A stretch of 64,000 nt of DNA from a bacterium. Lineage in GTDB: Bacteria > ARS69. Numbering within the stretch: position 1 is the first letter of the stretch; every line of letters begins with the position of its first letter. Shown in pieces: positions 1 through 64,000 of this stretch. The translations under genes and the position numbers were made by a program. The notes under the pieces are model-generated. The model was not told where the DNA came from, ran no database searches, and was given only the letters and a program-made list of their open reading frames with translations. The stretch covers positions 54,609 through 118,608 of the forward strand of contig JALGZR010000014.1 in NCBI GenBank assembly GCA_025774805.1, given 5' to 3'.

Positions 1-567
1 CCCCTCGCCTCCGAGCAGCGGAAGGAAGAGAAGATCCTCGGGGTGCCAGTCGATGAAGTCCCCCTCCGAGCGGCTCGAGGAGACGCCGACCCGCGAGAGC
101 TGGCTGCCGAGGCTGGAGTCGTGAGGAATGAAATAGGAGTTGCCGACCCGGTACCTCTCGTCGAACATCCGCCGCCGCACTTCGGGGGAGATGGTGGGAG
201 CCGACTCCAGCGCCTTGGCTTCCTCCCGGGAGAGCCCGGCGTGGGCGCGCTTCCGGACCTGCCAGTCGTCGTCGATCAGGGTGATGACGCAGCGACGGAA
301 GTTGCACGCGGTGACGATTCCGTTCGCGACGCGCTCCAGCTGTTCGTCGAGGTCGGGAGCGACGAGGACCGAGGCGGAGACCCGGAAGAGGTGGGCGACC
401 TGATCGGCCGCGCGCTTCCTCTCGTAGACCTCCCGATCGATCCGGCCCCGAAGGCGGTCGACCTCCTCGCGGAGCTCGGCGATCCGCGCGCGAAGCTCGG
501 CCGCGTTCCCCCCTTCCCCCTCCCCGAAAGGAGGCGGGGAATCCGGGCGGCGGGATTTCTGCGACAC
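1..567 (-). CDS. GAF-domain-like sensor/signalling protein, partial (runs off left edge), GTG start
   Basis: Manual translation of the minus strand from GTG at 567: MSQKSRRPDSPPPFGEGEGGNAAELRARIAELREEVDRLRGRIDREVYERKRAADQVAHLFRVSASVLVAPDLDEQLERVANGIVTACNFRRCVITLIDDDWQVRKRAHAG...; coiled coil then GAF-like fold pattern; no stop inside the window, so absent from the ORF track. Confidence 0.65.
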   Translation of the reverse strand, partial: MSQKSRRPDSPPPFGEGEGGNAAELRARIAELREEVDRLRGRIDREVYERKRAADQVAHLFRVSASVLVAPDLDEQLERVANGIVTACNFRRCVITLIDDDWQVRKRAHAGLSREEAKALESAPTISPEVRRRMFDERYRVGNSYFIPHDSSLGSQLSRVGVSSSRSEGDFIDWHPEDLLFLPLLGGEG

Positions 568-578
568 GTCTCTACCCC

Positions 579-1529
579 TCAGGCGGCGGGCCGGTCCTCC
601 GGAACCAGAGCGCGGGCGAAGGCCTCGGGATCGAAGTCCTGCAGATCCTCGATCCCCTCGCCCACCCCGACGAGCTTCACCGGAACTTCGAGCTCCCGCC
701 GGATCGCCAGGACCACTCCGCCGCGGGCGGTGCCGTCCAGCTTGGCGAGCACGAGCCCGGTGACCCCCAGATCCTCGCCGAATACCCGGGCCTGTTGCAA
801 CGCGTTCTGACCGGTGGTCGCGTCGAGCACGAGGAGCACTTCGTGGGGGGCCCCGGGGAGGCGGCGCTCGATCACCCGCCGCATCTTGTGAAGCTCTTCC
901 ATGAGGGAGGTCTTCGTGTGAAGCCGTCCGGCCGTGTCCACGAGGACTACGTCCGCCTTCCGGGCGATCGCGGACTCGAGCCCGTCGTGGACGACCGCAG
1001 CGGCGTCGCCCCCCTCCCGCCCCCTCACCAGGGGGACTCCGGCGCGCTCGGCCCACCCCGCGAGCTGCTCGACGGCCGCCATCCGGTACGTGTCTCCCGC
1101 GACGACCAGGACCCGCTTGCCCTCCTCGCGGAGGCGGGCCGCGAGCTTGCCGATCGTCGTGGTCTTGCCCGCCCCGTTGACCCCGATCACGAGAACGACG
1201 GCGGGGCCCTCGGCGACGTCCAGAGCGAGCGGCGGACGCTCGCCCGACCCCATCTTCTCGCAGAGCGACCGGCGCAGCGTCTCCAGAACTTGATCCGGGT
1301 CGGGTCGGGACCAGCGGCCCGCGGCGCGACGGAGATCCTCCACGAGCTCCTCCGCGGTGATCGCGCCCACGTCGCTCCGGAGCAGGAGCTCCTCGACCTC
1401 CTCCCACATCTCCTCGTCGACGGTGCTGCGGCCCCGGACGATGTTCCGGACCCCGTCGCCGATCTGGTCGCGCGTCTTCCGGAGTCCCGCTTTGAGCCGA
1501 GCGATCCCCTGCCCGATTCCCCTGATCAA
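579..1529 (-). CDS. ftsY: Signal recognition particle receptor FtsY (TTG start overlapping the smc stop)
   Basis: GVNGAGKTTTIGKLAARL, VLVVAGDTYRMAAVEQL, VLVDTAGRLHT, VLAKLDGTARGGV: SRP-type GTPase motifs. The start is internal to ORF 579..2438. Confidence 0.95.
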   Translation of the reverse strand: MIRGIGQGIARLKAGLRKTRDQIGDGVRNIVRGRSTVDEEMWEEVEELLLRSDVGAITAEELVEDLRRAAGRWSRPDPDQVLETLRRSLCEKMGSGERPPLALDVAEGPAVVLVIGVNGAGKTTTIGKLAARLREEGKRVLVVAGDTYRMAAVEQLAGWAERAGVPLVRGREGGDAAAVVHDGLESAIARKADVVLVDTAGRLHTKTSLMEELHKMRRVIERRLPGAPHEVLLVLDATTGQNALQQARVFGEDLGVTGLVLAKLDGTARGGVVLAIRRELEVPVKLVGVGEGIEDLQDFDPEAFARALVPEDRPAA

Positions 1530-4500
1530 GCGGAGCCCTCCACGACCAGCGCCGCTTCCTCGAGAACGCCCTCGTCCCCGTTGCCGGCGGACGCGGGCTC
1601 CGTCTCCCCGGCCCGTCCGAGACGGACGGAGACCAGCTTGGAGATCCCCGCCTCCTCCATCGTGACTCCGTAGAGGTAGTCGGCGATCGCCATCGTCTTC
1701 TTGTTGTGGGTGATCATGACGAACTGGGTCTTGTGCGCCACGGTTCGGAGCATGTCGAGGAATCGGCCGATGTTCGCGTCGTCCAGGGGGGCGTCGACCT
1801 CGTCGAGAATGCAGAACGGGCTCGGCTTGACGAGGTAGATCGCGAAGAGAAACGCGACCGCGGTGAGGGCCCGCTCCCCGCTGGACATGAGGGCGATGCT
1901 GTGCAGTCGCTTGCCCTTCGGACGGGCGAAGATCTCCACGGGCGCGTGCAGCGGGTCCTCCTCTCCCACGAGCCGGACGTCCGCCTGTCCCCCCTCGAAC
2001 AGGGTGCCGAACGTCCGCTGGAAGTTCACGCGGACGTCCTCGAGCGTGCTCATGAAGAGGGATCTCGCGGTGCGGTTGATCTTCCGGATCGTGCGGCGGA
2101 GCTTCTCCCGTGCCTCCTCGAGATCGTCGTGCTGCGTCCGGAGGAACTCGAGGCGGCGGGACTCCCTCTCGTACTGTTCCAGCGCCATGAGGTTGACCGC
2201 CCCCATGCGATCGATCTGCTTGCGCAGGTCGTCGCACTCGCGGCGGGAGATCTCCAGGACCTCGTCCTCGGCGTCCAGGAGCACGCCGTACGTCTCCCGG
2301 ATCTCCGGCGACTCGAGGTCGAGAGAGAACTCGTGGCGAATGCGGTTGGTCAGCTCCTCCCGGGCGGACTCGCATCTCTGGAGCTGCAGCTCGGTCTCGT
2401 GCACCGCCTCGGCGCACTCGTTGCGAAGCCGGGACCACCGGTTCCTCTGCTCCTCGAGCTCCCGAAGCCGCTCGACGACCGCGGAACGCTCCCGTTCGAC
2501 CTCGTCGCGGGCCCGGCGGCGCTCCTCCAGCTCGGTCGCCTTCGCGGCGAGCTCTTCCTCTCCCCGACTCTGCTCTCGGGCGAGCTCTCCCACGGTTCGA
2601 TCGGTCGCCGCGAGGTCCTCCGTTCTCCGGGCGATCCCCTCCTCGTCGGCGCGGCGGACCTCATCGATCCGCTGCCGCTCGATCGAGATCTTCTCGAGCT
2701 CGGAGAGTAGCCGCTGCTCCTCGAGCCGAAGATCGTGGCAGTCCCGTTGGGCGCGGTCGCGATCCTCCGTCGAGGCGGTGAGCTCGTCCTCGCGCCGGCG
2801 GCGCTCCTCCTCGAGCCGCCCCGTTCGCTCCTCGGCCTCCTCGAGGATCCGGAGAACTCCCTCCCGCCGGTGATTCAGCTCCTGATGTCGCGAGGCCACG
2901 TTCTGCCGCTCCTCCCCGATTCGCGTCAGGCGCTCCCGCGCCGCTTCCAGCTCGGCGGAGAGACGCTCCCGCGTCCGCTCGGTGGCGGCGAGGTACTCGC
3001 GCCTCTCGTCGCGGCGGGCGTGGAGGGTGTCGATCCGGGCGGAGAGACGGGCGCGATCCGCGTCGAGCTCGGCGATCCGCCGACCGATCTTCTCGAGCTC
3101 GGCGCGGTCGGACTCCACCTTTCGCTCGAGTCGCTCGATGCGATCGGCGCGATCCAGGATGCGCGAGTCGCCCGCGGCTTTCGAGGCTCCCCCGTGGATC
3201 AGGCCGGGCGGCTCTACCCAGTCGCCCTCCCGCGCCACGAATCGGAGCCCGCTCCCGTCGGGGCGCTTCGCCAGGCGGAGAGCGTCCTCCAGCGTCTCCA
3301 CGAGGATCACCCGATCCAGCAGATCGTCGAGAACGGGGCCGAGCTCCTCGGACACCTCGAGGAAGGACCTCGCCCGTCCGAGAACCGCGGGATCGGTCGG
3401 CACGGTCGGACGTTTCCGCCGGGGGGCGTCCCGGTAGGCGGCCGCGTCCACCACGGTGGCCCGACCGTCGTTCGCCTTGAGGTAGCGAACCGCCTCGAGG
3501 GCCGCCCGGTCGTGGGGGGCGACGACGAACTGCACCGCCACCTCGAGCGCGGAGTCGAGCGCACGCGAGACCTCGAGGGAGTCGGCCAGGGCGGTCAGTC
3601 CCGGACCGTCCTCCCGGGAGAGGAGTCGTCGCGGTCCCTCGGCGTAACCCTCTCGGGTCTCGCGGAGGTCGCAGAGAAGCTGGAGGCTGGAGCGCGCGGT
3701 CTCGAGCTCGACGGAGAGACGAGCCGTCGTCTCGCGCACCTCCTCCCGTCGGGCGTCGAGATCCCTCTGACTGCTCCCCGCCGCGTCGATCTCGGCTTCG
3801 AGCCCCGCGATCTCGCCGCGGATCGTCTCGGCGATCGCCGTCGCCTCGTCGCGCTCTCGCGCCCGGGCCCCCCGGGTCGCGTCGAGGACCCCGATCTCCT
3901 CGACCAGAACCGCCTCCCGGTCGACCACGTGTTCCCCGTGCGCATCCAGGTTCGCGAGCTCCGCCCGGATCCGGGCCCCCTCCGCCAGGGCCTCCTCCTG
4001 GATCTCCCGCGCGCGGGTCAAGTGCTCCTTGCGCTCGCGAAGACTCGACTCGAAGTTCGCGAGGCAGGCTTCGGCCTCCCGGCGGCGCTCCCGCATCTCC
4101 GCGAGCCGGGCCTCCTCCCCGGTCCGGCGCGCCTCCAGGGCCTCGCGTCGCTCGTCACCCTCGCGAATGCTCCTCCGGAGCTCTTCTCGCTCCCCGGCCA
4201 GGCGGTCGGAGGTCGCGCGGAGGGACTCCTGCCGCTCGACGCGGACGAGCTTTTCGCTCTCGATCCGGCGGGCCTCCTCCGCTCGCTCGTCGACCTCGCG
4301 CTGAACCTCGGCGAGCGCCCGATCGATCTCGGCGGAGCGGACGCGAACCTCTTCGATCTCGACCTCGAGGGCGGCCGTCTTCGCGGCGGCCCCGTCCCGC
4401 TCGGTCACGCTCTCCGCGCGCGACTCCTCCAAGACACTCTGCCGCCCACCCTGCTCCGACGACTGAACCAGAGCGAGGGCGATCTCGAGCTCCCGCTGCC

Positions 4501-5161
4501 GTTCGCGGATCTGCTCGAAGCGACGGGCCGCTCCGACCTGCCTCCGGAGGGAGCGCACCTGCCGCTCGACCTCGCGGAGCACGTCGCCGATCCGGTGGAG
4601 ATCCTCGTCGGTGGCCTCGAGCTTCCGCTGCGCCTGACGGTGCCGGATCTTGTACTTCATGATGCCGGCGGCCTCTTCCAGGAGCTCCCGACGCTTCTCC
4701 GGTTGGTCGGAGAGCACCATGTCGACCATGCTCCGCTCGATCACCGAGTACGCCCGGCTTCCGAGCCCCGTGTCCATGAAGAGCTCGTGGATGTCCCGCA
4801 ATCGCCCCGGAATCCGGTTGATGAGGAACTCGGACTCGCCGTTCCGGAAGACGCGGCGGGTCACCGTCACCTCGGGGTACTCGACGGGCAGGACTCCGGA
4901 GGTATTGTCGATGCTGAGCGAGACCTCCGCGAAGTTCAGCGGCTTGTAGTCGCGGGTGCCGCTGAAGATGAGGTCCTCCATCCGGTTCCCGCGCAGCATG
5001 CGCGCGTTGCCCTCGCCGAGCACCCAGCGGAGCGCGTCGGTCACGTTCGTCTTGCCGCACCCGTTGGGTCCGACGATGACCGTGATCCCGTCGGAGAAGT
5101 GGATGTCCAGCTTCCGCATGAACGACTTGAAGCCGAACAGCTCCAGGTTCTTGAGGTTCAT
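1526..5161 (-). CDS. smc: Chromosome segregation protein SMC
   Basis: 1211 aa; IVGPNGCGKTNVTDALRWVLGE (Walker A), long coiled coils with hinge, MSSGERALTAVAFLFAIY (ABC signature), FCILDEVDAPLDDANIGRF (Walker B). Confidence 0.97.
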   Translation of the reverse strand: MNLKNLELFGFKSFMRKLDIHFSDGITVIVGPNGCGKTNVTDALRWVLGEGNARMLRGNRMEDLIFSGTRDYKPLNFAEVSLSIDNTSGVLPVEYPEVTVTRRVFRNGESEFLINRIPGRLRDIHELFMDTGLGSRAYSVIERSMVDMVLSDQPEKRRELLEEAAGIMKYKIRHRQAQRKLEATDEDLHRIGDVLREVERQVRSLRRQVGAARRFEQIRERQRELEIALALVQSSEQGGRQSVLEESRAESVTERDGAAAKTAALEVEIEEVRVRSAEIDRALAEVQREVDERAEEARRIESEKLVRVERQESLRATSDRLAGEREELRRSIREGDERREALEARRTGEEARLAEMRERRREAEACLANFESSLRERKEHLTRAREIQEEALAEGARIRAELANLDAHGEHVVDREAVLVEEIGVLDATRGARARERDEATAIAETIRGEIAGLEAEIDAAGSSQRDLDARREEVRETTARLSVELETARSSLQLLCDLRETREGYAEGPRRLLSREDGPGLTALADSLEVSRALDSALEVAVQFVVAPHDRAALEAVRYLKANDGRATVVDAAAYRDAPRRKRPTVPTDPAVLGRARSFLEVSEELGPVLDDLLDRVILVETLEDALRLAKRPDGSGLRFVAREGDWVEPPGLIHGGASKAAGDSRILDRADRIERLERKVESDRAELEKIGRRIAELDADRARLSARIDTLHARRDERREYLAATERTRERLSAELEAARERLTRIGEERQNVASRHQELNHRREGVLRILEEAEERTGRLEEERRRREDELTASTEDRDRAQRDCHDLRLEEQRLLSELEKISIERQRIDEVRRADEEGIARRTEDLAATDRTVGELAREQSRGEEELAAKATELEERRRARDEVERERSAVVERLRELEEQRNRWSRLRNECAEAVHETELQLQRCESAREELTNRIRHEFSLDLESPEIRETYGVLLDAEDEVLEISRRECDDLRKQIDRMGAVNLMALEQYERESRRLEFLRTQHDDLEEAREKLRRTIRKINRTARSLFMSTLEDVRVNFQRTFGTLFEGGQADVRLVGEEDPLHAPVEIFARPKGKRLHSIALMSSGERALTAVAFLFAIYLVKPSPFCILDEVDAPLDDANIGRFLDMLRTVAHKTQFVMITHNKKTMAIADYLYGVTMEEAGISKLVSVRLGRAGETEPASAGNGDEGVLEEAALVVEGSA

Positions 5162-7140
5162 CGATCCTCCCGTCCCGACCCGCCCCCGTCCTCCTCCGCG
5201 GGAAGCCGTTGTACCTGCGCGTACTTCCTGAATCCGGTGGACTTGATCTCCCCGGCGATGCTTCGGGCGCTCTCCCGGTCACCGTACGGGCCGACGTAGA
5301 CGCGATACCACCATCCCTTGTCGGGAACGAGAATCCGGCGCGTCACCGTCGGAAAACCGGCCGCCTCGATCGCCGCCGCCTCGCGTCGGGCGGCATCCTG
5401 TCCCTTCAGAGAGCTGAGATGGACTCCGTACCGGGGGCCGGGCGTCACGGTAGGCGTCCCCGGTTCGATCGGTGTCTCGGGCGGCGTCTCCGTGGCCGGT
5501 GCCTCGGAGGATGCGCCGCCGGAGCTCGCCGTCGGCGTCCCGGGCGTCGCGCGATCGGCGTCGGCCGGAGGCATGACGGCCACCGGGGTCGGCTCGGGCT
5601 CGCCGGCGCCCTGACTCCCCTCCTCCGAGACGGCCGCTCCGTCTCCGGCCGCGGCCCCTTCCGCTTCGTCTCCGGCCGTGGCGCCTTCCGCTCCGTCTCC
5701 GGCCGTGGCGACTCCGGAGCCGACGTCCGGCTTCGGACTCTCCGGCGGGACCGTGACCCCCGCCGCCGGCCCCGCGGGCCGGGCCGCATCCCGCGCCGGC
5801 CCCGACGTCGTCAGCGCGGGCGGGGACGAAGCCGGTCCCGCCGCGCGATCGAGGAGGCCGGCCCACACGAGAATGGCGATCGCGATCACGAGGAGGCCGA
5901 TCCCGGTGAACATCCGCCACCGTGCGCCCCGCTCCGGCGGGGCCGTCGGGATCTCGGCGGCCTCTTGCGCCTCCGCCTCCGGGACGGCGCCCGGCTCGAG
6001 GCCCTCGACCGGCTCGGAGTCCTCGGGCGTGCCCTCGGACCGGGCCGGCGCGGGCGGAGGCGTGGCGATCGGGAGCTCCGGTTCGACGTCCTCCGCCTCG
6101 GAGAACTCGGGCGTGGCCGCCTCGTCCCCGGGCACCGCTCGTTCCAGCGGGCGCTCCGGCGACGCCGGGATCCCGATCCGGTCGAGCACGGAGAGATCCT
6201 CGGAATCGACTTCGCGCTTCGCGGCCGCCTCGTCTCCGAGAGGTTCCGGCCCGGGGGCGGCGACCCTCCCCGGCTCGTCGACCACGATCCCTGAGCCGTG
6301 CCCGACGACCGAATCCGTCTCGTCCTTCTCCCGGGTGAGCCCCTCGCCGGCGGGGCGCGGGGCGGGTGGCGCGGTCTCCGGAACGCTCTCCCCGACGGCG
6401 GGCGCGGTCGCTTCCTCGCTCTCGCCCGTCGCAGGAGCGACCACGAGCAGGCCGACCCACTTGATCGGATCGAGAGTCTCCCGCAGCGTCCTCGTCGTCT
6501 CCGGGTCGGAGGCCCCCGCCTGGTGAATCAGAACCCAACCCTGGATCTCGGCGAGAAGCGGCCCGGCGTTGGAGAGATCCTGGATGTCGGGAGCGTTGAC
6601 GAGGACGAGGTCGCCGGTCCGCTTCAGCTCCATGAAGAGGCTCGGGGTGGCCTCCGATCCGTACGTGCCGGTGAAGTCCACGGTGCCCGATCCGACCGGG
6701 AGCAGGCTCAAGCCGGGACAGCGCGTGGGGGAGACGACGCGGGGGGACCGCACGCCGTAGCGCAGCACGTCCACCAGTCCCTCCTGGGCCCGACCCCGTT
6801 CATCGAAAGAGAGGCACGCGTGTCTCAGGTCGGCGTCGACGAGAATGGTCGATTTCTCGGCCGAGATCAGGGCGGCCACCGACGAGGCGATCCGGGCGCG
6901 GCTCGCGGCGTTCATGTCGCCGACGAGACCGAGGACCCCGTCCCGGATGAGGGGCGAGAGCAGAATCCGTCCGGCCGCGCGGGCGACGTCCCGGCGCTCG
7001 TTCTCATCCGTCGGCAGGGTGGCGGCGACGATCCCTCCCCGAGGGGCGGGATCGGGCAGGGCCCCGAGAAGCGGTAAGTCCAGCTCGAGCGCCAGCTCCT
7101 CCGGGCTGTAGTTCCCGGTCACGGTGTTCATCCTCATCAT
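5158..7140 (-). CDS. Transmembrane SPOR-domain protein with N-terminal degenerate BY-kinase/ParA-like domain
   Basis: N-terminus MMRMNTVTGNYSPEELALELDLPLLGALP...GLVGDMNAASRARIASSVAALISAEKSTILVDADLRH...LVLVNAPDI (P-loop lost, Walker A' kept); TM segment GIGLLVIAIAILVWAGLL; Pro/Ala/Glu-rich linker; C-terminal RYGVHLSSLKGQDAARREAAAIEAAGFPTVTRRI...WWYRVYVGPYGDRESARSIAGEIKSTGF (SPOR). Confidence 0.8.
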   Translation of the reverse strand: MMRMNTVTGNYSPEELALELDLPLLGALPDPAPRGGIVAATLPTDENERRDVARAAGRILLSPLIRDGVLGLVGDMNAASRARIASSVAALISAEKSTILVDADLRHACLSFDERGRAQEGLVDVLRYGVRSPRVVSPTRCPGLSLLPVGSGTVDFTGTYGSEATPSLFMELKRTGDLVLVNAPDIQDLSNAGPLLAEIQGWVLIHQAGASDPETTRTLRETLDPIKWVGLLVVAPATGESEEATAPAVGESVPETAPPAPRPAGEGLTREKDETDSVVGHGSGIVVDEPGRVAAPGPEPLGDEAAAKREVDSEDLSVLDRIGIPASPERPLERAVPGDEAATPEFSEAEDVEPELPIATPPPAPARSEGTPEDSEPVEGLEPGAVPEAEAQEAAEIPTAPPERGARWRMFTGIGLLVIAIAILVWAGLLDRAAGPASSPPALTTSGPARDAARPAGPAAGVTVPPESPKPDVGSGVATAGDGAEGATAGDEAEGAAAGDGAAVSEEGSQGAGEPEPTPVAVMPPADADRATPGTPTASSGGASSEAPATETPPETPIEPGTPTVTPGPRYGVHLSSLKGQDAARREAAAIEAAGFPTVTRRILVPDKGWWYRVYVGPYGDRESARSIAGEIKSTGFRKYAQVQRLPAEEDGGGSGREDR

Positions 7141-8528
7141 CCTCCCGTCTTCCCGAACCGTGCCTCGAGGGCCCGGACACACTCCGCGTCTTCGGACGGA
7201 TGCAGACTCCGTGGATCCAGACACACGCGATCGTCCGCGATCCGTCCGATCACGGGCAGGGGGAGCGCGCGCAGCTCGCGCGCGAGCTCCTCCGTCCCGA
7301 GCGACTCGTGCCGCAGCGTGCAGACCGTCGTGGGAAGGCCGATCCCCGGGACCGCTCCTCCCCCGACTTCGCTCCTGTCGGCACGCACGCCCACCGTCAG
7401 GCCGGGGCAGCCCGCAAGCCCCCCCGCGATCGCCTTCGCCCTCCGCTCCAAGGTCTCCGGAGTGGCGGTGAGCGCGCACAGCACCGGCACCCGTTCCCGG
7501 GCTCGTTGGGGATCATCCAAGAGATCGAGGGTCGCCGCAAGGGCTGCGATCGTGAACTTGTCGATTCGCAGGGCCCGCGCCAGCGGATTCCGCCGCAGCC
7601 GGTCCAGAATCGCCGCCCGGCCGAGAAGGATTCCGGCCTGGGGCCCGCCGAGGAGCTTGTCCCCCGAGAGGGTCACGACGTCCACGGGCGCCTCGAGGCT
7701 CTCGCGCAGGGACGGCTCGCTCCGTGTCGCCTCCACGGGGTGCAGCGAGCCCGAACCGAGGTCGTGCAGAACCGGGATGCCCCGCTCTCTTCCGAGGGCT
7801 GCCAAGTCGTTCAGGGAGACCTCGGACACGAAGCCCGCTTGAAGGAAATTCGAGCGGTGCACCTTGAGCAGCACGGCGGTGTCCGGTCCGATGGCCCGCT
7901 CGTAGTCCTCGAGATGCGTGCGGTTCGTCGTCCCGACCTCGACGAGTCGGGCTCCGGTTCGCGCCATGACGTCGGGAAGCCGGAAGGACCCCCCGATCTC
8001 CACGAGCTCGCCGCGGGACACGATCGCGTCCCGGCCCTGCGCCAGCTCGTTGAGCGCGAGCACGAGGGCACCGGCATTGTTGTTCACGACGAGGGCCGCC
8101 TCCGCGCCGGTGATTTCCACGAGCCGTTCCGCCAGACGTCGTCCCCGGGACGAGCGCCTGCCCGACTCGAGGTCGAACTCGAGATCGCAGGCGCCGCGTG
8201 CGACCTCCTGCATCGCTTCGACGGCTTCCTCGGCGAGACGCGCACGACCCAGGTTCGTGTGCAACACGACCCCGGTGGCGTTCAGCACGCGCCGGGGCCC
8301 TCGCGATCGTGTCGTCACGCGGTGGACGACGTCGGCCACGATGGCGCTCGAGTCGGGCACGTCGCTCTCCGTCGCGCCGTCCCGGTTCAGCCCTTCGCGA
8401 ATCGCGGTGAGGCGGCGGCGGATCTCGCGGACCACCACGGGACGGGGCTCGCGGTCGAGCAGCTCCCGGATCTCCGGAGCGAGAAGAAGCTGGTCGACGG
8501 ATGGGATCTTTCGGAAGACGTCCTTCAA
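7137..8528 (-). CDS. selA: L-seryl-tRNA(Sec) selenium transferase
   Basis: RKIPSVDQLLLAPEIRELL, RRVLNATGVVLHTNLGRARL, LVVNNNAGALVLALNELAQGRDAIVSRGELVEIGGSFRLPDVMARTGARLVEVGTTNRTH, VTLSGDKLLGGPQAGILLGR. Confidence 0.95.
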   Translation of the reverse strand: MKDVFRKIPSVDQLLLAPEIRELLDREPRPVVVREIRRRLTAIREGLNRDGATESDVPDSSAIVADVVHRVTTRSRGPRRVLNATGVVLHTNLGRARLAEEAVEAMQEVARGACDLEFDLESGRRSSRGRRLAERLVEITGAEAALVVNNNAGALVLALNELAQGRDAIVSRGELVEIGGSFRLPDVMARTGARLVEVGTTNRTHLEDYERAIGPDTAVLLKVHRSNFLQAGFVSEVSLNDLAALGRERGIPVLHDLGSGSLHPVEATRSEPSLRESLEAPVDVVTLSGDKLLGGPQAGILLGRAAILDRLRRNPLARALRIDKFTIAALAATLDLLDDPQRARERVPVLCALTATPETLERRAKAIAGGLAGCPGLTVGVRADRSEVGGGAVPGIGLPTTVCTLRHESLGTEELARELRALPLPVIGRIADDRVCLDPRSLHPSEDAECVRALEARFGKTGG

Positions 8529-8606
8529 TACGAACCCGAAGAGTGGGCAGACTGGGAGACGGCGGCGATGAGCACGAACTGATGGTGCGCTTCGGGATTC
8601 GGAGCG

Positions 8607-9794
8607 TCAAGGAGAACGCGGCATTCCGGACTCCTCGGGCCCGGAATCCCCGGCGGGACGGGCCTCCCGGGGGTCGCCACCCGCGGCGGCGGGCACGTCG
8701 ATGCGGTGAAGGAACCGGATGCCGTCCCGGGACAGCGCCACGACGGCGGGGTTCTCGCCGGCGGCGCCGGCGACACCGTCGCCGATTCGACCGGTGACGC
8801 CCGGGGTGGCCTCGCCCTGCCCGAGAACGTGGTCGATCCGCGATCGCTCGTCGCCCACCCGGTCGATCGCATCGCGCACCCGGAGCACCGCATCCCAGCC
8901 GAGTGCGACCGCGGGCGAGGGATCCGTGCCCGCGGCGCGGCAGGCCTCGCGGAACCGAACCGCGATCGGACGGGGATCGGACTCCGAGTAGAAGTCCACC
9001 CGGTGCACGACACGGTCCCCTTCGAACAGGACCTCGACCCCCTGCGCGTCCCATCCTGCGGCGAGGAGGATCGCGGCCTCTCGGGCGCCGCGGCTCGCCT
9101 TCACCATCTCGACGGCCCAGACCGCGGGGCCCGCCACCCAGAGGACGTCGATGGCCTCTTCGGGTCCCGGAGGCGGTCGAACTCTCCCTTCCTCGTTCGG
9201 CGTGACCGACCACACGATCTCCCCCGACTCCGCGAAATCGCGGGAGAAGCTCTCACCCAGGACGGCGGACGCCTCGCCGGTCGGTCGAAAGATCACGCCC
9301 GCACGCGTCGCCTCGAGCCGGCTCGCGGCGTGGGCGGCGGCGGCCTGACCGAGGGCCTCGAGGCGATGCAGCCGCCGCGCGCCCGCGCCCGGCGTGATCG
9401 CGCGAGGAAACGCGAGAGGGGAGAGGGCCAGAAAGGGCACCCGCCCCGGGGGCTCGAGAGCGGTGAGAGGCCGCGCGACGGAGGCGAAGGCGCCCCCGAT
9501 GACCGCGACGATTCCGGGATCCGCGTCGAGCTCCCTCAGGCGTCGCGCCGAGGGGCCCGGGCGACCCTCCCCGTCGACGATCCGGAGTCGAACGGAGGCT
9601 CCCTCGTCCGCGGCGGCGGCGAGCTCCATCCCGACGCGGAGAGACTCGCCGAGTCGTGCGTCCGTTCCGCTGAGCGGGAGAATCGCGCCGACGGCGGGGA
9701 CGCTCCGGAGCCGATCTTCCGGACCCCCGCAGCCGGAGAGGCCGATCGCGAGACCCAGGAACACCCACCGCACCCGGTCCCCCGCCCGGCTCAT
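8607..9794 (-). CDS. Periplasmic-binding-protein-like (branched-chain amino-acid SBP fold) lipoprotein
   Basis: MSRAGDRVRWVFLGLAIGLSGCGG lipobox; VGAILPLSGTDARLGESLRVGMELAAAADEGASVRLRIVDGEGRP; VAVIGGAFASVARPL. Confidence 0.8.
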   Translation of the reverse strand: MSRAGDRVRWVFLGLAIGLSGCGGPEDRLRSVPAVGAILPLSGTDARLGESLRVGMELAAAADEGASVRLRIVDGEGRPGPSARRLRELDADPGIVAVIGGAFASVARPLTALEPPGRVPFLALSPLAFPRAITPGAGARRLHRLEALGQAAAAHAASRLEATRAGVIFRPTGEASAVLGESFSRDFAESGEIVWSVTPNEEGRVRPPPGPEEAIDVLWVAGPAVWAVEMVKASRGAREAAILLAAGWDAQGVEVLFEGDRVVHRVDFYSESDPRPIAVRFREACRAAGTDPSPAVALGWDAVLRVRDAIDRVGDERSRIDHVLGQGEATPGVTGRIGDGVAGAAGENPAVVALSRDGIRFLHRIDVPAAAGGDPREARPAGDSGPEESGMPRSP

Positions 9795-11284
9795 CCGCCG
9801 GTCCGGAGGAACCCCAGCCGGTCGAGGATTCCCATCTTGGCGAGGAGGACCACCAGCACCAGGATCGGAGTCACGAATCGGATGATCAACGTCCAGGCCC
9901 GCGCGAGCGGGGTCCCCGCGTCTCCCAAGGAAAGGAACCCGGCCTCCCGGTCCGCGGGACGCAGGAGCCAGCCGGCGATGACCGCGATGATCAGCCCGCC
10001 GAGGGGAAGCATGTAGCGGGTGGTCAGGTTGTCGAAGAAGTCCATGAAGTCCCCCGAGACCGCCGACCCGAGGCCGAGCCCCCAGATCAGCGCCCCGAAC
10101 AGCCAGCTCGCCGCGGTGCGGGAGAAGCCGTGCTCGTCGACGAAGTAGGCGACGACCACCTCCAACAGGGAGAGACCGGACGACCACGCCGCAAACAGGA
10201 GGAGGAAGAAGAACGCGACTCCGAACAGCGTGCCTCCCGGCATGTCGAGGAAGAGGTCGGGGAGGGTCACGAAGACGAGTCCCGGGCCGGCGCCCGGCTC
10301 CATTCCGGCGGCGAAGACCACCGAGAAGATGACCATGCCCGCCAGGAGAGCAATGACCGTGTCGAGCACGGCCACCGTCACGCCGTCGCGCACGACGTAC
10401 GTGTCCCGCTTGAGGTAGGAGCCGTACGTGACCATCGCCCCCATCCCGAGGGAGAGCGTGAAGAACGCGTGTCCGAGCGCTTCCAGGATCGCCTCTCCGC
10501 TCAGCTTGGAGAAGTCGGGGCGGAACAGGAACTCGACCGACAGGGCCAGTCCGCCGGTGAGCCCCACGTAGACGAGGAGGAGGAGAAGGATCCCGACCAG
10601 CGCGGGCATGAGTCGCGAGCAGAGGAACTCGATCCCCTCGTGCACGCCGCGCGCGACCACCCCGATGACCAGAAGCATGAAGACCGAGTGCCAGAGAACC
10701 GAGAGAGCGGAGCTTCCGACCAGCGCCAAGAACGTCGCCTCCGCTCCGTCGGGACTGCGGGAAGTGATCCCCAGCGAGACGACCAGGAAGTGGATCGCCC
10801 AGCCCGCGACCACCGAGTAATAGGAGAGGATGAAGAATCCGGACCCCACGGCGAGGGTTCCGGTGAGGACGCTGAGGATCCGGCCTCCCGGCCCCCGGTG
10901 CCGCGTGAGGGCGCGCAGCGCCCCGAGCACGTCCTTTCCCCCCCGGCGGCCGATGATCAGCTCGGAGTACATGAGCGGAAGGCCGATCAGCAGGATGCAG
11001 CCCAGATAGACGAGGACGAAGGCACCCCCGCCGTACTCCCCGGTGATGTAAGGGAACTTCCAGATGTTGCCGAGCCCCACGGCGCTTCCGGACGCCGCCA
11101 GGACGAAGCCGAGCCGGGTGCCCCAGCGGGCGCGGGGCTTCGGGGAATCGGGTCCGCGATCCACTCCGCTCCCTCGCTTCGGACAGGAAGAGACGGCTCG
11201 CGACGGGAGAATCGCGAGAGAGAAAGCCACGTCCGCCGGAGGCTGTCGAGAGAAAAGCCGGTGCGCTCCGTCCGGGCCGGACAC
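9791..11284 (-). CDS. Sodium-dependent (SNF/NSS family) transporter
   Basis: TRLGFVLAASGSAVGLGNIWKFPYITGEYGGGAFVLVYLGCILLIGLPLMYSELIIGRRG; about 11-12 TM segments. The exact N-terminus may be the GTG encoding VDRGPDSPKPRARWGTRLGF. Confidence 0.9.
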   Translation of the reverse strand: MSGPDGAHRLFSRQPPADVAFSLAILPSRAVSSCPKRGSGVDRGPDSPKPRARWGTRLGFVLAASGSAVGLGNIWKFPYITGEYGGGAFVLVYLGCILLIGLPLMYSELIIGRRGGKDVLGALRALTRHRGPGGRILSVLTGTLAVGSGFFILSYYSVVAGWAIHFLVVSLGITSRSPDGAEATFLALVGSSALSVLWHSVFMLLVIGVVARGVHEGIEFLCSRLMPALVGILLLLLVYVGLTGGLALSVEFLFRPDFSKLSGEAILEALGHAFFTLSLGMGAMVTYGSYLKRDTYVVRDGVTVAVLDTVIALLAGMVIFSVVFAAGMEPGAGPGLVFVTLPDLFLDMPGGTLFGVAFFFLLLFAAWSSGLSLLEVVVAYFVDEHGFSRTAASWLFGALIWGLGLGSAVSGDFMDFFDNLTTRYMLPLGGLIIAVIAGWLLRPADREAGFLSLGDAGTPLARAWTLIIRFVTPILVLVVLLAKMGILDRLGFLRTGG

Positions 11285-11295
11285 TCGATGTCAGG

Positions 11296-13257
11296 TCAGC
11301 GTCGCCGCGAGCGGCTCTCCTTCGAGGATCCGCCCGCTTCCGCCGGATCGGCCCGATCCGTCTCCCCTTCGTGCGTCTCCGGTTCGCGCGTCTCCGACCC
11401 TTCCTCCGGCTCGTCCCTGATCTTCGGCTCGAGCTCGAAGACCGGCGCCCAGGTCGCGGGGCCGAGCACCCCGTCCCGGTACGTCAGCAGTTCTACCTGT
11501 TCGCTCTCGGGCCGAACCGGCCAGTGACGGCGGCGGCAGAGCGTCTGCACGATCTCCTCTCCGCTTCGCGCTCCCGCGTCGATCGTGAAGAGGAGCGCGG
11601 CCATCGCCCGGTACCCCTGAACGTGGAAGCGGGAGACCTCGCCCCGGGTCTCCTCCCAGATCGCGTCGCGGAGTCGGATCCGGAACTCCGAATCGGGATT
11701 GTCCGCCGACTCCACCGCGAAGACCGCTCCGTCGAGTGCGATGTTCCCCGGATCGAGTATGCGGGAGTCCATCCACCCACCGTTGCCCAAGAGTCTCCGA
11801 CCGAACTCGTAGAAGTCGAGCTGGGGGGCGAGGCGCTCCAGGCTGGCGACCCCGCCCGGCACGTAGACCGCGTCCACGCCCGCCTCGTCGATCCTCTCGA
11901 TCAGGTGGCGGAAGTCGGAGTCCTCCGGGTCGAACGCGATCGAGATCGAGACCCGTCCGCCGCGCTCCTCCACGGCGGAGCGGAACTTCGCCTCGAACTC
12001 GGCGGACATTCCGTCCCTGGGAACGAGGACCCCGAAGCTCCGATAGCCGAGCTCGTTCATCGAGAACTCGGCGAGGGGCACGGCCAGCTCCTCGGGATCC
12101 GGCGCCAGGGTCTGAACGGCCGGTCCGATCTCGGAGAGCCTCGGGTCGGTGGCGATCGGCGTGATGAGCGGCACGCCCAGGGTCTGGGCGATCCCGCCCG
12201 CCGCGATGCTGGTGACGCTCAGGAGCGGTCCGACGATCGCGTCCGCCCCGTCTTCGAAAACCGCGTCCCGCGCGGCGCGCATCGCGGTCAGGAGATCGCC
12301 TTCCGTGTCGCGGACCGCGAGCCGGATCGACAGGCGAGCGGCGGAGTCGCCCTGATTCCGATCGGCGAGCGCGATTCGGGCGCCCAGGAGGAAGGAACGA
12401 CCGAACATCTCGAAGCGTCCCTGGAGGGGAGCGAGCAGAGCGATCGTAAACTCCTCGGCCGCTCCCTCGTCCGGCTCCTCGCGGAGGACCCGCGCTCCGA
12501 TCTCCCGGATCCGAGGATCGGGGGAGTCGAGGACACGGCGCGCGGCGCGCCGGGCGGACGCCGCTCGGCCCGCCGCCGCGTCCCGTTCGGCGATCTCGAT
12601 CCAGAGGAAGCCGGCGGCCGCACCGATCCCGGGATCGCGGACGAGTCGACGGAGAGTCCGCTCGTCGGCGGACTCCGCCGCCCGCCGGAGACCGCCCGCC
12701 CGGGTCTTCCGGCCCTCCTCGTCGCTTCGATCCCATGCGATCAACCGCGCCCGGAGCGACTCGGCGGAGTTCCCCCGCTCTTCCCGGATCTCCGCGATCT
12801 CGTCGAAGGCCTTCGGGGCGAGCTCCGCTCCCCCCTCGACTCCGGAGATCCGGTAGTACTGCACCAGGGACTCCTCGAGCGTCGCCCTCGGCACTCCGGC
12901 GCGGGCCTCGGCCGCCAGCAGTCGAGCGGCGACGAGATCGTGCTCGGCGGGCGAACTCCAGGCGTCGTCCGGAACGGACGCGAAAAGCTCCCGGGCCGCG
13001 CCGAGATCTCCCGACTCGACGAGCTCGGTGATCTCCTCCCCGGGTGACTTCGGGAGCTCCGGGACGGGACGCGACGTCGAGGTGGGCGCTTCCGTCGGCT
13101 CGATCCGCGGGGAGGGAGCCGGAGCGGCACAGGCACCCAGGAAGAACGCGAGAGGGAGGGCGACCCGGAGACCGCGGAGGCCGGGACCGCGAGGCGCGGG
13201 GACAACCTGCCGCCTCGATGTCGCCGCAGAGAGTCGCCGCGATTGCGGGGAAGTCAT
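11296..13257 (-). CDS. LpoA-like lipoprotein (penicillin-binding-protein-activator family; periplasmic-binding fold)
   Basis: Start MTSPQSRRLSAATSRR...LRVALPLAFFLGACAAPAPS lipobox; helical N-terminal half; IALLAPLQGRFEMFGRSFLLGARIALADRN; IVGPLLSVTSIAAGGIAQTLGVPLITPIAT. Confidence 0.75.
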   Translation of the reverse strand: MTSPQSRRLSAATSRRQVVPAPRGPGLRGLRVALPLAFFLGACAAPAPSPRIEPTEAPTSTSRPVPELPKSPGEEITELVESGDLGAARELFASVPDDAWSSPAEHDLVAARLLAAEARAGVPRATLEESLVQYYRISGVEGGAELAPKAFDEIAEIREERGNSAESLRARLIAWDRSDEEGRKTRAGGLRRAAESADERTLRRLVRDPGIGAAAGFLWIEIAERDAAAGRAASARRAARRVLDSPDPRIREIGARVLREEPDEGAAEEFTIALLAPLQGRFEMFGRSFLLGARIALADRNQGDSAARLSIRLAVRDTEGDLLTAMRAARDAVFEDGADAIVGPLLSVTSIAAGGIAQTLGVPLITPIATDPRLSEIGPAVQTLAPDPEELAVPLAEFSMNELGYRSFGVLVPRDGMSAEFEAKFRSAVEERGGRVSISIAFDPEDSDFRHLIERIDEAGVDAVYVPGGVASLERLAPQLDFYEFGRRLLGNGGWMDSRILDPGNIALDGAVFAVESADNPDSEFRIRLRDAIWEETRGEVSRFHVQGYRAMAALLFTIDAGARSGEEIVQTLCRRRHWPVRPESEQVELLTYRDGVLGPATWAPVFELEPKIRDEPEEGSETREPETHEGETDRADPAEAGGSSKESRSRRR

Positions 13258-13262
13258 GCCGG

Positions 13263-13745
13263 TTAGGTCCAGAGCTTGCCGAACTCCTCGGGATCCATGT
13301 CCTCGAGGGCGCGTTGGAGCTCCTCCATCGACTGCTGGGTGGCCACTTCCCCGCCCTCCTCCTCGTCGCGGAGGAGCTCCTCCTTGACGAAGATGGGCGA
13401 GCGCGTCCGCAGTGCGAGGGCGATGCAGTCCGAAGGCCGGGCGTCGATCGACAGGAGCTCCTTCTCCCGCTCGAGAAAGACCCGCGCGAAGTAGGTCTTG
13501 TCCTGCAGATCGATGATGGCGATTTTCGGGACCTTCGCATTGAGCCCTTCGATCACCGTCCGCAGGAGATCGTGCGTGAGGGGGCGCTGGAACTCCCGCT
13601 GGGCGAGCACGATCGCGATGGCGCTCGCCTCGGAGGGGCCGATCCAGATGGGCAGCATCCGCGAGCCGTCCTTCTCCTTCAGAAGAACAACCGGAGTGTG
13701 GGTCCGCTCGTCGATGGCCAGCCCGGAAACGGTCATCTCGATCAC
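13263..13745 (-). CDS. Bifunctional nuclease family protein (DUF151)
   Basis: VIEMTVSGLAIDERTHTPVVLLKEKDGSRMLPIWIGPSEASAIAIVLAQREFQRPLTHDLL...SIDARPSDCIALALRTRSPIFVKEELL; GTG start overlapping the upstream stop. Confidence 0.92.
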   Translation of the reverse strand: MIEMTVSGLAIDERTHTPVVLLKEKDGSRMLPIWIGPSEASAIAIVLAQREFQRPLTHDLLRTVIEGLNAKVPKIAIIDLQDKTYFARVFLEREKELLSIDARPSDCIALALRTRSPIFVKEELLRDEEEGGEVATQQSMEELQRALEDMDPEEFGKLWT

Positions 13746-14962
13746 GGCGAGCTCTCCTCGGTCGCGTCCCCGGTCGCGGCGGCGCGCTCCTCGGGCGCGG
13801 GCACCGGGATCGTGTCTTCGGACGAGGTAAGCATCCACTGGGCCGACTGCGCAAGTTCCGAGTCGGGGAAGCGCTCGGTGACCGTCCGGAACGCGGTGGC
13901 GGCTCCCTCGGGATCGTCGAGCTCCTCGCTCCGGAGGAACCCGATCATGAACCAGGCCGCCGCGGCCTGCTCGTCTCCAGGATATCGCTCCAAGAGTTCC
14001 TCATAAAGGGCGACGCGGCGGGAGGCATCGGTCTCCGTCTGCGCTCTCCGGAAGAGTTCTTCCGCCGTGGGAGCCTCCGGCTCGTGCACCACGACCCCGT
14101 ACCTCGTCCGCAGCTCGGCGAGGAGCTCCGGCAGGCCGGACGTGCTCCGCGCCCGGACGATTCGCCCTCGAACGTCCTCGCGGACCTCCTCGAACGGACG
14201 CTGGCGCGCCTCCCGGATCTCCTCCACCCGGAGGAGGAGGTATCCGAGGGAGATCTCGATCACCTCGCTGAGCTCGCCCGCCTCCAGAGAGAAGGCGGCT
14301 TCGTGGAACTCGGGATGGTTGCCGATCCAGGCGACGGCTTTGCCGCGGCGGACCCAGTCGGGCAGCAGACCCGCGGCCCGATTGATGATCCCCTTCTCGT
14401 TGAGCGTGCCGCAGGCCTGCTTGAACGGCATGGCTCCGTCTTCCACCACCTCTCGGGTCCGGGCCACGGTCTGCTCGTTGGAGTTCAAGAGAATCCGAAC
14501 GCGAAGCACCCGCTCGGTCCGGTAGTCCTCCCGGTGAGCCTCGTAGAACTCCTTCAGTTCCGACTCGGAGGGCTTGGTGAGCTCCTCCTGCTTCCGGTCG
14601 AGGAAGGCCTGCACGAGAACCTGCCGGCGCTGGCTCTCGAGGATTCGACGCACCTCCTCGTCCCGCTCCATCCCCTCGTCGCGGGCGGCCCGGTAGAGGA
14701 CTTCCTCCTCGATCATCTGGTCGAGCAGGCGACGGCGACCGAGGTCCGTGGAGTAGCCGGACCTCGCCTGCAGGGGAAGGGAGGCGAGGCGGGCGGTCAC
14801 TTCCGATTCCCGGATGAGGGTCCCGTCGATCTCCGCGAGTACGGGGCTCTCGTCGGAGGGCGCTCCGTTCCCCCCCGGGCCGCAACCGGCTCCGCCGAGG
14901 ATCGCCGCGAGCAGCCATCCGGTCGGCGCACGTCTCGATCGGAAGGAGAGCCTAGCCTGCAT
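13742..14962 (-). CDS. PpiC/SurA-type peptidyl-prolyl cis-trans isomerase lipoprotein with C-terminal TPR-like tail
   Basis: LLAAILGGAGCGPGG lipobox; IDGTLIRESEVTARL; YRTERVLRVRILLNSNEQTVARTREVVEDG...DWVRRGKAVAWIGNHPEFHEAAFSLEAGELSEVIEISLGYLLLRVEEIREARQRPFEEVREDVRGRI. Confidence 0.85.
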   Translation of the reverse strand: MQARLSFRSRRAPTGWLLAAILGGAGCGPGGNGAPSDESPVLAEIDGTLIRESEVTARLASLPLQARSGYSTDLGRRRLLDQMIEEEVLYRAARDEGMERDEEVRRILESQRRQVLVQAFLDRKQEELTKPSESELKEFYEAHREDYRTERVLRVRILLNSNEQTVARTREVVEDGAMPFKQACGTLNEKGIINRAAGLLPDWVRRGKAVAWIGNHPEFHEAAFSLEAGELSEVIEISLGYLLLRVEEIREARQRPFEEVREDVRGRIVRARSTSGLPELLAELRTRYGVVVHEPEAPTAEELFRRAQTETDASRRVALYEELLERYPGDEQAAAAWFMIGFLRSEELDDPEGAATAFRTVTERFPDSELAQSAQWMLTSSEDTIPVPAPEERAAATGDATEESSP

Positions 14963-15131
14963 TTCTCACCGGGCTCGTCGCGAGGCTGCGGAGAGTCGTG
15001 CCTGGCGAGGAGATGGGGGACCTTCGCCCGAGGCGGGGCCGTCGCCCCGTCGCAGGGCGGAAGCTCCGCAGCGACGAAGCCAGGCGCGGCATCGCCGCTG
15101 CCGCAGCAGAGGCTGGTGAGGTATGCAGGCT
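14954..15131 (+). repeat. Dispersed intergenic repeat, full copy A (178 bp, terminal inverted repeats)
   Basis: AGCCTGCATTTCTCACCGGGCTCGTCGCGAGGCTGCGG...CCGCTGCCGCAGCAGAGGCTGGTGAGGTATGCAGGCT; aligns over its length to 18380-18583 and 59970-60147. Confidence 0.9.
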
Positions 15132-15133
15132 GG

Positions 15134-15880
15134 TCACGCTTCCGTGTCCCCCTCGACGCTCTCGGCGCCGCCTTCCCCGCCGGTGTCGTTCTCTTGGCTT
15201 TTCTCGGTGTCGGAGGCTCCGGCCGCGGCGGTCGACTCCTTCTCGCGGGCCTTCGTCTCCGCCTCCTCGCGAGCCTTCCGCCGCGCCTCCGCCTTCGCGA
15301 TGGCGATGCGGGCCGCCTCCTCGGCCTCCCGCTCTCGCGTGGCCCGGGCCTCGGCTTCGGCGCGCGCCGCCTCTTCGGCCGCCTCGAGCTTCGCCTGGTG
15401 CCCCGCCTCGCGGGTCACCGCGCCCTCCTTGGTCCCTCCCTTCTGGTCCACGAAGAGCTTGATCCGCGTGTCTACGTCGGGATGGACCGCCAGGGGAATC
15501 TCGAAGACTCCGAGTCGCTTGATCGGGGTGTCGAGCTGGATCCGTCGGCGATCGACCTCGAGCCCGGCCATCCGGAGGAGGATCCCGACGTCCTTCGACG
15601 TCACGGCTCCGAACGCCTTTCCCTCTCGTCCTATCTTGAGTGTGGTGAAGAGCTCGTGGTCGGCGAGGAACTCCCGGACCTTCTCGGCCTCCCGCCGGCC
15701 CTTCCGATCGTGGATCTCGCCCAGCTTGCCCTCCTCCTCGAGAGCGCGGAGGTTGCCGGGGGTGGCGGGGACCGCCAGGCGACGCGGCATGAGATAGTTG
15801 CGCGCGTAACCCGCCGCGACGTCGATCCGGTCTCCTCGCGCTCCGAGTCCGGCCACGTCCATCGTGAGTATCAACTTCAT
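15134..15880 (-). CDS. rplI: 50S ribosomal protein bL9 with about 90-aa charged C-terminal extension
   Basis: MKLILTMDVAGLGARGDRIDVAAGYARNYLMPRRLAVPATPGNLRALEEE; extension KLEAAEEAARAEAEARATREREAEEAARIAIAKAEARRKAREEAETKAREKES... Confidence 0.95.
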   Translation of the reverse strand: MKLILTMDVAGLGARGDRIDVAAGYARNYLMPRRLAVPATPGNLRALEEEGKLGEIHDRKGRREAEKVREFLADHELFTTLKIGREGKAFGAVTSKDVGILLRMAGLEVDRRRIQLDTPIKRLGVFEIPLAVHPDVDTRIKLFVDQKGGTKEGAVTREAGHQAKLEAAEEAARAEAEARATREREAEEAARIAIAKAEARRKAREEAETKAREKESTAAAGASDTEKSQENDTGGEGGAESVEGDTEA

Positions 15881-15891
15881 GAGCTCTGTCC

Positions 15892-16860
15892 CTATCCCTT
15901 CCTTTGGATGTCGTCGCCCGAGGTGGGAGGCCGGGTCGAGAGGGAGTCTCCCCCCGGCTCGGATCCGCCGAGGCGCCGGAAGTCCGCCCACGTGTCGAAC
16001 AGCCCCAACCCCAACGTCGTCGCGAGAAAGACGGGGAGGAAGAGCACGATCCCCGCGACCACCATGCCGATGTGCCACGGTCGCCGCCAGCCTCCGCGGC
16101 CCATCCAGTGCCACTCGATGGCGAGACCCCGGATGGCGTAGACGAGGCCGGTCCCCGAGATCAGATTCCACCCGGCGGTGCGGACCGCCGCGGAGCCCCC
16201 GCCCCCGGGGAACAACACCATCACGAGCCCTCCGATCAGCAGCCCGACGACCCGATCGGGGACGTCGAACCGGGAGAAGCGTCCGAGGGGAGCGAAGCCC
16301 CCACCCTGGAAGACGCGGCGGGCCACCGTCCAGGCGACGACGAGAGTCACCCAGAACCAGACCGCCTCCGAGGCGACCCAGGTCTGGCGAAGCACCTGAA
16401 CGGCCACCGTCAGGCTCTTCGAGAGCTCGGCCAGCTGCTCCGCGGGAACGTCTCCCTGTCGGGCCGATTCGGCCACGATCCCCGCCAGCGACTCCTCGAG
16501 CTCCGCCGGAAAGGGATCGAAGCCCGTGATCGCCAGGTAGATCATCCAGACCGCATAGGGTCCGGCCCCTCCGGCCAGGGCGACCGCCGGACGCACTCCC
16601 CGTTGGAGCATTGCCCAGGTGACGGGTCCGGAGAGGGCTCCCGCCACGTAGGCGGCGCTCCCCTCGGTGCCGACTGCGGCGATCGCGACTCCCCCGGGAA
16701 GCATCGCGAGCGCCCATCCCCCGATTCCGGCGCGAACGGCCGCGGCCAGCGCAGTCACCGGAATCAGCAGAGTGGCGAGAACTCCCAGCAAAGGGGCTCT
16801 CCCGGCCATCGAGATCGCGAGAGCCGTCCCCAGCGCGAGTCCTGCGAGACGTCGATCCAT
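15892..16860 (-). CDS. DUF2232-family (YybS-like) integral membrane protein
   Basis: Multi-TM protein located between rpsR and rplI; ...GRFSRFDVPDRVVGLLIGGLVMVLFPG...LVYAIRGLAIEWHWM. Confidence 0.75.
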   Translation of the reverse strand: MDRRLAGLALGTALAISMAGRAPLLGVLATLLIPVTALAAAVRAGIGGWALAMLPGGVAIAAVGTEGSAAYVAGALSGPVTWAMLQRGVRPAVALAGGAGPYAVWMIYLAITGFDPFPAELEESLAGIVAESARQGDVPAEQLAELSKSLTVAVQVLRQTWVASEAVWFWVTLVVAWTVARRVFQGGGFAPLGRFSRFDVPDRVVGLLIGGLVMVLFPGGGGSAAVRTAGWNLISGTGLVYAIRGLAIEWHWMGRGGWRRPWHIGMVVAGIVLFLPVFLATTLGLGLFDTWADFRRLGGSEPGGDSLSTRPPTSGDDIQRKG

Positions 16861-16936
16861 GGCGCCACCCCGTCCTCCGCGATCCCCGGTTCCGTACCCG
16901 CCTGCGGGCCCGTTCCGAGGGCCGTGGCCCTCCGAC

Positions 16937-17161
16937 CTACTGGTAATGGTCGCTCGTGTACGGGAGCAGGGCGAGGTACCGCGCTCTCTTGATGGCCGTC
17001 GTCAGGCTCCGTTGGTGGTACGCGCTCGTGCCCGTGATCCGGCGGGGCACGATCTTTCCCCGGTCGGTGACGTACCGCTTGAGCCGCTCCACGTCCTTGT
17101 AGTCGACGACGGCGATCTTCTCGAGGGTGAACCGGCAGACCTTGCGCCGTCTCTCTCTCAT
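16937..17161 (-). CDS. rpsR: 30S ribosomal protein bS18
   Basis: [74 protein letters not shown]. Confidence 0.97.
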
Positions 17162-17178
17162 GTCTTCGTTCCTCCTCG

Positions 17179-17217
17179 CGGTGGCGTTTCCCCGACGCCG
17201 CCGGGGGAACGCCACCG
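17179..17217 (-). other. Inverted repeat / stem-loop between ssb and rpsR
   Basis: cggtggcgtttcccc-gacgccgcc-gggggaacgccaccg, near-perfect 14-bp arms; no U-tract. Confidence 0.6.
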
Positions 17218-17246
17218 CGCGTCCGCTCGATGCAATCGAGATCGGA

Positions 17247-17690
17247 TCAGAAGGGAAGATCGTCCGCCGGGAGACCCTCTCCGGGCGACCCGCCCGGCTC
17301 GCCTCCCGGTTCGGCCGGACCGGATCCCGCCCCGGCGTACGCCGGCGCCTCCTCCCCCGAGCGAGTGCGCTCGAGGAACTGGATCCGGTCGGCAACGATC
17401 TCGATGGTACTGCGCCTCTGACCGTCGTCCGCCTCCCAGGATCGGCTCTGCAGCCTTCCCTCGACCAGGACGGGGCTTCCCTTGTGCAACGAGTCCCCGC
17501 ACCGTTCGGCGAGCTGCCGCCAGGCGACGACGTTCACGTAGCACGTGTCGTCCTTCCACTCGCCCGAGGTGACGTCTTTGTAGCGCCGGTTCGAGGCGAG
17601 CCGCAGGTTCGCGACGGCCGCCCCGCTCGGGATGTACCGGACCTCGGGGTCCTGGGTCAGGTTGCCGGTGATCAGGACTCGGTTCAGCAT
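17247..17690 (-). CDS. ssb: Single-stranded DNA-binding protein
   Basis: [39 protein letters not shown]...acidic tail ending DDLPF. Confidence 0.96.
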
Positions 17691-17706
17691 GGGGAGACGG
17701 AGATCT

Positions 17707-18249
17707 CTACTCACGGGATTCCTCCTCTCCCACGCCGGGGGTCGGGGCCTCGATCGCGGCCGCGGCTTCGACCGGCTCCTCGTCGCCGGCGGCGGATTCA
17801 CCCGCCGTCGGCTCGGTCTCGCCGGTCGGAGTCGGCGGAGCCGACTCCGAGGGCGCCGGTCGAGGCCGGTCGCCCGCGGCTCGATCCCCAGGCCTCCGGT
17901 CGCGGGAGTCTCGGGTGGTTCGCTCCTCGGACTCGCTCACCTGGCCGATGTAGTCGAGCGGGGTTCCCTCGTCTCGAATGACGAGCGCTCGCAACACGTT
18001 CTCGTTCAGCTTGTACCAGCGATCCAGCTCGGGGAGCGCCCCGGGTTCGAGGTCGAAGCGCAGGATGTGGTAGATCCCTTCGGAATGATCTTGGATGGGA
18101 TAGGCGAGGCGACGGCGGCCCCACTCCTTTTCGGCCGTGATCTCACCGCCCTGCGAGGCGATGAACTCCTTGACCCGGCTCACCTCCTCCTGGATTTGCG
18201 GTCCGTCGAGAGACGGGACCAGGACGAAGGTCGTCTCGTAAGCACGCAT
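17707..18249 (-). CDS. rpsF: 30S ribosomal protein bS6 with long Pro/Glu-rich C-terminal extension
   Basis: MRAYETTFVLVPSLDGPQIQEEVSRVKEFIASQGGEITAEKEWGRRRLAYPIQDHSEGIYHILRFDLEP...LRALVIRDEGTPL. Confidence 0.94.
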   Translation of the reverse strand: MRAYETTFVLVPSLDGPQIQEEVSRVKEFIASQGGEITAEKEWGRRRLAYPIQDHSEGIYHILRFDLEPGALPELDRWYKLNENVLRALVIRDEGTPLDYIGQVSESEERTTRDSRDRRPGDRAAGDRPRPAPSESAPPTPTGETEPTAGESAAGDEEPVEAAAAIEAPTPGVGEEESRE

Positions 18250-18318
18250 GCGCGGATTCCTCCCGGAACGGCTCTCCGCGAGCCGGTCATGCGATGGTTT
18301 CGGTCGAGCGAGTCGAGC

Positions 18319-18347
18319 AGTGTATCGACCCCCCCGATCCCGGTCAA
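18319..18347 (-). promoter_or_regulatory. Sigma70-type promoter upstream of rpsF: TTGACC-17-TACACT
   Basis: Minus strand TTGACCGGGATCGGGGGGGTCGATACACT, about 70 nt upstream of the rpsF start. Confidence 0.65.
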
Positions 18348-18379
18348 GCCCGGAACCGGCACTCCTTACCCGGCCTCCT

Positions 18380-18583
18380 AGCCTGCATTTCTCACCAGGC
18401 TCGTCGCGAGGCTGCGGATAGCCGTGGCTGGCGAGGAGATGGGGTGCTTTCGCCCGAGGCGGGGCTGTAGCCCCGTCGCAGGGCGGAAGTGTGTAGCCCC
18501 GTCGCAGGGCGGAAGTGCCACAACGACGAAGCCAGGCGCGGCTTCGCCGCTGCCGCAGCAGAGCCTGGTGAGATATGAAGGCT
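18380..18583 (+). repeat. Dispersed intergenic repeat, full copy B (204 bp = 178 bp + 26-bp internal duplication)
   Basis: Same TIRs as copies A and C; exact tandem duplication TGTAGCCCCGTCGCAGGGCGGAAGTG at 18466-18491 and 18492-18517. Confidence 0.9.
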
Positions 18584-18695
18584 AGCCCGCCGTCATGACC
18601 CACCCGCCGGGAGGCGCGGGCGGGTGGAGGTCCCTCCCGGGCCGCCCTCCCCCCGGACCCGCCACGCGCCGGAGGGAGAGGTCCCGGTCAGACGG

Positions 18696-20753
18696 TCAGA
18701 AGAGCCGGGGCATGTCCCTGATCATGGGCGCCAACACCAGACTGATGACCGACACGAGCTTGATCAGGATGTTGAGCGAGGGACCGGCGGTGTCCTTGAA
18801 CGGATCGCCCACGGTGTCCCCCACCACGGCGGCCTTGTGGGCGGCGGAGCCCTTGCCCCCGAGGTTTCCCTGTTCGATGAACTTCTTCGCGTTGTCCCAG
18901 GCGCCGCCGGCGTTCGCCATGAAGATCGCCAGCAGAACGCCCGACACGGTCACGCCGGCCAGCACCCCCGCGAGCATCTCCTTGTCCCTCAGCACGAGCC
19001 CGAAGAACACCGGGGTCAGCAGCCCGAGGAATCCGGGCACGGCCATCTGCCGGATCGCCGCCGCCGTCGAGATGTCGACGCACCGGGCGTAGTCGGCGCG
19101 GCCCTTCCCCTCCAGCAGTCCCGGGATCTCCCGGAACTGACGGCGCACCTCCTCGATCATGTCGGAGGCCGCCTTCCCCACCGCCTTCATGGCGAACGAG
19201 GAGAAGAGGTACGGCAGCATGCCTCCGATCAGCAGTCCGGCCATGACGTTCGGTTTCGCGACGTCGATGGTGGGGACCACCGCGAGCTCTCGGTAGGAGG
19301 CGAAGAGGGCGAGAGCGGTGAGAGCCGCCGAGCCGATCGCGAACCCTTTGCCGATCGCGGCCGTGGTGTTTCCCACCGCGTCGAGCTTGTCGGTCCGGCC
19401 GCGAACCTCCGGAGGCAGCTCCGCCATCTCGGCGCAACCGCCGGCGTTGTCGGCGATCGGTCCGTACGCGTCGACCGCGAGCTGGATCCCCGTGGTGGCG
19501 AGCATGCCCAGCGCCGCGATCGCGATCCCGTAGAGTCCCGCGTACGAGAAGGAGACGAGGATGGCGAGGGCGATCGCGAGGACGGGCAGAGCGGTGGAGA
19601 CCATGCCCACGCCCAGGCCCGCGATGATGTTCGTGGCGCTCCCGGTCTGGGAGGCGACCGAGATGCTCTGGGCCGGCCGCTTCGAGTCGGCGGTGTAGTA
19701 CTCGGTGAACACTCCCACGAGGATCCCGGCGACCAGACCGGCGACCGTGGCCAGGAAGACGCCCGTCGCTCCCGGCGGATCGATCCGGGCGGCGCCCCCT
19801 CCCGTCTGACCGCCCACGACCGCGTCGATGATGAACCAGGACAGCGAGACCATGACCGCGCCGGCGCCGAATGTCCCGGTGTTCAGAGCGGTCTGAGGAT
19901 TGCCGCCCTCCCTCGTCCGCACGAAGAACGTGCCGAGGATCGAGACCACGATGCCCACCCCCGCGAGGACCAGGGGAAGCAAGGCGTACGAGCGGGACGC
20001 CGCGCCGAAGGGAATGGCGAGGACCATCGCTCCGACGATCGAGCCGACGTAACTCTCGAAGAGATCCGCCCCCATTCCGGCGACGTCACCCACGTTGTCC
20101 CCCACGTTGTCCGCGATCGTCGCCGGATTGCGAGGGTCGTCCTCGGGAATCCCGGCCTCGACCTTCCCCACCAGGTCCGCGCCGACGTCGGCCGCCTTCG
20201 TGAAGATGCCGCCGCCCACGCGGGCGAACAGCGCGATGGAGGAAGCCCCGAGGCTGAATCCCGTGATCAGCCGGACGACCTTCCCGAGCTCGTAGCCGGC
20301 ACTGAAATAGCCGATCCAAAGCATCGAGAGCCCCAGAACCCCGAGCCCGACGACGCCCATGCCCATGACCGTTCCGCCGCTGAACGCGACCTTGAGTGCG
20401 TCGTTGAGGCTACTGCGTGCGGCGTGGGCCGTGCGGTTGTTCGCCGCAGTCGCAACGCGCATGCCCAGGAATCCGGCCGTCCCCGAGCAGAGGGCCCCGA
20501 CGATGAAGGACAGGGCGATCAGCTGGGTTCCCTGCTGGCGGTAGAAGATGAAAAGCAGGGCGGCCACGATCAGGACGAACACCGCGAGAACCCGGTACTC
20601 GCGTCCGAGGAAGGCCATCGCCCCCTCCCGAACCGCCTTCCCGATCTCCACCATCTTCTCGTTCCCGGGATCTTGCCGGTTGATCCAGCGTGCCTTCCAT
20701 AACGCGAAGACCAGAGCCAGCAAGCCGGTGCCGGGAATCAGCCATTCGTTCAT
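18696..20753 (-). CDS. hppA: Membrane-bound proton/sodium-translocating pyrophosphatase (K+-dependent-type signature)
   Basis: [96 protein letters not shown]. Confidence 0.96.
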
Positions 20754-20809
20754 GAGCGGTACAGCCCTCCTTCCGGTGACAGAGCAGGGTACACGTGCTC
20801 CCGTTCGGG

Positions 20810-21391
20810 CTAGGGAGCGTTGAATCGATTCATCGCCGCGTCGATGCCCTCGGCCACGAAGAGACGGACGCCCTCGACCGCGCGCTCGACGACCCCGGTC
20901 ACCGCCCCTCGCTCCTCGTCGAGGAACGGCGCGAGCACGTGATCGATGGCGTCCCTCCCCGCCTCCTCCTCCGGGCGACCGATGCCGAGACGGAGGCGGG
21001 GAAAGCCGCCGGATCCGAGCTCCCCCATCACGGAGCGCAGCCCGTTGTGTCCGCCGTCTCCTCCGCTCCTCCGGAAACGGAGGCGTCCGAGAGGGAGGTC
21101 GAGATCGTCGGTCACGACGAGAATGCTCTCGAGATCCGGACCCTCGAGACGATCCACCAGAGCCCGTGCCGCCGACCCGGACCGGTTCATCAAGGTCATG
21201 GGCTTTGCGAGGATACCCCGCATACGCCCCACGGAGTATCCGCAAACGTGCGACGGCCCCGGTCCCTCGCGAAGGGTCTCCCCTTCGGAGGCGGCCAGGG
21301 CGTCGATCACGAGGAATCCGAGATTGTGGCGGGTCCCATCGTATTCGGGGCCGGGATTCCCCAGCCCCAGCACGAGGAAGTCGGGACGCAA
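20810..21391 (-). CDS. pth: Peptidyl-tRNA hydrolase
   Basis: [73 protein letters not shown]. Confidence 0.96.
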
Positions 21392-21408
21392 GAGCGGCCC
21401 CCTCGAGT

Positions 21409-22089
21409 TCAGCTCTGCCCCCCGTCTCCTTCGGGGCCCTCTTCCGGCTTCTCGGCCGCCTCGCCCTCCGGTGGGGCTTCGCCTTCGACCGCCTCCTCCG
21501 CGGCCGCGGCTTCTTCCTCCTCCTCGACCCGGGCCACGGTCGGCGCCGCCACCTGGGCGATGACCTTGGACGGCTCGTCCAGGAACTCGAATCCCTCGGG
21601 CACGATGTCGCTCACGTGCACCGAGTCGCCGATCATCAGCTTCGAGACGTCCACGTCGATGTGGGAGGGGATGTTCGCCGGCAGGCAGACCACCTCCACC
21701 TGACGCATGGGCTGCTCGAGAATGCCGCCGTAGTTCTTCACCCCCTCCGGCTCGCCGACGAGATGCACGGCCACCGAGAGGTGGATCTTCTTCGACATGT
21801 CGATGTGCTGGAAGTCGACGTGGATCGCGCCTCGCGTGATCGGATCGATCTGGATCTCGCGCGCGATCGCCTTGAGCGGCTCCTGTCCCGGGAGCATCAC
21901 GTCGAAGATCACGTTCTCGTCACCGGCCTCGTTGAGGGCGCGTGCGAACCGCTTTCGGTCCACGGAGAGGACGACGTTCTCTCCCCGACCGTAGAGGACG
22001 CCGGGGATCCGGCCCTCCCGACGCGCGCTGCGGGCGCTGCCCTTCCCGGTCCTTTCCCGCCGGTGGGCTTCGATGGCAATCGTCTTCAT
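21409..22089 (-). CDS. rplY: 50S ribosomal protein bL25 (CTC form)
   Basis: [47 protein letters not shown]...[74 protein letters not shown]. Confidence 0.95.
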
Positions 22090-22133
22090 GACTCATTCCT
22101 CGGTTCCGGGTACTCCCGGCAATTCCTGGTGGT

Positions 22134-22271
22134 CTAGCCCGGACTATTCATGAAGGGTCGTCGCGAGATCGTGGAGACGCCCACCGGACGGGCACCCGCA
22201 GGGGCTCGAACCCGAGGCGTATCTGAACGATACGTCGCAGGGTGCGAGACGCGAGGACGCCCGTCCGGTGG
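22134..22271 (-). repeat. Structured palindromic element forming the 3' end of prs
   Basis: Perfect 13-bp inverted repeat CCACCGGACGGGC (22181-22193) / GCCCGTCCGGTGG (22259-22271); inner hairpin CGTATC-TGAAC-GATACG (22218-22234); left edge CTAGCCCGGAC...GGGTCGTCGCGAG resembles the left end of the dispersed repeat family. Confidence 0.65.
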
Positions 22272-23195
22272 TTCGGTAAAGAGACTGGAGATCGACTCGC
22301 TGCAGTGGATTCTCTGGATCGCCTCCGAGAAGACCCGGCTCGTGGAGAGGACCGTGAGGTAATCGGACTCCTCCGTCGACGGAATCGTGTCGGTCACCAC
22401 CACCCGCGAGACGGCCGACTTCTCCAGCAGTTCGAGAGCGTTCCCCGAGAGGACGGCGTGCGTGGCGCAGGCGTAGATCTCCCGGGCTCCGCACTGCTTC
22501 AGCTCTTCCGCCGCCTTGATCAACGTTCCTCCCGTATCGATCATGTCGTCGATGATCAGGAGGTTTCTCCCCTCGACCTCCGCCGCCCCGATCACGTTCA
22601 TGATCTCCAAATCGTTCGCCATCGGCCGCCGCTTCTCGACGATCGCCAGGGGGACCCCGAGTCGATTCGCGTAGGCCCGTGCCATCTTCACGCTGCCCAG
22701 ATCGGGAGCGACCACCGTGAACCCCCGGAGGTCCAGCCCCTCGAAGTACTCGGTGAACACCGGCGCCGCGTAGAGGTGGTCCACCGGAATGTCGAAGAAC
22801 CCCTGGATCTGCGCGGCGTGCAGGTCCATGGTCAGCACCCGGTCCGCCCCGGCGGTCGTGATCAGATTCGCCACCAGCTTGGCGGCCAGAGACACCCGGG
22901 GCTGGTCCTTCCGGTCCTGGCGGGCGTACCCGAAGTACGGCAGGACGGCGGTGACCCGGGACGCCGACGCCCGGGTGGCCGCATCCAGCAACATGAAGAG
23001 CTGCATGAGGCTGTCCTGCCCCGGCAGCGTGGGCTGGATGATGAAGACGTCCACCCCCCGGACGTTCTCATTCAGGCGGACGAAGAGCTCCCCGTCGGAG
23101 AACTCGGAGATCTCCACATTGCCCAGCGTGACGCCGAGGTCCCTCGCGATCGCCTCGGAGAGGGAGGGATTCGCCGTGCCCGAGAACACCACCAT
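22134..23195 (-). CDS. prs: Ribose-phosphate pyrophosphokinase with unusual C-terminal extension
   Basis: MVVFSGTANPSLSEAIARDLGVTLGNVEISEFSDGELFVRLNENVRGVDVFIIQPT...VVAPDLGSVKMARAYANRLGVPLAIVEKRR...LLIIDDMIDTGGTL; tail TEPPDGRPRVSHPATYRSDTPRVRAPAGARPVGVSTISRRPFMNSPG after the usual SISSLF end. Confidence 0.95.
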   Translation of the reverse strand: MVVFSGTANPSLSEAIARDLGVTLGNVEISEFSDGELFVRLNENVRGVDVFIIQPTLPGQDSLMQLFMLLDAATRASASRVTAVLPYFGYARQDRKDQPRVSLAAKLVANLITTAGADRVLTMDLHAAQIQGFFDIPVDHLYAAPVFTEYFEGLDLRGFTVVAPDLGSVKMARAYANRLGVPLAIVEKRRPMANDLEIMNVIGAAEVEGRNLLIIDDMIDTGGTLIKAAEELKQCGAREIYACATHAVLSGNALELLEKSAVSRVVVTDTIPSTEESDYLTVLSTSRVFSEAIQRIHCSESISSLFTEPPDGRPRVSHPATYRSDTPRVRAPAGARPVGVSTISRRPFMNSPG

Positions 23196-23346
23196 GTCTT
23201 CCGGCAAATCGACCTCCAGCACCGGTTTTTCCGCTCGAAGGGCAGAGAAGGGCACGAATACTACGGGGCGCCCGCGCGCGGGGCAAACGAAAAAGCCGCG
23301 CTCGTGGGCCGGAGCTCGGAGCGGCGATCCGGCGGCGGGGGGCGGG

Positions 23347-23419
23347 CTGGGGCGGGAGGATTCGAACCTCCAAATGCCGGCTCCAAAGGCCGGTGTCTTA
23401 ACCATTTGACGACGCCCCA
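23347..23419 (-). tRNA. tRNA-Gln(TTG)
   Basis: TGGGGCGTCGTCAAATGGTTAAGACACCGGCCTTTGGAGCCGGCATTTGGAGGTTCGAATCCTCCCGCCCCAG; anticodon loop CTTTGGA. Confidence 0.95.
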
Positions 23420-23502
23420 GCACAGAGCCCCGGCCCGGGGGTCGCCCCGCCGTGAGGGGGCACGGCGCGAACCGGCCCGGGTCCCGCCGGGGAACCGAGG
23501 GC

Positions 23503-23796
23503 TCAGCGGAGAGACGAGTGGAGCTGGGCGTCCGAGTCGAGGACCGCTTCGTACTCGGCCAGAATCCGGTCCTCGATTCGCCCCCTCATCTCCCGGTGAA
23601 TCGGATGAGCGATGTCCTGGTAAGAGCCATCCCGCCTCCTTCGGCTGGGCATGGCCACGAAGCACCCCTTGAGCCCTTGGATGATCTTGATGCCCCGCAC
23701 CACGAAGCACTCGTCGAACGTGATCGTCACGAACGCCTTCAGACGGTCCTCATCTCGGAGCGCGATGCGAACGTCGGTGATCTCCACGAGCGCCAC
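23503..23796 (-). CDS. spoVG: SpoVG family protein
   Basis: VEITDVRIALRDEDRLKAFVTITFDECFVVRGIKIIQGLKGCFVAMPSRRRRDGSYQDIAHPIHREMR. Confidence 0.96.
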   Translation of the reverse strand: MALVEITDVRIALRDEDRLKAFVTITFDECFVVRGIKIIQGLKGCFVAMPSRRRRDGSYQDIAHPIHREMRGRIEDRILAEYEAVLDSDAQLHSSLR

Positions 23797-23832
23797 CCCT
23801 CCCCCGGGGCCCCGGCGCCTCGACTCGGCGTC

Positions 23833-24696
23833 TCAACCCAGTGACCGAGCCCGAAACACCTTCCACTTCCCGCTCGAGAGCTTCGACGCGATGCGATCCG
23901 CGCTCTCCGCGTCGACGGCCACCCCGAACACGGTCGGTCCACTGCCGCTCATGAGTGCGCCGATCGCCCCCGCCGCCCGGAGCTTCTTGATCGCGCTGCG
24001 CACCTCGCCGTGGGCCCCGGCGACGCCCGGTTCGAGATCGTTGACCAGGTGGTCGGCCAACAGCTCGACCCGCCCCGAGGCGAGCGCGACTTTGACCATA
24101 CTGGTGGAGCTGCCGGACCGAGTCAACTCCGGGGGAATGTTCGCGTACGCCCACTCCGAACGGACCTTGATCGGCAGGTGGACGAGGACGAGCTCGAGCG
24201 TGCCCCGGACCGGGAGGCGCTCGAGCTCTTCCCCCCGGCCGGTGGCGAGACAGGTTCCGCCTCGCACGAAGAACGGCACGTCGGATCCGAGCTCCAGTCC
24301 GATCTCCTCGAGCTCTCGGGTGCCGAGCCCCAGGTCCCAGAGCTCGTTGACTCCCCGCAGAACCGTCGCGGCGTTCGAGCTGCCACCTCCGAGCCCGCCG
24401 GCCACGGGGATCCGTTTCACGATCTTCACGTCCAGCCCCGGGCGCACCCCGATTCGCGTCGTGAGGAGCTTCACCGCGCGATAGGCCAGATTCGTGTCGT
24501 CGTCGGGCGCGCCCTGCCCTCCCCGAAACGTGAACTTCCGCCCACCCGGGGTCAGGGTCACCGTATCGTGGTGTGTGATCGGAACGACCACGCTCCGGAT
24601 CGAGTGGTATCCGTCGCTGCGCGCTCCGAGGACCTCGAGATTCAGATTGACCTTGGCCGGAGACTCGAGGACGAGCTTTTCGCGGGTCACCGTCAT
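23833..24696 (-). CDS. ispE: 4-diphosphocytidyl-2-C-methyl-D-erythritol kinase
   Basis: ESPAKVNLNLEVLGARSDGYHSIRSVVVPI; RIPVAGGLGGGSSNAATVLRGVNELW; LGSDVPFFVRGGTCLATGRGE; GALMSGSGPTVFGV. Confidence 0.95.
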   Translation of the reverse strand: MTVTREKLVLESPAKVNLNLEVLGARSDGYHSIRSVVVPITHHDTVTLTPGGRKFTFRGGQGAPDDDTNLAYRAVKLLTTRIGVRPGLDVKIVKRIPVAGGLGGGSSNAATVLRGVNELWDLGLGTRELEEIGLELGSDVPFFVRGGTCLATGRGEELERLPVRGTLELVLVHLPIKVRSEWAYANIPPELTRSGSSTSMVKVALASGRVELLADHLVNDLEPGVAGAHGEVRSAIKKLRAAGAIGALMSGSGPTVFGVAVDAESADRIASKLSSGKWKVFRARSLG

Positions 24697-24736
24697 GCCG
24701 CTCTGCCGACCGCCGCGGACCGGGCTCCGGACGATC

Positions 24737-25621
24737 CTACCGGAAGTAGAGAACCGCCACGATGGCCACCATCCACGCGAGGACCCCGGCGAAGAGCGGC
24801 CGATCGTTGAAGAGGATCTCCGATGGATTCCCACCGAGACCTCTCTCCCGAATCAGAAACAGATAACGGAAGAAGCCATACACGACCAGCGGTACGGTGT
24901 AAACGAGTTTGTCGGTACCCAACTTGGCTCGCGTGTCGGGCCAGATGGTGTAGATGGCGAAGGCGAGAATGGCGCAGGCGGTGACCATCGGAATGATGAT
25001 GTCGAGGAGCGCGACCGAGTAGTCGCTGAGCGACACGCGATGCTCGGACGCTTCCCGGTCGAGGAGCACGAGCTCCGAGCGACGCTTTCCGAAGGCCATG
25101 AAGAGAGCGAGAAAGAACGTGCAGAGCAACAACCAGGCGGAGAGAGCGATCTCCGGCTCGAGGTCCCGCAGGACTTCCACACCGCCGATGGCGCGAAGCA
25201 TGAAGCTCACCGAGATTACCATCACGTCGACGATGACGTGTCGCTTGAGCCAGAGCGTGTAGAGGAGATTGAGAACTACGAACCCGACGCAGGTGATTCC
25301 GAGCCGGGGGCCGAGAACGAAGGCCGCCGTCAGCCCCAGAGCGGCGAAGAGCCCCGAGAGGACCAGCGCGGTTCCCCTCCGGACCTGTCCCGCGGCGATG
25401 GGACGGCTGCGCTTCTCCGGATGCCGGCGGTCCTTCTCCATGTCCAGGACGTCGTTGAACACGTAGATCGCGCTCGAGAGGACGCAAAAGACGACGAAGG
25501 CGAGGATGGCGCGGATCAGGAACTCGGGCTCGGAGAGCCGTCCGGCGAAGACGACCCCCGCGAACACGACGACGTTCTTGATCCACTGCTTCGGCCGGCC
25601 GAGCCGCACGAGGGGCGTCAC
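24737..25621 (-). CDS. UbiA-type prenyltransferase, decaprenyl-phosphate phosphoribosyltransferase-like
   Basis: LVRLGRPKQWIKNVVVFAGVVFAGRL; YVFNDVLDMEKDRRHPEKRSRPIAAGQV; SVSFMLRAIGGVEV. Confidence 0.8.
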   Translation of the reverse strand: MTPLVRLGRPKQWIKNVVVFAGVVFAGRLSEPEFLIRAILAFVVFCVLSSAIYVFNDVLDMEKDRRHPEKRSRPIAAGQVRRGTALVLSGLFAALGLTAAFVLGPRLGITCVGFVVLNLLYTLWLKRHVIVDVMVISVSFMLRAIGGVEVLRDLEPEIALSAWLLLCTFFLALFMAFGKRRSELVLLDREASEHRVSLSDYSVALLDIIIPMVTACAILAFAIYTIWPDTRAKLGTDKLVYTVPLVVYGFFRYLFLIRERGLGGNPSEILFNDRPLFAGVLAWMVAIVAVLYFR

Positions 25622-26256
25622 CGAACGCCCTCCCTCTCCATATGGTCGAGCACCTCCCGCATCTTGGAAACGATCAGGTCGACGGCGACCTCGTTGAATC
25701 CGCCCCGCGGAATGATGAGATCGGCGTACCGTTTCGACGGCTCGACGAACTGCAGGTGCATCGGGCGCACCGTCTTCTCGTACTGCTCGAGGACCGAGTG
25801 AATCGAGCGGCCGCGCTCGTGGATGTCCCGGAGGATCCGCCGCGTGAGCCTCTCGTCCGCATCGCAGTCGATGAAGAGCTTGATGTCCATGAGCGCGCGC
25901 AGCTCGGGGACGGTCAGGACCTGGATTCCCTCGAGCAGGATGATCGTCGCCGGCCCGACGGTCTGCGTCCTCTCCTCGCGCGCGTGTCTCTCATAGCTGT
26001 AGATGGGACGCTCGATGCTCTCTCCGGCCCGCAACCGCCCCAGGTGGGCCACGAGAAGCTCGTTCTCGAAGGCGTCGGGATGGTCGAAGTTGAGCTGGCG
26101 ACGCTCCTCGAGGGAGAGATCTCTTCGATCCCGGTAGTACGAGTCGTGATTGAGAATCACGACCTTCCGGTTGACGAAGTGCTCGGCCAACCGGAGGGCG
26201 ACGGTCGTCTTGCCCGAGCCGCTGCCCCCCGCGATGCCGATGACGATCGGTCTCAC
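25618..26256 (-). CDS. udk: Uridine kinase
   Basis: IGIAGGSGSGKTTVALRLAEHF; LNHDSYYRDRRDLSLEERRQLNFDHPDAFE; RPIYSYERHAREERT; ILLEGIQVL. Confidence 0.96.
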   Translation of the reverse strand: MRPIVIGIAGGSGSGKTTVALRLAEHFVNRKVVILNHDSYYRDRRDLSLEERRQLNFDHPDAFENELLVAHLGRLRAGESIERPIYSYERHAREERTQTVGPATIILLEGIQVLTVPELRALMDIKLFIDCDADERLTRRILRDIHERGRSIHSVLEQYEKTVRPMHLQFVEPSKRYADLIIPRGGFNEVAVDLIVSKMREVLDHMEREGVR

Positions 26257-26266
26257 CGCGGTCTCC

Positions 26267-26635
26267 CTACTGAGTACGCGAGATGAGGATGACCCCGAGG
26301 CAGATGATCAGCGTCCCCATGAACCGCGTCGGGGTGACCGCCTCGTGGAACAGGAACCGCGAGAGGATCACCACGACGACGTACCCCATCGAGATGAGCG
26401 GATACGCATACGAGAGGTCGGCCCGTGTGAGCACGATGAGCCAGAGCGCGGAGGAGAGTCCGTAGAGCAGGAAACCGAAAAGCACCGCCGGGGTGAGAGC
26501 AGCCTTGAGAAGGCGGGGAATCACCTCCCCCAATCGATCGACCCGATCGGGGTCGGTGGACATGCCCTGCTTGAGGAGGAGCTGACCGCACACGCCGAGA
26601 ACCACGCAGGCGAGGATCAAGAGAAGATTCTTCAA
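26267..26635 (-). CDS. Small DMT/EamA-like (SMR-like) transporter
   Basis: LLILACVVLGVCGQLLLKQGMS...ADLSYAYPLISMGYVVVVILSRFLFHEAVTPTRFMGTLIICLGVILISRT. Confidence 0.75.
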   Translation of the reverse strand: MKNLLLILACVVLGVCGQLLLKQGMSTDPDRVDRLGEVIPRLLKAALTPAVLFGFLLYGLSSALWLIVLTRADLSYAYPLISMGYVVVVILSRFLFHEAVTPTRFMGTLIICLGVILISRTQ

Positions 26636-26653
26636 GAACCGTTCCTTCGGTTT

Positions 26654-28192
26654 TCAGTAGGCCTCGTCCTGGACCAGAAAGCGGATCAGCGTGAGGACGA
26701 GGATCTTGATGTCGAGTCCGGTGCTCCAGTTCTCGACGTACCAGATGTCGTAGCGGGTGCGTTCCTCGATGGAGGTGTCCCCGCGCAGTCCGTGCACCTG
26801 GGCCCAGCCGGTGATGCCCGACTTGACCCGGTGGCGTTCCAGATACCGGGGGATCTGTCGCTCGTAGCGATCGACGAAGAATCGGCGCTCGGGCCGCGGG
26901 CCGACGAGCGACATCTCCCCTTTGAGCACGTTCCAGAGCTGGGGCAACTCGTCGAGGCTCGTCCGGCGGAGCACCTGCCCCACCCGGGTCGCCCGGCCGT
27001 CGCCCCGCCGCGCGAGCGTCGGCCCGCTCCTCCTCTCCGCCTCGACCGCCATCGAGCGAAACTTGAGAATGTCGAACTCCCGGCCGTCGCGGCCGAGCCG
27101 GGGCTGGCGGAAGAGGACCGGACCGGGGGATCCGAGTCGCACGGCCAGAGCCACGACCGCCAGCAGAGGAGAGAGCGTGAGAAGGCCCAGCATGGACACG
27201 GCAATGTCGAGCGTGCGTTTCTTGATGCGGTCGATCCGTCCGAGAGGATGCAGACGGGAGCCGACGAGAGGCACCCCTCCGATCTCCTCCACGCGGACGC
27301 GACCCATCATCACCTCGAAGAGGTCGGGCACGAAATCGCACTGCACCCCCGTGCCGTGGCACGCCTCCACCAGGTCGAGCCGCTCGTCGTGGGTCAGATC
27401 GGGGTCCGTGACGAGGAGTCGATCCACCCGGTGCGTCTTCACGAGGGAGCGGACCCGGCCCGGGCGAAGGGCCCGATCCGTCGGACCCTCCGCATCCCCG
27501 ATGCCGTACCACATCTCTCCGTCGAGCTCTCCGACGATCGCCATCCCGTTTCCGGGACAGCTTCCGATGCCCGATCGGAGGCGGGCCGCCATCGCCCCCC
27601 CCCCTGCGATGGCCACGCGCTGCACGCCGAATCCCCGTCGTCGAAGGGCCCGGTGCACGACGGCGGCCGGCCTCCGGAGGCCGACGAACAGCACGGTCGT
27701 GACTCCGACGTAGCCCACGAGCACCGTTCGGGAGAAGGAGAACTCCCGGTAGAAGAACGCGACCGCCGCGAGAAGCAGCCCCAGGAGCGCGAGGGCCTGT
27801 CCTCCCCGGACGAGATCGCGCACCCAGGTCGCGAGCCGGTGGGGGCGGTACAGTCCGCAGCGGTGGAAGACCAGAAGCCCCAGGGGAGCCACCACGGGGA
27901 GCGTGGCGAGATAGGAGGGCAGCGGCGGAATCCCCAGCGGGGTCGGAAAGACCCCGGTGCCGAACCGGAGCCACCACGTCAGGACCAGCCCGCCGACGAG
28001 GGCGAGGAGATCGGCGAGCACGAGGGTCGCGGTGAACACGGCCGGCTCGAGCCGCCGGGTCGCGGGCGGCGTCGGCACGGAGGGGGGCGTGTAGGGCACG
28101 CGCCGGGGACGTACCGTTTCGTCGATCGAGGGCGCGCGCGGGGAGCCCGGCACCTCCCGGGGAGGGGTGCGAACCGTTCCGGGTCGGCTCAC
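26654..28192 (-). CDS. Polyprenyl glycosylphosphotransferase (undecaprenyl-phosphate sugar-1-P transferase, WbaP/ExoY type)
   Basis: N-terminal TMs; RIKKRTLDIAVSMLGLLTLSPLLAVVALAVRLGSPGPVLFRQPRLGRDGREFDILKFRSM; RTSLDELPQLWNVLKGEMSLVGPRPERRFFVDRY; GITGWAQVHGLRGDTSIEERTRYDIWYVENWS. Confidence 0.92.
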   Translation of the reverse strand: MSRPGTVRTPPREVPGSPRAPSIDETVRPRRVPYTPPSVPTPPATRRLEPAVFTATLVLADLLALVGGLVLTWWLRFGTGVFPTPLGIPPLPSYLATLPVVAPLGLLVFHRCGLYRPHRLATWVRDLVRGGQALALLGLLLAAVAFFYREFSFSRTVLVGYVGVTTVLFVGLRRPAAVVHRALRRRGFGVQRVAIAGGGAMAARLRSGIGSCPGNGMAIVGELDGEMWYGIGDAEGPTDRALRPGRVRSLVKTHRVDRLLVTDPDLTHDERLDLVEACHGTGVQCDFVPDLFEVMMGRVRVEEIGGVPLVGSRLHPLGRIDRIKKRTLDIAVSMLGLLTLSPLLAVVALAVRLGSPGPVLFRQPRLGRDGREFDILKFRSMAVEAERRSGPTLARRGDGRATRVGQVLRRTSLDELPQLWNVLKGEMSLVGPRPERRFFVDRYERQIPRYLERHRVKSGITGWAQVHGLRGDTSIEERTRYDIWYVENWSTGLDIKILVLTLIRFLVQDEAY

Positions 28193-28773
28193 CGGCTCCC
28201 CTCCCCGTGGAGCCCCTCCTCCAATGCCTCGCACAGCAGGTGCTCGATCACCAGGTGGGCCTCCTGGATCCGGGGAGTGACACTCGCCGGGGCCCGGATC
28301 GGATAGTCGCAGAGTTCCCCGAGCCGCCCTCCCGACTCTCCGCTCAGGCCCACGGTCACCAGGCCCCGTGTCTTGGCCTCCTCCACCGCACGGAGAACGT
28401 TGGGCGAGTCCCCGCTCGTCGAGATGGCGAGGAGCACGTCCCCGTCGCGGCCCAGCGCCTCGACCTGGCGGGCGAAGACGTGCTCGAACCCGTAGTCGTT
28501 CGACGCCGCGGTCAGGAGAGAGGTGTCGACGGTCAAGGCGATCGCGGGGATGGCGGGGCGGTCGGCGAGATAGCGGACCGTGAGCTCGGTGGAGAGGTGC
28601 TGGGAGTCGGCGGCGCTTCCCCCGTTTCCGCAGACGAGGATCTTGCCCCCCGCCTTCACCCGGCCGACGAGCACCTGACCGACCTCGGCGATCACCGGGG
28701 CGGTCTCGCGCTCGAGGCGCTCCAAAACGCGCATCGTGGACGCCATCGACTCCCGGATGCGTTCGAGATCCAC
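28189..28773 (-). CDS. SIS-domain phosphoheptose isomerase-like protein
   Basis: GGKILVCGNGGSAADSQHLSTELTVRYLADRPAIPAIALTVDTSLLTAASNDYGFEHVFARQVEALGRDGDVLLAISTSGDSPNVLRAVEEAK (GmhA-type). Confidence 0.9.
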   Translation of the reverse strand: MDLERIRESMASTMRVLERLERETAPVIAEVGQVLVGRVKAGGKILVCGNGGSAADSQHLSTELTVRYLADRPAIPAIALTVDTSLLTAASNDYGFEHVFARQVEALGRDGDVLLAISTSGDSPNVLRAVEEAKTRGLVTVGLSGESGGRLGELCDYPIRAPASVTPRIQEAHLVIEHLLCEALEEGLHGEGSR

Positions 28774-28910
28774 GGCGTCGCCTCCCGGGCCCACCCCTCT
28801 CGGAAGTGGATGCCTGCTTCCTCGTCCCGGGCGTACCCCCGAGCGGGCGGGGCCCGTCGCTCCCCAGCCGGGAATCCGACCGGAGAGGATCGGTCCTCGT
28901 CCCGGCGATG

Positions 28911-30086
28911 TCAAGACGGGGCGGGTTCACGCTTGCCGGAGGGGGGAAGAGGGAGCCCCGCGGTCCAGCGGGGAATCGCCTCCCGGATCCTCGCGCGGAA
29001 CCGGTCGGTCGCGAACTCCTCGGCGCGAGAGCGGCAGGCGGCCGGATCGATCGTCTCCGGGTGGTCCTCCAGGAAGCGGATCGCGGCGGCAAAGGCCTCG
29101 GGGGTCTGCTCCCGGACGAGGAGGCCGGTGGCCCCCTCGGACCGTCCCAAGGGGTCTCCGGGCCAGGGGGCGCCGCGGACCGTCTCGGTGGCGCCCCCCT
29201 CCGCGTGGGCCACGACGGGACGGCCGGAGGCCATCGCCTCGAGGGGTACGATCCCGAAGTCCTCCACTCCGGGAAAGAGCAGACCCCGGCAGCGGGCGAG
29301 GAGTCTCGCGAGCCTCCCGTCGTCCACCCAGCCGAGGAAGCGGACCCGCCCGCCCGCGAGACGTCTCAGGGCGGCCTCCTCCGGCCCGGTCCCTACGACG
29401 GCGAGATCGACTCCGGCGAGCCGGGCTGCGAGAATCGCGACGTCGAGGCGCTTGTAGGGAGCCATCGCCGAGACGACGAGCCACTCGGAAGTCACCCCCT
29501 CCGCCGCCGGCCGGAAGCGCCCGACATCCACCGGGGGAGGGATCACCTCCGCTTCCCGGCCGTAGTACCGCCGGATGCGATCGGCGACGAACTCCGAGTT
29601 CGCGACGAAGACGTGCACCCGCTCCGCGCTCCTCCGATCCCACGCCTGGAGCGGCCGTCGGAGGAACGCCATCGCCGCCCGCGTCGCGGGGTCAGCGCGT
29701 CCCGGCGCGAAGTAGTCCTCGTAGCGATCCCAGACGTAGCGCATGGGGGAGTGAACGTAGGAGACGTGGACGGCTCCCGGTGCGGGACGCGCTCCCTTCG
29801 CCACGCACGAGGAGGTGGAGAGGACGAGATCGTAGCCGACCAGGTCGAACCGCTCGATCATCCGGGGGAAGAGGGGAAGATACCGCCGGTAGTGCCGCCC
29901 GATCCCCGGGAGACGGGAGAGAGGGCTCACGACGATCCGGCGACTCTCGATGATCGGCGACACGCGACCCGGGACGTGGATCAGGGTGAAGAGATCCGCC
30001 CGCGGGAAGATCTGGCAGAAGACCTCGAGGACCTTCTCCCCTCCCCGCATGCCGGTCAGCCAGTCGTGAACGAGTGCCGTGCGCAT
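28911..30086 (-). CDS. Glycosyltransferase family 4
   Basis: MRTALVHDWLTGMRGGEKVLEVFCQIFP...SYVHSPMRYVWDRYEDYF...VVGTGPEEAALRRLAGGRVRFLGWVDDGRLARLLARCRGLLFPGVEDFGIVPLEAMASGRPVVAHAEGGATETV. Confidence 0.92.
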   Translation of the reverse strand: MRTALVHDWLTGMRGGEKVLEVFCQIFPRADLFTLIHVPGRVSPIIESRRIVVSPLSRLPGIGRHYRRYLPLFPRMIERFDLVGYDLVLSTSSCVAKGARPAPGAVHVSYVHSPMRYVWDRYEDYFAPGRADPATRAAMAFLRRPLQAWDRRSAERVHVFVANSEFVADRIRRYYGREAEVIPPPVDVGRFRPAAEGVTSEWLVVSAMAPYKRLDVAILAARLAGVDLAVVGTGPEEAALRRLAGGRVRFLGWVDDGRLARLLARCRGLLFPGVEDFGIVPLEAMASGRPVVAHAEGGATETVRGAPWPGDPLGRSEGATGLLVREQTPEAFAAAIRFLEDHPETIDPAACRSRAEEFATDRFRARIREAIPRWTAGLPLPPSGKREPAPS

Positions 30087-30247
30087 TTCCTCCTCCCCGG
30101 CGGGCTCCGATCCGGTCCCGGCGCGGAAAGAATCCCGCGTCCGGCCCGAAAGCGCCATCCTCTCCTTGACGGGCCGGACCGGGAGCGAAACCCTCCGGCG
30201 AGCCGGCGGTCGCGACGGAGCGGCCGCCGGCCCGGGAGGCTCGATTC

Positions 30248-31387
30248 GTGCGCATTCTCCTCGACGCGCGAACGGTGGGGCGAAAGCTGTCCGGCGTGGG
30301 CAACTACGTCCTGGAGCTCGTGCGGGCGCTCTCCTCGCTCGACGTCGAGCACACGTTCGTGCTGATCGTTCACGGCGACTCCCGACTGCGCGACCTCTCT
30401 CTGGACGGGCGGTTCGAGCTCCTCGACGCGCCCTGTTCCCAGGAGAGTCATCCCTGGGGCGATCTCTGGGAGGAGCTCGTGCTCCCCCGCCTGACGCGCC
30501 GGCGAGAGGTCGACGTCCTGCACGGACCCGCGTTCCTGATCCCCGCCCGGTCGATCGGCACGGTGAAGGTCGTGACGATCCCCGACCTCGTCGCCTTCAC
30601 CCACCCCCAGACCATCCCGCGCAAGTACGCGCTCTACATGCGCTGGCTCATCGAGCGGGCCGTGCGGAAGGCCCATCGGGTGATCGCGATCTCCCGCAGC
30701 GTGAAGCGGGACCTGCAGCGGACCCTGGGCGTCCCCTCCGGCCGGATCGACTGGATCCACCTCGGCCTCGCCGAGCAGTTCCGGCCCTCCTCGCCGGAGG
30801 AGATCGCGCGGGTGCGGGCGAAGTACCGGCTCTCGCGTCCGTATCTGCTCTTCGTGGGCAATCTCGAGCCGCGAAAGAACCTGCCGGGACTCCTGTCGGC
30901 GTTTCGCCAGGTCCGCGACCGGTTCGACGAGCCGATCGACCTCGTGGTCGCCGGAAAGGTCGGATGGCTGAGCGGATCCCTGCTCCGGGAGCTGGCGGCG
31001 GACGACCTCCAGGAGAACGTGAAGGCCCCCGGCTTTGTTTCGCCGGACGACCTGCCCGCGCTCTACGGGGGAGCCGAGATCTTCGTCTTTCCGACGTTCT
31101 GGGAGGGCTTCGGACTTCCGGTTCTCGAGGCCATGGCCTGCCGGACCCCGGTCGTGGCCAGCGGTCTCTCCTCCATTCCCGAGGTGGCGGGGGACGCGGC
31201 CGTGGTCGTCGACCCCCACTCCCCCGCATCGATCGCCGAGGGGATCCTCAAGGTCCTGCGCGATCCCGAGCGGCGGGACGAGCTCGTGCGGCGGGGGGCG
31301 GAGAGGGCGGGCACGTTCACCTGGCAGGGTACCGCGCGCTCCACCCTGCGCTGCTACGAGCGCGCTCTCGAGGGGGAGTCCGGGTGA
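30248..31387 (+). CDS. Glycosyltransferase family 4
   Basis: MRILLDARTVGRKLSGVGNYVLELVRAL...YLLFVGNLEPRKNLPGLLSAFRQVRD...ALYGGAEIFVFPTFWEGFGLPVLEAMACRTPVVASGLSSIPEVAGDAAVVVDP. Confidence 0.93.
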   Translation: MRILLDARTVGRKLSGVGNYVLELVRALSSLDVEHTFVLIVHGDSRLRDLSLDGRFELLDAPCSQESHPWGDLWEELVLPRLTRRREVDVLHGPAFLIPARSIGTVKVVTIPDLVAFTHPQTIPRKYALYMRWLIERAVRKAHRVIAISRSVKRDLQRTLGVPSGRIDWIHLGLAEQFRPSSPEEIARVRAKYRLSRPYLLFVGNLEPRKNLPGLLSAFRQVRDRFDEPIDLVVAGKVGWLSGSLLRELAADDLQENVKAPGFVSPDDLPALYGGAEIFVFPTFWEGFGLPVLEAMACRTPVVASGLSSIPEVAGDAAVVVDPHSPASIAEGILKVLRDPERRDELVRRGAERAGTFTWQGTARSTLRCYERALEGESG

Positions 31388-32515
31388 GCGCCCCTCTCAC
31401 GGTGGGAATCGACGCTCGGAAGATCCGCGACTACGGGATCGGAAGGTATCTGCAGGGGCTCCTCACCGGGCTCGCCGGGACGGCGGGGAACGACCGGTTC
31501 GTCCTCTTTCTCAACGACCCGGACCGCTCCCGGCTTCCCGGGACGCTCCCCGCGGCACTCGACCCCGAGCGGTTTCGAACCGTGCGCTGCGCCGCCCCGC
31601 TCTACTCGTGGCGCGAGCTCCTCGCCTTTCGAGGCAGCGGTTCCCGCCACGGGCTCGATCTCCTCCACTTCCCGCACTACGTGCGCGGCTTCGCCCCGGG
31701 CTGCCCGGTGGCGGTGACGATCCACGACGCGATCCACCTCTCCCATCCCCCTTCCCTCGCCGCCCAGCTCTACGCCCGGACGATGATGCGGTGGGCGGCG
31801 AGGACGGCGAGCGCGCTCTTCGCGGTGACGGAGGCGGCCCGGGACGACATCGCGCGAAGGGTCGGCGTCGATGCGTCTCGATTTCGTGTGACCCGGACCG
31901 GAGTTCAGGCCCCCCCCGGCCGATGGGGTCGAGCGGTTCCGGCGCGAACGCGGCCTCCCCGCGGAGCTCGTGGTCGTGATCGCGTCTCACCGCCGGCACA
32001 AGAACCTGGCCGCCGCGGTGGAGGCGTTCCGCCGGGCGACGGTGCCGGAGGCGGAGCTCGTCGTTCCGGCGCGGGACGCGGAGGCCGCCGGTCGCCTGCG
32101 TCCGCTGGTGCGACCGGCCGGCCGCGTGCTGGAGGGGGTGGAGGACCGGCACCTTCCCCTGCTGTACGCCGGGGCGCGGGTCGTCCTGGTGCCCTCTCGG
32201 GCCGAGGGGTTCGGCCTGCCCGGCCTCGAGGCGGCCGCGTGCGGGGCGCCCGTTCTCGCGACCCCGATCCCCGCTCACCGGGAGGTGCTCGGCGACGCCG
32301 CCCACTACGCGGTCTCCGGAACGCCCGCGGCGTTGGCCGAGGCGTTGTCTCGACTCTGGGACGATGAGCCGCTCCGCGACGCCCTTTCTCGACGCGGACC
32401 GCTCCGGGCGGCCCGGTTTTCGTGGTCGGACACGGCGGAGCGCACCCTCGCCGGGTATCGCGAGGCCGTGGCGGGCGGGCGGCCACCTCGTCGGCCTGCG
32501 GGGCCTCTGGTATGA
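31384..32515 (+). pseudogene. Glycosyltransferase family 4, frameshifted at an 8-C homopolymer (31910-31917)
   Basis: First part VSAPLTVGIDARKIRDYGIGRYLQGLLTGLAG...VTEAARDDIARRVGVDASRFRVTRTGVQAPP; after a -1 shift it continues ADGVERFRRERGLPAELVVVIASHRRHKNLAAAVEAFRRATVPEAELVV...VVLVPSRAEGFGLPGLEAAACGAPVLATPIPAHREVLGDAA. Confidence 0.8.
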
Positions 32516-32616
32516 TGCGTCCCCGTCGCCGGGAAAAGCACACGTGCTGCGAACGATCGACATCCGGCCGACCGGATCCGACCGCTCGGTGTCATCCCGG
32601 TTGTGGCGACTAGGGG

Positions 32617-35571
32617 CTACGCTCGCGCGTCCGCGACGGAGTCACGGGAGAACCCGGTCCGGAACACGGCGTCCAGCAGCGACGTGGAGTGATCCCAGTC
32701 GAATCGCCTTGCGGTCTCCCGGCCGGCTCGAATGAGGCTCTTCCTCAGATCCTCGTCGTCGATCAGCTCCTGAACCGCCCTCCGGGCCGCTTCCACGTCT
32801 CCCCGCGGGACGATCAACCCGTTCTCACGATGAACCGCATATTCCTCGATGCCCGTGACCTCGCCCATGACACACACTCCGCCGCAAGCCATCATCTCGA
32901 GCGGTGGACCCGGAAATCCTTCGACCTCGCTCATCTTCAGCAAGATGTCACAGCTCGAGTAGATGTGCTTCATCTCACGCATCGGGACCCGGTCGAAGAA
33001 CCGATCGCACTTCCACTCCGGCCTCGGACGGCCGGCGCTGCTGACACACCACACCTCGCAGTCGAGATCGTTCACCGCTCGGAAGGCATTCTCCATTCCC
33101 TTGAACGGCACGTCGATCGGACCTTCGAGAAGGACGCGGATCCTGGATCCTCGCGGCTCGAGCGGAGCGGCGGGATGGAAGATCTCGGCGTCGCACCCGT
33201 TCGGAACGACGTGGGCGGACCTGCCGAAGTCCCGTCGCAACCAGTCCTGGATCCACTGCGCGATCGTGATGATCTCGAGATCGAGACGATACGTCTCGCG
33301 GACCAGCTTCTGGAGGCGCTCATCCTCTGGATAGAATCGGGTTTCATCCGACTGGACGAAGTAGTACCGCTTCTCCGCCGGGAGATCCCTCACTACGTAG
33401 GCCGTCGTCCAGCCGGTGGCCACGAGGACGTCGAACAAGTCGGGAGTCGCCTCCCGGATCGGTGTCACCTCCAGGCCGTCGGAGGGAAACCAGTCCAGAT
33501 TCGTCTTCGCGTCCTCGGAGAAGATCTCGACGCGGTATCCGAGGCGGCGCAGGCGACGGGCGTGCTGGGCGACGACCGCCACTCCTCCCGAGATGCCGGA
33601 CGCCGGGACAAGAAACGCGACGCGGGGTAAGAGGGGGCCGCGGTGGACGTGGTCCCTCATGATGCGCATGTGCCACGCCTCCGAATCGTCGAGCTTCGTG
33701 AGCTCCAAGTTGCCCTCGTGCAGGCGGAGATTCGTCAGAACGCGCGGGATGGCCCGAAGGCGGTATCCCGCTCTCGCCAGGCGAAGCCAGAGCTCGTGGT
33801 CCTCGCGGTACCCGAGCTCCGCCTTGAGACCGCCGGCCCATCGCAAAGCCGAAGCCCGGGCCAGGACCGTGCTCTGGCATGGAACGCAGGCTCGCTTCAG
33901 ATCCTCCACGTCGCACTCGGGGCTCAGAACCACCTGTCCGTTTCGCAGACCGTGGTCGCGGGGATCGTCCTTCCACTCCGTCCTCGCCTTCCATCCGCCG
34001 TACACGAGATCCGCCTCCGTGGACTCGATCTCTTCCACGGAGACTTTCAGGCGATCCGGCTCGGCCACGTCATCGCTGTCGTGAAAGGCCACGAAGCGAC
34101 CTCGGGCCTCGGCGATTCCGACGTTGCGTCCCTTGACCGGTCCTCCGCTCCGCTCCTCCCATTCGAAAACCCGGACGCGGGGATCTCCTCGGAATTCGTT
34201 GATCACTCTCCGCGTTTCGGGCGGCGAACCGTCGCAGGCGAGGATGAGCTCGAACGAGTCGTAATCTTGATCGAGAATGGAGCGCACGCTCTCGCGTAGA
34301 ATATCCGTTCGGTCGTAAACCGGGATTACGACCGTGACCCGAAGCGGATAAGGCGCGAGCAATTCCCTCGCGCCGGGTCGATCGGATCGGATCGGGGTCT
34401 CGGCGAAGAGAGCGCCGCTCTCGCTCCGCCCCCGGAATCGTCCCCACCTGACGCGCAGCTTGGCGGCGAACGGGGAGACCCCCTCGTCGATCAGGGTCTT
34501 GAGCGCGTTCCGCAAGAGATCGTAGACGCGCCGCCTCCGAGTGCCCTGCGGCAGGATGAAGTCCTTGATCCTCCAGACGGTTCGGACGAGGCGGAAGAGA
34601 AGGCCCGATTGGAGCTCGCGATACGCGGCTTCGTGAGACTCGGCCTGGAAGCGAGCGCTCGTGACGGCCGCTTCGAGCTCCCGAATCCGGGCTTCGAGCT
34701 CGTCCCGTTCCCGCGTGGTTCGGTCCCGAAGCTCTTCCATGGCGTCCAACGCCTCGCGCGCGCGGTCCTGTGCGCGCTCAAGGTGACCACGCATCCTGCT
34801 CAGCTCGTTATGGTACTGATTCATCAGTACGTTTGCGGTGTCGAGGAGCTCCTCAGGAGCGGGAGAGGGGGGCAGAGGACCGTTCGAGGCCATCGCGATG
34901 AAGTAGAGAGGACTCATCTCGGGGGACGGGGGGAAGGAGAGGCCGTCCCCGATCTGCTCGATGACGAGCCCGGGGCGAACCGAGCTCGGGATCCCCTCCT
35001 CGAGAGACCAGATCCGCGAGCCCGCTTGAATGCGTTGTCCCAGGAGATGAACGTGCGCGAAGTGACGGCCCAACAGTGCCCGGAACTCGGCGCGATCCAG
35101 TTCCCGTACGTGGAACGGATTCGTGTAGTCGGCGTCTACGGAGTACGTCTGTCGGTCCGGAGTGGAGACGAGAAGCAATCCCTCGGGCCTGAGCCATCGC
35201 CGGATGTTCTCGAGGAGCGCATCGTGCTCTGCTATGTGCTCGAGTGCCTCCATGCAGACGACGACATCGAACGGCTCCCGATCACTCTCGGGGGGATCGA
35301 GCATCGATCCGGTCTCGAATCGCAGATTGTGCGAGTCGTAGCGTTTGCGGGCGTGCTCGACCGCCTTCCCGTCGATGTCCATTCCCAGCACGAAGGCCGC
35401 ACCCTTCGCCAGGAATGCCGCGCCGTATCCCTCGCCGCAGGCCAGGTCGAGCACGCGCCTCGCGCCGCAGTAGCGCGCCGCGAGGGCGTACCGGTGCCAG
35501 TGCTCGTAGGCTATGGCGGCATCCCCGAACCGAGGAATGTAACGCTCTCCGGTCCACTCGAGGTCAGTCAT
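32617..35571 (-). CDS. Fusion protein: SAM methyltransferase + coiled coil + GT2 glycosyltransferase + GT4-like glycosyltransferase
   Basis: RVLDLACGEGYGAAFLAKGAAFVLGMDID; coiled coil LERAQDRAREALDAMEELRDRTTRERDELEARIRELEAAV; LRVTVVIPVYDRTDILRESVRSILDQDYDSFELILACDGSP...GRFVAFHDSDDVAEPDRL; RVAFLVPASGISGGVAVVAQHARRLRRLGYRVEIFSED...EGFPGPPLEMMACGGVCVMGEVTGIEEYA. Confidence 0.9.
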   Translation of the reverse strand: MTDLEWTGERYIPRFGDAAIAYEHWHRYALAARYCGARRVLDLACGEGYGAAFLAKGAAFVLGMDIDGKAVEHARKRYDSHNLRFETGSMLDPPESDREPFDVVVCMEALEHIAEHDALLENIRRWLRPEGLLLVSTPDRQTYSVDADYTNPFHVRELDRAEFRALLGRHFAHVHLLGQRIQAGSRIWSLEEGIPSSVRPGLVIEQIGDGLSFPPSPEMSPLYFIAMASNGPLPPSPAPEELLDTANVLMNQYHNELSRMRGHLERAQDRAREALDAMEELRDRTTRERDELEARIRELEAAVTSARFQAESHEAAYRELQSGLLFRLVRTVWRIKDFILPQGTRRRRVYDLLRNALKTLIDEGVSPFAAKLRVRWGRFRGRSESGALFAETPIRSDRPGARELLAPYPLRVTVVIPVYDRTDILRESVRSILDQDYDSFELILACDGSPPETRRVINEFRGDPRVRVFEWEERSGGPVKGRNVGIAEARGRFVAFHDSDDVAEPDRLKVSVEEIESTEADLVYGGWKARTEWKDDPRDHGLRNGQVVLSPECDVEDLKRACVPCQSTVLARASALRWAGGLKAELGYREDHELWLRLARAGYRLRAIPRVLTNLRLHEGNLELTKLDDSEAWHMRIMRDHVHRGPLLPRVAFLVPASGISGGVAVVAQHARRLRRLGYRVEIFSEDAKTNLDWFPSDGLEVTPIREATPDLFDVLVATGWTTAYVVRDLPAEKRYYFVQSDETRFYPEDERLQKLVRETYRLDLEIITIAQWIQDWLRRDFGRSAHVVPNGCDAEIFHPAAPLEPRGSRIRVLLEGPIDVPFKGMENAFRAVNDLDCEVWCVSSAGRPRPEWKCDRFFDRVPMREMKHIYSSCDILLKMSEVEGFPGPPLEMMACGGVCVMGEVTGIEEYAVHRENGLIVPRGDVEAARRAVQELIDDEDLRKSLIRAGRETARRFDWDHSTSLLDAVFRTGFSRDSVADARA

Positions 35572-35690
35572 TGCACCGGCCCGCTCGGATCGATGGAGAA
35601 GAACTCTGCGCGTGCTGGGGCGCTCCGGGGATCATGCCACCCCGTATCTCCCCCGTCCACTTCGAGGGGAGAGGAGGAGGTTCCGTGCAG

Positions 35691-37388
35691 TCAGCATCCG
35701 GGCGCGGCACGCGGCCGCGAGGAGAATCGCGACCACAGCTCGAGGTGGGGTCGTTCACAGAGCCGCGTGAGACCCGGCGGAAGATAGGCGTCGGTCGCGA
35801 GCACGGGGCCCCAGCGCTCCCGCATGACGCGCGTCTCTCCCGGATCGACCTCCACGTCGCGGGATCTGGTCTCGTGGTGGACGAGCACCGCGGCGGGCTC
35901 ATAGAGGATTCGCCGCCCCCGAGCGCCGAGCCTGAGACAGAGATCGACGTCGTTGAAGGAGACCGCCAGCTCACGCTCGTCGAGACCTCCGGCGGCCGTG
36001 AAATCCTCACGCCTGATCATCATGCAGGCGGCCGTCACCGCGGCGACCTCACGGGCGACCCGGGGATCGACACAGAACGGAGATCGGTCGAGGGACGATC
36101 CCTTGTGCAGATGTCCCCCGATGATCCCGAGCCCGAGTCCGATGCCTGCATGCTGGATGGTTCCGTCGGCGTACACGAGAAGGGCACCCGCCGCCGCCAC
36201 CCCGGGGAGTAGCGTCGCGTGGGCAAGAGCCTCGAGCCACCCCTCCCGCCGTGGCAGGACATCGTTATTCAGCAGGAGGAGCAACTCGCCGCGCGCGGCG
36301 TCCACTCCACGGTTGATCATGCGAGCGAAGTTGAAAGGACCGCTGCAGGGCAGGACCCGGGCGGTGCCCCGCGCCGCCACCGTGTCGAGGTAGTGCCGGG
36401 CTCGCTGATCGCGCGTATCGTGATCCAGAAAGACGAGCTCGACATCCGGCCCGTCGCGTTCCCGCTCGAGCGCCTCCCCGAGAGGCAGCAGGAACTCCGG
36501 GTGATCCCGAGTCGGAACGAGAATCGAGATCGGCGGCAAGGGTCGGTCCGCGGCGCCTTCGAGTCGGAGAGACTCCGGAGCCTCTCCGGGAACGAGGCGA
36601 CCCGGCAGACCGCGCCGCTCGCGGGCGGACTCGGCGGCCGCCCGCCGCGCGGCGAACTCTCCCAGGAGCGGATCGTTTCCGCCCCTACTCCGCCGCGACA
36701 GAAGCGGCCGCGGCACGTGGAGGATCCGCGCCGCCCGATCCGTCGCGAGCAGGATGGCCTCCGTCCAGCCGATTCGTCCCTTCGTCTCGGCGACGATCTC
36801 GTCCCACAGTCTCCCCGCAACAGCCGCCGGTGCCCCCGGATACCGACCCGGATACGTCAGCGACAGCAGGGGGCTCCACGCCGGCTTGAGGAAGGGCCGA
36901 TGGCGAGCACCGGCGGGGCCCCGGAGATCCTCGTCCGCGTAAACGAGGCCGCGCTCACCCGCCTCCGCGATCCCGGCCGCGAGCGCCGCCAGCGCGCCGG
37001 GGAGAAAGAGATCCGCGGCGGCGGCTCCGAGGACGAAGTTCGCTCCCCCGGAATCGGGAAGCGTCTCCGCACTTTCGAGGGGACGGACCATGCACCGATT
37101 CGACTCTCGCCGCAACGACCCCTCCGTCGTCGTGAGGTCCGCGGCCGAGGCTCCGCGGGTGAAGACGAGCGCGAGCGCGCGGGCGGACCCCCCGTCCGCG
37201 GTCACCTCGTCCCGCCCCGTGGCGGAGGGGAACCGGGAGAGCCAGAGCCGGTACTCCTCGTCCGGGTCGAGGGTGTCGAGCTTGCGTACACGAGTCCAGC
37301 GTCGTACGCCGCGGGCGACGCCGCGCGCCCCGGCCTCCCGCCAGGCGCGGGCGATCTTGCCTCCGATCCCCCCGGCCGCTCCCTTCAA
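35691..37388 (-). CDS. GT2-family (O-antigen/rhamnosyl-type) glycosyltransferase
   Basis: LVYADEDLRGPAGARHRPFLKPAWSPLLSLTYPGRYPGAPAAV; ISILVPTRDHPEFLLPLGEALER; PFNFARMINRGVDAARGELLLLLNNDVLPRREGWLEALAHATLLPGVAAAGALLVYADGTIQHAGIGLG; FNDVDLCLRLGARGRRILYEPAAVLVHHETRSR. TTG start overlaps the upstream stop. Confidence 0.88.
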   Translation of the reverse strand: MKGAAGGIGGKIARAWREAGARGVARGVRRWTRVRKLDTLDPDEEYRLWLSRFPSATGRDEVTADGGSARALALVFTRGASAADLTTTEGSLRRESNRCMVRPLESAETLPDSGGANFVLGAAAADLFLPGALAALAAGIAEAGERGLVYADEDLRGPAGARHRPFLKPAWSPLLSLTYPGRYPGAPAAVAGRLWDEIVAETKGRIGWTEAILLATDRAARILHVPRPLLSRRSRGGNDPLLGEFAARRAAAESARERRGLPGRLVPGEAPESLRLEGAADRPLPPISILVPTRDHPEFLLPLGEALERERDGPDVELVFLDHDTRDQRARHYLDTVAARGTARVLPCSGPFNFARMINRGVDAARGELLLLLNNDVLPRREGWLEALAHATLLPGVAAAGALLVYADGTIQHAGIGLGLGIIGGHLHKGSSLDRSPFCVDPRVAREVAAVTAACMMIRREDFTAAGGLDERELAVSFNDVDLCLRLGARGRRILYEPAAVLVHHETRSRDVEVDPGETRVMRERWGPVLATDAYLPPGLTRLCERPHLELWSRFSSRPRAAPGC

Positions 37389-38122
37389 CCCGGAAGACCC
37401 CGGTAGCGCGCCACGACCGACGCGGCGTCTCCCATCGCGATCGCTGCCCCTCGATCGAGCAGCACCGCTCGGTCGCAGAAGCTCTCCACCTTGCCGATGT
37501 CGTGCGAGACGAACAGGATGGTCTTCCCCTGCTCGCGGAACGCGTTCATCCGCTCGATGCACCGGGTCTGGAACGAATCGTCACCGACGGACATCACCTC
37601 GTCGACGAGCAGAACGTCCGGATCGACATCGGTCGCCAGAGCGAATCCCAGCCGCGCGTTCATGCCGGCGGAGTAGTTCTTCAGGGGAACCTGGATGAAG
37701 CGCTCGAGCTCGGCGAAGGCGACGATGCGGTCGAGCTTATCTCGCATCTCGCGGCGCGAGAAGCCGTAGAGCGCACCCGCGAGAAAGATGTTCTCTTCTC
37801 CGGAGAGCTCCGGATTGAAGCCGGCGCCCAGATCGATCATGGTCGTCACGCGCCCCTGGACATCGATCCGCCCGCGGGTGGGGAAAAGGACGCCGGCCAG
37901 GAGGCGCAAAAGCGTCGTCTTCCCGCTGCCGTTCCGGCCGATGATCCCGAGCGCTTCGCCGGGGGCGACCTCGAAGGAGATGTCCCGGAGGGCCAGAAAA
38001 CGCTCGGCCTTCTGCCGCTCCCCGCGCAGGAAACGAACCACGGCTTCCTTGAGCGAGAGGTTTCGCTCCCGAACGAGCCGGAACTCCATCGTGAGATCCT
38101 CGACGCGCACCGCGAAAGGCAA
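37385..38122 (-). CDS. Polysaccharide ABC exporter ATP-binding protein (Wzt/KpsT/TagH-type, short form)
   Basis: FLALRDISFEVAPGEALGIIGRNGSGKTTLLRLLAGVLFPTRGRIDVQGRVTTMIDLGAGFNPELSGEENIFLAGALYG; NYSAGMNARLGFALATDVDPDVLLVDEVMSVGDDSFQTRC. Confidence 0.93.
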   Translation of the reverse strand: MPFAVRVEDLTMEFRLVRERNLSLKEAVVRFLRGERQKAERFLALRDISFEVAPGEALGIIGRNGSGKTTLLRLLAGVLFPTRGRIDVQGRVTTMIDLGAGFNPELSGEENIFLAGALYGFSRREMRDKLDRIVAFAELERFIQVPLKNYSAGMNARLGFALATDVDPDVLLVDEVMSVGDDSFQTRCIERMNAFREQGKTILFVSHDIGKVESFCDRAVLLDRGAAIAMGDAASVVARYRGLPG

Positions 38123-38140
38123 GCGAGAGATCCTCCCTCC

Positions 38141-38920
38141 CTAGGAAAGGTAGAGCAAGAACTGGCTCTCCTGACGGCGGAAGACGGTAAGCCCGACCAG
38201 GAAAGACACGATCGCGCACCCCCCCGCGATCAGGAAGTAGGTGGCGTCCGGCCACGCGCCCTGGAAGAAGACGCTCCGGAAGACGGTCACCTGGTAGAAC
38301 ATCGGGTTCAGCTTCACGACCCAGACGAATCGCTCCGGCAGGATCGAGAGCGGATATATGATCGGGGTGAGGTAGAAGAGCGCCTGCAGGGACACTTCGA
38401 TGATTTGTCCGAGATCGCGAAAGAAGACGGTCCATGCGGACAGCGCGAGGACGATCCCCGCGGTGAAGAGACCGAGAATCACCAGGCAGAGCGGTATGGA
38501 GAGGATCGAGAGTGGAGGTGGAATCCGCTGCCACGCCATCACGATCAACAGGGGAACGAGCGCGAGAAGGAAGTTCACCAGGTGGCTCAGCACGAGGGCG
38601 AGCGGGAAGATCGCGCGCGGCACGTAAATGTTCCGCAGCAGGGTCTCGTTGTGCACCATGGAGAGGGCTCCGCCGGCGACCGACTGGGCGAAGAACGTCC
38701 AGGCAAGAAGCGCCGACAGCACGAACACCGGGTACTTCTCGACCTGGATCCGCCACACGTGCGAGAAGACCATCGTCAGGATGATCATCGTGAACAGCGG
38801 GTTCAACATCGTCCACGCGAACCCGAGGACACTGCGTCGGTAGCGGAGCTTCAGCTCCTTCCCGACCAGGATCGCGGCGAGCTCGCGGTAACGCCAGAGA
38901 TCACGGAGTGTGTGGATCAG
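38141..38920 (-). CDS. Polysaccharide ABC exporter permease (Wzm/TagG-type); probable CTG start
   Basis: MLNPLFTMIILTMVFSHVWRIQVEKYPVFVLSALLAWTFFAQSVAGGALSMVHNETLLRNIYVPRAIFPLALVLSHLVNFLL. The upstream in-frame region LIHTLRDLWRYRELAAILVGKELKLRYRRSVLGFAWT belongs to the family N-terminus and is preceded by GGGGGGAG. Confidence 0.88.
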   Translation of the reverse strand: MIHTLRDLWRYRELAAILVGKELKLRYRRSVLGFAWTMLNPLFTMIILTMVFSHVWRIQVEKYPVFVLSALLAWTFFAQSVAGGALSMVHNETLLRNIYVPRAIFPLALVLSHLVNFLLALVPLLIVMAWQRIPPPLSILSIPLCLVILGLFTAGIVLALSAWTVFFRDLGQIIEVSLQALFYLTPIIYPLSILPERFVWVVKLNPMFYQVTVFRSVFFQGAWPDATYFLIAGGCAIVSFLVGLTVFRRQESQFLLYLS

Positions 38921-39294
38921 AAGCTCCCCCCGACCGTTGGGCCTTCGCGCCGAGTCGTCCCGACTTCCCGCGCACGGTTCATGTCATGCCCGGCACCGCG
39001 GTTCGTCCCGCGGTCCCGCGCTGCCTATGTGGCGGTCAGCGAAGGGTAGGCGTCCCGCGCACCGTGCGCGTCGGTGAGCAAAACAGCGCTCGATCGGGCC
39101 GTCAAGGCCATCGTGCCGTTCATGCGCCGGTGTCCGGGAGCCCGCGGTCCTTCGCAGTCAAACTGCAAGATCAGTGATCGTCGAGGGGGAATGTCGTACC
39201 TGGAGAACGTCGAAGGGCCCCGGTGCCACCGGAGGTCGGGAGGCCTCGGAGAGGCACCCGTCACTCTTCGGCGGAACCCCCGTCGGGTGAGGCT

Positions 39295-40182
39295 CTACTC
39301 GGTGAACTGACCGAGCCGTTCCAGGCACCGCCGCAGTCCGTCTTCCCACGTCGGCATGGGCGGAATCCCGACCTCCGCGAACCGCGTGTTCGCGAGCACG
39401 GAGTTCGACGGGCGCCGCGCCGGGCGGGGGAACTCCGACGACGAGACCGCGTTCACGGTGACGCTCAGCCCCGCCCTCGCGAAGATCGCCCGGGCGAATC
39501 CGTTCCACGTGACCGCGCCCCGGTTCGTCACGTGAAAAGTCCCGGAGGCGTCGGAGAGCGCGAGGTCGATCAGACCGTACGCGAGGTCCGCGGCGAACGT
39601 GGGAGAGCCGAGCTGATCGTCGACGACGGCGAGCTCCGGCCGCTCCGCGGCGAGGCGCATCATCGTCAGGAAGAAGTTCGCGCCGTGGTCCGCGTAGAGC
39701 CACGCCGTGCGGGCCACCGCGCCCGTCCGCCCCAGGAGTCGCACCGCCTCCTCCCCGACGAGCTTCGACCACCCGTAAATCGACAGCGGCCCCGGCGGAT
39801 CGCTCTCGAGATACGGCTCCTTCTTGTCGCCCGAGAAGACGTAGTCGGTCGAGACCATGACGAGCCGGGCCCCCGTCTCCCGGCACGCCTCGGCGACGTG
39901 AGCCGTGGCGCGCCCGTTCGCCAGGAACGCCTTCTCCGGATCGGACTCGCAGCCGTCGACGTCCGTCCAGGCGGCGGCGTGGACCAGGGCTCTCGGTCGC
40001 GCGGCGTCGAGAGCCCGCATCACGGCCTCGCGATCGGTCAGGTCGAAGTCGACGAGATCCCAGGGAATCGGCTCGAGCGAGCGGGCCCGCGCCGCGGCGA
40101 CGAGCTCCCGGCCGAGCATCCCCGCCGCGCCCGTCACCGCCAAGCGCGCGGGGCGGTCTCCCCCCCCTCGGGTCGCGCTCAC
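39295..40182 (-). CDS. rfbD: dTDP-4-dehydrorhamnose reductase (RmlD/RfbD)
   Basis: LAVTGAAGMLGRELVAAA; ALVHAAAWTDVDGCESDPEKAFLANGRATAHVAEACRETGARLVMVSTDYVFSGDKKEPYLESDPPGPLSIYGWSKLVGEEAV. Confidence 0.94.
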   Translation of the reverse strand: MSATRGGGDRPARLAVTGAAGMLGRELVAAARARSLEPIPWDLVDFDLTDREAVMRALDAARPRALVHAAAWTDVDGCESDPEKAFLANGRATAHVAEACRETGARLVMVSTDYVFSGDKKEPYLESDPPGPLSIYGWSKLVGEEAVRLLGRTGAVARTAWLYADHGANFFLTMMRLAAERPELAVVDDQLGSPTFAADLAYGLIDLALSDASGTFHVTNRGAVTWNGFARAIFARAGLSVTVNAVSSSEFPRPARRPSNSVLANTRFAEVGIPPMPTWEDGLRRCLERLGQFTE

Positions 40183-41246
40183 TCGGGTACCTGGATCTCG
40201 GAGCTGTCGCCGACCATGAAGCGGAACGCGCGAGGCTTCGCCGGCGAGCGGGTGATCCGGACGTTCTTGCCGACGAGGCTTCCCTCCATCCGTCCCCCGA
40301 TCGACTCGATCCGGCTGTTCTCCAGGATGATCGAGAACTCGATCTCCGCCCCGAGGATCTCGCAACCGCTGGAGATCGAGGTGAAGGGGCCGATGTAGGA
40401 GTCCCTCACCACGGTCCCCTCCCCGATCACGAGGGGTCCTCTCAGCTCCGAGTTCTCGATGACCGCACCCTCGGCGACGACGACGTCGCCGATCACGCGG
40501 GTCCCGCCCAAGGTCGACCCCCGGACGTCGCGCTCGACCCCGGACAGAGCGACGCGATTCGCCTCGAGCAAGTCCTCGAGCTTCCCGGTGTCCTTCCACC
40601 ACCCCTTGATGATGTGACTCGTCACCTCTTTCCCGTTCCGGATGAGCCACTGAATCGCGTCGGTAATCTCGAGCTCGCCGCGCGAGGAGGGCTGAATGGC
40701 GTGCACCGCCTCGAAGATCGTCGAGTCGAACATGTAGACACCCACGAGCGCGTAGTCCGACTTCGGTCTCTTCGGCTTCTCCTCCAGCCCGATCACCTTT
40801 CCGCCCTTGATCTCCGCCACGCCGAAGTCGGAGGGATTCGGGACGCGCGCCAGGAGAATCTGCGAATTCGGACGCTCCTCCTCGAACTCCCGGACAAGCG
40901 GGGAGATTCCGTCCTTGATGAAGTTGTCGCCGAGGAACATGACGAAGCTGTCCGCCCCGATGAAATCCTGCGCGATCTTGACCGCGTGGGCGAGTCCGAG
41001 CGGAGCGGCCTGATGAATGTACGTGGCATTCACCCCGAGGTCGGCTCCGTCCCCGACCGCCGCCTCGATCTCGCGGGCGGTGTCTCCGACGATGATCCCG
41101 ATGTCGGTGATGCCGGCCTCGCGGATGGCTTCGATCGCGAAGAAGAGGATCGGCTTGTTCGCCACCGGCACGAGCTGTTTGGCGCTCGTGTGGGTGATTG
41201 GTCGAAGCCGCGTGCCTTTGCCTCCGGAGAGAATCAGTGCTTTCAA
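40179..41246 (-). CDS. Glucose-1-phosphate thymidylyltransferase, long form with left-handed beta-helix C-terminus
   Basis: MKALILSGGKGTRLRPITHTSAKQLVPVANKPILFFAIEAIREAGITDIGIIVGDTAREIEAAVGDGADLG; VMFLGDNFIKDGI; WWKDTGKLEDLLEANR; hexapeptide-type repeats. Confidence 0.93.
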   Translation of the reverse strand: MKALILSGGKGTRLRPITHTSAKQLVPVANKPILFFAIEAIREAGITDIGIIVGDTAREIEAAVGDGADLGVNATYIHQAAPLGLAHAVKIAQDFIGADSFVMFLGDNFIKDGISPLVREFEEERPNSQILLARVPNPSDFGVAEIKGGKVIGLEEKPKRPKSDYALVGVYMFDSTIFEAVHAIQPSSRGELEITDAIQWLIRNGKEVTSHIIKGWWKDTGKLEDLLEANRVALSGVERDVRGSTLGGTRVIGDVVVAEGAVIENSELRGPLVIGEGTVVRDSYIGPFTSISSGCEILGAEIEFSIILENSRIESIGGRMEGSLVGKNVRITRSPAKPRAFRFMVGDSSEIQVPE

Positions 41247-41259
41247 CGACGCCTCCTCC

Positions 41260-42080
41260 TCATGAGTCGCGGCCGGTGAACCGGCGCAGCCATCGCTTCG
41301 CGGTCGAGGACGGCCCGATCTCGATCGGCGTCGTCTCGACCGGTTCTCCCCGGGCGATCCGCCAGGGACGCTCCGAGGTCATGCGCTCGGCCTCCTCGCT
41401 TCCGACGATCCGGGCCGCCGCCTCCCGCCCCCGGGCGAGGCAGAACGGCCGGCGACCCCGGTCGTGGGCATCGGAGGCCAGGATGTGACCCGCCCCCGCG
41501 GCCAGAAGGCGTTCGGCGGCCTCGCGGGAATCGCGGCCGAGGTAACCCAGCAGGCTCGAGGCGTTGATCTGCAGGAGAACGCCGTGGCGGACCCACTCGC
41601 CGACCGGGGAGAGATCCGCCTGGAGCTCACGATTCCGTTCCGGGTGCGCCACGATCGGGCGACGGCCGAGGGCTCGCAGCGCATCGAGAACTTGCCCCAG
41701 GTGACTCGGCACGGCGCGCAACGAAAAGTCGAGAAGAACATAGGGCCCCTGCCGACCCAGGGTCACGGCCTTTTCCGCGAAATCGCCGGCCGCCGTCCGG
41801 TCCGAGAGGAAGTTCTCCGCACCGGGCAGGACGTCCAGGGAGATTCCCTCCCGATCGAGTCCCGCCGTGAGACGTCGGTGCTCGACCTCGAGGAGCTCCG
41901 GCGTCGTGTCGAAGAGCCCGACCCCCAGATGGGACGTCGCGATCACCGCCTCGCACCCCTGGTCCCGCGCGTCGCGGGCCATCGCGATCGCCTCGGGGAG
42001 GTCGACCGCACCGTCGTCGACGGCGGGCAGTATGTGACAGTGGAGATCGATCATCTCCCGAGGCCCGCCCGCTTCGCCGG

Positions 42081-42084
<4 letters not shown>
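41260..42084 (-). CDS. CpsB/CapC/YwqE-type PHP-fold tyrosine-protein phosphatase-like protein
   Basis: MIDLHCHILPAVDDGAVDLPEAIAMARDARDQGCEAVIATSH; PIVAHPERNRELQ; INASSLLGYLG; HILASDAHDRGRRP. Confidence 0.88.
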
Positions 42085-44774
<2,690 letters not shown>

Positions 44775-44816
44775 GCTCTTCCTCATCGGGAGCCGCCCGC
44801 CCCCGCCCCAGCCCTC

Positions 44817-44852
44817 GCCTGCCGATCTCACCGGCCTCGGCTGCGGCAGCGG
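44817..44852 (+). repeat. Solo terminal end of the dispersed repeat (right end, inverted orientation)
   Basis: GCCTGCCGATCTCACCGGCCTCGGCTGCGGCAGCGG vs reverse complement of the copy B right end AGCCTTCATATCTCACCAGGCTCTGCTGCGGCAGCGG. Confidence 0.7.
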
Positions 44853-44878
44853 CCGGCCGGGCGGGAGACGCGGACTCG

Positions 44879-45475
44879 TCATTCGCCGTCGAGGTCGGGG
44901 GCGACCTCGGGGAATTCGCCGGCGTCGCCCGGCACGAACTCCTCGTCGAGGTGACGACGGAGCGCCTCGCGGCAGATCTCGGGATCGAATCCCCGCCGCG
45001 CCAAGGCCCCCCACAACCGGCGCCGCCGTGCGCTCTCGGCGGCCGGATCGCCGGACGGGACGTCCTTCCCTCCCCGATCCGCCTTTCGCGCGACGGCCCG
45101 CGCGGCCTCGACCTCGCCCTCCCGGTCCAGAACCTCCGCGACCACCGACTCCACGACCGCGTCGGAGACCCCCTGTCGTCGCAGCTCCCGGCCGATCAGG
45201 TGCCTCCCCCGCGGCGCGAACCGCATCCGATCCCGGACCCAGGCCCGGCACGTCTCGGCGTCGTCGACGTATCCCAACTCGCCGAGGCGCGCGATCGCCT
45301 CGTCGATCTCCGCTCCGCCGAACCCCTGCTTCCGGAGATGCGCGCGGACCTGACGTTCGAAGCGGCGCCGCGGCGCGAGATACCGGATCGCCGTCTCGAC
45401 GGGAGAGAGAGGCGGGCTCCCGCCCCTCTCCCTCTCCCCCCGGGGCCGGCTACTTCTCCCGCGCCGCCCCGGCAA
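44879..45475 (-). CDS. recX: Regulatory protein RecX
   Basis: [84 protein letters not shown]; downstream of recA. Confidence 0.9.
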
Positions 45476-46553
45476 CCTCGGCCTCCCGCGCGTCGTCCGG
45501 GGAGCCGCCCTCGTCCACGCCGAGACCGTAGGCGGTCCGCACCTCGCGGTCGAGCTTCTCGAAGAGATCGGGGTTCTCCGTGAGGAACGACTTCGCGTTC
45601 TCCCGCCCCTGCCCGATCCGCTCGCCGGCGTAAGAGAACCAGCTTCCCGACTTCTCCACGATCGACTTCTCCACGCCCAGGTCGAGGACGTCTCCCACGT
45701 AGGAGATGCCCTGGCCGTAGATGATGTCGAACTCCGCCTCGCGGAAGGGGGGCGCCAGCTTGTTCTTCACGACCTTCACGCGGGTGCGGTTTCCGATCGC
45801 GGACGTCCCGTCCTTGATCGATCCGATGCGCCGGATGTCCAGCCGCATCGAGGAGTAGAACTTGAGCGCGTTGCCCCCCGATGTGGTCTCGGGATTGCCG
45901 AACATGACGCCGATCTTCATCCGGATCTGGTTGATGAAGATGATGCTCGTCTTCGACTTCGAGACCGACCCCGTGAGCTTCCGCATCGCCTGGGACATGA
46001 GTCGCGCCTGCAGCCCGACGCTGTGGTCGCCCATCTCCCCTTCGATCTCGGCCCGGGGCACGAGCGCCGCGACGGAGTCGATCGCGATGATGTCGACGGC
46101 GTTGGAGCGTACGAGCATGTCCGTGATCTCGAGCGCCTGCTCTCCCGTGTCCGGCTGGGAGACGAGCAGGTTGTCGATGTCGACGCCGAGCGCCTGCGCG
46201 TACTTCGCGTCGAGAGCGTGCTCGGCGTCGATGAAGGCCGCCGTGCCGCCCCGCTTCTGAGCGTTCGCCATCATGTGGAGGACCAGCGTGGTCTTCCCCG
46301 ACGCCTCGGGACCGAACACCTCGATGACCCGTCCGCTCGGGATACCGCCGATTCCGACGGCGATGTCGAGCGAGAGCGAGCCGGTCGGGATGACGGCCAG
46401 CGCCTCCTCGATCGTCCGGGGATCGCCGAGCCGCATGATGGCTCCCTTGCCGAACTGCCGCTCGATCTGCCCGACGGTCATGTCGAGCGCCTTGCCCCGA
46501 TTCTTTTCCTGGGAGATCCCACGCACCTGTCCTCGTGCGCCTCCGGTCTTCAT
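45450..46553 (-). CDS. recA: Recombinase RecA
   Basis: [122 protein letters not shown]. Confidence 0.98.
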
Positions 46554-47170
46554 GAAGCCTCTCCTTCGGTGTGACGTTTCGTCCTCGGTGCCCCGGCTCC
46601 GCCCAGCGGAAGGCGGGCCACCGCTCCGTAAACCGCTCCCCGGGGCGTCAGCCGGCTCTCCGCCAGCGTCACCTCCTCGAGGAAATGCGTCTGCCCACGA
46701 AACGACAGTTCCCCGAGGAGGTCTCGAAGTCGCCCGAGTCCCCGGTGACCCTTCGGACGACCCAACGTGACGTGCGCGTGAAACGGCCGGTCCTCGGCCC
46801 GGTCGAGGACCCCCGCCTCGAGCGCCGCCTGCTCCACTCGCGACGCGACCGCCGCGAGCTCACGCCCCCCCTGCGAAAGCCCCGCCCAGACCACGCGGGG
46901 GGCTCCCCGCCGGGGGAACGCGCCGAGCCCCTCGAGCCGGTACTCGAACGGCGCGACTCGTGAGAGCTCCGGCCCGAGACGCCGCACGAAGTCGTCCGCG
47001 CGATCCTCCTCCACGTCTCCGAGAAATCGGAGGGTGACGTGGAGGTTCTCGGGGGGCACCCAGCGGACCGGCGCCTCGGGCGCCTCCGCCCGCAGCCTCT
47101 CGAGGACGGTCGCCGCCTCCTCCCGCGCGTCCCCGCCGAGCCAGGCGGCGACGAACATTCGTCGACTCAT
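46550..47170 (-). CDS. thpR: RNA 2',3'-cyclic phosphodiesterase (2'-5' RNA ligase family)
   Basis: [42 protein letters not shown] (paired HxT motifs). Confidence 0.92.
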
Positions 47171-47228
47171 GGCCCGGGCCCCCGGATCCGGCCGCCCGCG
47201 TCGCCGCCTCTTGGCATTCGGCGACTCA

Positions 47229-48452
47229 TCACCCGAGCTCCCGGACCCGACGATAGGCCATTTCCAGGGCCTTGTTGATCGTTCGTTCGCGGACCAACGG
47301 CCGATCCCCGGGCATCACGGAACGGCGGGCGGAAGTCCCCCGCTCGTCGGCGATGCCGATCCAGATCGTGCCGACCGGCTTGTCGGGAGAGCCCCCGCCG
47401 GGGCCGGCGATTCCGGTCACGGACACGGCCACGGACGCGCCGAAACGAGCCCGGGCCCCGTCGGCCATGGCGAGGGCCACCTCTTCGGAGACCGCCCCTC
47501 GTTCTTCGAGGAGCCCGGAGGCGATCCCGAGACGCTCGACCTTGGCCCGATTGGAGTAGGCGATGATCCCGCCAAGATACACGGAAGACGATCCCGGAAC
47601 ATCGGTGATTCTCTTCCCGATCGCGCCCCCGGTGCACGACTCGGCGGTGGCGAGCGTCCGCCCCGACTCGCGGAAGACCTCGACGACCCCTTCCGGCAGC
47701 GAGGTCCCGGGAAGGGCGGAGACGCCGAGGAGCGCCCGGACCTCCGCCGCCGCCCGGTCGAGCTCCGCGTCCGGAGCGCCGGTGGGCGCGGCCAGTCGGA
47801 GACGCACCCCTCCGGGGGCGGGGAGATAGCCCAGACGGATCCCGGCCGGCGGGCGGAAGCCCGCGTCGTCGAGGAGCGTCGCGACCCGGACCTCGCTGAG
47901 ACCTGCCGTGGCCACGAGACGCTCCCCGCTCCGTCCCGGTCCGAATCCGGGCAGGCCCGCGGCCAGCGAGTCGACCATCGCGCGGGCCTCCCGGGGGACT
48001 CCGGGCAGGACCCAGACTTCGGCCGAGCCGAGACGCCCCTTGAGACCCGGCGCCGATCCCTCCCGGTTCTCCACCGGGTCCCACCCGGTGGGGACGCCCG
48101 CCTGGCGAACCGCGGCGACCGGCGAATCGAGCCGGTACCTCCGCAGCCTCTCCTCGAGGGACGTTCGGATCGCGTCGTCGATCCCGAGGGACACCCCCGC
48201 GGCGTCCGCGAGGGCCTCGCGGGTCACGTCATCGGCGGTCGGGCCGAGCCCGCCGGTCACGACGAGAAGATCGCTCCGGGCGGCGAGGCGCCGGGCCGCG
48301 TCCGCGATCGCCTTCCGGTCGTCCCCGGTCGTCGCGACCTCGGTGATCGGCACGCCGTGACGGGCGAGAACGCGCGCGACCGCAGCGAGATTGAGATCGG
48401 AGACGATTCCCGCGAGGAGCTCGTCCCCGACCAGGAGCACGGCGGCCCTCAC
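47229..48452 (-). CDS. cinA: CinA family protein (MoaB-like domain + nicotinamide-nucleotide amidase domain)
   Basis: RAAVLLVGDELLAGIVSDLNLAAVARVLARHGVPITEVATTGDDRKAI; LVVTGGLGPTADDVTREALADA; LATAESCTGGAIGKRITDVPGSSSVYLGGIIAYSNRAK. Confidence 0.95.
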   Translation of the reverse strand: MRAAVLLVGDELLAGIVSDLNLAAVARVLARHGVPITEVATTGDDRKAIADAARRLAARSDLLVVTGGLGPTADDVTREALADAAGVSLGIDDAIRTSLEERLRRYRLDSPVAAVRQAGVPTGWDPVENREGSAPGLKGRLGSAEVWVLPGVPREARAMVDSLAAGLPGFGPGRSGERLVATAGLSEVRVATLLDDAGFRPPAGIRLGYLPAPGGVRLRLAAPTGAPDAELDRAAAEVRALLGVSALPGTSLPEGVVEVFRESGRTLATAESCTGGAIGKRITDVPGSSSVYLGGIIAYSNRAKVERLGIASGLLEERGAVSEEVALAMADGARARFGASVAVSVTGIAGPGGGSPDKPVGTIWIGIADERGTSARRSVMPGDRPLVRERTINKALEMAYRRVRELG

Positions 48453-48455
48453 GGC

Positions 48456-48947
48456 TCATCCTCCCCCCGCGCCGGCGAGCGCGGTCTTCGCGGTGAGGAG
48501 GAGCCGGAGCGCGATCGCGGCGTAGATCCCCGCGAAGACGTCGTCGGCCATGACGCCCCAGCCCCTTCCCCACCGCTGGCTGGCTCCGGAGGGAAACGGC
48601 TTGAGAATGTCGGCAATGCGGAAGAGCAGGAATCCACCGGCGAGTACGAACGGAGTCGGAGGAAGGCAGAGCAACGTGATCCACTGACCGACGATCTCGT
48701 CGATGACGATCGGACCTCCGTCCGCCCCGAACTCCTCCTCGCCTCGGCGGGCCGCGGGGAGACCGACGAGAATCGCCAGGACGATGAACGCGATCGGCCC
48801 CCACGAGAAGACCCCGTCGGAGCCCAGGGGCAGCCAGGGCACGGCCGCGTAAAGGGCCACGGCGAGAAGACAACCCGCGGTGCCGGGGGCGACGGGGAAG
48901 AACCCGGTCCAGATCCCGGTGGCGTAAACTCGGAGCAACCCCCTCAC
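48456..48947 (-). CDS. pgpA: Phosphatidylglycerophosphatase A
   Basis: ATGIWTGFFPVAPGTAGCLLAVALY; GGPIVIDEIVGQWITLLCLPPTPFVLAGGFLLFRIADILKPFPS; GWGVMADDVFAGIYAAIALRL. Confidence 0.93.
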   Translation of the reverse strand: MRGLLRVYATGIWTGFFPVAPGTAGCLLAVALYAAVPWLPLGSDGVFSWGPIAFIVLAILVGLPAARRGEEEFGADGGPIVIDEIVGQWITLLCLPPTPFVLAGGFLLFRIADILKPFPSGASQRWGRGWGVMADDVFAGIYAAIALRLLLTAKTALAGAGGG

Positions 48948-48954
48948 GCCGGGC

Positions 48955-49548
48955 TCACGGCCGGGCTTCTCCCCGGAGGAGGCCCCGGTTCCTCCAGAAG
49001 TAGTCGAGCCCGGAGAGGAGCGTCACCGCCGTCATCAGGATCAGGGCCAGGTAGACGAGATCCCCCAGCGGCTCCCCGGGGCGTTTCCAGTAGGCGGGGG
49101 TCGGATCCTCCGACGCCCGTACCGACATGATCGCGAGCAGGGCGAAGACCACGCCCATCTGGATCGTCGTCTTCCACTTGCCGAACGTGCTCGGCTGGAT
49201 GATCACCCCCCGGCGTCCGGCGAGGCCGCGAAAACCCGTGACGAGGAACTCGCGTCCGAGAATCGAGCCCACCATCCATCCCTTCACGGGAGCGACTCCC
49301 ATCGCGAGGAACGAGAGGTAGGCGAGACCGACGAGCAGCTTGTCCGCGATGGGATCCAGGATTCGGCCGGCTCTCGTGACCGTGTTCGTCCTTCGAGCGA
49401 GATAGCCGTCGGCGCTGTCGGTGGCGGCGGCCAGCAGGAAGATCGCCGAGGCGATCCAAAGGGAGGAGACCGTCTGGCGGAGCAGAAAGACCGCGAAGAC
49501 GGGGGTCAGAACGAGACGCGCGATGGTGAGGTGGGTCGCGACCGTCAT
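48955..49548 (-). CDS. pgsA: CDP-diacylglycerol-glycerol-3-phosphate 3-phosphatidyltransferase
   Basis: TIARLVLTPVFAVFLL; ATDSADGYLARRTNTVTRAGRILDPIADKLLVGLAYL (CDP-OH-P transferase motif). Confidence 0.94.
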   Translation of the reverse strand: MTVATHLTIARLVLTPVFAVFLLRQTVSSLWIASAIFLLAAATDSADGYLARRTNTVTRAGRILDPIADKLLVGLAYLSFLAMGVAPVKGWMVGSILGREFLVTGFRGLAGRRGVIIQPSTFGKWKTTIQMGVVFALLAIMSVRASEDPTPAYWKRPGEPLGDLVYLALILMTAVTLLSGLDYFWRNRGLLRGEARP

Positions 49549-50150
49549 CCCCCCATTCTCTCCCTTCCCTGAATGGCTCGCCCGAGCGTGGCCGTGTCCG
49601 CGAACTCGAGATCTCCGCCCACGGGAATCCCTCGGGCGATTCTTGACACGGTGCACCCCAGCGGCACCAGGAGTTTCTGAAGGTAGAAGGCGGTCGCGTC
49701 CCCCTCGGTGTCCGGATTGAGCGCGAGGATCACCTCGCGGGGGGACTGCTCTCGAACGCGCGCGAGCAGCTCCTTCACCTTCAGCTCCTCCGGTCCGATC
49801 CCGTCGAGGGGCGAGAGGACCCCGTGCAGCACGTGGTACCGGCCCCGGTACTCCCCGGTCGCCTCCACGGCGAGCACGTCGCTCGGCTCCTCCACCACGC
49901 ACACCTGGTCGTCGATCCGGCGGACGTCGGTGCACAGAGAACAGGGAGAGGACTCGGTCACGTTGTGGCAGATGCCGCAGAACGTGATCTTCGACTTGAC
50001 GTCGGTGAGCGCCCGCGCGAATCGGGCGACCGCCTCGTCGTCGGAACGCAGCACGTGAAACGCGAGACGGCGCGCCGTCTTGCGGCCGATTCCCGGAAGG
50101 CGCGCGAACTCGTCGACGAGCCGGGAGAGGGATTCCGAACCGAAGTCCAC
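49545..50150 (-). CDS. recR: Recombination protein RecR
   Basis: LSRLVDEFARLPGIGRKTARRLAFHVL; FCGICHNVTESSPCSLCTDVRRIDDQVCVVEEPSDVLAVEATGEYRGRYHVLHGVLSPLDGIGPEELKVKELLAR. Confidence 0.97.
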   Translation of the reverse strand: MDFGSESLSRLVDEFARLPGIGRKTARRLAFHVLRSDDEAVARFARALTDVKSKITFCGICHNVTESSPCSLCTDVRRIDDQVCVVEEPSDVLAVEATGEYRGRYHVLHGVLSPLDGIGPEELKVKELLARVREQSPREVILALNPDTEGDATAFYLQKLLVPLGCTVSRIARGIPVGGDLEFADTATLGRAIQGRERMGG

Positions 50151-50169
50151 GGGAGCCCCGAAGGCGGTT

Positions 50170-50481
50170 TCAGACCAGACCCGGGGGGAGGCCGAGATCT
50201 CCGGCCGCCTTCTGCATCTCGGAGGAGGCCAGCTCGACCGTGCGCCTCTTTGCCTGGTTCACGGCGGCGACGATCAAATCCTGCAGCATGTCGAGATCGC
50301 CGGGATCGACGACCTCGGGATCGAGGGTGACCGATCGGAGAAAGCCGTCGCCGGTCATGACCACCTTGACCATTCCCCCGCCCGCGGTCTCCTCGACGGT
50401 CTTCGCGGCCAGCTCCTCCTGGGCCCGCTGCATCTGCTCCTGGGCCTTCTGCATCTGCTTCATCATCTTGTTCAGGTTCAT
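50170..50481 (-). CDS. YbaB/EbfC nucleoid-associated protein
   Basis: MNLNKMMKQMQKAQEQMQRAQEELAAKTVEETAGGGMVKVVMTGDGFLRSVTLDPEVVDPGDLDMLQDLIVAAVNQAKRR. Confidence 0.95.
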   Translation of the reverse strand: MNLNKMMKQMQKAQEQMQRAQEELAAKTVEETAGGGMVKVVMTGDGFLRSVTLDPEVVDPGDLDMLQDLIVAAVNQAKRRTVELASSEMQKAAGDLGLPPGLV

Positions 50482-50483
50482 CG

Positions 50484-52310
50484 CTACCCTCCCGACGCGG
50501 GATCGCCGCCCGGCAACAGACGACCGCCCAGATCGTGGATGACCCGTTTCAATCCCGGATTCTCGGCCAGGAGATCCGGCGATCGCGGGGAACGTCCCGC
50601 GGCCGGACGGAGTTCGGACGATCCCGTCTCCCCGGAACGGGCCCGGCGACTCCCCGGCCCCGTCTCCCCCGGCTTCCGACCGACCTTGACGTGAAACTCG
50701 AGCGGGCGACCGGCCAGCGTCGCGAGCTCCTCCTGGATGAGGGTGAGGTTCTCGCGCCGCTTGACCATCCCCTCGTAGTAGTCGTTGTCGAACACGGCCG
50801 AGAGAGACTCGCCGTCCACGGCGAGGGGTGCTCCGTGCTCGAGAAAGGAGCCGAGCATCCGCTTCCGCCCTCCGACGCGGCCGAGCAGCTCTCCCCAGAG
50901 ACGGGTGACTTCGGCGGAACCGGCCGGAGTGCTCTTCGCCCTCGGCCCCGCATCGTCCGGAGGGGGCGTCCGCCCCGAATCGCCGGGGGAGCCGGAGGGG
51001 AGGGATCTTCCGGAGGGAGGGCGGCCTCGCCGCTCCCGCGGGGCGGACCCGAGCGTCGGTCCCTCGTCCTCGCAGGGGGGCTCGGGAGGAGTCGGAGCGG
51101 GGCGCTCGGCGGGCGGACCGGAGCGATCGTCCCCTTCCCCCTCCCCGGCCCCCGTCTTGAGCCGGTCCCCGAGGGCTTCGAGTCGGGCGGCGATCTCGGC
51201 CAGGTCCCCCGGATCCTCGAGGCGCCCCATCCGCGCGAGCGCCACCTCGAGCGTGAGGCGTGGGCGTGCGCTGCGGCGCAGATCGGAGACGGTCCGGCTG
51301 GCGAGGGCGAGAAGCGCGGTGATCTTCGCCTCGGTGAGCCCCGAAGCCGCCCTCCGATAGGGCTCGACGAGATCGGCCTTCACGCCGAGCCGGACGGCCG
51401 CGTCCGGCGCGGCCCGCGCCACGAGGAGATCGCGCAGGGACTGCGTCAGGGAGAGGGCGATCCGGCCCGGGTCGATTCCCCGGTCGAGAAGCTCCTGGAG
51501 TCGGAGCAGGGCCGCGCCCGCGTCTCCGTTCGCGACCGCCTCGACGATCGCGAGCGTGGTCTCCTCCTCCGCCTCCCCGAGAAGGGACCGAACCGTCTCG
51601 AGAGTGACCTTCCCCTCCCCGACCGCCGCCGCCTGGTCGAGCAGGCTCTGCGCGTCCCGGAGACCGCCGTCCGCCTGACGGGCGAGCTCGGCGTTCGCGT
51701 CCGACTCGAGCTCGATGCCCTCCTTGCCCGCGAGACCCTCGAGGGTCTTCGCGATGAGCTCGGAGGGAATGCGGTGGAAGTCGAACCGCTGGCAGCGGGA
51801 GCGGATCGTGGCGGGGACCTTCTGGACCTCCGTCGTGGCGAAGACGAAGTACACGCTCGGGGGCGGCTCCTCGAGCGTCTTCAGAAGAGCGTTGAACGCC
51901 TCCTTCGTGAGCATGTGGACTTCGTCGATGATGTAGACCTTGGCTCTTCCTCCGCTCGGGGCGTAGCGCACGTTCTCGCGCAGATCGCGAATCTCGTCGA
52001 TGCCTCGATTGGATGCACCGTCGATCTCGAGCACGTCGAGGTGGATGCCGTCGGTGATCTCGCGACACGCGGCGCACTCGTTGCATGGATCGGCCACCGG
52101 GCCGTCCTCGGCGCGCTCGCAACTGAGGGCCTTGGCGAGGATCCGGGCCGTCGTGGTCTTGCCGACACCGCGGGGGCCGCAGAAGAGGAAGCCGTGGGCC
52201 AGGCGGCCGGTCCGGATGGCGTTGGAGAGCGTGCGGGTGACGTGCTCCTGGCCGACCACTTCCTCGAACCGGAGGGGTCGCCACCGCCTCGCAAGTACCT
52301 GGTAGGCCAA
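50484..52310 (-). CDS. dnaX: DNA polymerase III subunits gamma/tau (TTG start)
   Basis: YQVLARRWRPLRFEEVVGQEHVTRTLSNAIRTGRLAHGFLFCGPRGVGKTTTARILAKALSCE; VYIIDEVHMLTKEAFNALLKTLEEPP. Confidence 0.96.
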   Translation of the reverse strand: MAYQVLARRWRPLRFEEVVGQEHVTRTLSNAIRTGRLAHGFLFCGPRGVGKTTTARILAKALSCERAEDGPVADPCNECAACREITDGIHLDVLEIDGASNRGIDEIRDLRENVRYAPSGGRAKVYIIDEVHMLTKEAFNALLKTLEEPPPSVYFVFATTEVQKVPATIRSRCQRFDFHRIPSELIAKTLEGLAGKEGIELESDANAELARQADGGLRDAQSLLDQAAAVGEGKVTLETVRSLLGEAEEETTLAIVEAVANGDAGAALLRLQELLDRGIDPGRIALSLTQSLRDLLVARAAPDAAVRLGVKADLVEPYRRAASGLTEAKITALLALASRTVSDLRRSARPRLTLEVALARMGRLEDPGDLAEIAARLEALGDRLKTGAGEGEGDDRSGPPAERPAPTPPEPPCEDEGPTLGSAPRERRGRPPSGRSLPSGSPGDSGRTPPPDDAGPRAKSTPAGSAEVTRLWGELLGRVGGRKRMLGSFLEHGAPLAVDGESLSAVFDNDYYEGMVKRRENLTLIQEELATLAGRPLEFHVKVGRKPGETGPGSRRARSGETGSSELRPAAGRSPRSPDLLAENPGLKRVIHDLGGRLLPGGDPASGG

Positions 52311-52345
52311 CAGGACCTCCTCCCGTCCACCGAGGCTCACCCCCC

Positions 52346-52447
52346 GGGGCACCGGCCAGGAATCCTGCCGCACCCGGATCGATCCGCTTAGCGCTGCTGC
52401 CTTCCGGCCCTGACGCGGTTCGCGGGGACCCGTTGCCCAGGCCCCGG
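52346..52447 (-). ncRNA. ffs: Small bacterial signal recognition particle RNA (4.5S type)
   Basis: Minus strand GGGGCCTGGGCAACGGGTCCCCGCGAACCGCGTCAGGGCCGGAAGGCAGCAGCGCTAAGCGGATCGATCC...GGTGCCCC; GTCAGG-GCC-GGAA-GGC-AGCAGC domain IV and closing end pairing; directly upstream of dnaX. Confidence 0.88.
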
Positions 52448-52509
52448 CACGGTGCCCGGGGAGAGCGAACCGCCCATCCCCGGTGGCTCCCAGAGAACAG
52501 AAAAAAAGA

Positions 52510-52585
52510 TGGTGGAGATGAGCGGGCTCGAACCGCCGACCTCCTCGTTGCGAACGAGGCGCTCTCCCAGCTGAGCTACATCCCC
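52510..52585 (-). tRNA. tRNA-Ala(CGC)
   Basis: GGGGATGTAGCTCAGCTGGGAGAGCGCCTCGTTCGCAACGAGGAGGTCGGCGGTTCGAGCCCGCTCATCTCCACCA; loop TTCGCAA; CCA encoded. Confidence 0.95.
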
Positions 52586-52658
52586 ACCTTCGGACGTCCC
52601 ACCTTCGGACGGAGAATTCGAAACCGGACCCCGCCCCGAACACGCCCATCGATCGAAG

Positions 52659-52750
52659 TGGCGGAGAGAGAGGGATTCGAACCCTCGGTGACGTTGCCGC
52701 CACACGCGATTTCCAGTCGCGCCGATTCAACCACTCTCGCATCTCTCCGC
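52659..52750 (-). tRNA. tRNA-Ser(GGA)
   Basis: GCGGAGAGATGCGAGAGTGGTTGAATCGGCGCGACTGGAAATCGCGT...GGGTTCGAATCCCTCTCTCTCCGCCA; loop CTGGAAA. Confidence 0.95.
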
Positions 52751-52833
52751 GGAGACGAGATCCGCGTCCCGACCGCTCGGCGCCGCGATGAATCGGAACG
52801 CCACGCCGGACCCGGGGACGCACCCGAACCGGG

Positions 52834-52925
52834 TGGCGGAGAGAGAGGGATTCGAACCCTCGGAACCCTCACGGGCTCAACGGTTTTCGAGACCGCCCCA
52901 TTCAACCGCTCTGGCATCTCTCCGC
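52834..52925 (-). tRNA. tRNA-Ser(CGA)
   Basis: GCGGAGAGATGCCAGAGCGGTTGAATGGGGCGGTCTCGAAAACCGT...TTCGAATCCCTCTCTCTCCGCCA; loop CTCGAAA. Confidence 0.95.
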
Positions 52926-52999
52926 AGACTCCGCGTCCGACCGGGCCACCCCGGTCGACTCGATTCGTTTCGACCCGCGCCCCCCCCCGGCGGCGCGGC

Positions 53000-53470
53000 C
53001 TAGTCGGAGCCCTTCGCCCGACCCGTCCGCTCCGACTCCGCTCCCTCCCTCTCGCGGCGGAACCAGTCGGAGAGAAGCCGGGAGCAGCGCGCCTCGAGAA
53101 CTCCGGCCCGGACCGCGACGTCACCCAGGATGCCGGCTCCCAGCACGTCGAATTGGGAACCGGAGGCTCCGAAGCGGGGATCCCGGGCTCCGAAGACCAC
53201 CCGACCGAGTCGAACGAGCGCGATCGCTCCCGCGCACATCGGACACGGTTCGAGAGTCACGTACAGGGTGTCGCCGTCGAGGCGGGCGGTGCCGGTGCGG
53301 TGACGGGCGTCGTCGATCGCGTCGATCTCGGCGTGAGCGCGTGGATCCGCCTCTTTCCGCATTCGGTTCCGCCCCCGTCCGACGATCTCCCGATCGCGGA
53401 CGACGACGGCTCCCACGGGCACCTCCCCGGCGTCACCGGCTTCGGTCGCGAGGCGGATGGCGTACTCCAT
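53000..53470 (-). CDS. tadA: tRNA-specific adenosine deaminase (TadA-like)
   Basis: EYAIRLATEAGDAGEVPVGAVVVRDREIVGRGRNRMRKEADPRAHAEIDAIDDARHRTGTARLDGDTLYVTLEPCPMCAGAIALVRLGRVVFGARDPRFGASGS. Start could lie slightly upstream. Confidence 0.92.
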   Translation of the reverse strand: MEYAIRLATEAGDAGEVPVGAVVVRDREIVGRGRNRMRKEADPRAHAEIDAIDDARHRTGTARLDGDTLYVTLEPCPMCAGAIALVRLGRVVFGARDPRFGASGSQFDVLGAGILGDVAVRAGVLEARCSRLLSDWFRREREGAESERTGRAKGSD

Positions 53471-53539
53471 CCACTCCTCGTCCGGGGAGAGCCGGTGGAT
53501 CGAATCACCTCCGAAAAAGCGGCCCGCGGGATCCCGGGG

Positions 53540-53569
53540 AACGTACGAGAGCCGAGACGAGCTTGTCAA
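53540..53569 (-). promoter_or_regulatory. Sigma70-type promoter upstream of tadA: TTGACA-18-TACGTT
   Basis: Minus strand TTGACAAGCTCGTCTCGGCTCTCGTACGTT. Confidence 0.5.
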
Positions 53570-53580
53570 GGAGACCGCTC

Positions 53581-53617
53581 GCCTGCATCTCTCACCAGAC
53601 TCGTCGCGAGGCTGCGT
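53581..53617 (+). repeat. Solo left end of the dispersed repeat
   Basis: GCCTGCATCTCTCACCAGACTCGTCGCGAGGCTGCG, matching the left ends of copies A, B and C; abuts the stop codon of the 53617 CDS. Confidence 0.8.
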
Positions 53618-55695
53618 CAGTCGATCCCGACGCGCGCCTCCGTGATGGCCCGCTCCACGGCGGGAGATCCGGGCGCGAGTCGCCGCGCGGTCGCCCAGAG
53701 GGCGCGAGCCTCTTCCTCGCGACCCTGTTGCAGGTGCACTCGACCCAGGATGAGAACCGCCGTCACGTCCTCGGGATCCCGCCGGAGAACGGCCCGGCAC
53801 TCCTTCTCGGCCTCGTCCAGAAGTCCCGAGTGCAGATACGCCACCGCCAGGCTGCGGCGGATGGCGTTCTCCGGACCGGCCCCCGCGGCGAGCGCACGAC
53901 GAAACGCCACGACGGCCTCGTCGAGACGCCCGGCCGAAAGGTAGGCGGCGGCCACGCCGGTGAGCGCCTGGACGTCCCGCGGATCGAGGGCGAGGCATCG
54001 CTCGAACCGGCGGATCGCCTCCTCCCAGTCCTTCTCCTGAGCGGCGAGGATTCCGAGATTGCCGGAGACGACGGCCTCGTAGTCGGGGGCCAACCGCAAC
54101 GTTTGCCGGTAGGCCTCCCGCGCCTCGTCGACTCTCGCCGTGCGCGCCAGGCAGTTGCCGAGGTTGAGCCAGATCCGCGGATCGGGAACCCCCGTCGACG
54201 CCGCGGCGCGGTACTCCTCGATCGCCCGGTCCAGGTCTCCCTCCCGCTCGTAGAGCACCGCGAGATTGAAACGGTGGAAGGGGGCGTCGCGGTCCGAGGT
54301 CACGTCCGCGATTCCCGCCCGGGTGATGAGCGATCCGTTCGTCAGGACGAAGAGAGATGCGAGGACGAGTCCCGTTCGCGCCAGGCGGCCGGGAGCGATC
54401 CTCCCCGCCCGCACGGCGTCGACCGCACGGTGAGACCCCGCCGCCGCGAACGGGAGAAGCCAAACGATGGAGGGTTGCCGGAATCGCGCGCAGACGAAGA
54501 ACGCCACGATCGTTACGGTGTGGGCCAGCAGAAGCCCCGCGAGGAGTCGCCGCGGTCGCGTGGCGAGCCCGCCCCGGATGATTCCGAAGATCGCGAAGGG
54601 AAGAATCACCGAGAGCTGCGCGAGAAAGAAGCGGAGGATCGGCGTGTGTCGTCGGGCCTGATCCCGCAGGTCGCGGTTGTTGCTGATCTCGTATCCGTTC
54701 CAGAAGAAGACGGCCTTGCGGAACTGGTGAATCACCGCCGCTTTCGGGTGATCTCTCATCCACTCGATCGCGCGGGAGTACCAGTAGCGGTCGATCTCTC
54801 CCGCGGTCAGCGGGCGCCCGATCTCGCGCTCCGCGATCGCCTCGGCCGCGATCTCGACCGAGTCCCGGTACTTCTCGCCGGGACGGATCACCTGCTCCGC
54901 CTCGGCGAACCCCGGGGCCAGGGCCGACTTGCCGTCCGATTCCCCGTTGTTCCCGATGTAGAAGTTGATCCCCCCCCGCGATCCGATCGGGACGAACTCG
55001 CCGGAAACGGTGAGATTGCGGGCCGTGACCGCCCCGATGGGAACGAGGAATCCCAACGCCACCAGGGTTGCCGCCCCCCACGCCCGGCGACGGCCGAAGG
55101 CCCAGAGCACCGCGACCGAACCGAGAGGAGCGGCCGTACCGTGCGTGATCGCGGCGAGCCCGAACATCAATCCCCCGAGCGCGAACAGACGAAGGGAGCG
55201 GATCCGATCGGCCTTGAGGAGAAGCACCGTCCCCGAGGCGAGAAGAAACGTCCCGATCGACGTCGTGAGGATCTCGCCCTCGAAGAAGATGAACATGCCG
55301 TACGTCGCCGCGAGAAACGTCGCGATCGTCGCCGACGGTTCCCCGTGCGTCCTTCGTGCGATGTCGCGGACGAGGATCACCTGGAGCACGCCGAGCGAGG
55401 CTTGGACGAGACGCGGGGCGAGGAGACTTCCGTCGAAGAGCCGGTAGAGCCCGGCGAGAAGCAGGGGGTAGAGCGGCGCGCGGAAGTACGGTCTTCCCTC
55501 GTCGGAGGAAGTCCCGTCGAGGATCATTCGCGCGGCTTGGTCGTACCACTCGGCGTCGAGCAGAACGTGACGACCGAAGGGGGAGAGAATCAGCTCGCGG
55601 AGATACTCCAGGCGCAGAATCACCGCCAGGAGAAGCGCTCCGAACAGCACGGCCGGCGCCGCGATCCCCGGCGCTCGGTGTCCGTCACCGGACAT
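53617..55695 (-). CDS. Integral membrane glycosyltransferase (GT39/PMT_2-like) with C-terminal TPR repeats
   Basis: LLDAEWYDQAARMILDGTSSDEGRPYFRAPLYPLLLAGLYRLFDGSLLAPRLVQASLGVLQVILV; many TMs; TPRs FNLAVLYEREGDLDRAIEEYRAAASTGVPDPRIWLNLGNCLARTARVDEAREAYRQTLRLAPDYEAV. Confidence 0.85.
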   Translation of the reverse strand: MSGDGHRAPGIAAPAVLFGALLLAVILRLEYLRELILSPFGRHVLLDAEWYDQAARMILDGTSSDEGRPYFRAPLYPLLLAGLYRLFDGSLLAPRLVQASLGVLQVILVRDIARRTHGEPSATIATFLAATYGMFIFFEGEILTTSIGTFLLASGTVLLLKADRIRSLRLFALGGLMFGLAAITHGTAAPLGSVAVLWAFGRRRAWGAATLVALGFLVPIGAVTARNLTVSGEFVPIGSRGGINFYIGNNGESDGKSALAPGFAEAEQVIRPGEKYRDSVEIAAEAIAEREIGRPLTAGEIDRYWYSRAIEWMRDHPKAAVIHQFRKAVFFWNGYEISNNRDLRDQARRHTPILRFFLAQLSVILPFAIFGIIRGGLATRPRRLLAGLLLAHTVTIVAFFVCARFRQPSIVWLLPFAAAGSHRAVDAVRAGRIAPGRLARTGLVLASLFVLTNGSLITRAGIADVTSDRDAPFHRFNLAVLYEREGDLDRAIEEYRAAASTGVPDPRIWLNLGNCLARTARVDEAREAYRQTLRLAPDYEAVVSGNLGILAAQEKDWEEAIRRFERCLALDPRDVQALTGVAAAYLSAGRLDEAVVAFRRALAAGAGPENAIRRSLAVAYLHSGLLDEAEKECRAVLRRDPEDVTAVLILGRVHLQQGREEEARALWATARRLAPGSPAVERAITEARVGID

Positions 55696-57289
55696 AGCCC
55701 AGACTCTCGAGCCGTTCGAGGCCGGCGTCCGATACCGCGCGCACCTCCGAGGGGGGAATCACCGCCCGCCGCTCGCCGATCCGGGGCGGACGGGCCGCGA
55801 GGGAGTCGGCTCGCACCAGGTCGGCCATGACGTGACCGTCGAGGTCGGCGGGCAGGTCCGCGCCGAACAGCCAGTAGACCGTGGGGGCGACATCGAGAAT
55901 CGAGAGCCGTTTTCGCTCCGGATCGGCCGAGAAGTGCGGACCGGCGGCCAACAGGATTCCCTCCGGACGATGGTAACCGGAGAACGTGTAGCCGGGGGCG
56001 CCGAAGATCTCGAGCTCCTCCGGCTTGCCTCGTCCCACGAACCAGGTCGGGGATTCGAGGAAGAGGATGTCCGGAGCGTTCTCCAGGTAGGGTCCCGAGA
56101 AGACCTCTTCGCGGGAGTACGCGCGCTCCACGATCGGCTCTCCCGACTCCGGATCGACCAGTGTCTTCAGTTCCGCGAGGATCCTCCGCTTCATGTCCTC
56201 GGCCGCCTCCGCCGTCTCGACATCCTCCCCCGTCCCTCCCCTCCCGTCGCGAATGTGAACGAGCCCGCCGAACGGTCCGGGTGAGATCGCCTCGAGCCCT
56301 CCGGACCGGGGGGTCGCCGGGTCCTTCCGGGCGTGGCCGGTGTCCCGGAGCCAGCGGGGGAGTCGCAGCTCCCGGTAGATCGGGCCGAAGCCGTGATCGG
56401 AGAGCACGATCACGTCGGTCCGGGGTCCGGCCGACGCGACCAGCTCTCCCACGATCTCGTCGACGCGGAGCCAGAACTCGCGAATGGCCGAGCCGTAGAG
56501 CGCTCCCTTCGTCCGCGTGTAGCCGGGGTGATCGGAGTCGGCGAACTTCCAGAAAAAGTGCTGGACCTTGTCCGTCCCGGTGAACACGACCCAGAAGAGG
56601 TCCCAGTCCTCCTCGGTCAGGAGGCGGCGGGCGACGGTGTGGTGGGCCTCCAAGATCCGGCGGAAGTCTCCGAGCATCGCCCCCTCCCACCCGGGCCGGA
56701 GGCTCTCGCCGAAGGGGTCGAGCGGATAGCGGGGAAGCCCGAGCCGCCGGGCCTCCTCGTCGAGAATCGCCTCCAGCTCGGAAGGGTAGGTGTATCCGGT
56801 GGTCGACCTCCCGTACGGGAACCCGGAGACGAAGAAGCCGTCCACCGAGTCGGGAGGAAACGTCAGCGGGATGTTCATGATCCCGGTGCGGTAGCCCTCC
56901 TCGTTGAGGAGCTTCCAGACCGGGTGGCACCTCCGGTCCCGCGAGGTGGAGAGCACCTCGCCCCTTCCGTCGTCCGGGATCCGGGTGAAGTCGTAGATGT
57001 TGTGCTTCCCCGGGTTCACTCCGGTCGTCGCGGAGGTCCACGCAGGCGGCGAGACGACGGGAAAGATCGTGCGAAGGGTGCCGGAGCTGCCCCGGTCGCG
57101 GAGGGCGCTCAGATGGGGAAGCGCTCCCTCCTCCATCAGGGGATCGAGCACTTCGAAGGTGGCTCCGTCGAGTCCGATGATCAGGACGCGGGACTCGCTG
57201 CGTCCGCCGCAGCCCGAGAAGGCGTTCCACGCGAGGGCGACGGACGCGAGGATGGTGACGCGGTACCCGACGATCCGCCGGAGCGACAC
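55685..57289 (-). CDS. Alkaline-phosphatase-superfamily (type I phosphodiesterase/nucleotide pyrophosphatase-like) lipoprotein
   Basis: AWNAFSGCGGRSESRVLIIGLDGATFEVLDPLMEEGALPHLSALRDRGSSGTLRTIFPVVSPPAWTSATTGVNPGKHNIYDF; DVIVLSDHGFGP. Confidence 0.88.
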   Translation of the reverse strand: MSLRRIVGYRVTILASVALAWNAFSGCGGRSESRVLIIGLDGATFEVLDPLMEEGALPHLSALRDRGSSGTLRTIFPVVSPPAWTSATTGVNPGKHNIYDFTRIPDDGRGEVLSTSRDRRCHPVWKLLNEEGYRTGIMNIPLTFPPDSVDGFFVSGFPYGRSTTGYTYPSELEAILDEEARRLGLPRYPLDPFGESLRPGWEGAMLGDFRRILEAHHTVARRLLTEEDWDLFWVVFTGTDKVQHFFWKFADSDHPGYTRTKGALYGSAIREFWLRVDEIVGELVASAGPRTDVIVLSDHGFGPIYRELRLPRWLRDTGHARKDPATPRSGGLEAISPGPFGGLVHIRDGRGGTGEDVETAEAAEDMKRRILAELKTLVDPESGEPIVERAYSREEVFSGPYLENAPDILFLESPTWFVGRGKPEELEIFGAPGYTFSGYHRPEGILLAAGPHFSADPERKRLSILDVAPTVYWLFGADLPADLDGHVMADLVRADSLAARPPRIGERRAVIPPSEVRAVSDAGLERLESLGYVR

Positions 57290-57293
57290 TCCC

Positions 57294-58154
57294 CTACTCG
57301 GAGCTCGAGGGAGGGCAGCGTTCGAGGGAGCGGGTTCCGGTCTCGTCGACCCACGGGGCCCACTCGACCGGCCCGCGAAAACAGACGCTGTCCGGGCAGT
57401 CGGATCCCCAGTAGTTGTAGGGCACCCTGAGGGTCATCGGCTTCATCGTCCGGATGCCGAAGTTCTTCGCCAGCGCCTCGTTCTCGAGGCAGCCCGCTCC
57501 GTTGTCGTGAATACGATTCGCGCTGGCCAGCGATCCACCGATCGTGGGATCGGAGTGCTCCGAGACGGAGATCCCGATGGTGCACCGTGCGATGTCGTTC
57601 CGCTGGACCAGCGGTCCCGAGCTGACCAGGTTGAGTCCCTTGATGCAGCGATGGATCTCGTTGCCTCGGATCTTGCCCTCGGACTCGTACATGTAGATAC
57701 CGTTCTGACAGTGATTGATCTTGCAGTTCTCCACGATGATTTCACAGAACGTCGCGCGAACTCCGCTCCACCCGTTCGTCAAAACGCAGTTCCGGATCTC
57801 GATCTTCGCCTTCTTGGCGAGGACGACGCCGTCGGCGCCCCGGTTGCCGTCCAGGGTGAACCCCTCGAGTGAGGAGAGGCTGTCGATCTCGGTCGCCTTG
57901 ACGCACCAGTTCACGGGGGACTTGAGAATCGTCTCCTCGGGTCCCTCTTCCGCGATGATGCGGATGCCGGGGCGCATGAGGAGCATCTTGTACTCGCCGG
58001 GCGCCACGTAGACCGTATCGCCGTAGACCGCGGAGTCGATGACCTCCTGCAGGTCTCGCTGCGAGGTGGCCCTCCAGTTCCCCGCCCCGGCCGGTGAGGC
58101 GGCTCCGACGAGAAACCCGCCCAGGATCAGCGCCGCAGACGTCCGTTCGATCAT
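57294..58154 (-). CDS. Secreted right-handed parallel beta-helix (NosD-like) protein
   Basis: Signal peptide ALILGGFLVGAASPAGAGNW; LQEVIDSAVYGDTVYVAPGEYKMLLMRPGIRIIAEEGPEETIL; repeated IRNCVLTNGWSGVRATFCEIIVENCKINHCQNGIYMYESEGKIRGNEIHRCIKGLNL. Confidence 0.82.
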   Translation of the reverse strand: MIERTSAALILGGFLVGAASPAGAGNWRATSQRDLQEVIDSAVYGDTVYVAPGEYKMLLMRPGIRIIAEEGPEETILKSPVNWCVKATEIDSLSSLEGFTLDGNRGADGVVLAKKAKIEIRNCVLTNGWSGVRATFCEIIVENCKINHCQNGIYMYESEGKIRGNEIHRCIKGLNLVSSGPLVQRNDIARCTIGISVSEHSDPTIGGSLASANRIHDNGAGCLENEALAKNFGIRTMKPMTLRVPYNYWGSDCPDSVCFRGPVEWAPWVDETGTRSLERCPPSSSE

Positions 58155-58373
58155 GCGTGGACTCCTTCCCGACTCCCAGGGGCCCGGTTTCCGGGGGCCG
58201 ACTTCCAAGGGCCGACTTCCGGCGGCCTGCCTTTCCGGGGCCTGCCTACCGGGGACCTCGGCCGGGCGGGCACCGGCTCGGGTGGCCGCCACGGACCACC
58301 CCGGGTCCCGGCCGGTCCGAAGGGGCCCCGGCCGGTCTCCCCCCCCGGGCCAGGCCGGTGAGCCCGGAGAACG

Positions 58374-58450
58374 TGGCGCGCCCAGGAGGACTCGAACCCC
58401 CAACCTTTTGGTCCGTAGCCAAACGCTCTATCCGATTGAGCTATGGGCGC
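58374..58450 (-). tRNA. tRNA-Arg(ACG)
   Basis: GCGCCCATAGCTCAATCGGATAGAGCGTTTGGCTACGGACCAAAAGGTTGGGGGTTCGAGTCCTCCTGGGCGCGCCA; loop CTACGGA. Confidence 0.95.
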
Positions 58451-58470
58451 ATACACCGAGTTCCGTTCCA

Positions 58471-58562
58471 TGGCGGAGAGGGAGGGATTCGAACCCTCGA
58501 GGAAGATTTCTCTCCCTAACCGCTTAGCAGGCGGCCCGATTCAGCCACTCTCGCACCTCTCC
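58471..58562 (-). tRNA. tRNA-Ser(GCT)
   Basis: GGAGAGGTGCGAGAGTGGCTGAATCGGGCCGCCTGCTAAGCGGT...TTCGAATCCCTCCCTCTCCGCCA; loop CTGCTAA. Confidence 0.95.
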
Positions 58563-58572
58563 GTGAGTCTGA

Positions 58573-58619
58573 CCTGCCTACCTCACCAGACTCGTCGCGA
58601 GCCTGGTGAGGTAGGCAGG
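58573..58619 (+). repeat. Perfect 17-bp-arm palindrome made of two fused ends of the dispersed repeat
   Basis: CCTGCCTACCTCACCAG-ACTCGTCGCGAGC-CTGGTGAGGTAGGCAGG. Confidence 0.8.
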
Positions 58620-58691
58620 CCAAGGAGGCGGTGGCGATGGGCAAGGCACCTTCCGTCACCGGAGAGACGGCCTCCGAGAAGTCCGATCCGG

Positions 58692-58779
58692 TGGCGGAGG
58701 GAGTAGGATTCGAACCCACGGGGCATCGCTGCCCAACGGTTTTCAAGACCGTCGCCTTCGACCACTCGGCCATCCCTCC
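58692..58779 (-). tRNA. tRNA-Ser(TGA)
   Basis: GGAGGGATGGCCGAGTGGTCGAAGGCGACGGTCTTGAAAACCGTTGGGCAGCGATGCCCCGTGGGTTCGAATCCTACTCCCTCCGCCA; loop CTTGAAA. Confidence 0.95.
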
Positions 58780-58792
58780 TCACGAGCCGAGC

Positions 58793-58820
58793 AGTCTACG
58801 GATCCGCCTGTCCGTGTCAA
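58793..58820 (-). promoter_or_regulatory. Sigma70-type promoter for tRNA-Ser(TGA): TTGACA-16-TAGACT, overlapping the mnmA stop codon
   Basis: Minus strand TTGACACGGACAGGCGGATCCGTAGACT, ending 13 nt before the tRNA 5' end; the mnmA TGA stop (58817-58819) is inside the -35 hexamer. Confidence 0.65.
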
Positions 58821-59932
58821 CCCTCCGCGCCGGGGAGAGTTGCGGCCTCACCTCCTTCCCCGTCGAAGACGATGCCCCCGCCGATCACGATGTCCTCCTC
58901 GTAGAACACGGCCGACTGGCCGGGAGTGATCGCCCGCTGCGGCGTACGGAACTCGACCCTTGCCCGATCCGGACCGACACGCGACACCGTCGCAGGCGCG
59001 GCCGGGTGGCGGGAGCGGAGCTGGACGTCGACCTCGAGTGAGGATGGGTCCTCCCCGTTCGACGGCCAGATCACGTCCCGCAGCTCCGCTTCGGAACGGT
59101 GCAGATCCTCGGAGGTCCCCACGACGACCCGGTTTCTCGCGACGTCCACGGCCACGACGAAGACGCGCTCGCCCAGGGCCACTCCGAGGCCCCGCCGCTG
59201 TCCGATCGTGTAACGCGCGACGCCGAGATGGGTTCCCACGCGGCGTCCGTCCCGGGTCACGATCTCTCCCGGCTCGAGGGCGGCGTTCCGGGCCCCCTCC
59301 GTTCGCCGTTCCAGGTAGGTCCCGTAGTCGCCGTCCGGAACGAAGCAGATCTCCTGGCTTTCCGGTCGTCCGGCCGTCGTGAGCCCCCGGTCCGCCGCGA
59401 GCCCGCGCACCTCGTCCTTCGTGTGCTCCCCGATCGGTAGGAGGAGGTTCGAGCGCGCCGAGGGGGGAACGGCCCAGAGCACGTAACTCTGGTCCTTGTC
59501 CCGGTCGAGTGCTCGGCGAAACCGCGGCACCCGGCCCGTGAAGTCGACCCGGGCGTAGTGACCGGTCGCGAACCGCTCACAGCCGAAGGCCCGGGCCCTC
59601 TCCTGGAGTCCGGGGAAGCGGACGCGGGCGTTGCATTCCACGCACGGGTTCGGAGTGCGCCCCGCGAGGTAGTCGGACACGAACGGACGGATCACGTGAC
59701 TCTCGAACGGTCGCTCGAAGTCGACGACGTAGTGCGGGATGTCGAGCGAGCGCGCCACGTCCCGCGCCGCCTCGATCGACGCGAGGGAACAGCAGGATCT
59801 CCCCGCGCCCTCGTCGGCGCCGTAGCACCAGTTCTTCATGGTGAGCCCGACGAGCTCGCGCCCCTCCTCGTGGAGGAGAAGGGCGGCAACCGAGCTGTCG
59901 ACGCCCCCCGACAGCGCGACAAGGACCCGCAC
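58817..59932 (-). CDS. mnmA: tRNA-specific 2-thiouridylase MnmA
   Basis: RVLVALSGGVDSSVAALLLHEEGRELVGLTMKNW; GRTPNPCVECNARVRFPGLQERA; FATGHYARVDF; DKDQSYVLWAVP; ESQEICFVPDGDYGTYLE; YTIGQRRGLGVALGERVFVV. Confidence 0.97.
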   Translation of the reverse strand: MRVLVALSGGVDSSVAALLLHEEGRELVGLTMKNWCYGADEGAGRSCCSLASIEAARDVARSLDIPHYVVDFERPFESHVIRPFVSDYLAGRTPNPCVECNARVRFPGLQERARAFGCERFATGHYARVDFTGRVPRFRRALDRDKDQSYVLWAVPPSARSNLLLPIGEHTKDEVRGLAADRGLTTAGRPESQEICFVPDGDYGTYLERRTEGARNAALEPGEIVTRDGRRVGTHLGVARYTIGQRRGLGVALGERVFVVAVDVARNRVVVGTSEDLHRSEAELRDVIWPSNGEDPSSLEVDVQLRSRHPAAPATVSRVGPDRARVEFRTPQRAITPGQSAVFYEEDIVIGGGIVFDGEGGEAATLPGAEG

Positions 59933-59969
59933 GGCCCGCCTCCCGCCGCTAGCCCGCGGATTCGGGCCT

Positions 59970-60147
59970 AGCCCGCATTTCCCACCAGGCTCGTTGCGAG
60001 GCTGCGGATCGTCGTGTCCGGCGAGGAGAGGGGGGGCTTTCGCCCGAGGCGGGGCCGCAGCCCCGTCGCAGGACGGAAGTGCCGCAGCGACGAAGCCAGG
60101 CGCGGCTTTGCCGCCGCCGCAGCAGAGACCGGTGAGATATGCGGGCC
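59970..60147 (+). repeat. Dispersed intergenic repeat, full copy C (178 bp)
   Basis: AGCCCGCATTTCCCACCAGGCTCGTTGCGAGGCTGCGGATCGTCGTG...GAAGCCAGGCGCGGCTTTGCCGCCGCCGCAGCAGAGACCGGTGAGATATGCGGGCC. Confidence 0.9.
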
Positions 60148-60155
60148 AGGGGTCG

Positions 60156-61088
60156 TCAACGAATCCCCTTGAGGAAGTGGTAGAACTCCCCGTCGGTCGA
60201 TAGAACCAACGTCTCGTCGGATCCGATGGTGGCGCGGTAGGACTCGAGCGTCTGGAGGAACGAGTAGAACTCGGGATCCTTCCCGAAGGCGTCGGCGTAG
60301 ATCTTCGTCGCGGTGGCGTCGGCCTCGCCGCGGATCTCCTGCGCGCGGCGGTACGCCTCGGACCGGATCCGCTTGAGCTCTTTCTCCTTCGTTCCCAGGA
60401 TCTCGGCGCTCCGGCCCTGGCCTTCCGACCGGAGCTTGTCCCGGATCTTCTGCCGTTCCGAGATCATCCGGTCGTACACCGATCGCCGGACCTCCTCGAC
60501 GTAGTTGAGCCGCTTGAACCGCACGTCCACGAGGTCGATGCCGAACTCCTGGGTCTTCTCCGAGGCGCGCGTCAGGATCTCGCTCACGATCGCCTCGCGG
60601 CCGATTCCGATGCTCTCGGGGGGCGCCGACTCCTGGGCGTAGATCTCGTCCGGAATGTTGAAATCCCGGTTCCGGGATCGCACGACCTCGATGAGCTCGA
60701 CGTTCGCGACCGCCTTGCGGGTCTCGCCGTCGAGGATGTCGTCGAGACGGGTCTGGGCCCCGCGCTCGTCGCGCACCCGCTGGAAGAAGAGAAGCGGATC
60801 GGCGATGCGCCACCGCGCGAACGTGTCGACCCAGATGAAGCGCTTGTCGAGAGTGGGCATCTGGTTCGCGTCGCCGTCCCAGGCGAGCCACCGCTTCTCG
60901 AAGAGGTTGACCTTCTGGATGAAGGGGATCTTGAACTTGAGTCCGGCGATCACGATCGGATCCCCGACCGGCTTCCCGAACTGGGTGATGATGACCTGCT
61001 TGTCCTCCCGGACCACGTATAAGCTGTTCGCCGCCACCACCGCGACGACGAAGAGGACGATAAGCCCGGCACCGATCGAGCGGTTCAT
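60156..61088 (-). CDS. hflC: HflC (SPFH/band-7 membrane protease regulator)
   Basis: LFVVAVVAANSLYVVREDKQVIITQFGKPVGDPIVIAGLKFKIPFIQKVNLFEKRWLAWDGDANQMPTLDKRFIWVDTFARWRIADPLLFFQRV. Confidence 0.95.
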   Translation of the reverse strand: MNRSIGAGLIVLFVVAVVAANSLYVVREDKQVIITQFGKPVGDPIVIAGLKFKIPFIQKVNLFEKRWLAWDGDANQMPTLDKRFIWVDTFARWRIADPLLFFQRVRDERGAQTRLDDILDGETRKAVANVELIEVVRSRNRDFNIPDEIYAQESAPPESIGIGREAIVSEILTRASEKTQEFGIDLVDVRFKRLNYVEEVRRSVYDRMISERQKIRDKLRSEGQGRSAEILGTKEKELKRIRSEAYRRAQEIRGEADATATKIYADAFGKDPEFYSFLQTLESYRATIGSDETLVLSTDGEFYHFLKGIR

Positions 61089-62110
61089 TCTGCCTTCCCC
61101 TTCCCCGTCGCGCCCACGTCGAGAAGGGGAAGCAGCCCCTTCACCGCATCGTCGACGATCACGGTCTTCCCTACCCGGGGAAGCACCTCGGCCATGGTCT
61201 CCAGGTAGTACCGTCGGCGCGTGACCTCCGGCGCCTTGCGGTACTCGTCATAGAGGGCCACGAAGCGTGACGCCTCGCCCTTGCTCCGGTTCACGCGGTT
61301 GATCGCGTACCCCCGGGCCGCCTCGATGGTGGCGTTTGCCTCACCCTCCGCCCTCGGAATCTCCCGGTTGAGCTCGGCCCGGGCCTGATTGATCAACGTC
61401 TCCCGTTCCTGCTCGGCCTGGTTCACCTCGTTGAACGATGGTTTGACCGGGTCGGGCGGATTCACGTCCTGCAGAGCGACGATCTGCACGTCGATTCCCA
61501 GGTTGTACTGGCGGCAGAGCGACTGCAGCATGGTCACAGCTTCGTCTTCGGCCTCCTGGCGTCCCGCCGTGAGTACCTCGTCGACCGACCGGTCACCGAT
61601 CACGGAGCGCATGACCGCCTCGGAGATGTCCCGAAAAGTCTCCTGTGCGTTGCGCACCTGGAAGAGATAGGCGACCGGATCGACGACCTTGTACTGAACG
61701 ATCCACTCGACGTCGGCGATGTTGAGGTCGCCCGTGAGCATCAGGGCCTCGGCGAGCGTGCGCGCGCTGCGCTCGTACTGGGTCCGCTGCCCGATCTTCT
61801 GGGTCCGGAAGCCGAACTCCATCTTCAGCTGACGCTGGACCGGGACCTTCTGCACCGACTCGATTCCGAACGGCAACCGAACGTGGAGCCCGGGTTCGGT
61901 GGTTCGGATGTACCGGCCGAAACGCAGTACCACGCCGACCTCTTCCGGATCCACGGTGTAGAAGGAGCTCTGCAACGCGAACAGGAGGATCAGGACGACC
62001 AGGATCGGCAGAACGGGGATCCGGGGCGCGGGTCGGGAGCCCCGGGTCCGGAAGACGTTTCGGAGGAAATCCTCCACGTTCTCGCGATCAGGGGAACTCA
62101 TCGGTTTCAC
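61085..62110 (-). CDS. hflK: HflK (SPFH/band-7 membrane protease regulator)
   Basis: ALQSSFYTVDPEEVGVVLRFGRYIRTTEPGLHVRLPFGIESVQKVPVQRQLKMEFGFRT; LMLTGDLNIADVEWIVQYKVVDPVAYLFQVRN; VQIVALQDVNPPDPVKPSFNEVNQAEQERE. Confidence 0.95.
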   Translation of the reverse strand: MKPMSSPDRENVEDFLRNVFRTRGSRPAPRIPVLPILVVLILLFALQSSFYTVDPEEVGVVLRFGRYIRTTEPGLHVRLPFGIESVQKVPVQRQLKMEFGFRTQKIGQRTQYERSARTLAEALMLTGDLNIADVEWIVQYKVVDPVAYLFQVRNAQETFRDISEAVMRSVIGDRSVDEVLTAGRQEAEDEAVTMLQSLCRQYNLGIDVQIVALQDVNPPDPVKPSFNEVNQAEQERETLINQARAELNREIPRAEGEANATIEAARGYAINRVNRSKGEASRFVALYDEYRKAPEVTRRRYYLETMAEVLPRVGKTVIVDDAVKGLLPLLDVGATGKGKAE

Positions 62111-62245
62111 CTCGTCGGAGGTACGCCCTCCGGTTCCCGGGTCCGGACTCCGAAGGGCAGGATCAGGTCACGCGGTCGGTTCGGGTTCCGCCTCGGCGAG
62201 CCCCGATCGGGCTCCGTCGGGGGGTCGGTTACCGCGAGGCGAAGG

Positions 62246-62267
62246 CCCCGGTGAGAAGTGCAGGCTA
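62246..62267 (+). repeat. Solo right end of the dispersed repeat, supplying the stop codon of the TPR CDS
   Basis: CCCCGGTGAGAAGTGCAGGCTA vs GCCTGGTGAGATATGAAGGCTA (copy B right end). Confidence 0.65.
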
Positions 62268-63437
62268 GCCGCCGTACTCCGCCTTCTTGCGTTTCAGCTC
62301 TTCGATCTTGATCAACTGATCCTGGCGTTCCATCTGCTTGCCGGCGTATTCGGTGAATCGCGCATCGCGGCAGTCGCGCGCTTTCTTGAACTCTCGTTTC
62401 GCGCGTTTGTAATTGGGAATCCCTCCGAGCTTCTCGTACGCGCGCCCCAGGACACAGAGACCGTGCGCGGGGCACTCCTCGTCGATCTTCTGTCCCTCTT
62501 TCACGACCTCGATGGTCTCCCGGTAGCGTCCCACGTCGTTCAGCAGCTCTCCGAGCCGGTAGTAGTAGCCGGGGGTGTCCGGCTTCTGCTTGATGAGGTC
62601 TCGATAGAGGCGGATGGCCAGATCGATCTGGGAAGTCTCCTCGTAGCACGACGCCAGTCCCCGGATCGCCGAGAGATTCTCGGGATCGGAGTCGATGACC
62701 CGCCGGTAGTGCGGAATGGCTTTCTCGAAAGCGCCCGCCCATTTGTATGCGTACGCGAGCCGCCCCGAGGCCCAGAGGATCCATTCGCCGTCCTTGCCGT
62801 GGTCCGGCATCGCGAGGATGCCCTCGTACATGGCGATCGCCTCGGGATAGAGATTCCGCTCCCAGAAGAGCCGGGCGAGGTTCTCGTACGCGACCGCGTC
62901 CGCAGGATTCAGCTCGAGCGCGCGACGAAACGCCTCGATGCCCTCGATCGCGTAGCCGCCCGCGAGATAAGCCTTCCCCAGGTTCGTGAACGCGTTGGGA
63001 TCGTCCGGGCAGAGCTCGAGGGCCTTCTCGTACCGCACGACCGCCTGATCGGCCATGTCCTGCCGGAGGTAGGCGAACCCCAGGCTCGCGTGGGAGTTGC
63101 AGTCGTCCGGTCTCAGCTCGACATACCGCTGATAGATCCGGGTCGCCCTCGCGAAGTCCTTCGTCTCGATGAGGGCATAGCCGAGGCGCGGGTAGATGTC
63201 GGGATTCCCGGGGTCCATGTTCAGCGCCTTCTCGTACGCCTCGACCGCCTTCTGCGGGAGTCCACTGTTCCGGTACTGATCCCCGAGAAAGAGCTGCTCC
63301 TTGACCAGGTCGTCACTCGACGTCTGTTCGGGCGTGACCTCCGTCGTCGAGGGCGGCGGAGGCGTGCAGCCACCCGCGAGGAGGAGCGCCGCGGCGAGCG
63401 CGACCCACTTCCCCCGGGGATGTCTGCTCCAGACCAT
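62265..63437 (-). CDS. TPR-repeat lipoprotein
   Basis: MVWSRHPRGKWVALAAALLLAGGCTPPPP lipobox; successive TPR units such as AVVRYEKALELCPDDPNAFTNLGKAYLAGGYAIEGIEAFRRALELNPADAVAYENLARLFW. Confidence 0.9.
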   Translation of the reverse strand: MVWSRHPRGKWVALAAALLLAGGCTPPPPSTTEVTPEQTSSDDLVKEQLFLGDQYRNSGLPQKAVEAYEKALNMDPGNPDIYPRLGYALIETKDFARATRIYQRYVELRPDDCNSHASLGFAYLRQDMADQAVVRYEKALELCPDDPNAFTNLGKAYLAGGYAIEGIEAFRRALELNPADAVAYENLARLFWERNLYPEAIAMYEGILAMPDHGKDGEWILWASGRLAYAYKWAGAFEKAIPHYRRVIDSDPENLSAIRGLASCYEETSQIDLAIRLYRDLIKQKPDTPGYYYRLGELLNDVGRYRETIEVVKEGQKIDEECPAHGLCVLGRAYEKLGGIPNYKRAKREFKKARDCRDARFTEYAGKQMERQDQLIKIEELKRKKAEYGG

Positions 63438-63612
63438 CCTTTGTTTCCTCCGATGGGCGATCGTTGGGGTCGGGGGCCGTTCCCGTTCCGTTTCCCCGTC
63501 CGGCGACCGGGGAGGGGAAGGCAAGGCAGTCCAGCGTGAACCACCATGTCCGACGCCCGGGATGATGTCAAGAACGCCCCCCGACGGGGCGGAAGGGCGC
63601 GTCGTCTCCGGG

Positions 63613-64000
63613 TTAGGCCCCGCCCTCTTCTTCCTCTTTCCCGGTGGGACCGTCCCCGGTTCGGCCCTGCATCTGCTTCTCCAGCAGAGGCCGGATGCGC
63701 TCCAAGTTCTCTTCGGCGAGGGTCCGAGCCGGCCCTTCCTTTCCGCTCTCGAGCACCCGCTTCCACTCGACCTCCGCCTCCGCGAACAGGTTCGCATCGG
63801 CGAAGAGCACTCCCATGTTGAAGTGAGCGTCCGCGTTGTCCGGATCGAGCTGCAGCGCTTTGGCGAGGGCCTGTTTCGCCTCGAAGGTCCGTTTGAAATG
63901 GAAGTACTGAAGCGACCCGTAGTTGATGAGCGGAATCGGATCGTCGGGAGCGAGGGCGATCGCTTTCTCGTACGCGGCCAGTGCCTCCTCGTTCCGTTTC
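63613..64000 (-). CDS. TPR-repeat protein, partial (runs off right edge)
   Basis: Translation from the edge: RNEEALAAYEKAIALAPDDPIPLINYGSLQYFHFKRTFEAKQALAKALQLDPDNADAHFNMGVLFADANLFAEAEVEWKRVLESGKEGPARTLAEENLERIRPLLEKQMQ. Confidence 0.85.
   Translation of the reverse strand, partial: KRNEEALAAYEKAIALAPDDPIPLINYGSLQYFHFKRTFEAKQALAKALQLDPDNADAHFNMGVLFADANLFAEAEVEWKRVLESGKEGPARTLAEENLERIRPLLEKQMQGRTGDGPTGKEEEEGGA

Follow-up and report, generated by a model that had tools for sequence, protein, structure and literature searches.

A 64,000-nucleotide stretch of DNA from a bacterium of the ARS69 lineage, referred to here as the window, encodes a 984-amino-acid protein in which a methyltransferase (MT), a coiled coil, and two glycosyltransferase (GT) domains follow one another on one chain. 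The question is whether such a protein could both build and terminate a surface polysaccharide, and how termination would relate to the ABC exporter encoded next to it. We favor, with a probability of roughly 0.6, a single-chain polymerase-terminator that O-methylates the chain end of an ABC-exported surface polysaccharide. The product would likely be a methyl-capped, rhamnose-containing, ABC-exported glycan. The domains and their motifs, the predicted helix, the gene context, and the recurrence of the module in other bacteria all favor this reading.

The reading frame is unbroken, with no internal stop codon over 984 codons of translated sequence, and its GC content by codon position (0.68/0.46/0.80) indicates coding DNA. 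Pfam identified a methyltransferase (residues 38 to 142; E = 5e-19), Glycos_transf_2 (residues 413 to 532; E = 4e-29), and Glycos_transf_1 (residues 858 to 952; E = 1e-18) but no kinase family in the protein. The SAM loop VLDLACGEGYG is intact at residue 40. The catalytic residues of both GT domains, on which the fusion proposal depended, are likewise intact: DSDD at residue 498 and RED (the ED motif) at residue 589 of the GT2 domain, and the EX7E motif of the GT4 domain (EGFPGPPLE at residue 884). Pfam, the frame, and AlphaFold2 therefore bear out the sequence-only reading of a single uninterrupted ORF with MT, coiled coil, GT2, and GT4. The MT-coil and GT4 regions were modeled separately; a whole-protein alignment in which GT-only fragments were misaligned onto the MT was discarded. 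Most of the MT domain was modeled with pLDDT above 90, and the best solved relative of the GT2 domain was chondroitin synthase (2z86/2z87; E = 2e-18). An FYP...TY motif prompted consideration of the GT4 domain as a WsaF. This candidate was dropped because WsaF was absent among the GT4 profile and fold matches listed and because the canonical first glutamate of EX7E, which WsaF is missing (PMC3898925), is present here. A viral scan with the whole 984-residue protein as the query returned no matches, and among the matches listed phage records gave only generic GT2 and MT hits.

Table 1. Coordinates of the fusion gene, its domains, and the neighboring genes in the window
Feature	Position	Strand	Remarks
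MT-coiled coil-GT2-GT4 fusion protein	32617..35571	-	984 aa, one ORF, ATG start
Class I SAM methyltransferase domain, N-terminal	34882..35571	-	Residues 1-230; Pfam, alignment, AlphaFold2
Acidic heptad coil	34606..34857	-	Residues 239-322; heptad test and AlphaFold2
Basic amphipathic post-coil segment	34426..34605	-	Residues 323-382; 16 K/R vs 4 D/E
GT2 (GT-A) domain	33652..34350	-	Residues 408-640; Pfam, intact DSDD and ED
GT4 (GT-B) domain	32668..33627	-	Residues 649-968; Pfam, EX7E intact
Separate GT2 protein, 564 aa	35691..37385	-	Directly after wzt; Pfam
Wzt ATPase, 245 aa	37385..38122	-	69 aa beyond ABC domain, without Wzt_C
Wzm permease	38141..38920	-	Pfam; first ATG 38809, likely CTG start 38920 behind GGGGGAG
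RmlD dTDP-4-dehydrorhamnose reductase	39295..40146	-	TIGR01214 above cut-off
RmlA long-type glucose-1-phosphate thymidylyltransferase	40179..41246	-	TIGR01208 above cut-off
CpsB/CapC-type capsular polysaccharide protein	41260..42084	-	Pfam

The coil had been estimated at about 60 residues. That figure matches the longest Pro/Gly-free run of the protein (residues 263 to 322), but the helix predicted by AlphaFold2 is longer, a continuous 101 residues (239 to 339) with block pLDDT of about 72 to 95, so the coil is ordered in the model. About 84 of these roughly 100 residues form the acidic coil, and hydrophobicity at its heptad a and d positions exceeded that of 99.4 to 100% of shuffled sequences in the five segments tried. 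The coil DNA of this gene contains no tandem repeat. Compared with WbdD, as the sequence-only reading had suggested, the protein does have an extended helix, but it is short beside the 249-residue noncatalytic C-terminal region of WbdD (PMC3482155). The basic segment that follows the coil contains the most strongly amphipathic helix in the protein. Relatives have SWRLTxPLR-type amphipathic ends or transmembrane hairpins at the same position, and the composition of the segment makes its association with the membrane probable.

The fusion gene is the last of a series on the minus strand in the order AlaRS, CpsB/CapC, RmlA, RmlD, Wzm, Wzt, GT2 protein, and fusion protein. The exporter is a neighbor of the fusion gene, as the earlier reading had it. 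Genes for RmlB and RmlC, above curated cut-offs, are on other contigs of the genome. Because RmlA, RmlD, RmlB, and RmlC all scored above cut-off, the genome probably makes dTDP-L-rhamnose, which from this gene content is the likely donor for the fusion protein. The description of the exporter ATPase as short and free of a C-terminal glycan-binding domain also held: Wzt_C (PF14524) had no match in the Wzt, whose NCBIfam matches to TagH and to galactan Wzt/RfbE were all under cut-off. Nor was Wzt_C found in a search of the whole draft genome (96% complete, 284 contigs, from a phylum represented by five genomes in the collection), although the same search was positive in 2 of 14 control genomes. 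A divergent cap-binding CBM could escape the PF14524 search. The proposal that the Wzm/Wzt context fits chain-terminated export is therefore supported as far as the position of the exporter is concerned, but not by a cap-binding Wzt_C, which is absent from both the Wzt and the genome. The Wzm has a conserved N terminus upstream of its first ATG (38809 to 38920), a region with no in-frame ATG, GTG, or TTG.

In the favored reading, the C-terminal GT2 and GT4 domains, together with the separate GT2 protein, would elongate a lipid-linked chain, probably one containing L-rhamnose. The GT end of the protein would be kept at the membrane by the basic amphipathic segment, and the helix, about 12 to 15 nm long, would space the MT away from that end. 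The nonreducing end of the chain would be O-methylated only when the chain is long enough, and methylation would then halt growth, with the chain exiting through Wzm/Wzt. The cap would either go unread by the exporter or be read by something else.

The order of terminator, coil, anchor, and GTs is the same as in characterized systems, which further favors a polymerase-terminator. In those systems the terminating enzyme is at the far end of the coil and the polymerase is held at the membrane at the other end, so that only long chains reach the terminating enzyme (PMC11231755, PMC3482155). Coil-bearing terminators, including those fused to polymerase GTs, are known and have been described as widespread (PMC11231755). 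The closest precedents for the window protein are WsaE, O7 ORF6, and O12 WbbB.

WsaE, from the S-layer glycan cluster of Geobacillus stearothermophilus NRS 2004/3a, has an N-terminal MT and two rhamnosyltransferase domains, and methylates rhamnose, a modification assigned to the chain cap; its cluster has the order wzm-wzt-wsaE-rml (PMC2943079, PMC3898925). It provides a biochemical precedent for the favored reading, and it is like the window protein in having an N-terminal MT with two GT domains encoded among wzm, wzt, and rml genes, a likeness of architecture and context rather than of sequence comparison. The operon in the window, with wzm, wzt, rmlA, and rmlD, also favors a polymerase-terminator. 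However, a role in binding the methylated chain is predicted for the Wzt of the WsaE system, and WsaE methylation in vitro was independent of chain length (PMC2943079).

ORF6 of Klebsiella pneumoniae O7 carries an N-terminal terminating MT, a central coiled coil, and two C-terminal GT modules that use dTDP-Rha on one chain, with ABC export (PMC11231755). The window protein likewise has two C-terminal GT modules, but it has GT2 and GT4 modules and an MT only, whereas ORF6 has two GT2 modules and, between the MT and the coil, a kinase plus an Ig-like CBM. WbbB of K. pneumoniae O12 also combines terminator, coil, and polymerase GTs on one chain, but its terminator is a Kdo glycosyltransferase rather than a methyltransferase and its exporter has a CBM (PMC11231755). 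Among the features of the O7 ORF6 and O12 WbbB types, a candidate terminating enzyme on the N-terminal side of the coil, an extended coil, and two C-terminal GT modules are present in the window, and a Wzt with a cap-binding module is absent.

WbdD of Escherichia coli O9a/O8, to which the ruler layout had first been likened, shares the N-terminal MT, the coil, and the membrane-proximal end (PMC3482155). It fits less well because it recruits its polymerase, WbdA, as a second protein and its O9a form combines the MT with a kinase, the O8 form having the MT without one; its exporter also has a cap-binding domain. WbdD has no GT on its chain, whereas the window protein carries two GT modules. With the MT profile, WbdD did not appear in the top 60 PDB sequence matches, nor did it appear in the top 50 matches listed by fold. 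What stands of the likeness is the order of terminator, rod, membrane-proximal segment, and polymerase, for which O7 ORF6, WbbB, and WsaE are closer models.

Many bacteria carry the MT-coil module, either by itself or joined to varied GTs, and often beside wzm/wzt. The MT family is recognizable by its N-terminal GERxxP...EHxxRY motif, and 35 columns were invariant in an alignment of nine sequences; a survey of phylum G245 found no family members at E ≤ 1e-60. Stand-alone MT-coil proteins are about 340 to 740 residues long, and many then carry an amphipathic or transmembrane segment; in fusions, assorted GTs follow the coil. Stand-alone genes adjoin wzm/wzt in a betaproteobacterium (L009), in Shinella (L022), in several species of one further genus (L164, L166, L168-L170), and in genome G196, where the order is Wzm-Wzt-MT-coil. 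In genome G108 an MT-coil-GT2-GT2 fusion adjoins wzm and wzt. Overall, wzm and/or wzt lay within about 10 kb of 10 of the 19 family members with context, a count limited to the fetched flanks, so that an exporter could lie farther out in the other nine.

The MT-coil-GT2-GT4 order is not unique to the window. At least three further lineages have it: Gluconobacter oxydans (1,155 residues), Pseudodesulfovibrio profundus (1,209 residues), and genome G039 (1,162 residues). The MT parts of five fusions were 36 to 44% identical to the window MT. In comparisons with the three proteins of the same order, the whole MT was 36 to 42% identical and the GT halves 23 to 32% (E of about 1e-5), GT matches too weak to support shared ancestry of the GT halves. 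Because the GT parts match poorly and the MT well, it appears that the MT-coil was joined to different GTs, and such fusions probably arose more than once. Two IMG/VR contigs classed as viral (L058:2968-5334 and L060:1846-4215) encode 790-residue MT-GT2-GT4 proteins that lack a coil and are 75 to 80% identical to each other. An Aminobacter plasmid (L018:8932-13374) encodes a 1,480-residue protein in which an MT-coil start is followed by a WbsX domain, GT4, and GT2.

It is possible that the protein is a multifunctional GT with a decorating MT. Internal or side-chain sugars would be methylated, the coil would serve for oligomerization only, and chain length would be set by the rate of export through Wzm/Wzt, as happens in systems without a CBM. 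We consider this unlikely but the strongest of the alternatives. The absence of a cap-binding domain from the Wzt and from the genome search would suit a decorator, as would the coil-less MT-GT2-GT4 proteins and the Aminobacter fusion, which has no exporter nearby. However, MT-coil-anchor proteins repeatedly adjoin wzm/wzt even as stand-alone genes, and a conserved rod and anchor have no obvious use in a pure decorator. The polymerase-terminator reading, for its part, has to accommodate the missing Wzt_C, a coil that is short relative to the WbdD region, the length-independent methylation by WsaE, the coil-less proteins, and the nine members with no wzm/wzt in their flanks. Because coil-less proteins exist and some members have no exporter in the fetched flanks, a ruler cannot be deduced from the fusion by itself.

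The exporters at MT-coil loci are of more than one type. Wzt_C was found in the Wzt of Shinella (E = 4e-32) and of a distant Pseudomonas aeruginosa locus (E = 1e-19) and weakly, under cut-off, in that of the betaproteobacterium (E = 9e-6). The Wzts of genus G136 extend about 150 to 200 residues past the ABC domain with no Pfam match there. Bare Wzts, without Wzt_C and with about 70 residues past the ABC domain, were found in the window, in G196 (252 residues), and in G108 (291 residues). Cap-dependent export in studied systems requires a cap-binding domain (PMC9445017), and the bare exporter is therefore the point of departure from the cap-reading model. The new element, in a phylum that has been poorly sampled, is an MT-only terminator that shares its chain with GT2 and GT4 and has a bare exporter as its partner. 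No description of this combination was found in a literature search, with most subscription journals outside the search. Enterobacterial O antigens gave rise to the rule that a coil-bearing terminator is accompanied by an exporter able to read the cap; the window and two other loci pair such a terminator with a bare exporter, which makes the rule testable outside the enterobacteria.

A tentative extension of the polymerase-terminator reading, possible but with the odds against it, is a methyl-terminator/ruler class with a cap-blind exporter, in which the coil-bearing enzyme alone would set chain length and methylation would only stop growth. Such a class would uncouple methylation from export selection and would have its first members in the window, G196, and G108. 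It is improbable that export is instead strictly cap dependent as in WbdD/O9a, with either an unrecognized CBM protein or the bare Wzt/Wzm itself reading the cap. The overall layout is the same as that of WbdD/O9a, and the bare Wzts of G196 and G108 indicate that the combination is no accident of this assembly, but no candidate CBM gene was found and the PF14524 genome search was empty. An assembly or gene-calling artifact fusing adjacent MT and GT genes is very improbable, since, despite a 284-contig draft and a frame-broken GT4 gene nearby, the frame is uninterrupted, its GC pattern is coding, and Gluconobacter, Pseudodesulfovibrio, and G039 share the domain order. The broken GT4 gene (31400 to 32515, plus strand, convergent with the fusion gene) is split between two frames, with the change at or near a C8 run at about 31910 to 31917; this is a sequencing error, a pseudogene, or a phase-variable tract.

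Of 20 family genes scanned with Tandem Repeats Finder, 11 contained in-frame repeats, almost all of them inside the coil, with periods of 21, 33, 42, 54, 63, 84, 126, and 138 bp. Because the repeats are confined mostly to the coil and most are whole heptads, coil length varies while the MT stays. Coils that grow in this way make the coil-as-ruler hypothesis directly testable. In the MT-coil-GT2-GT4 protein of a P. profundus plasmid (L023:5798-9427), the coil consists of nine 18-residue (54-bp) repeats with a 99% match. P. aeruginosa plasmids (L017:8007-10700 and the same gene in L024-L029) encode a distant relative, 32% identical in its second MT domain, in which MT-MT-coil directly follows wzm/wzt and the coil is an exact 28-residue (84-bp, four-heptad) tandem repeat. 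Across the locus the seven plasmids share at least 99.8% identity, and their coils differ only in repeat number. They carry 4, 4, 4, 6, 7, 7, and 9 copies, numbers that assembly collapse of repeats may have shifted in individual records; in one record six full copies are identical in DNA sequence. This variation offers a natural test of the putative coil ruler in existing isolates.
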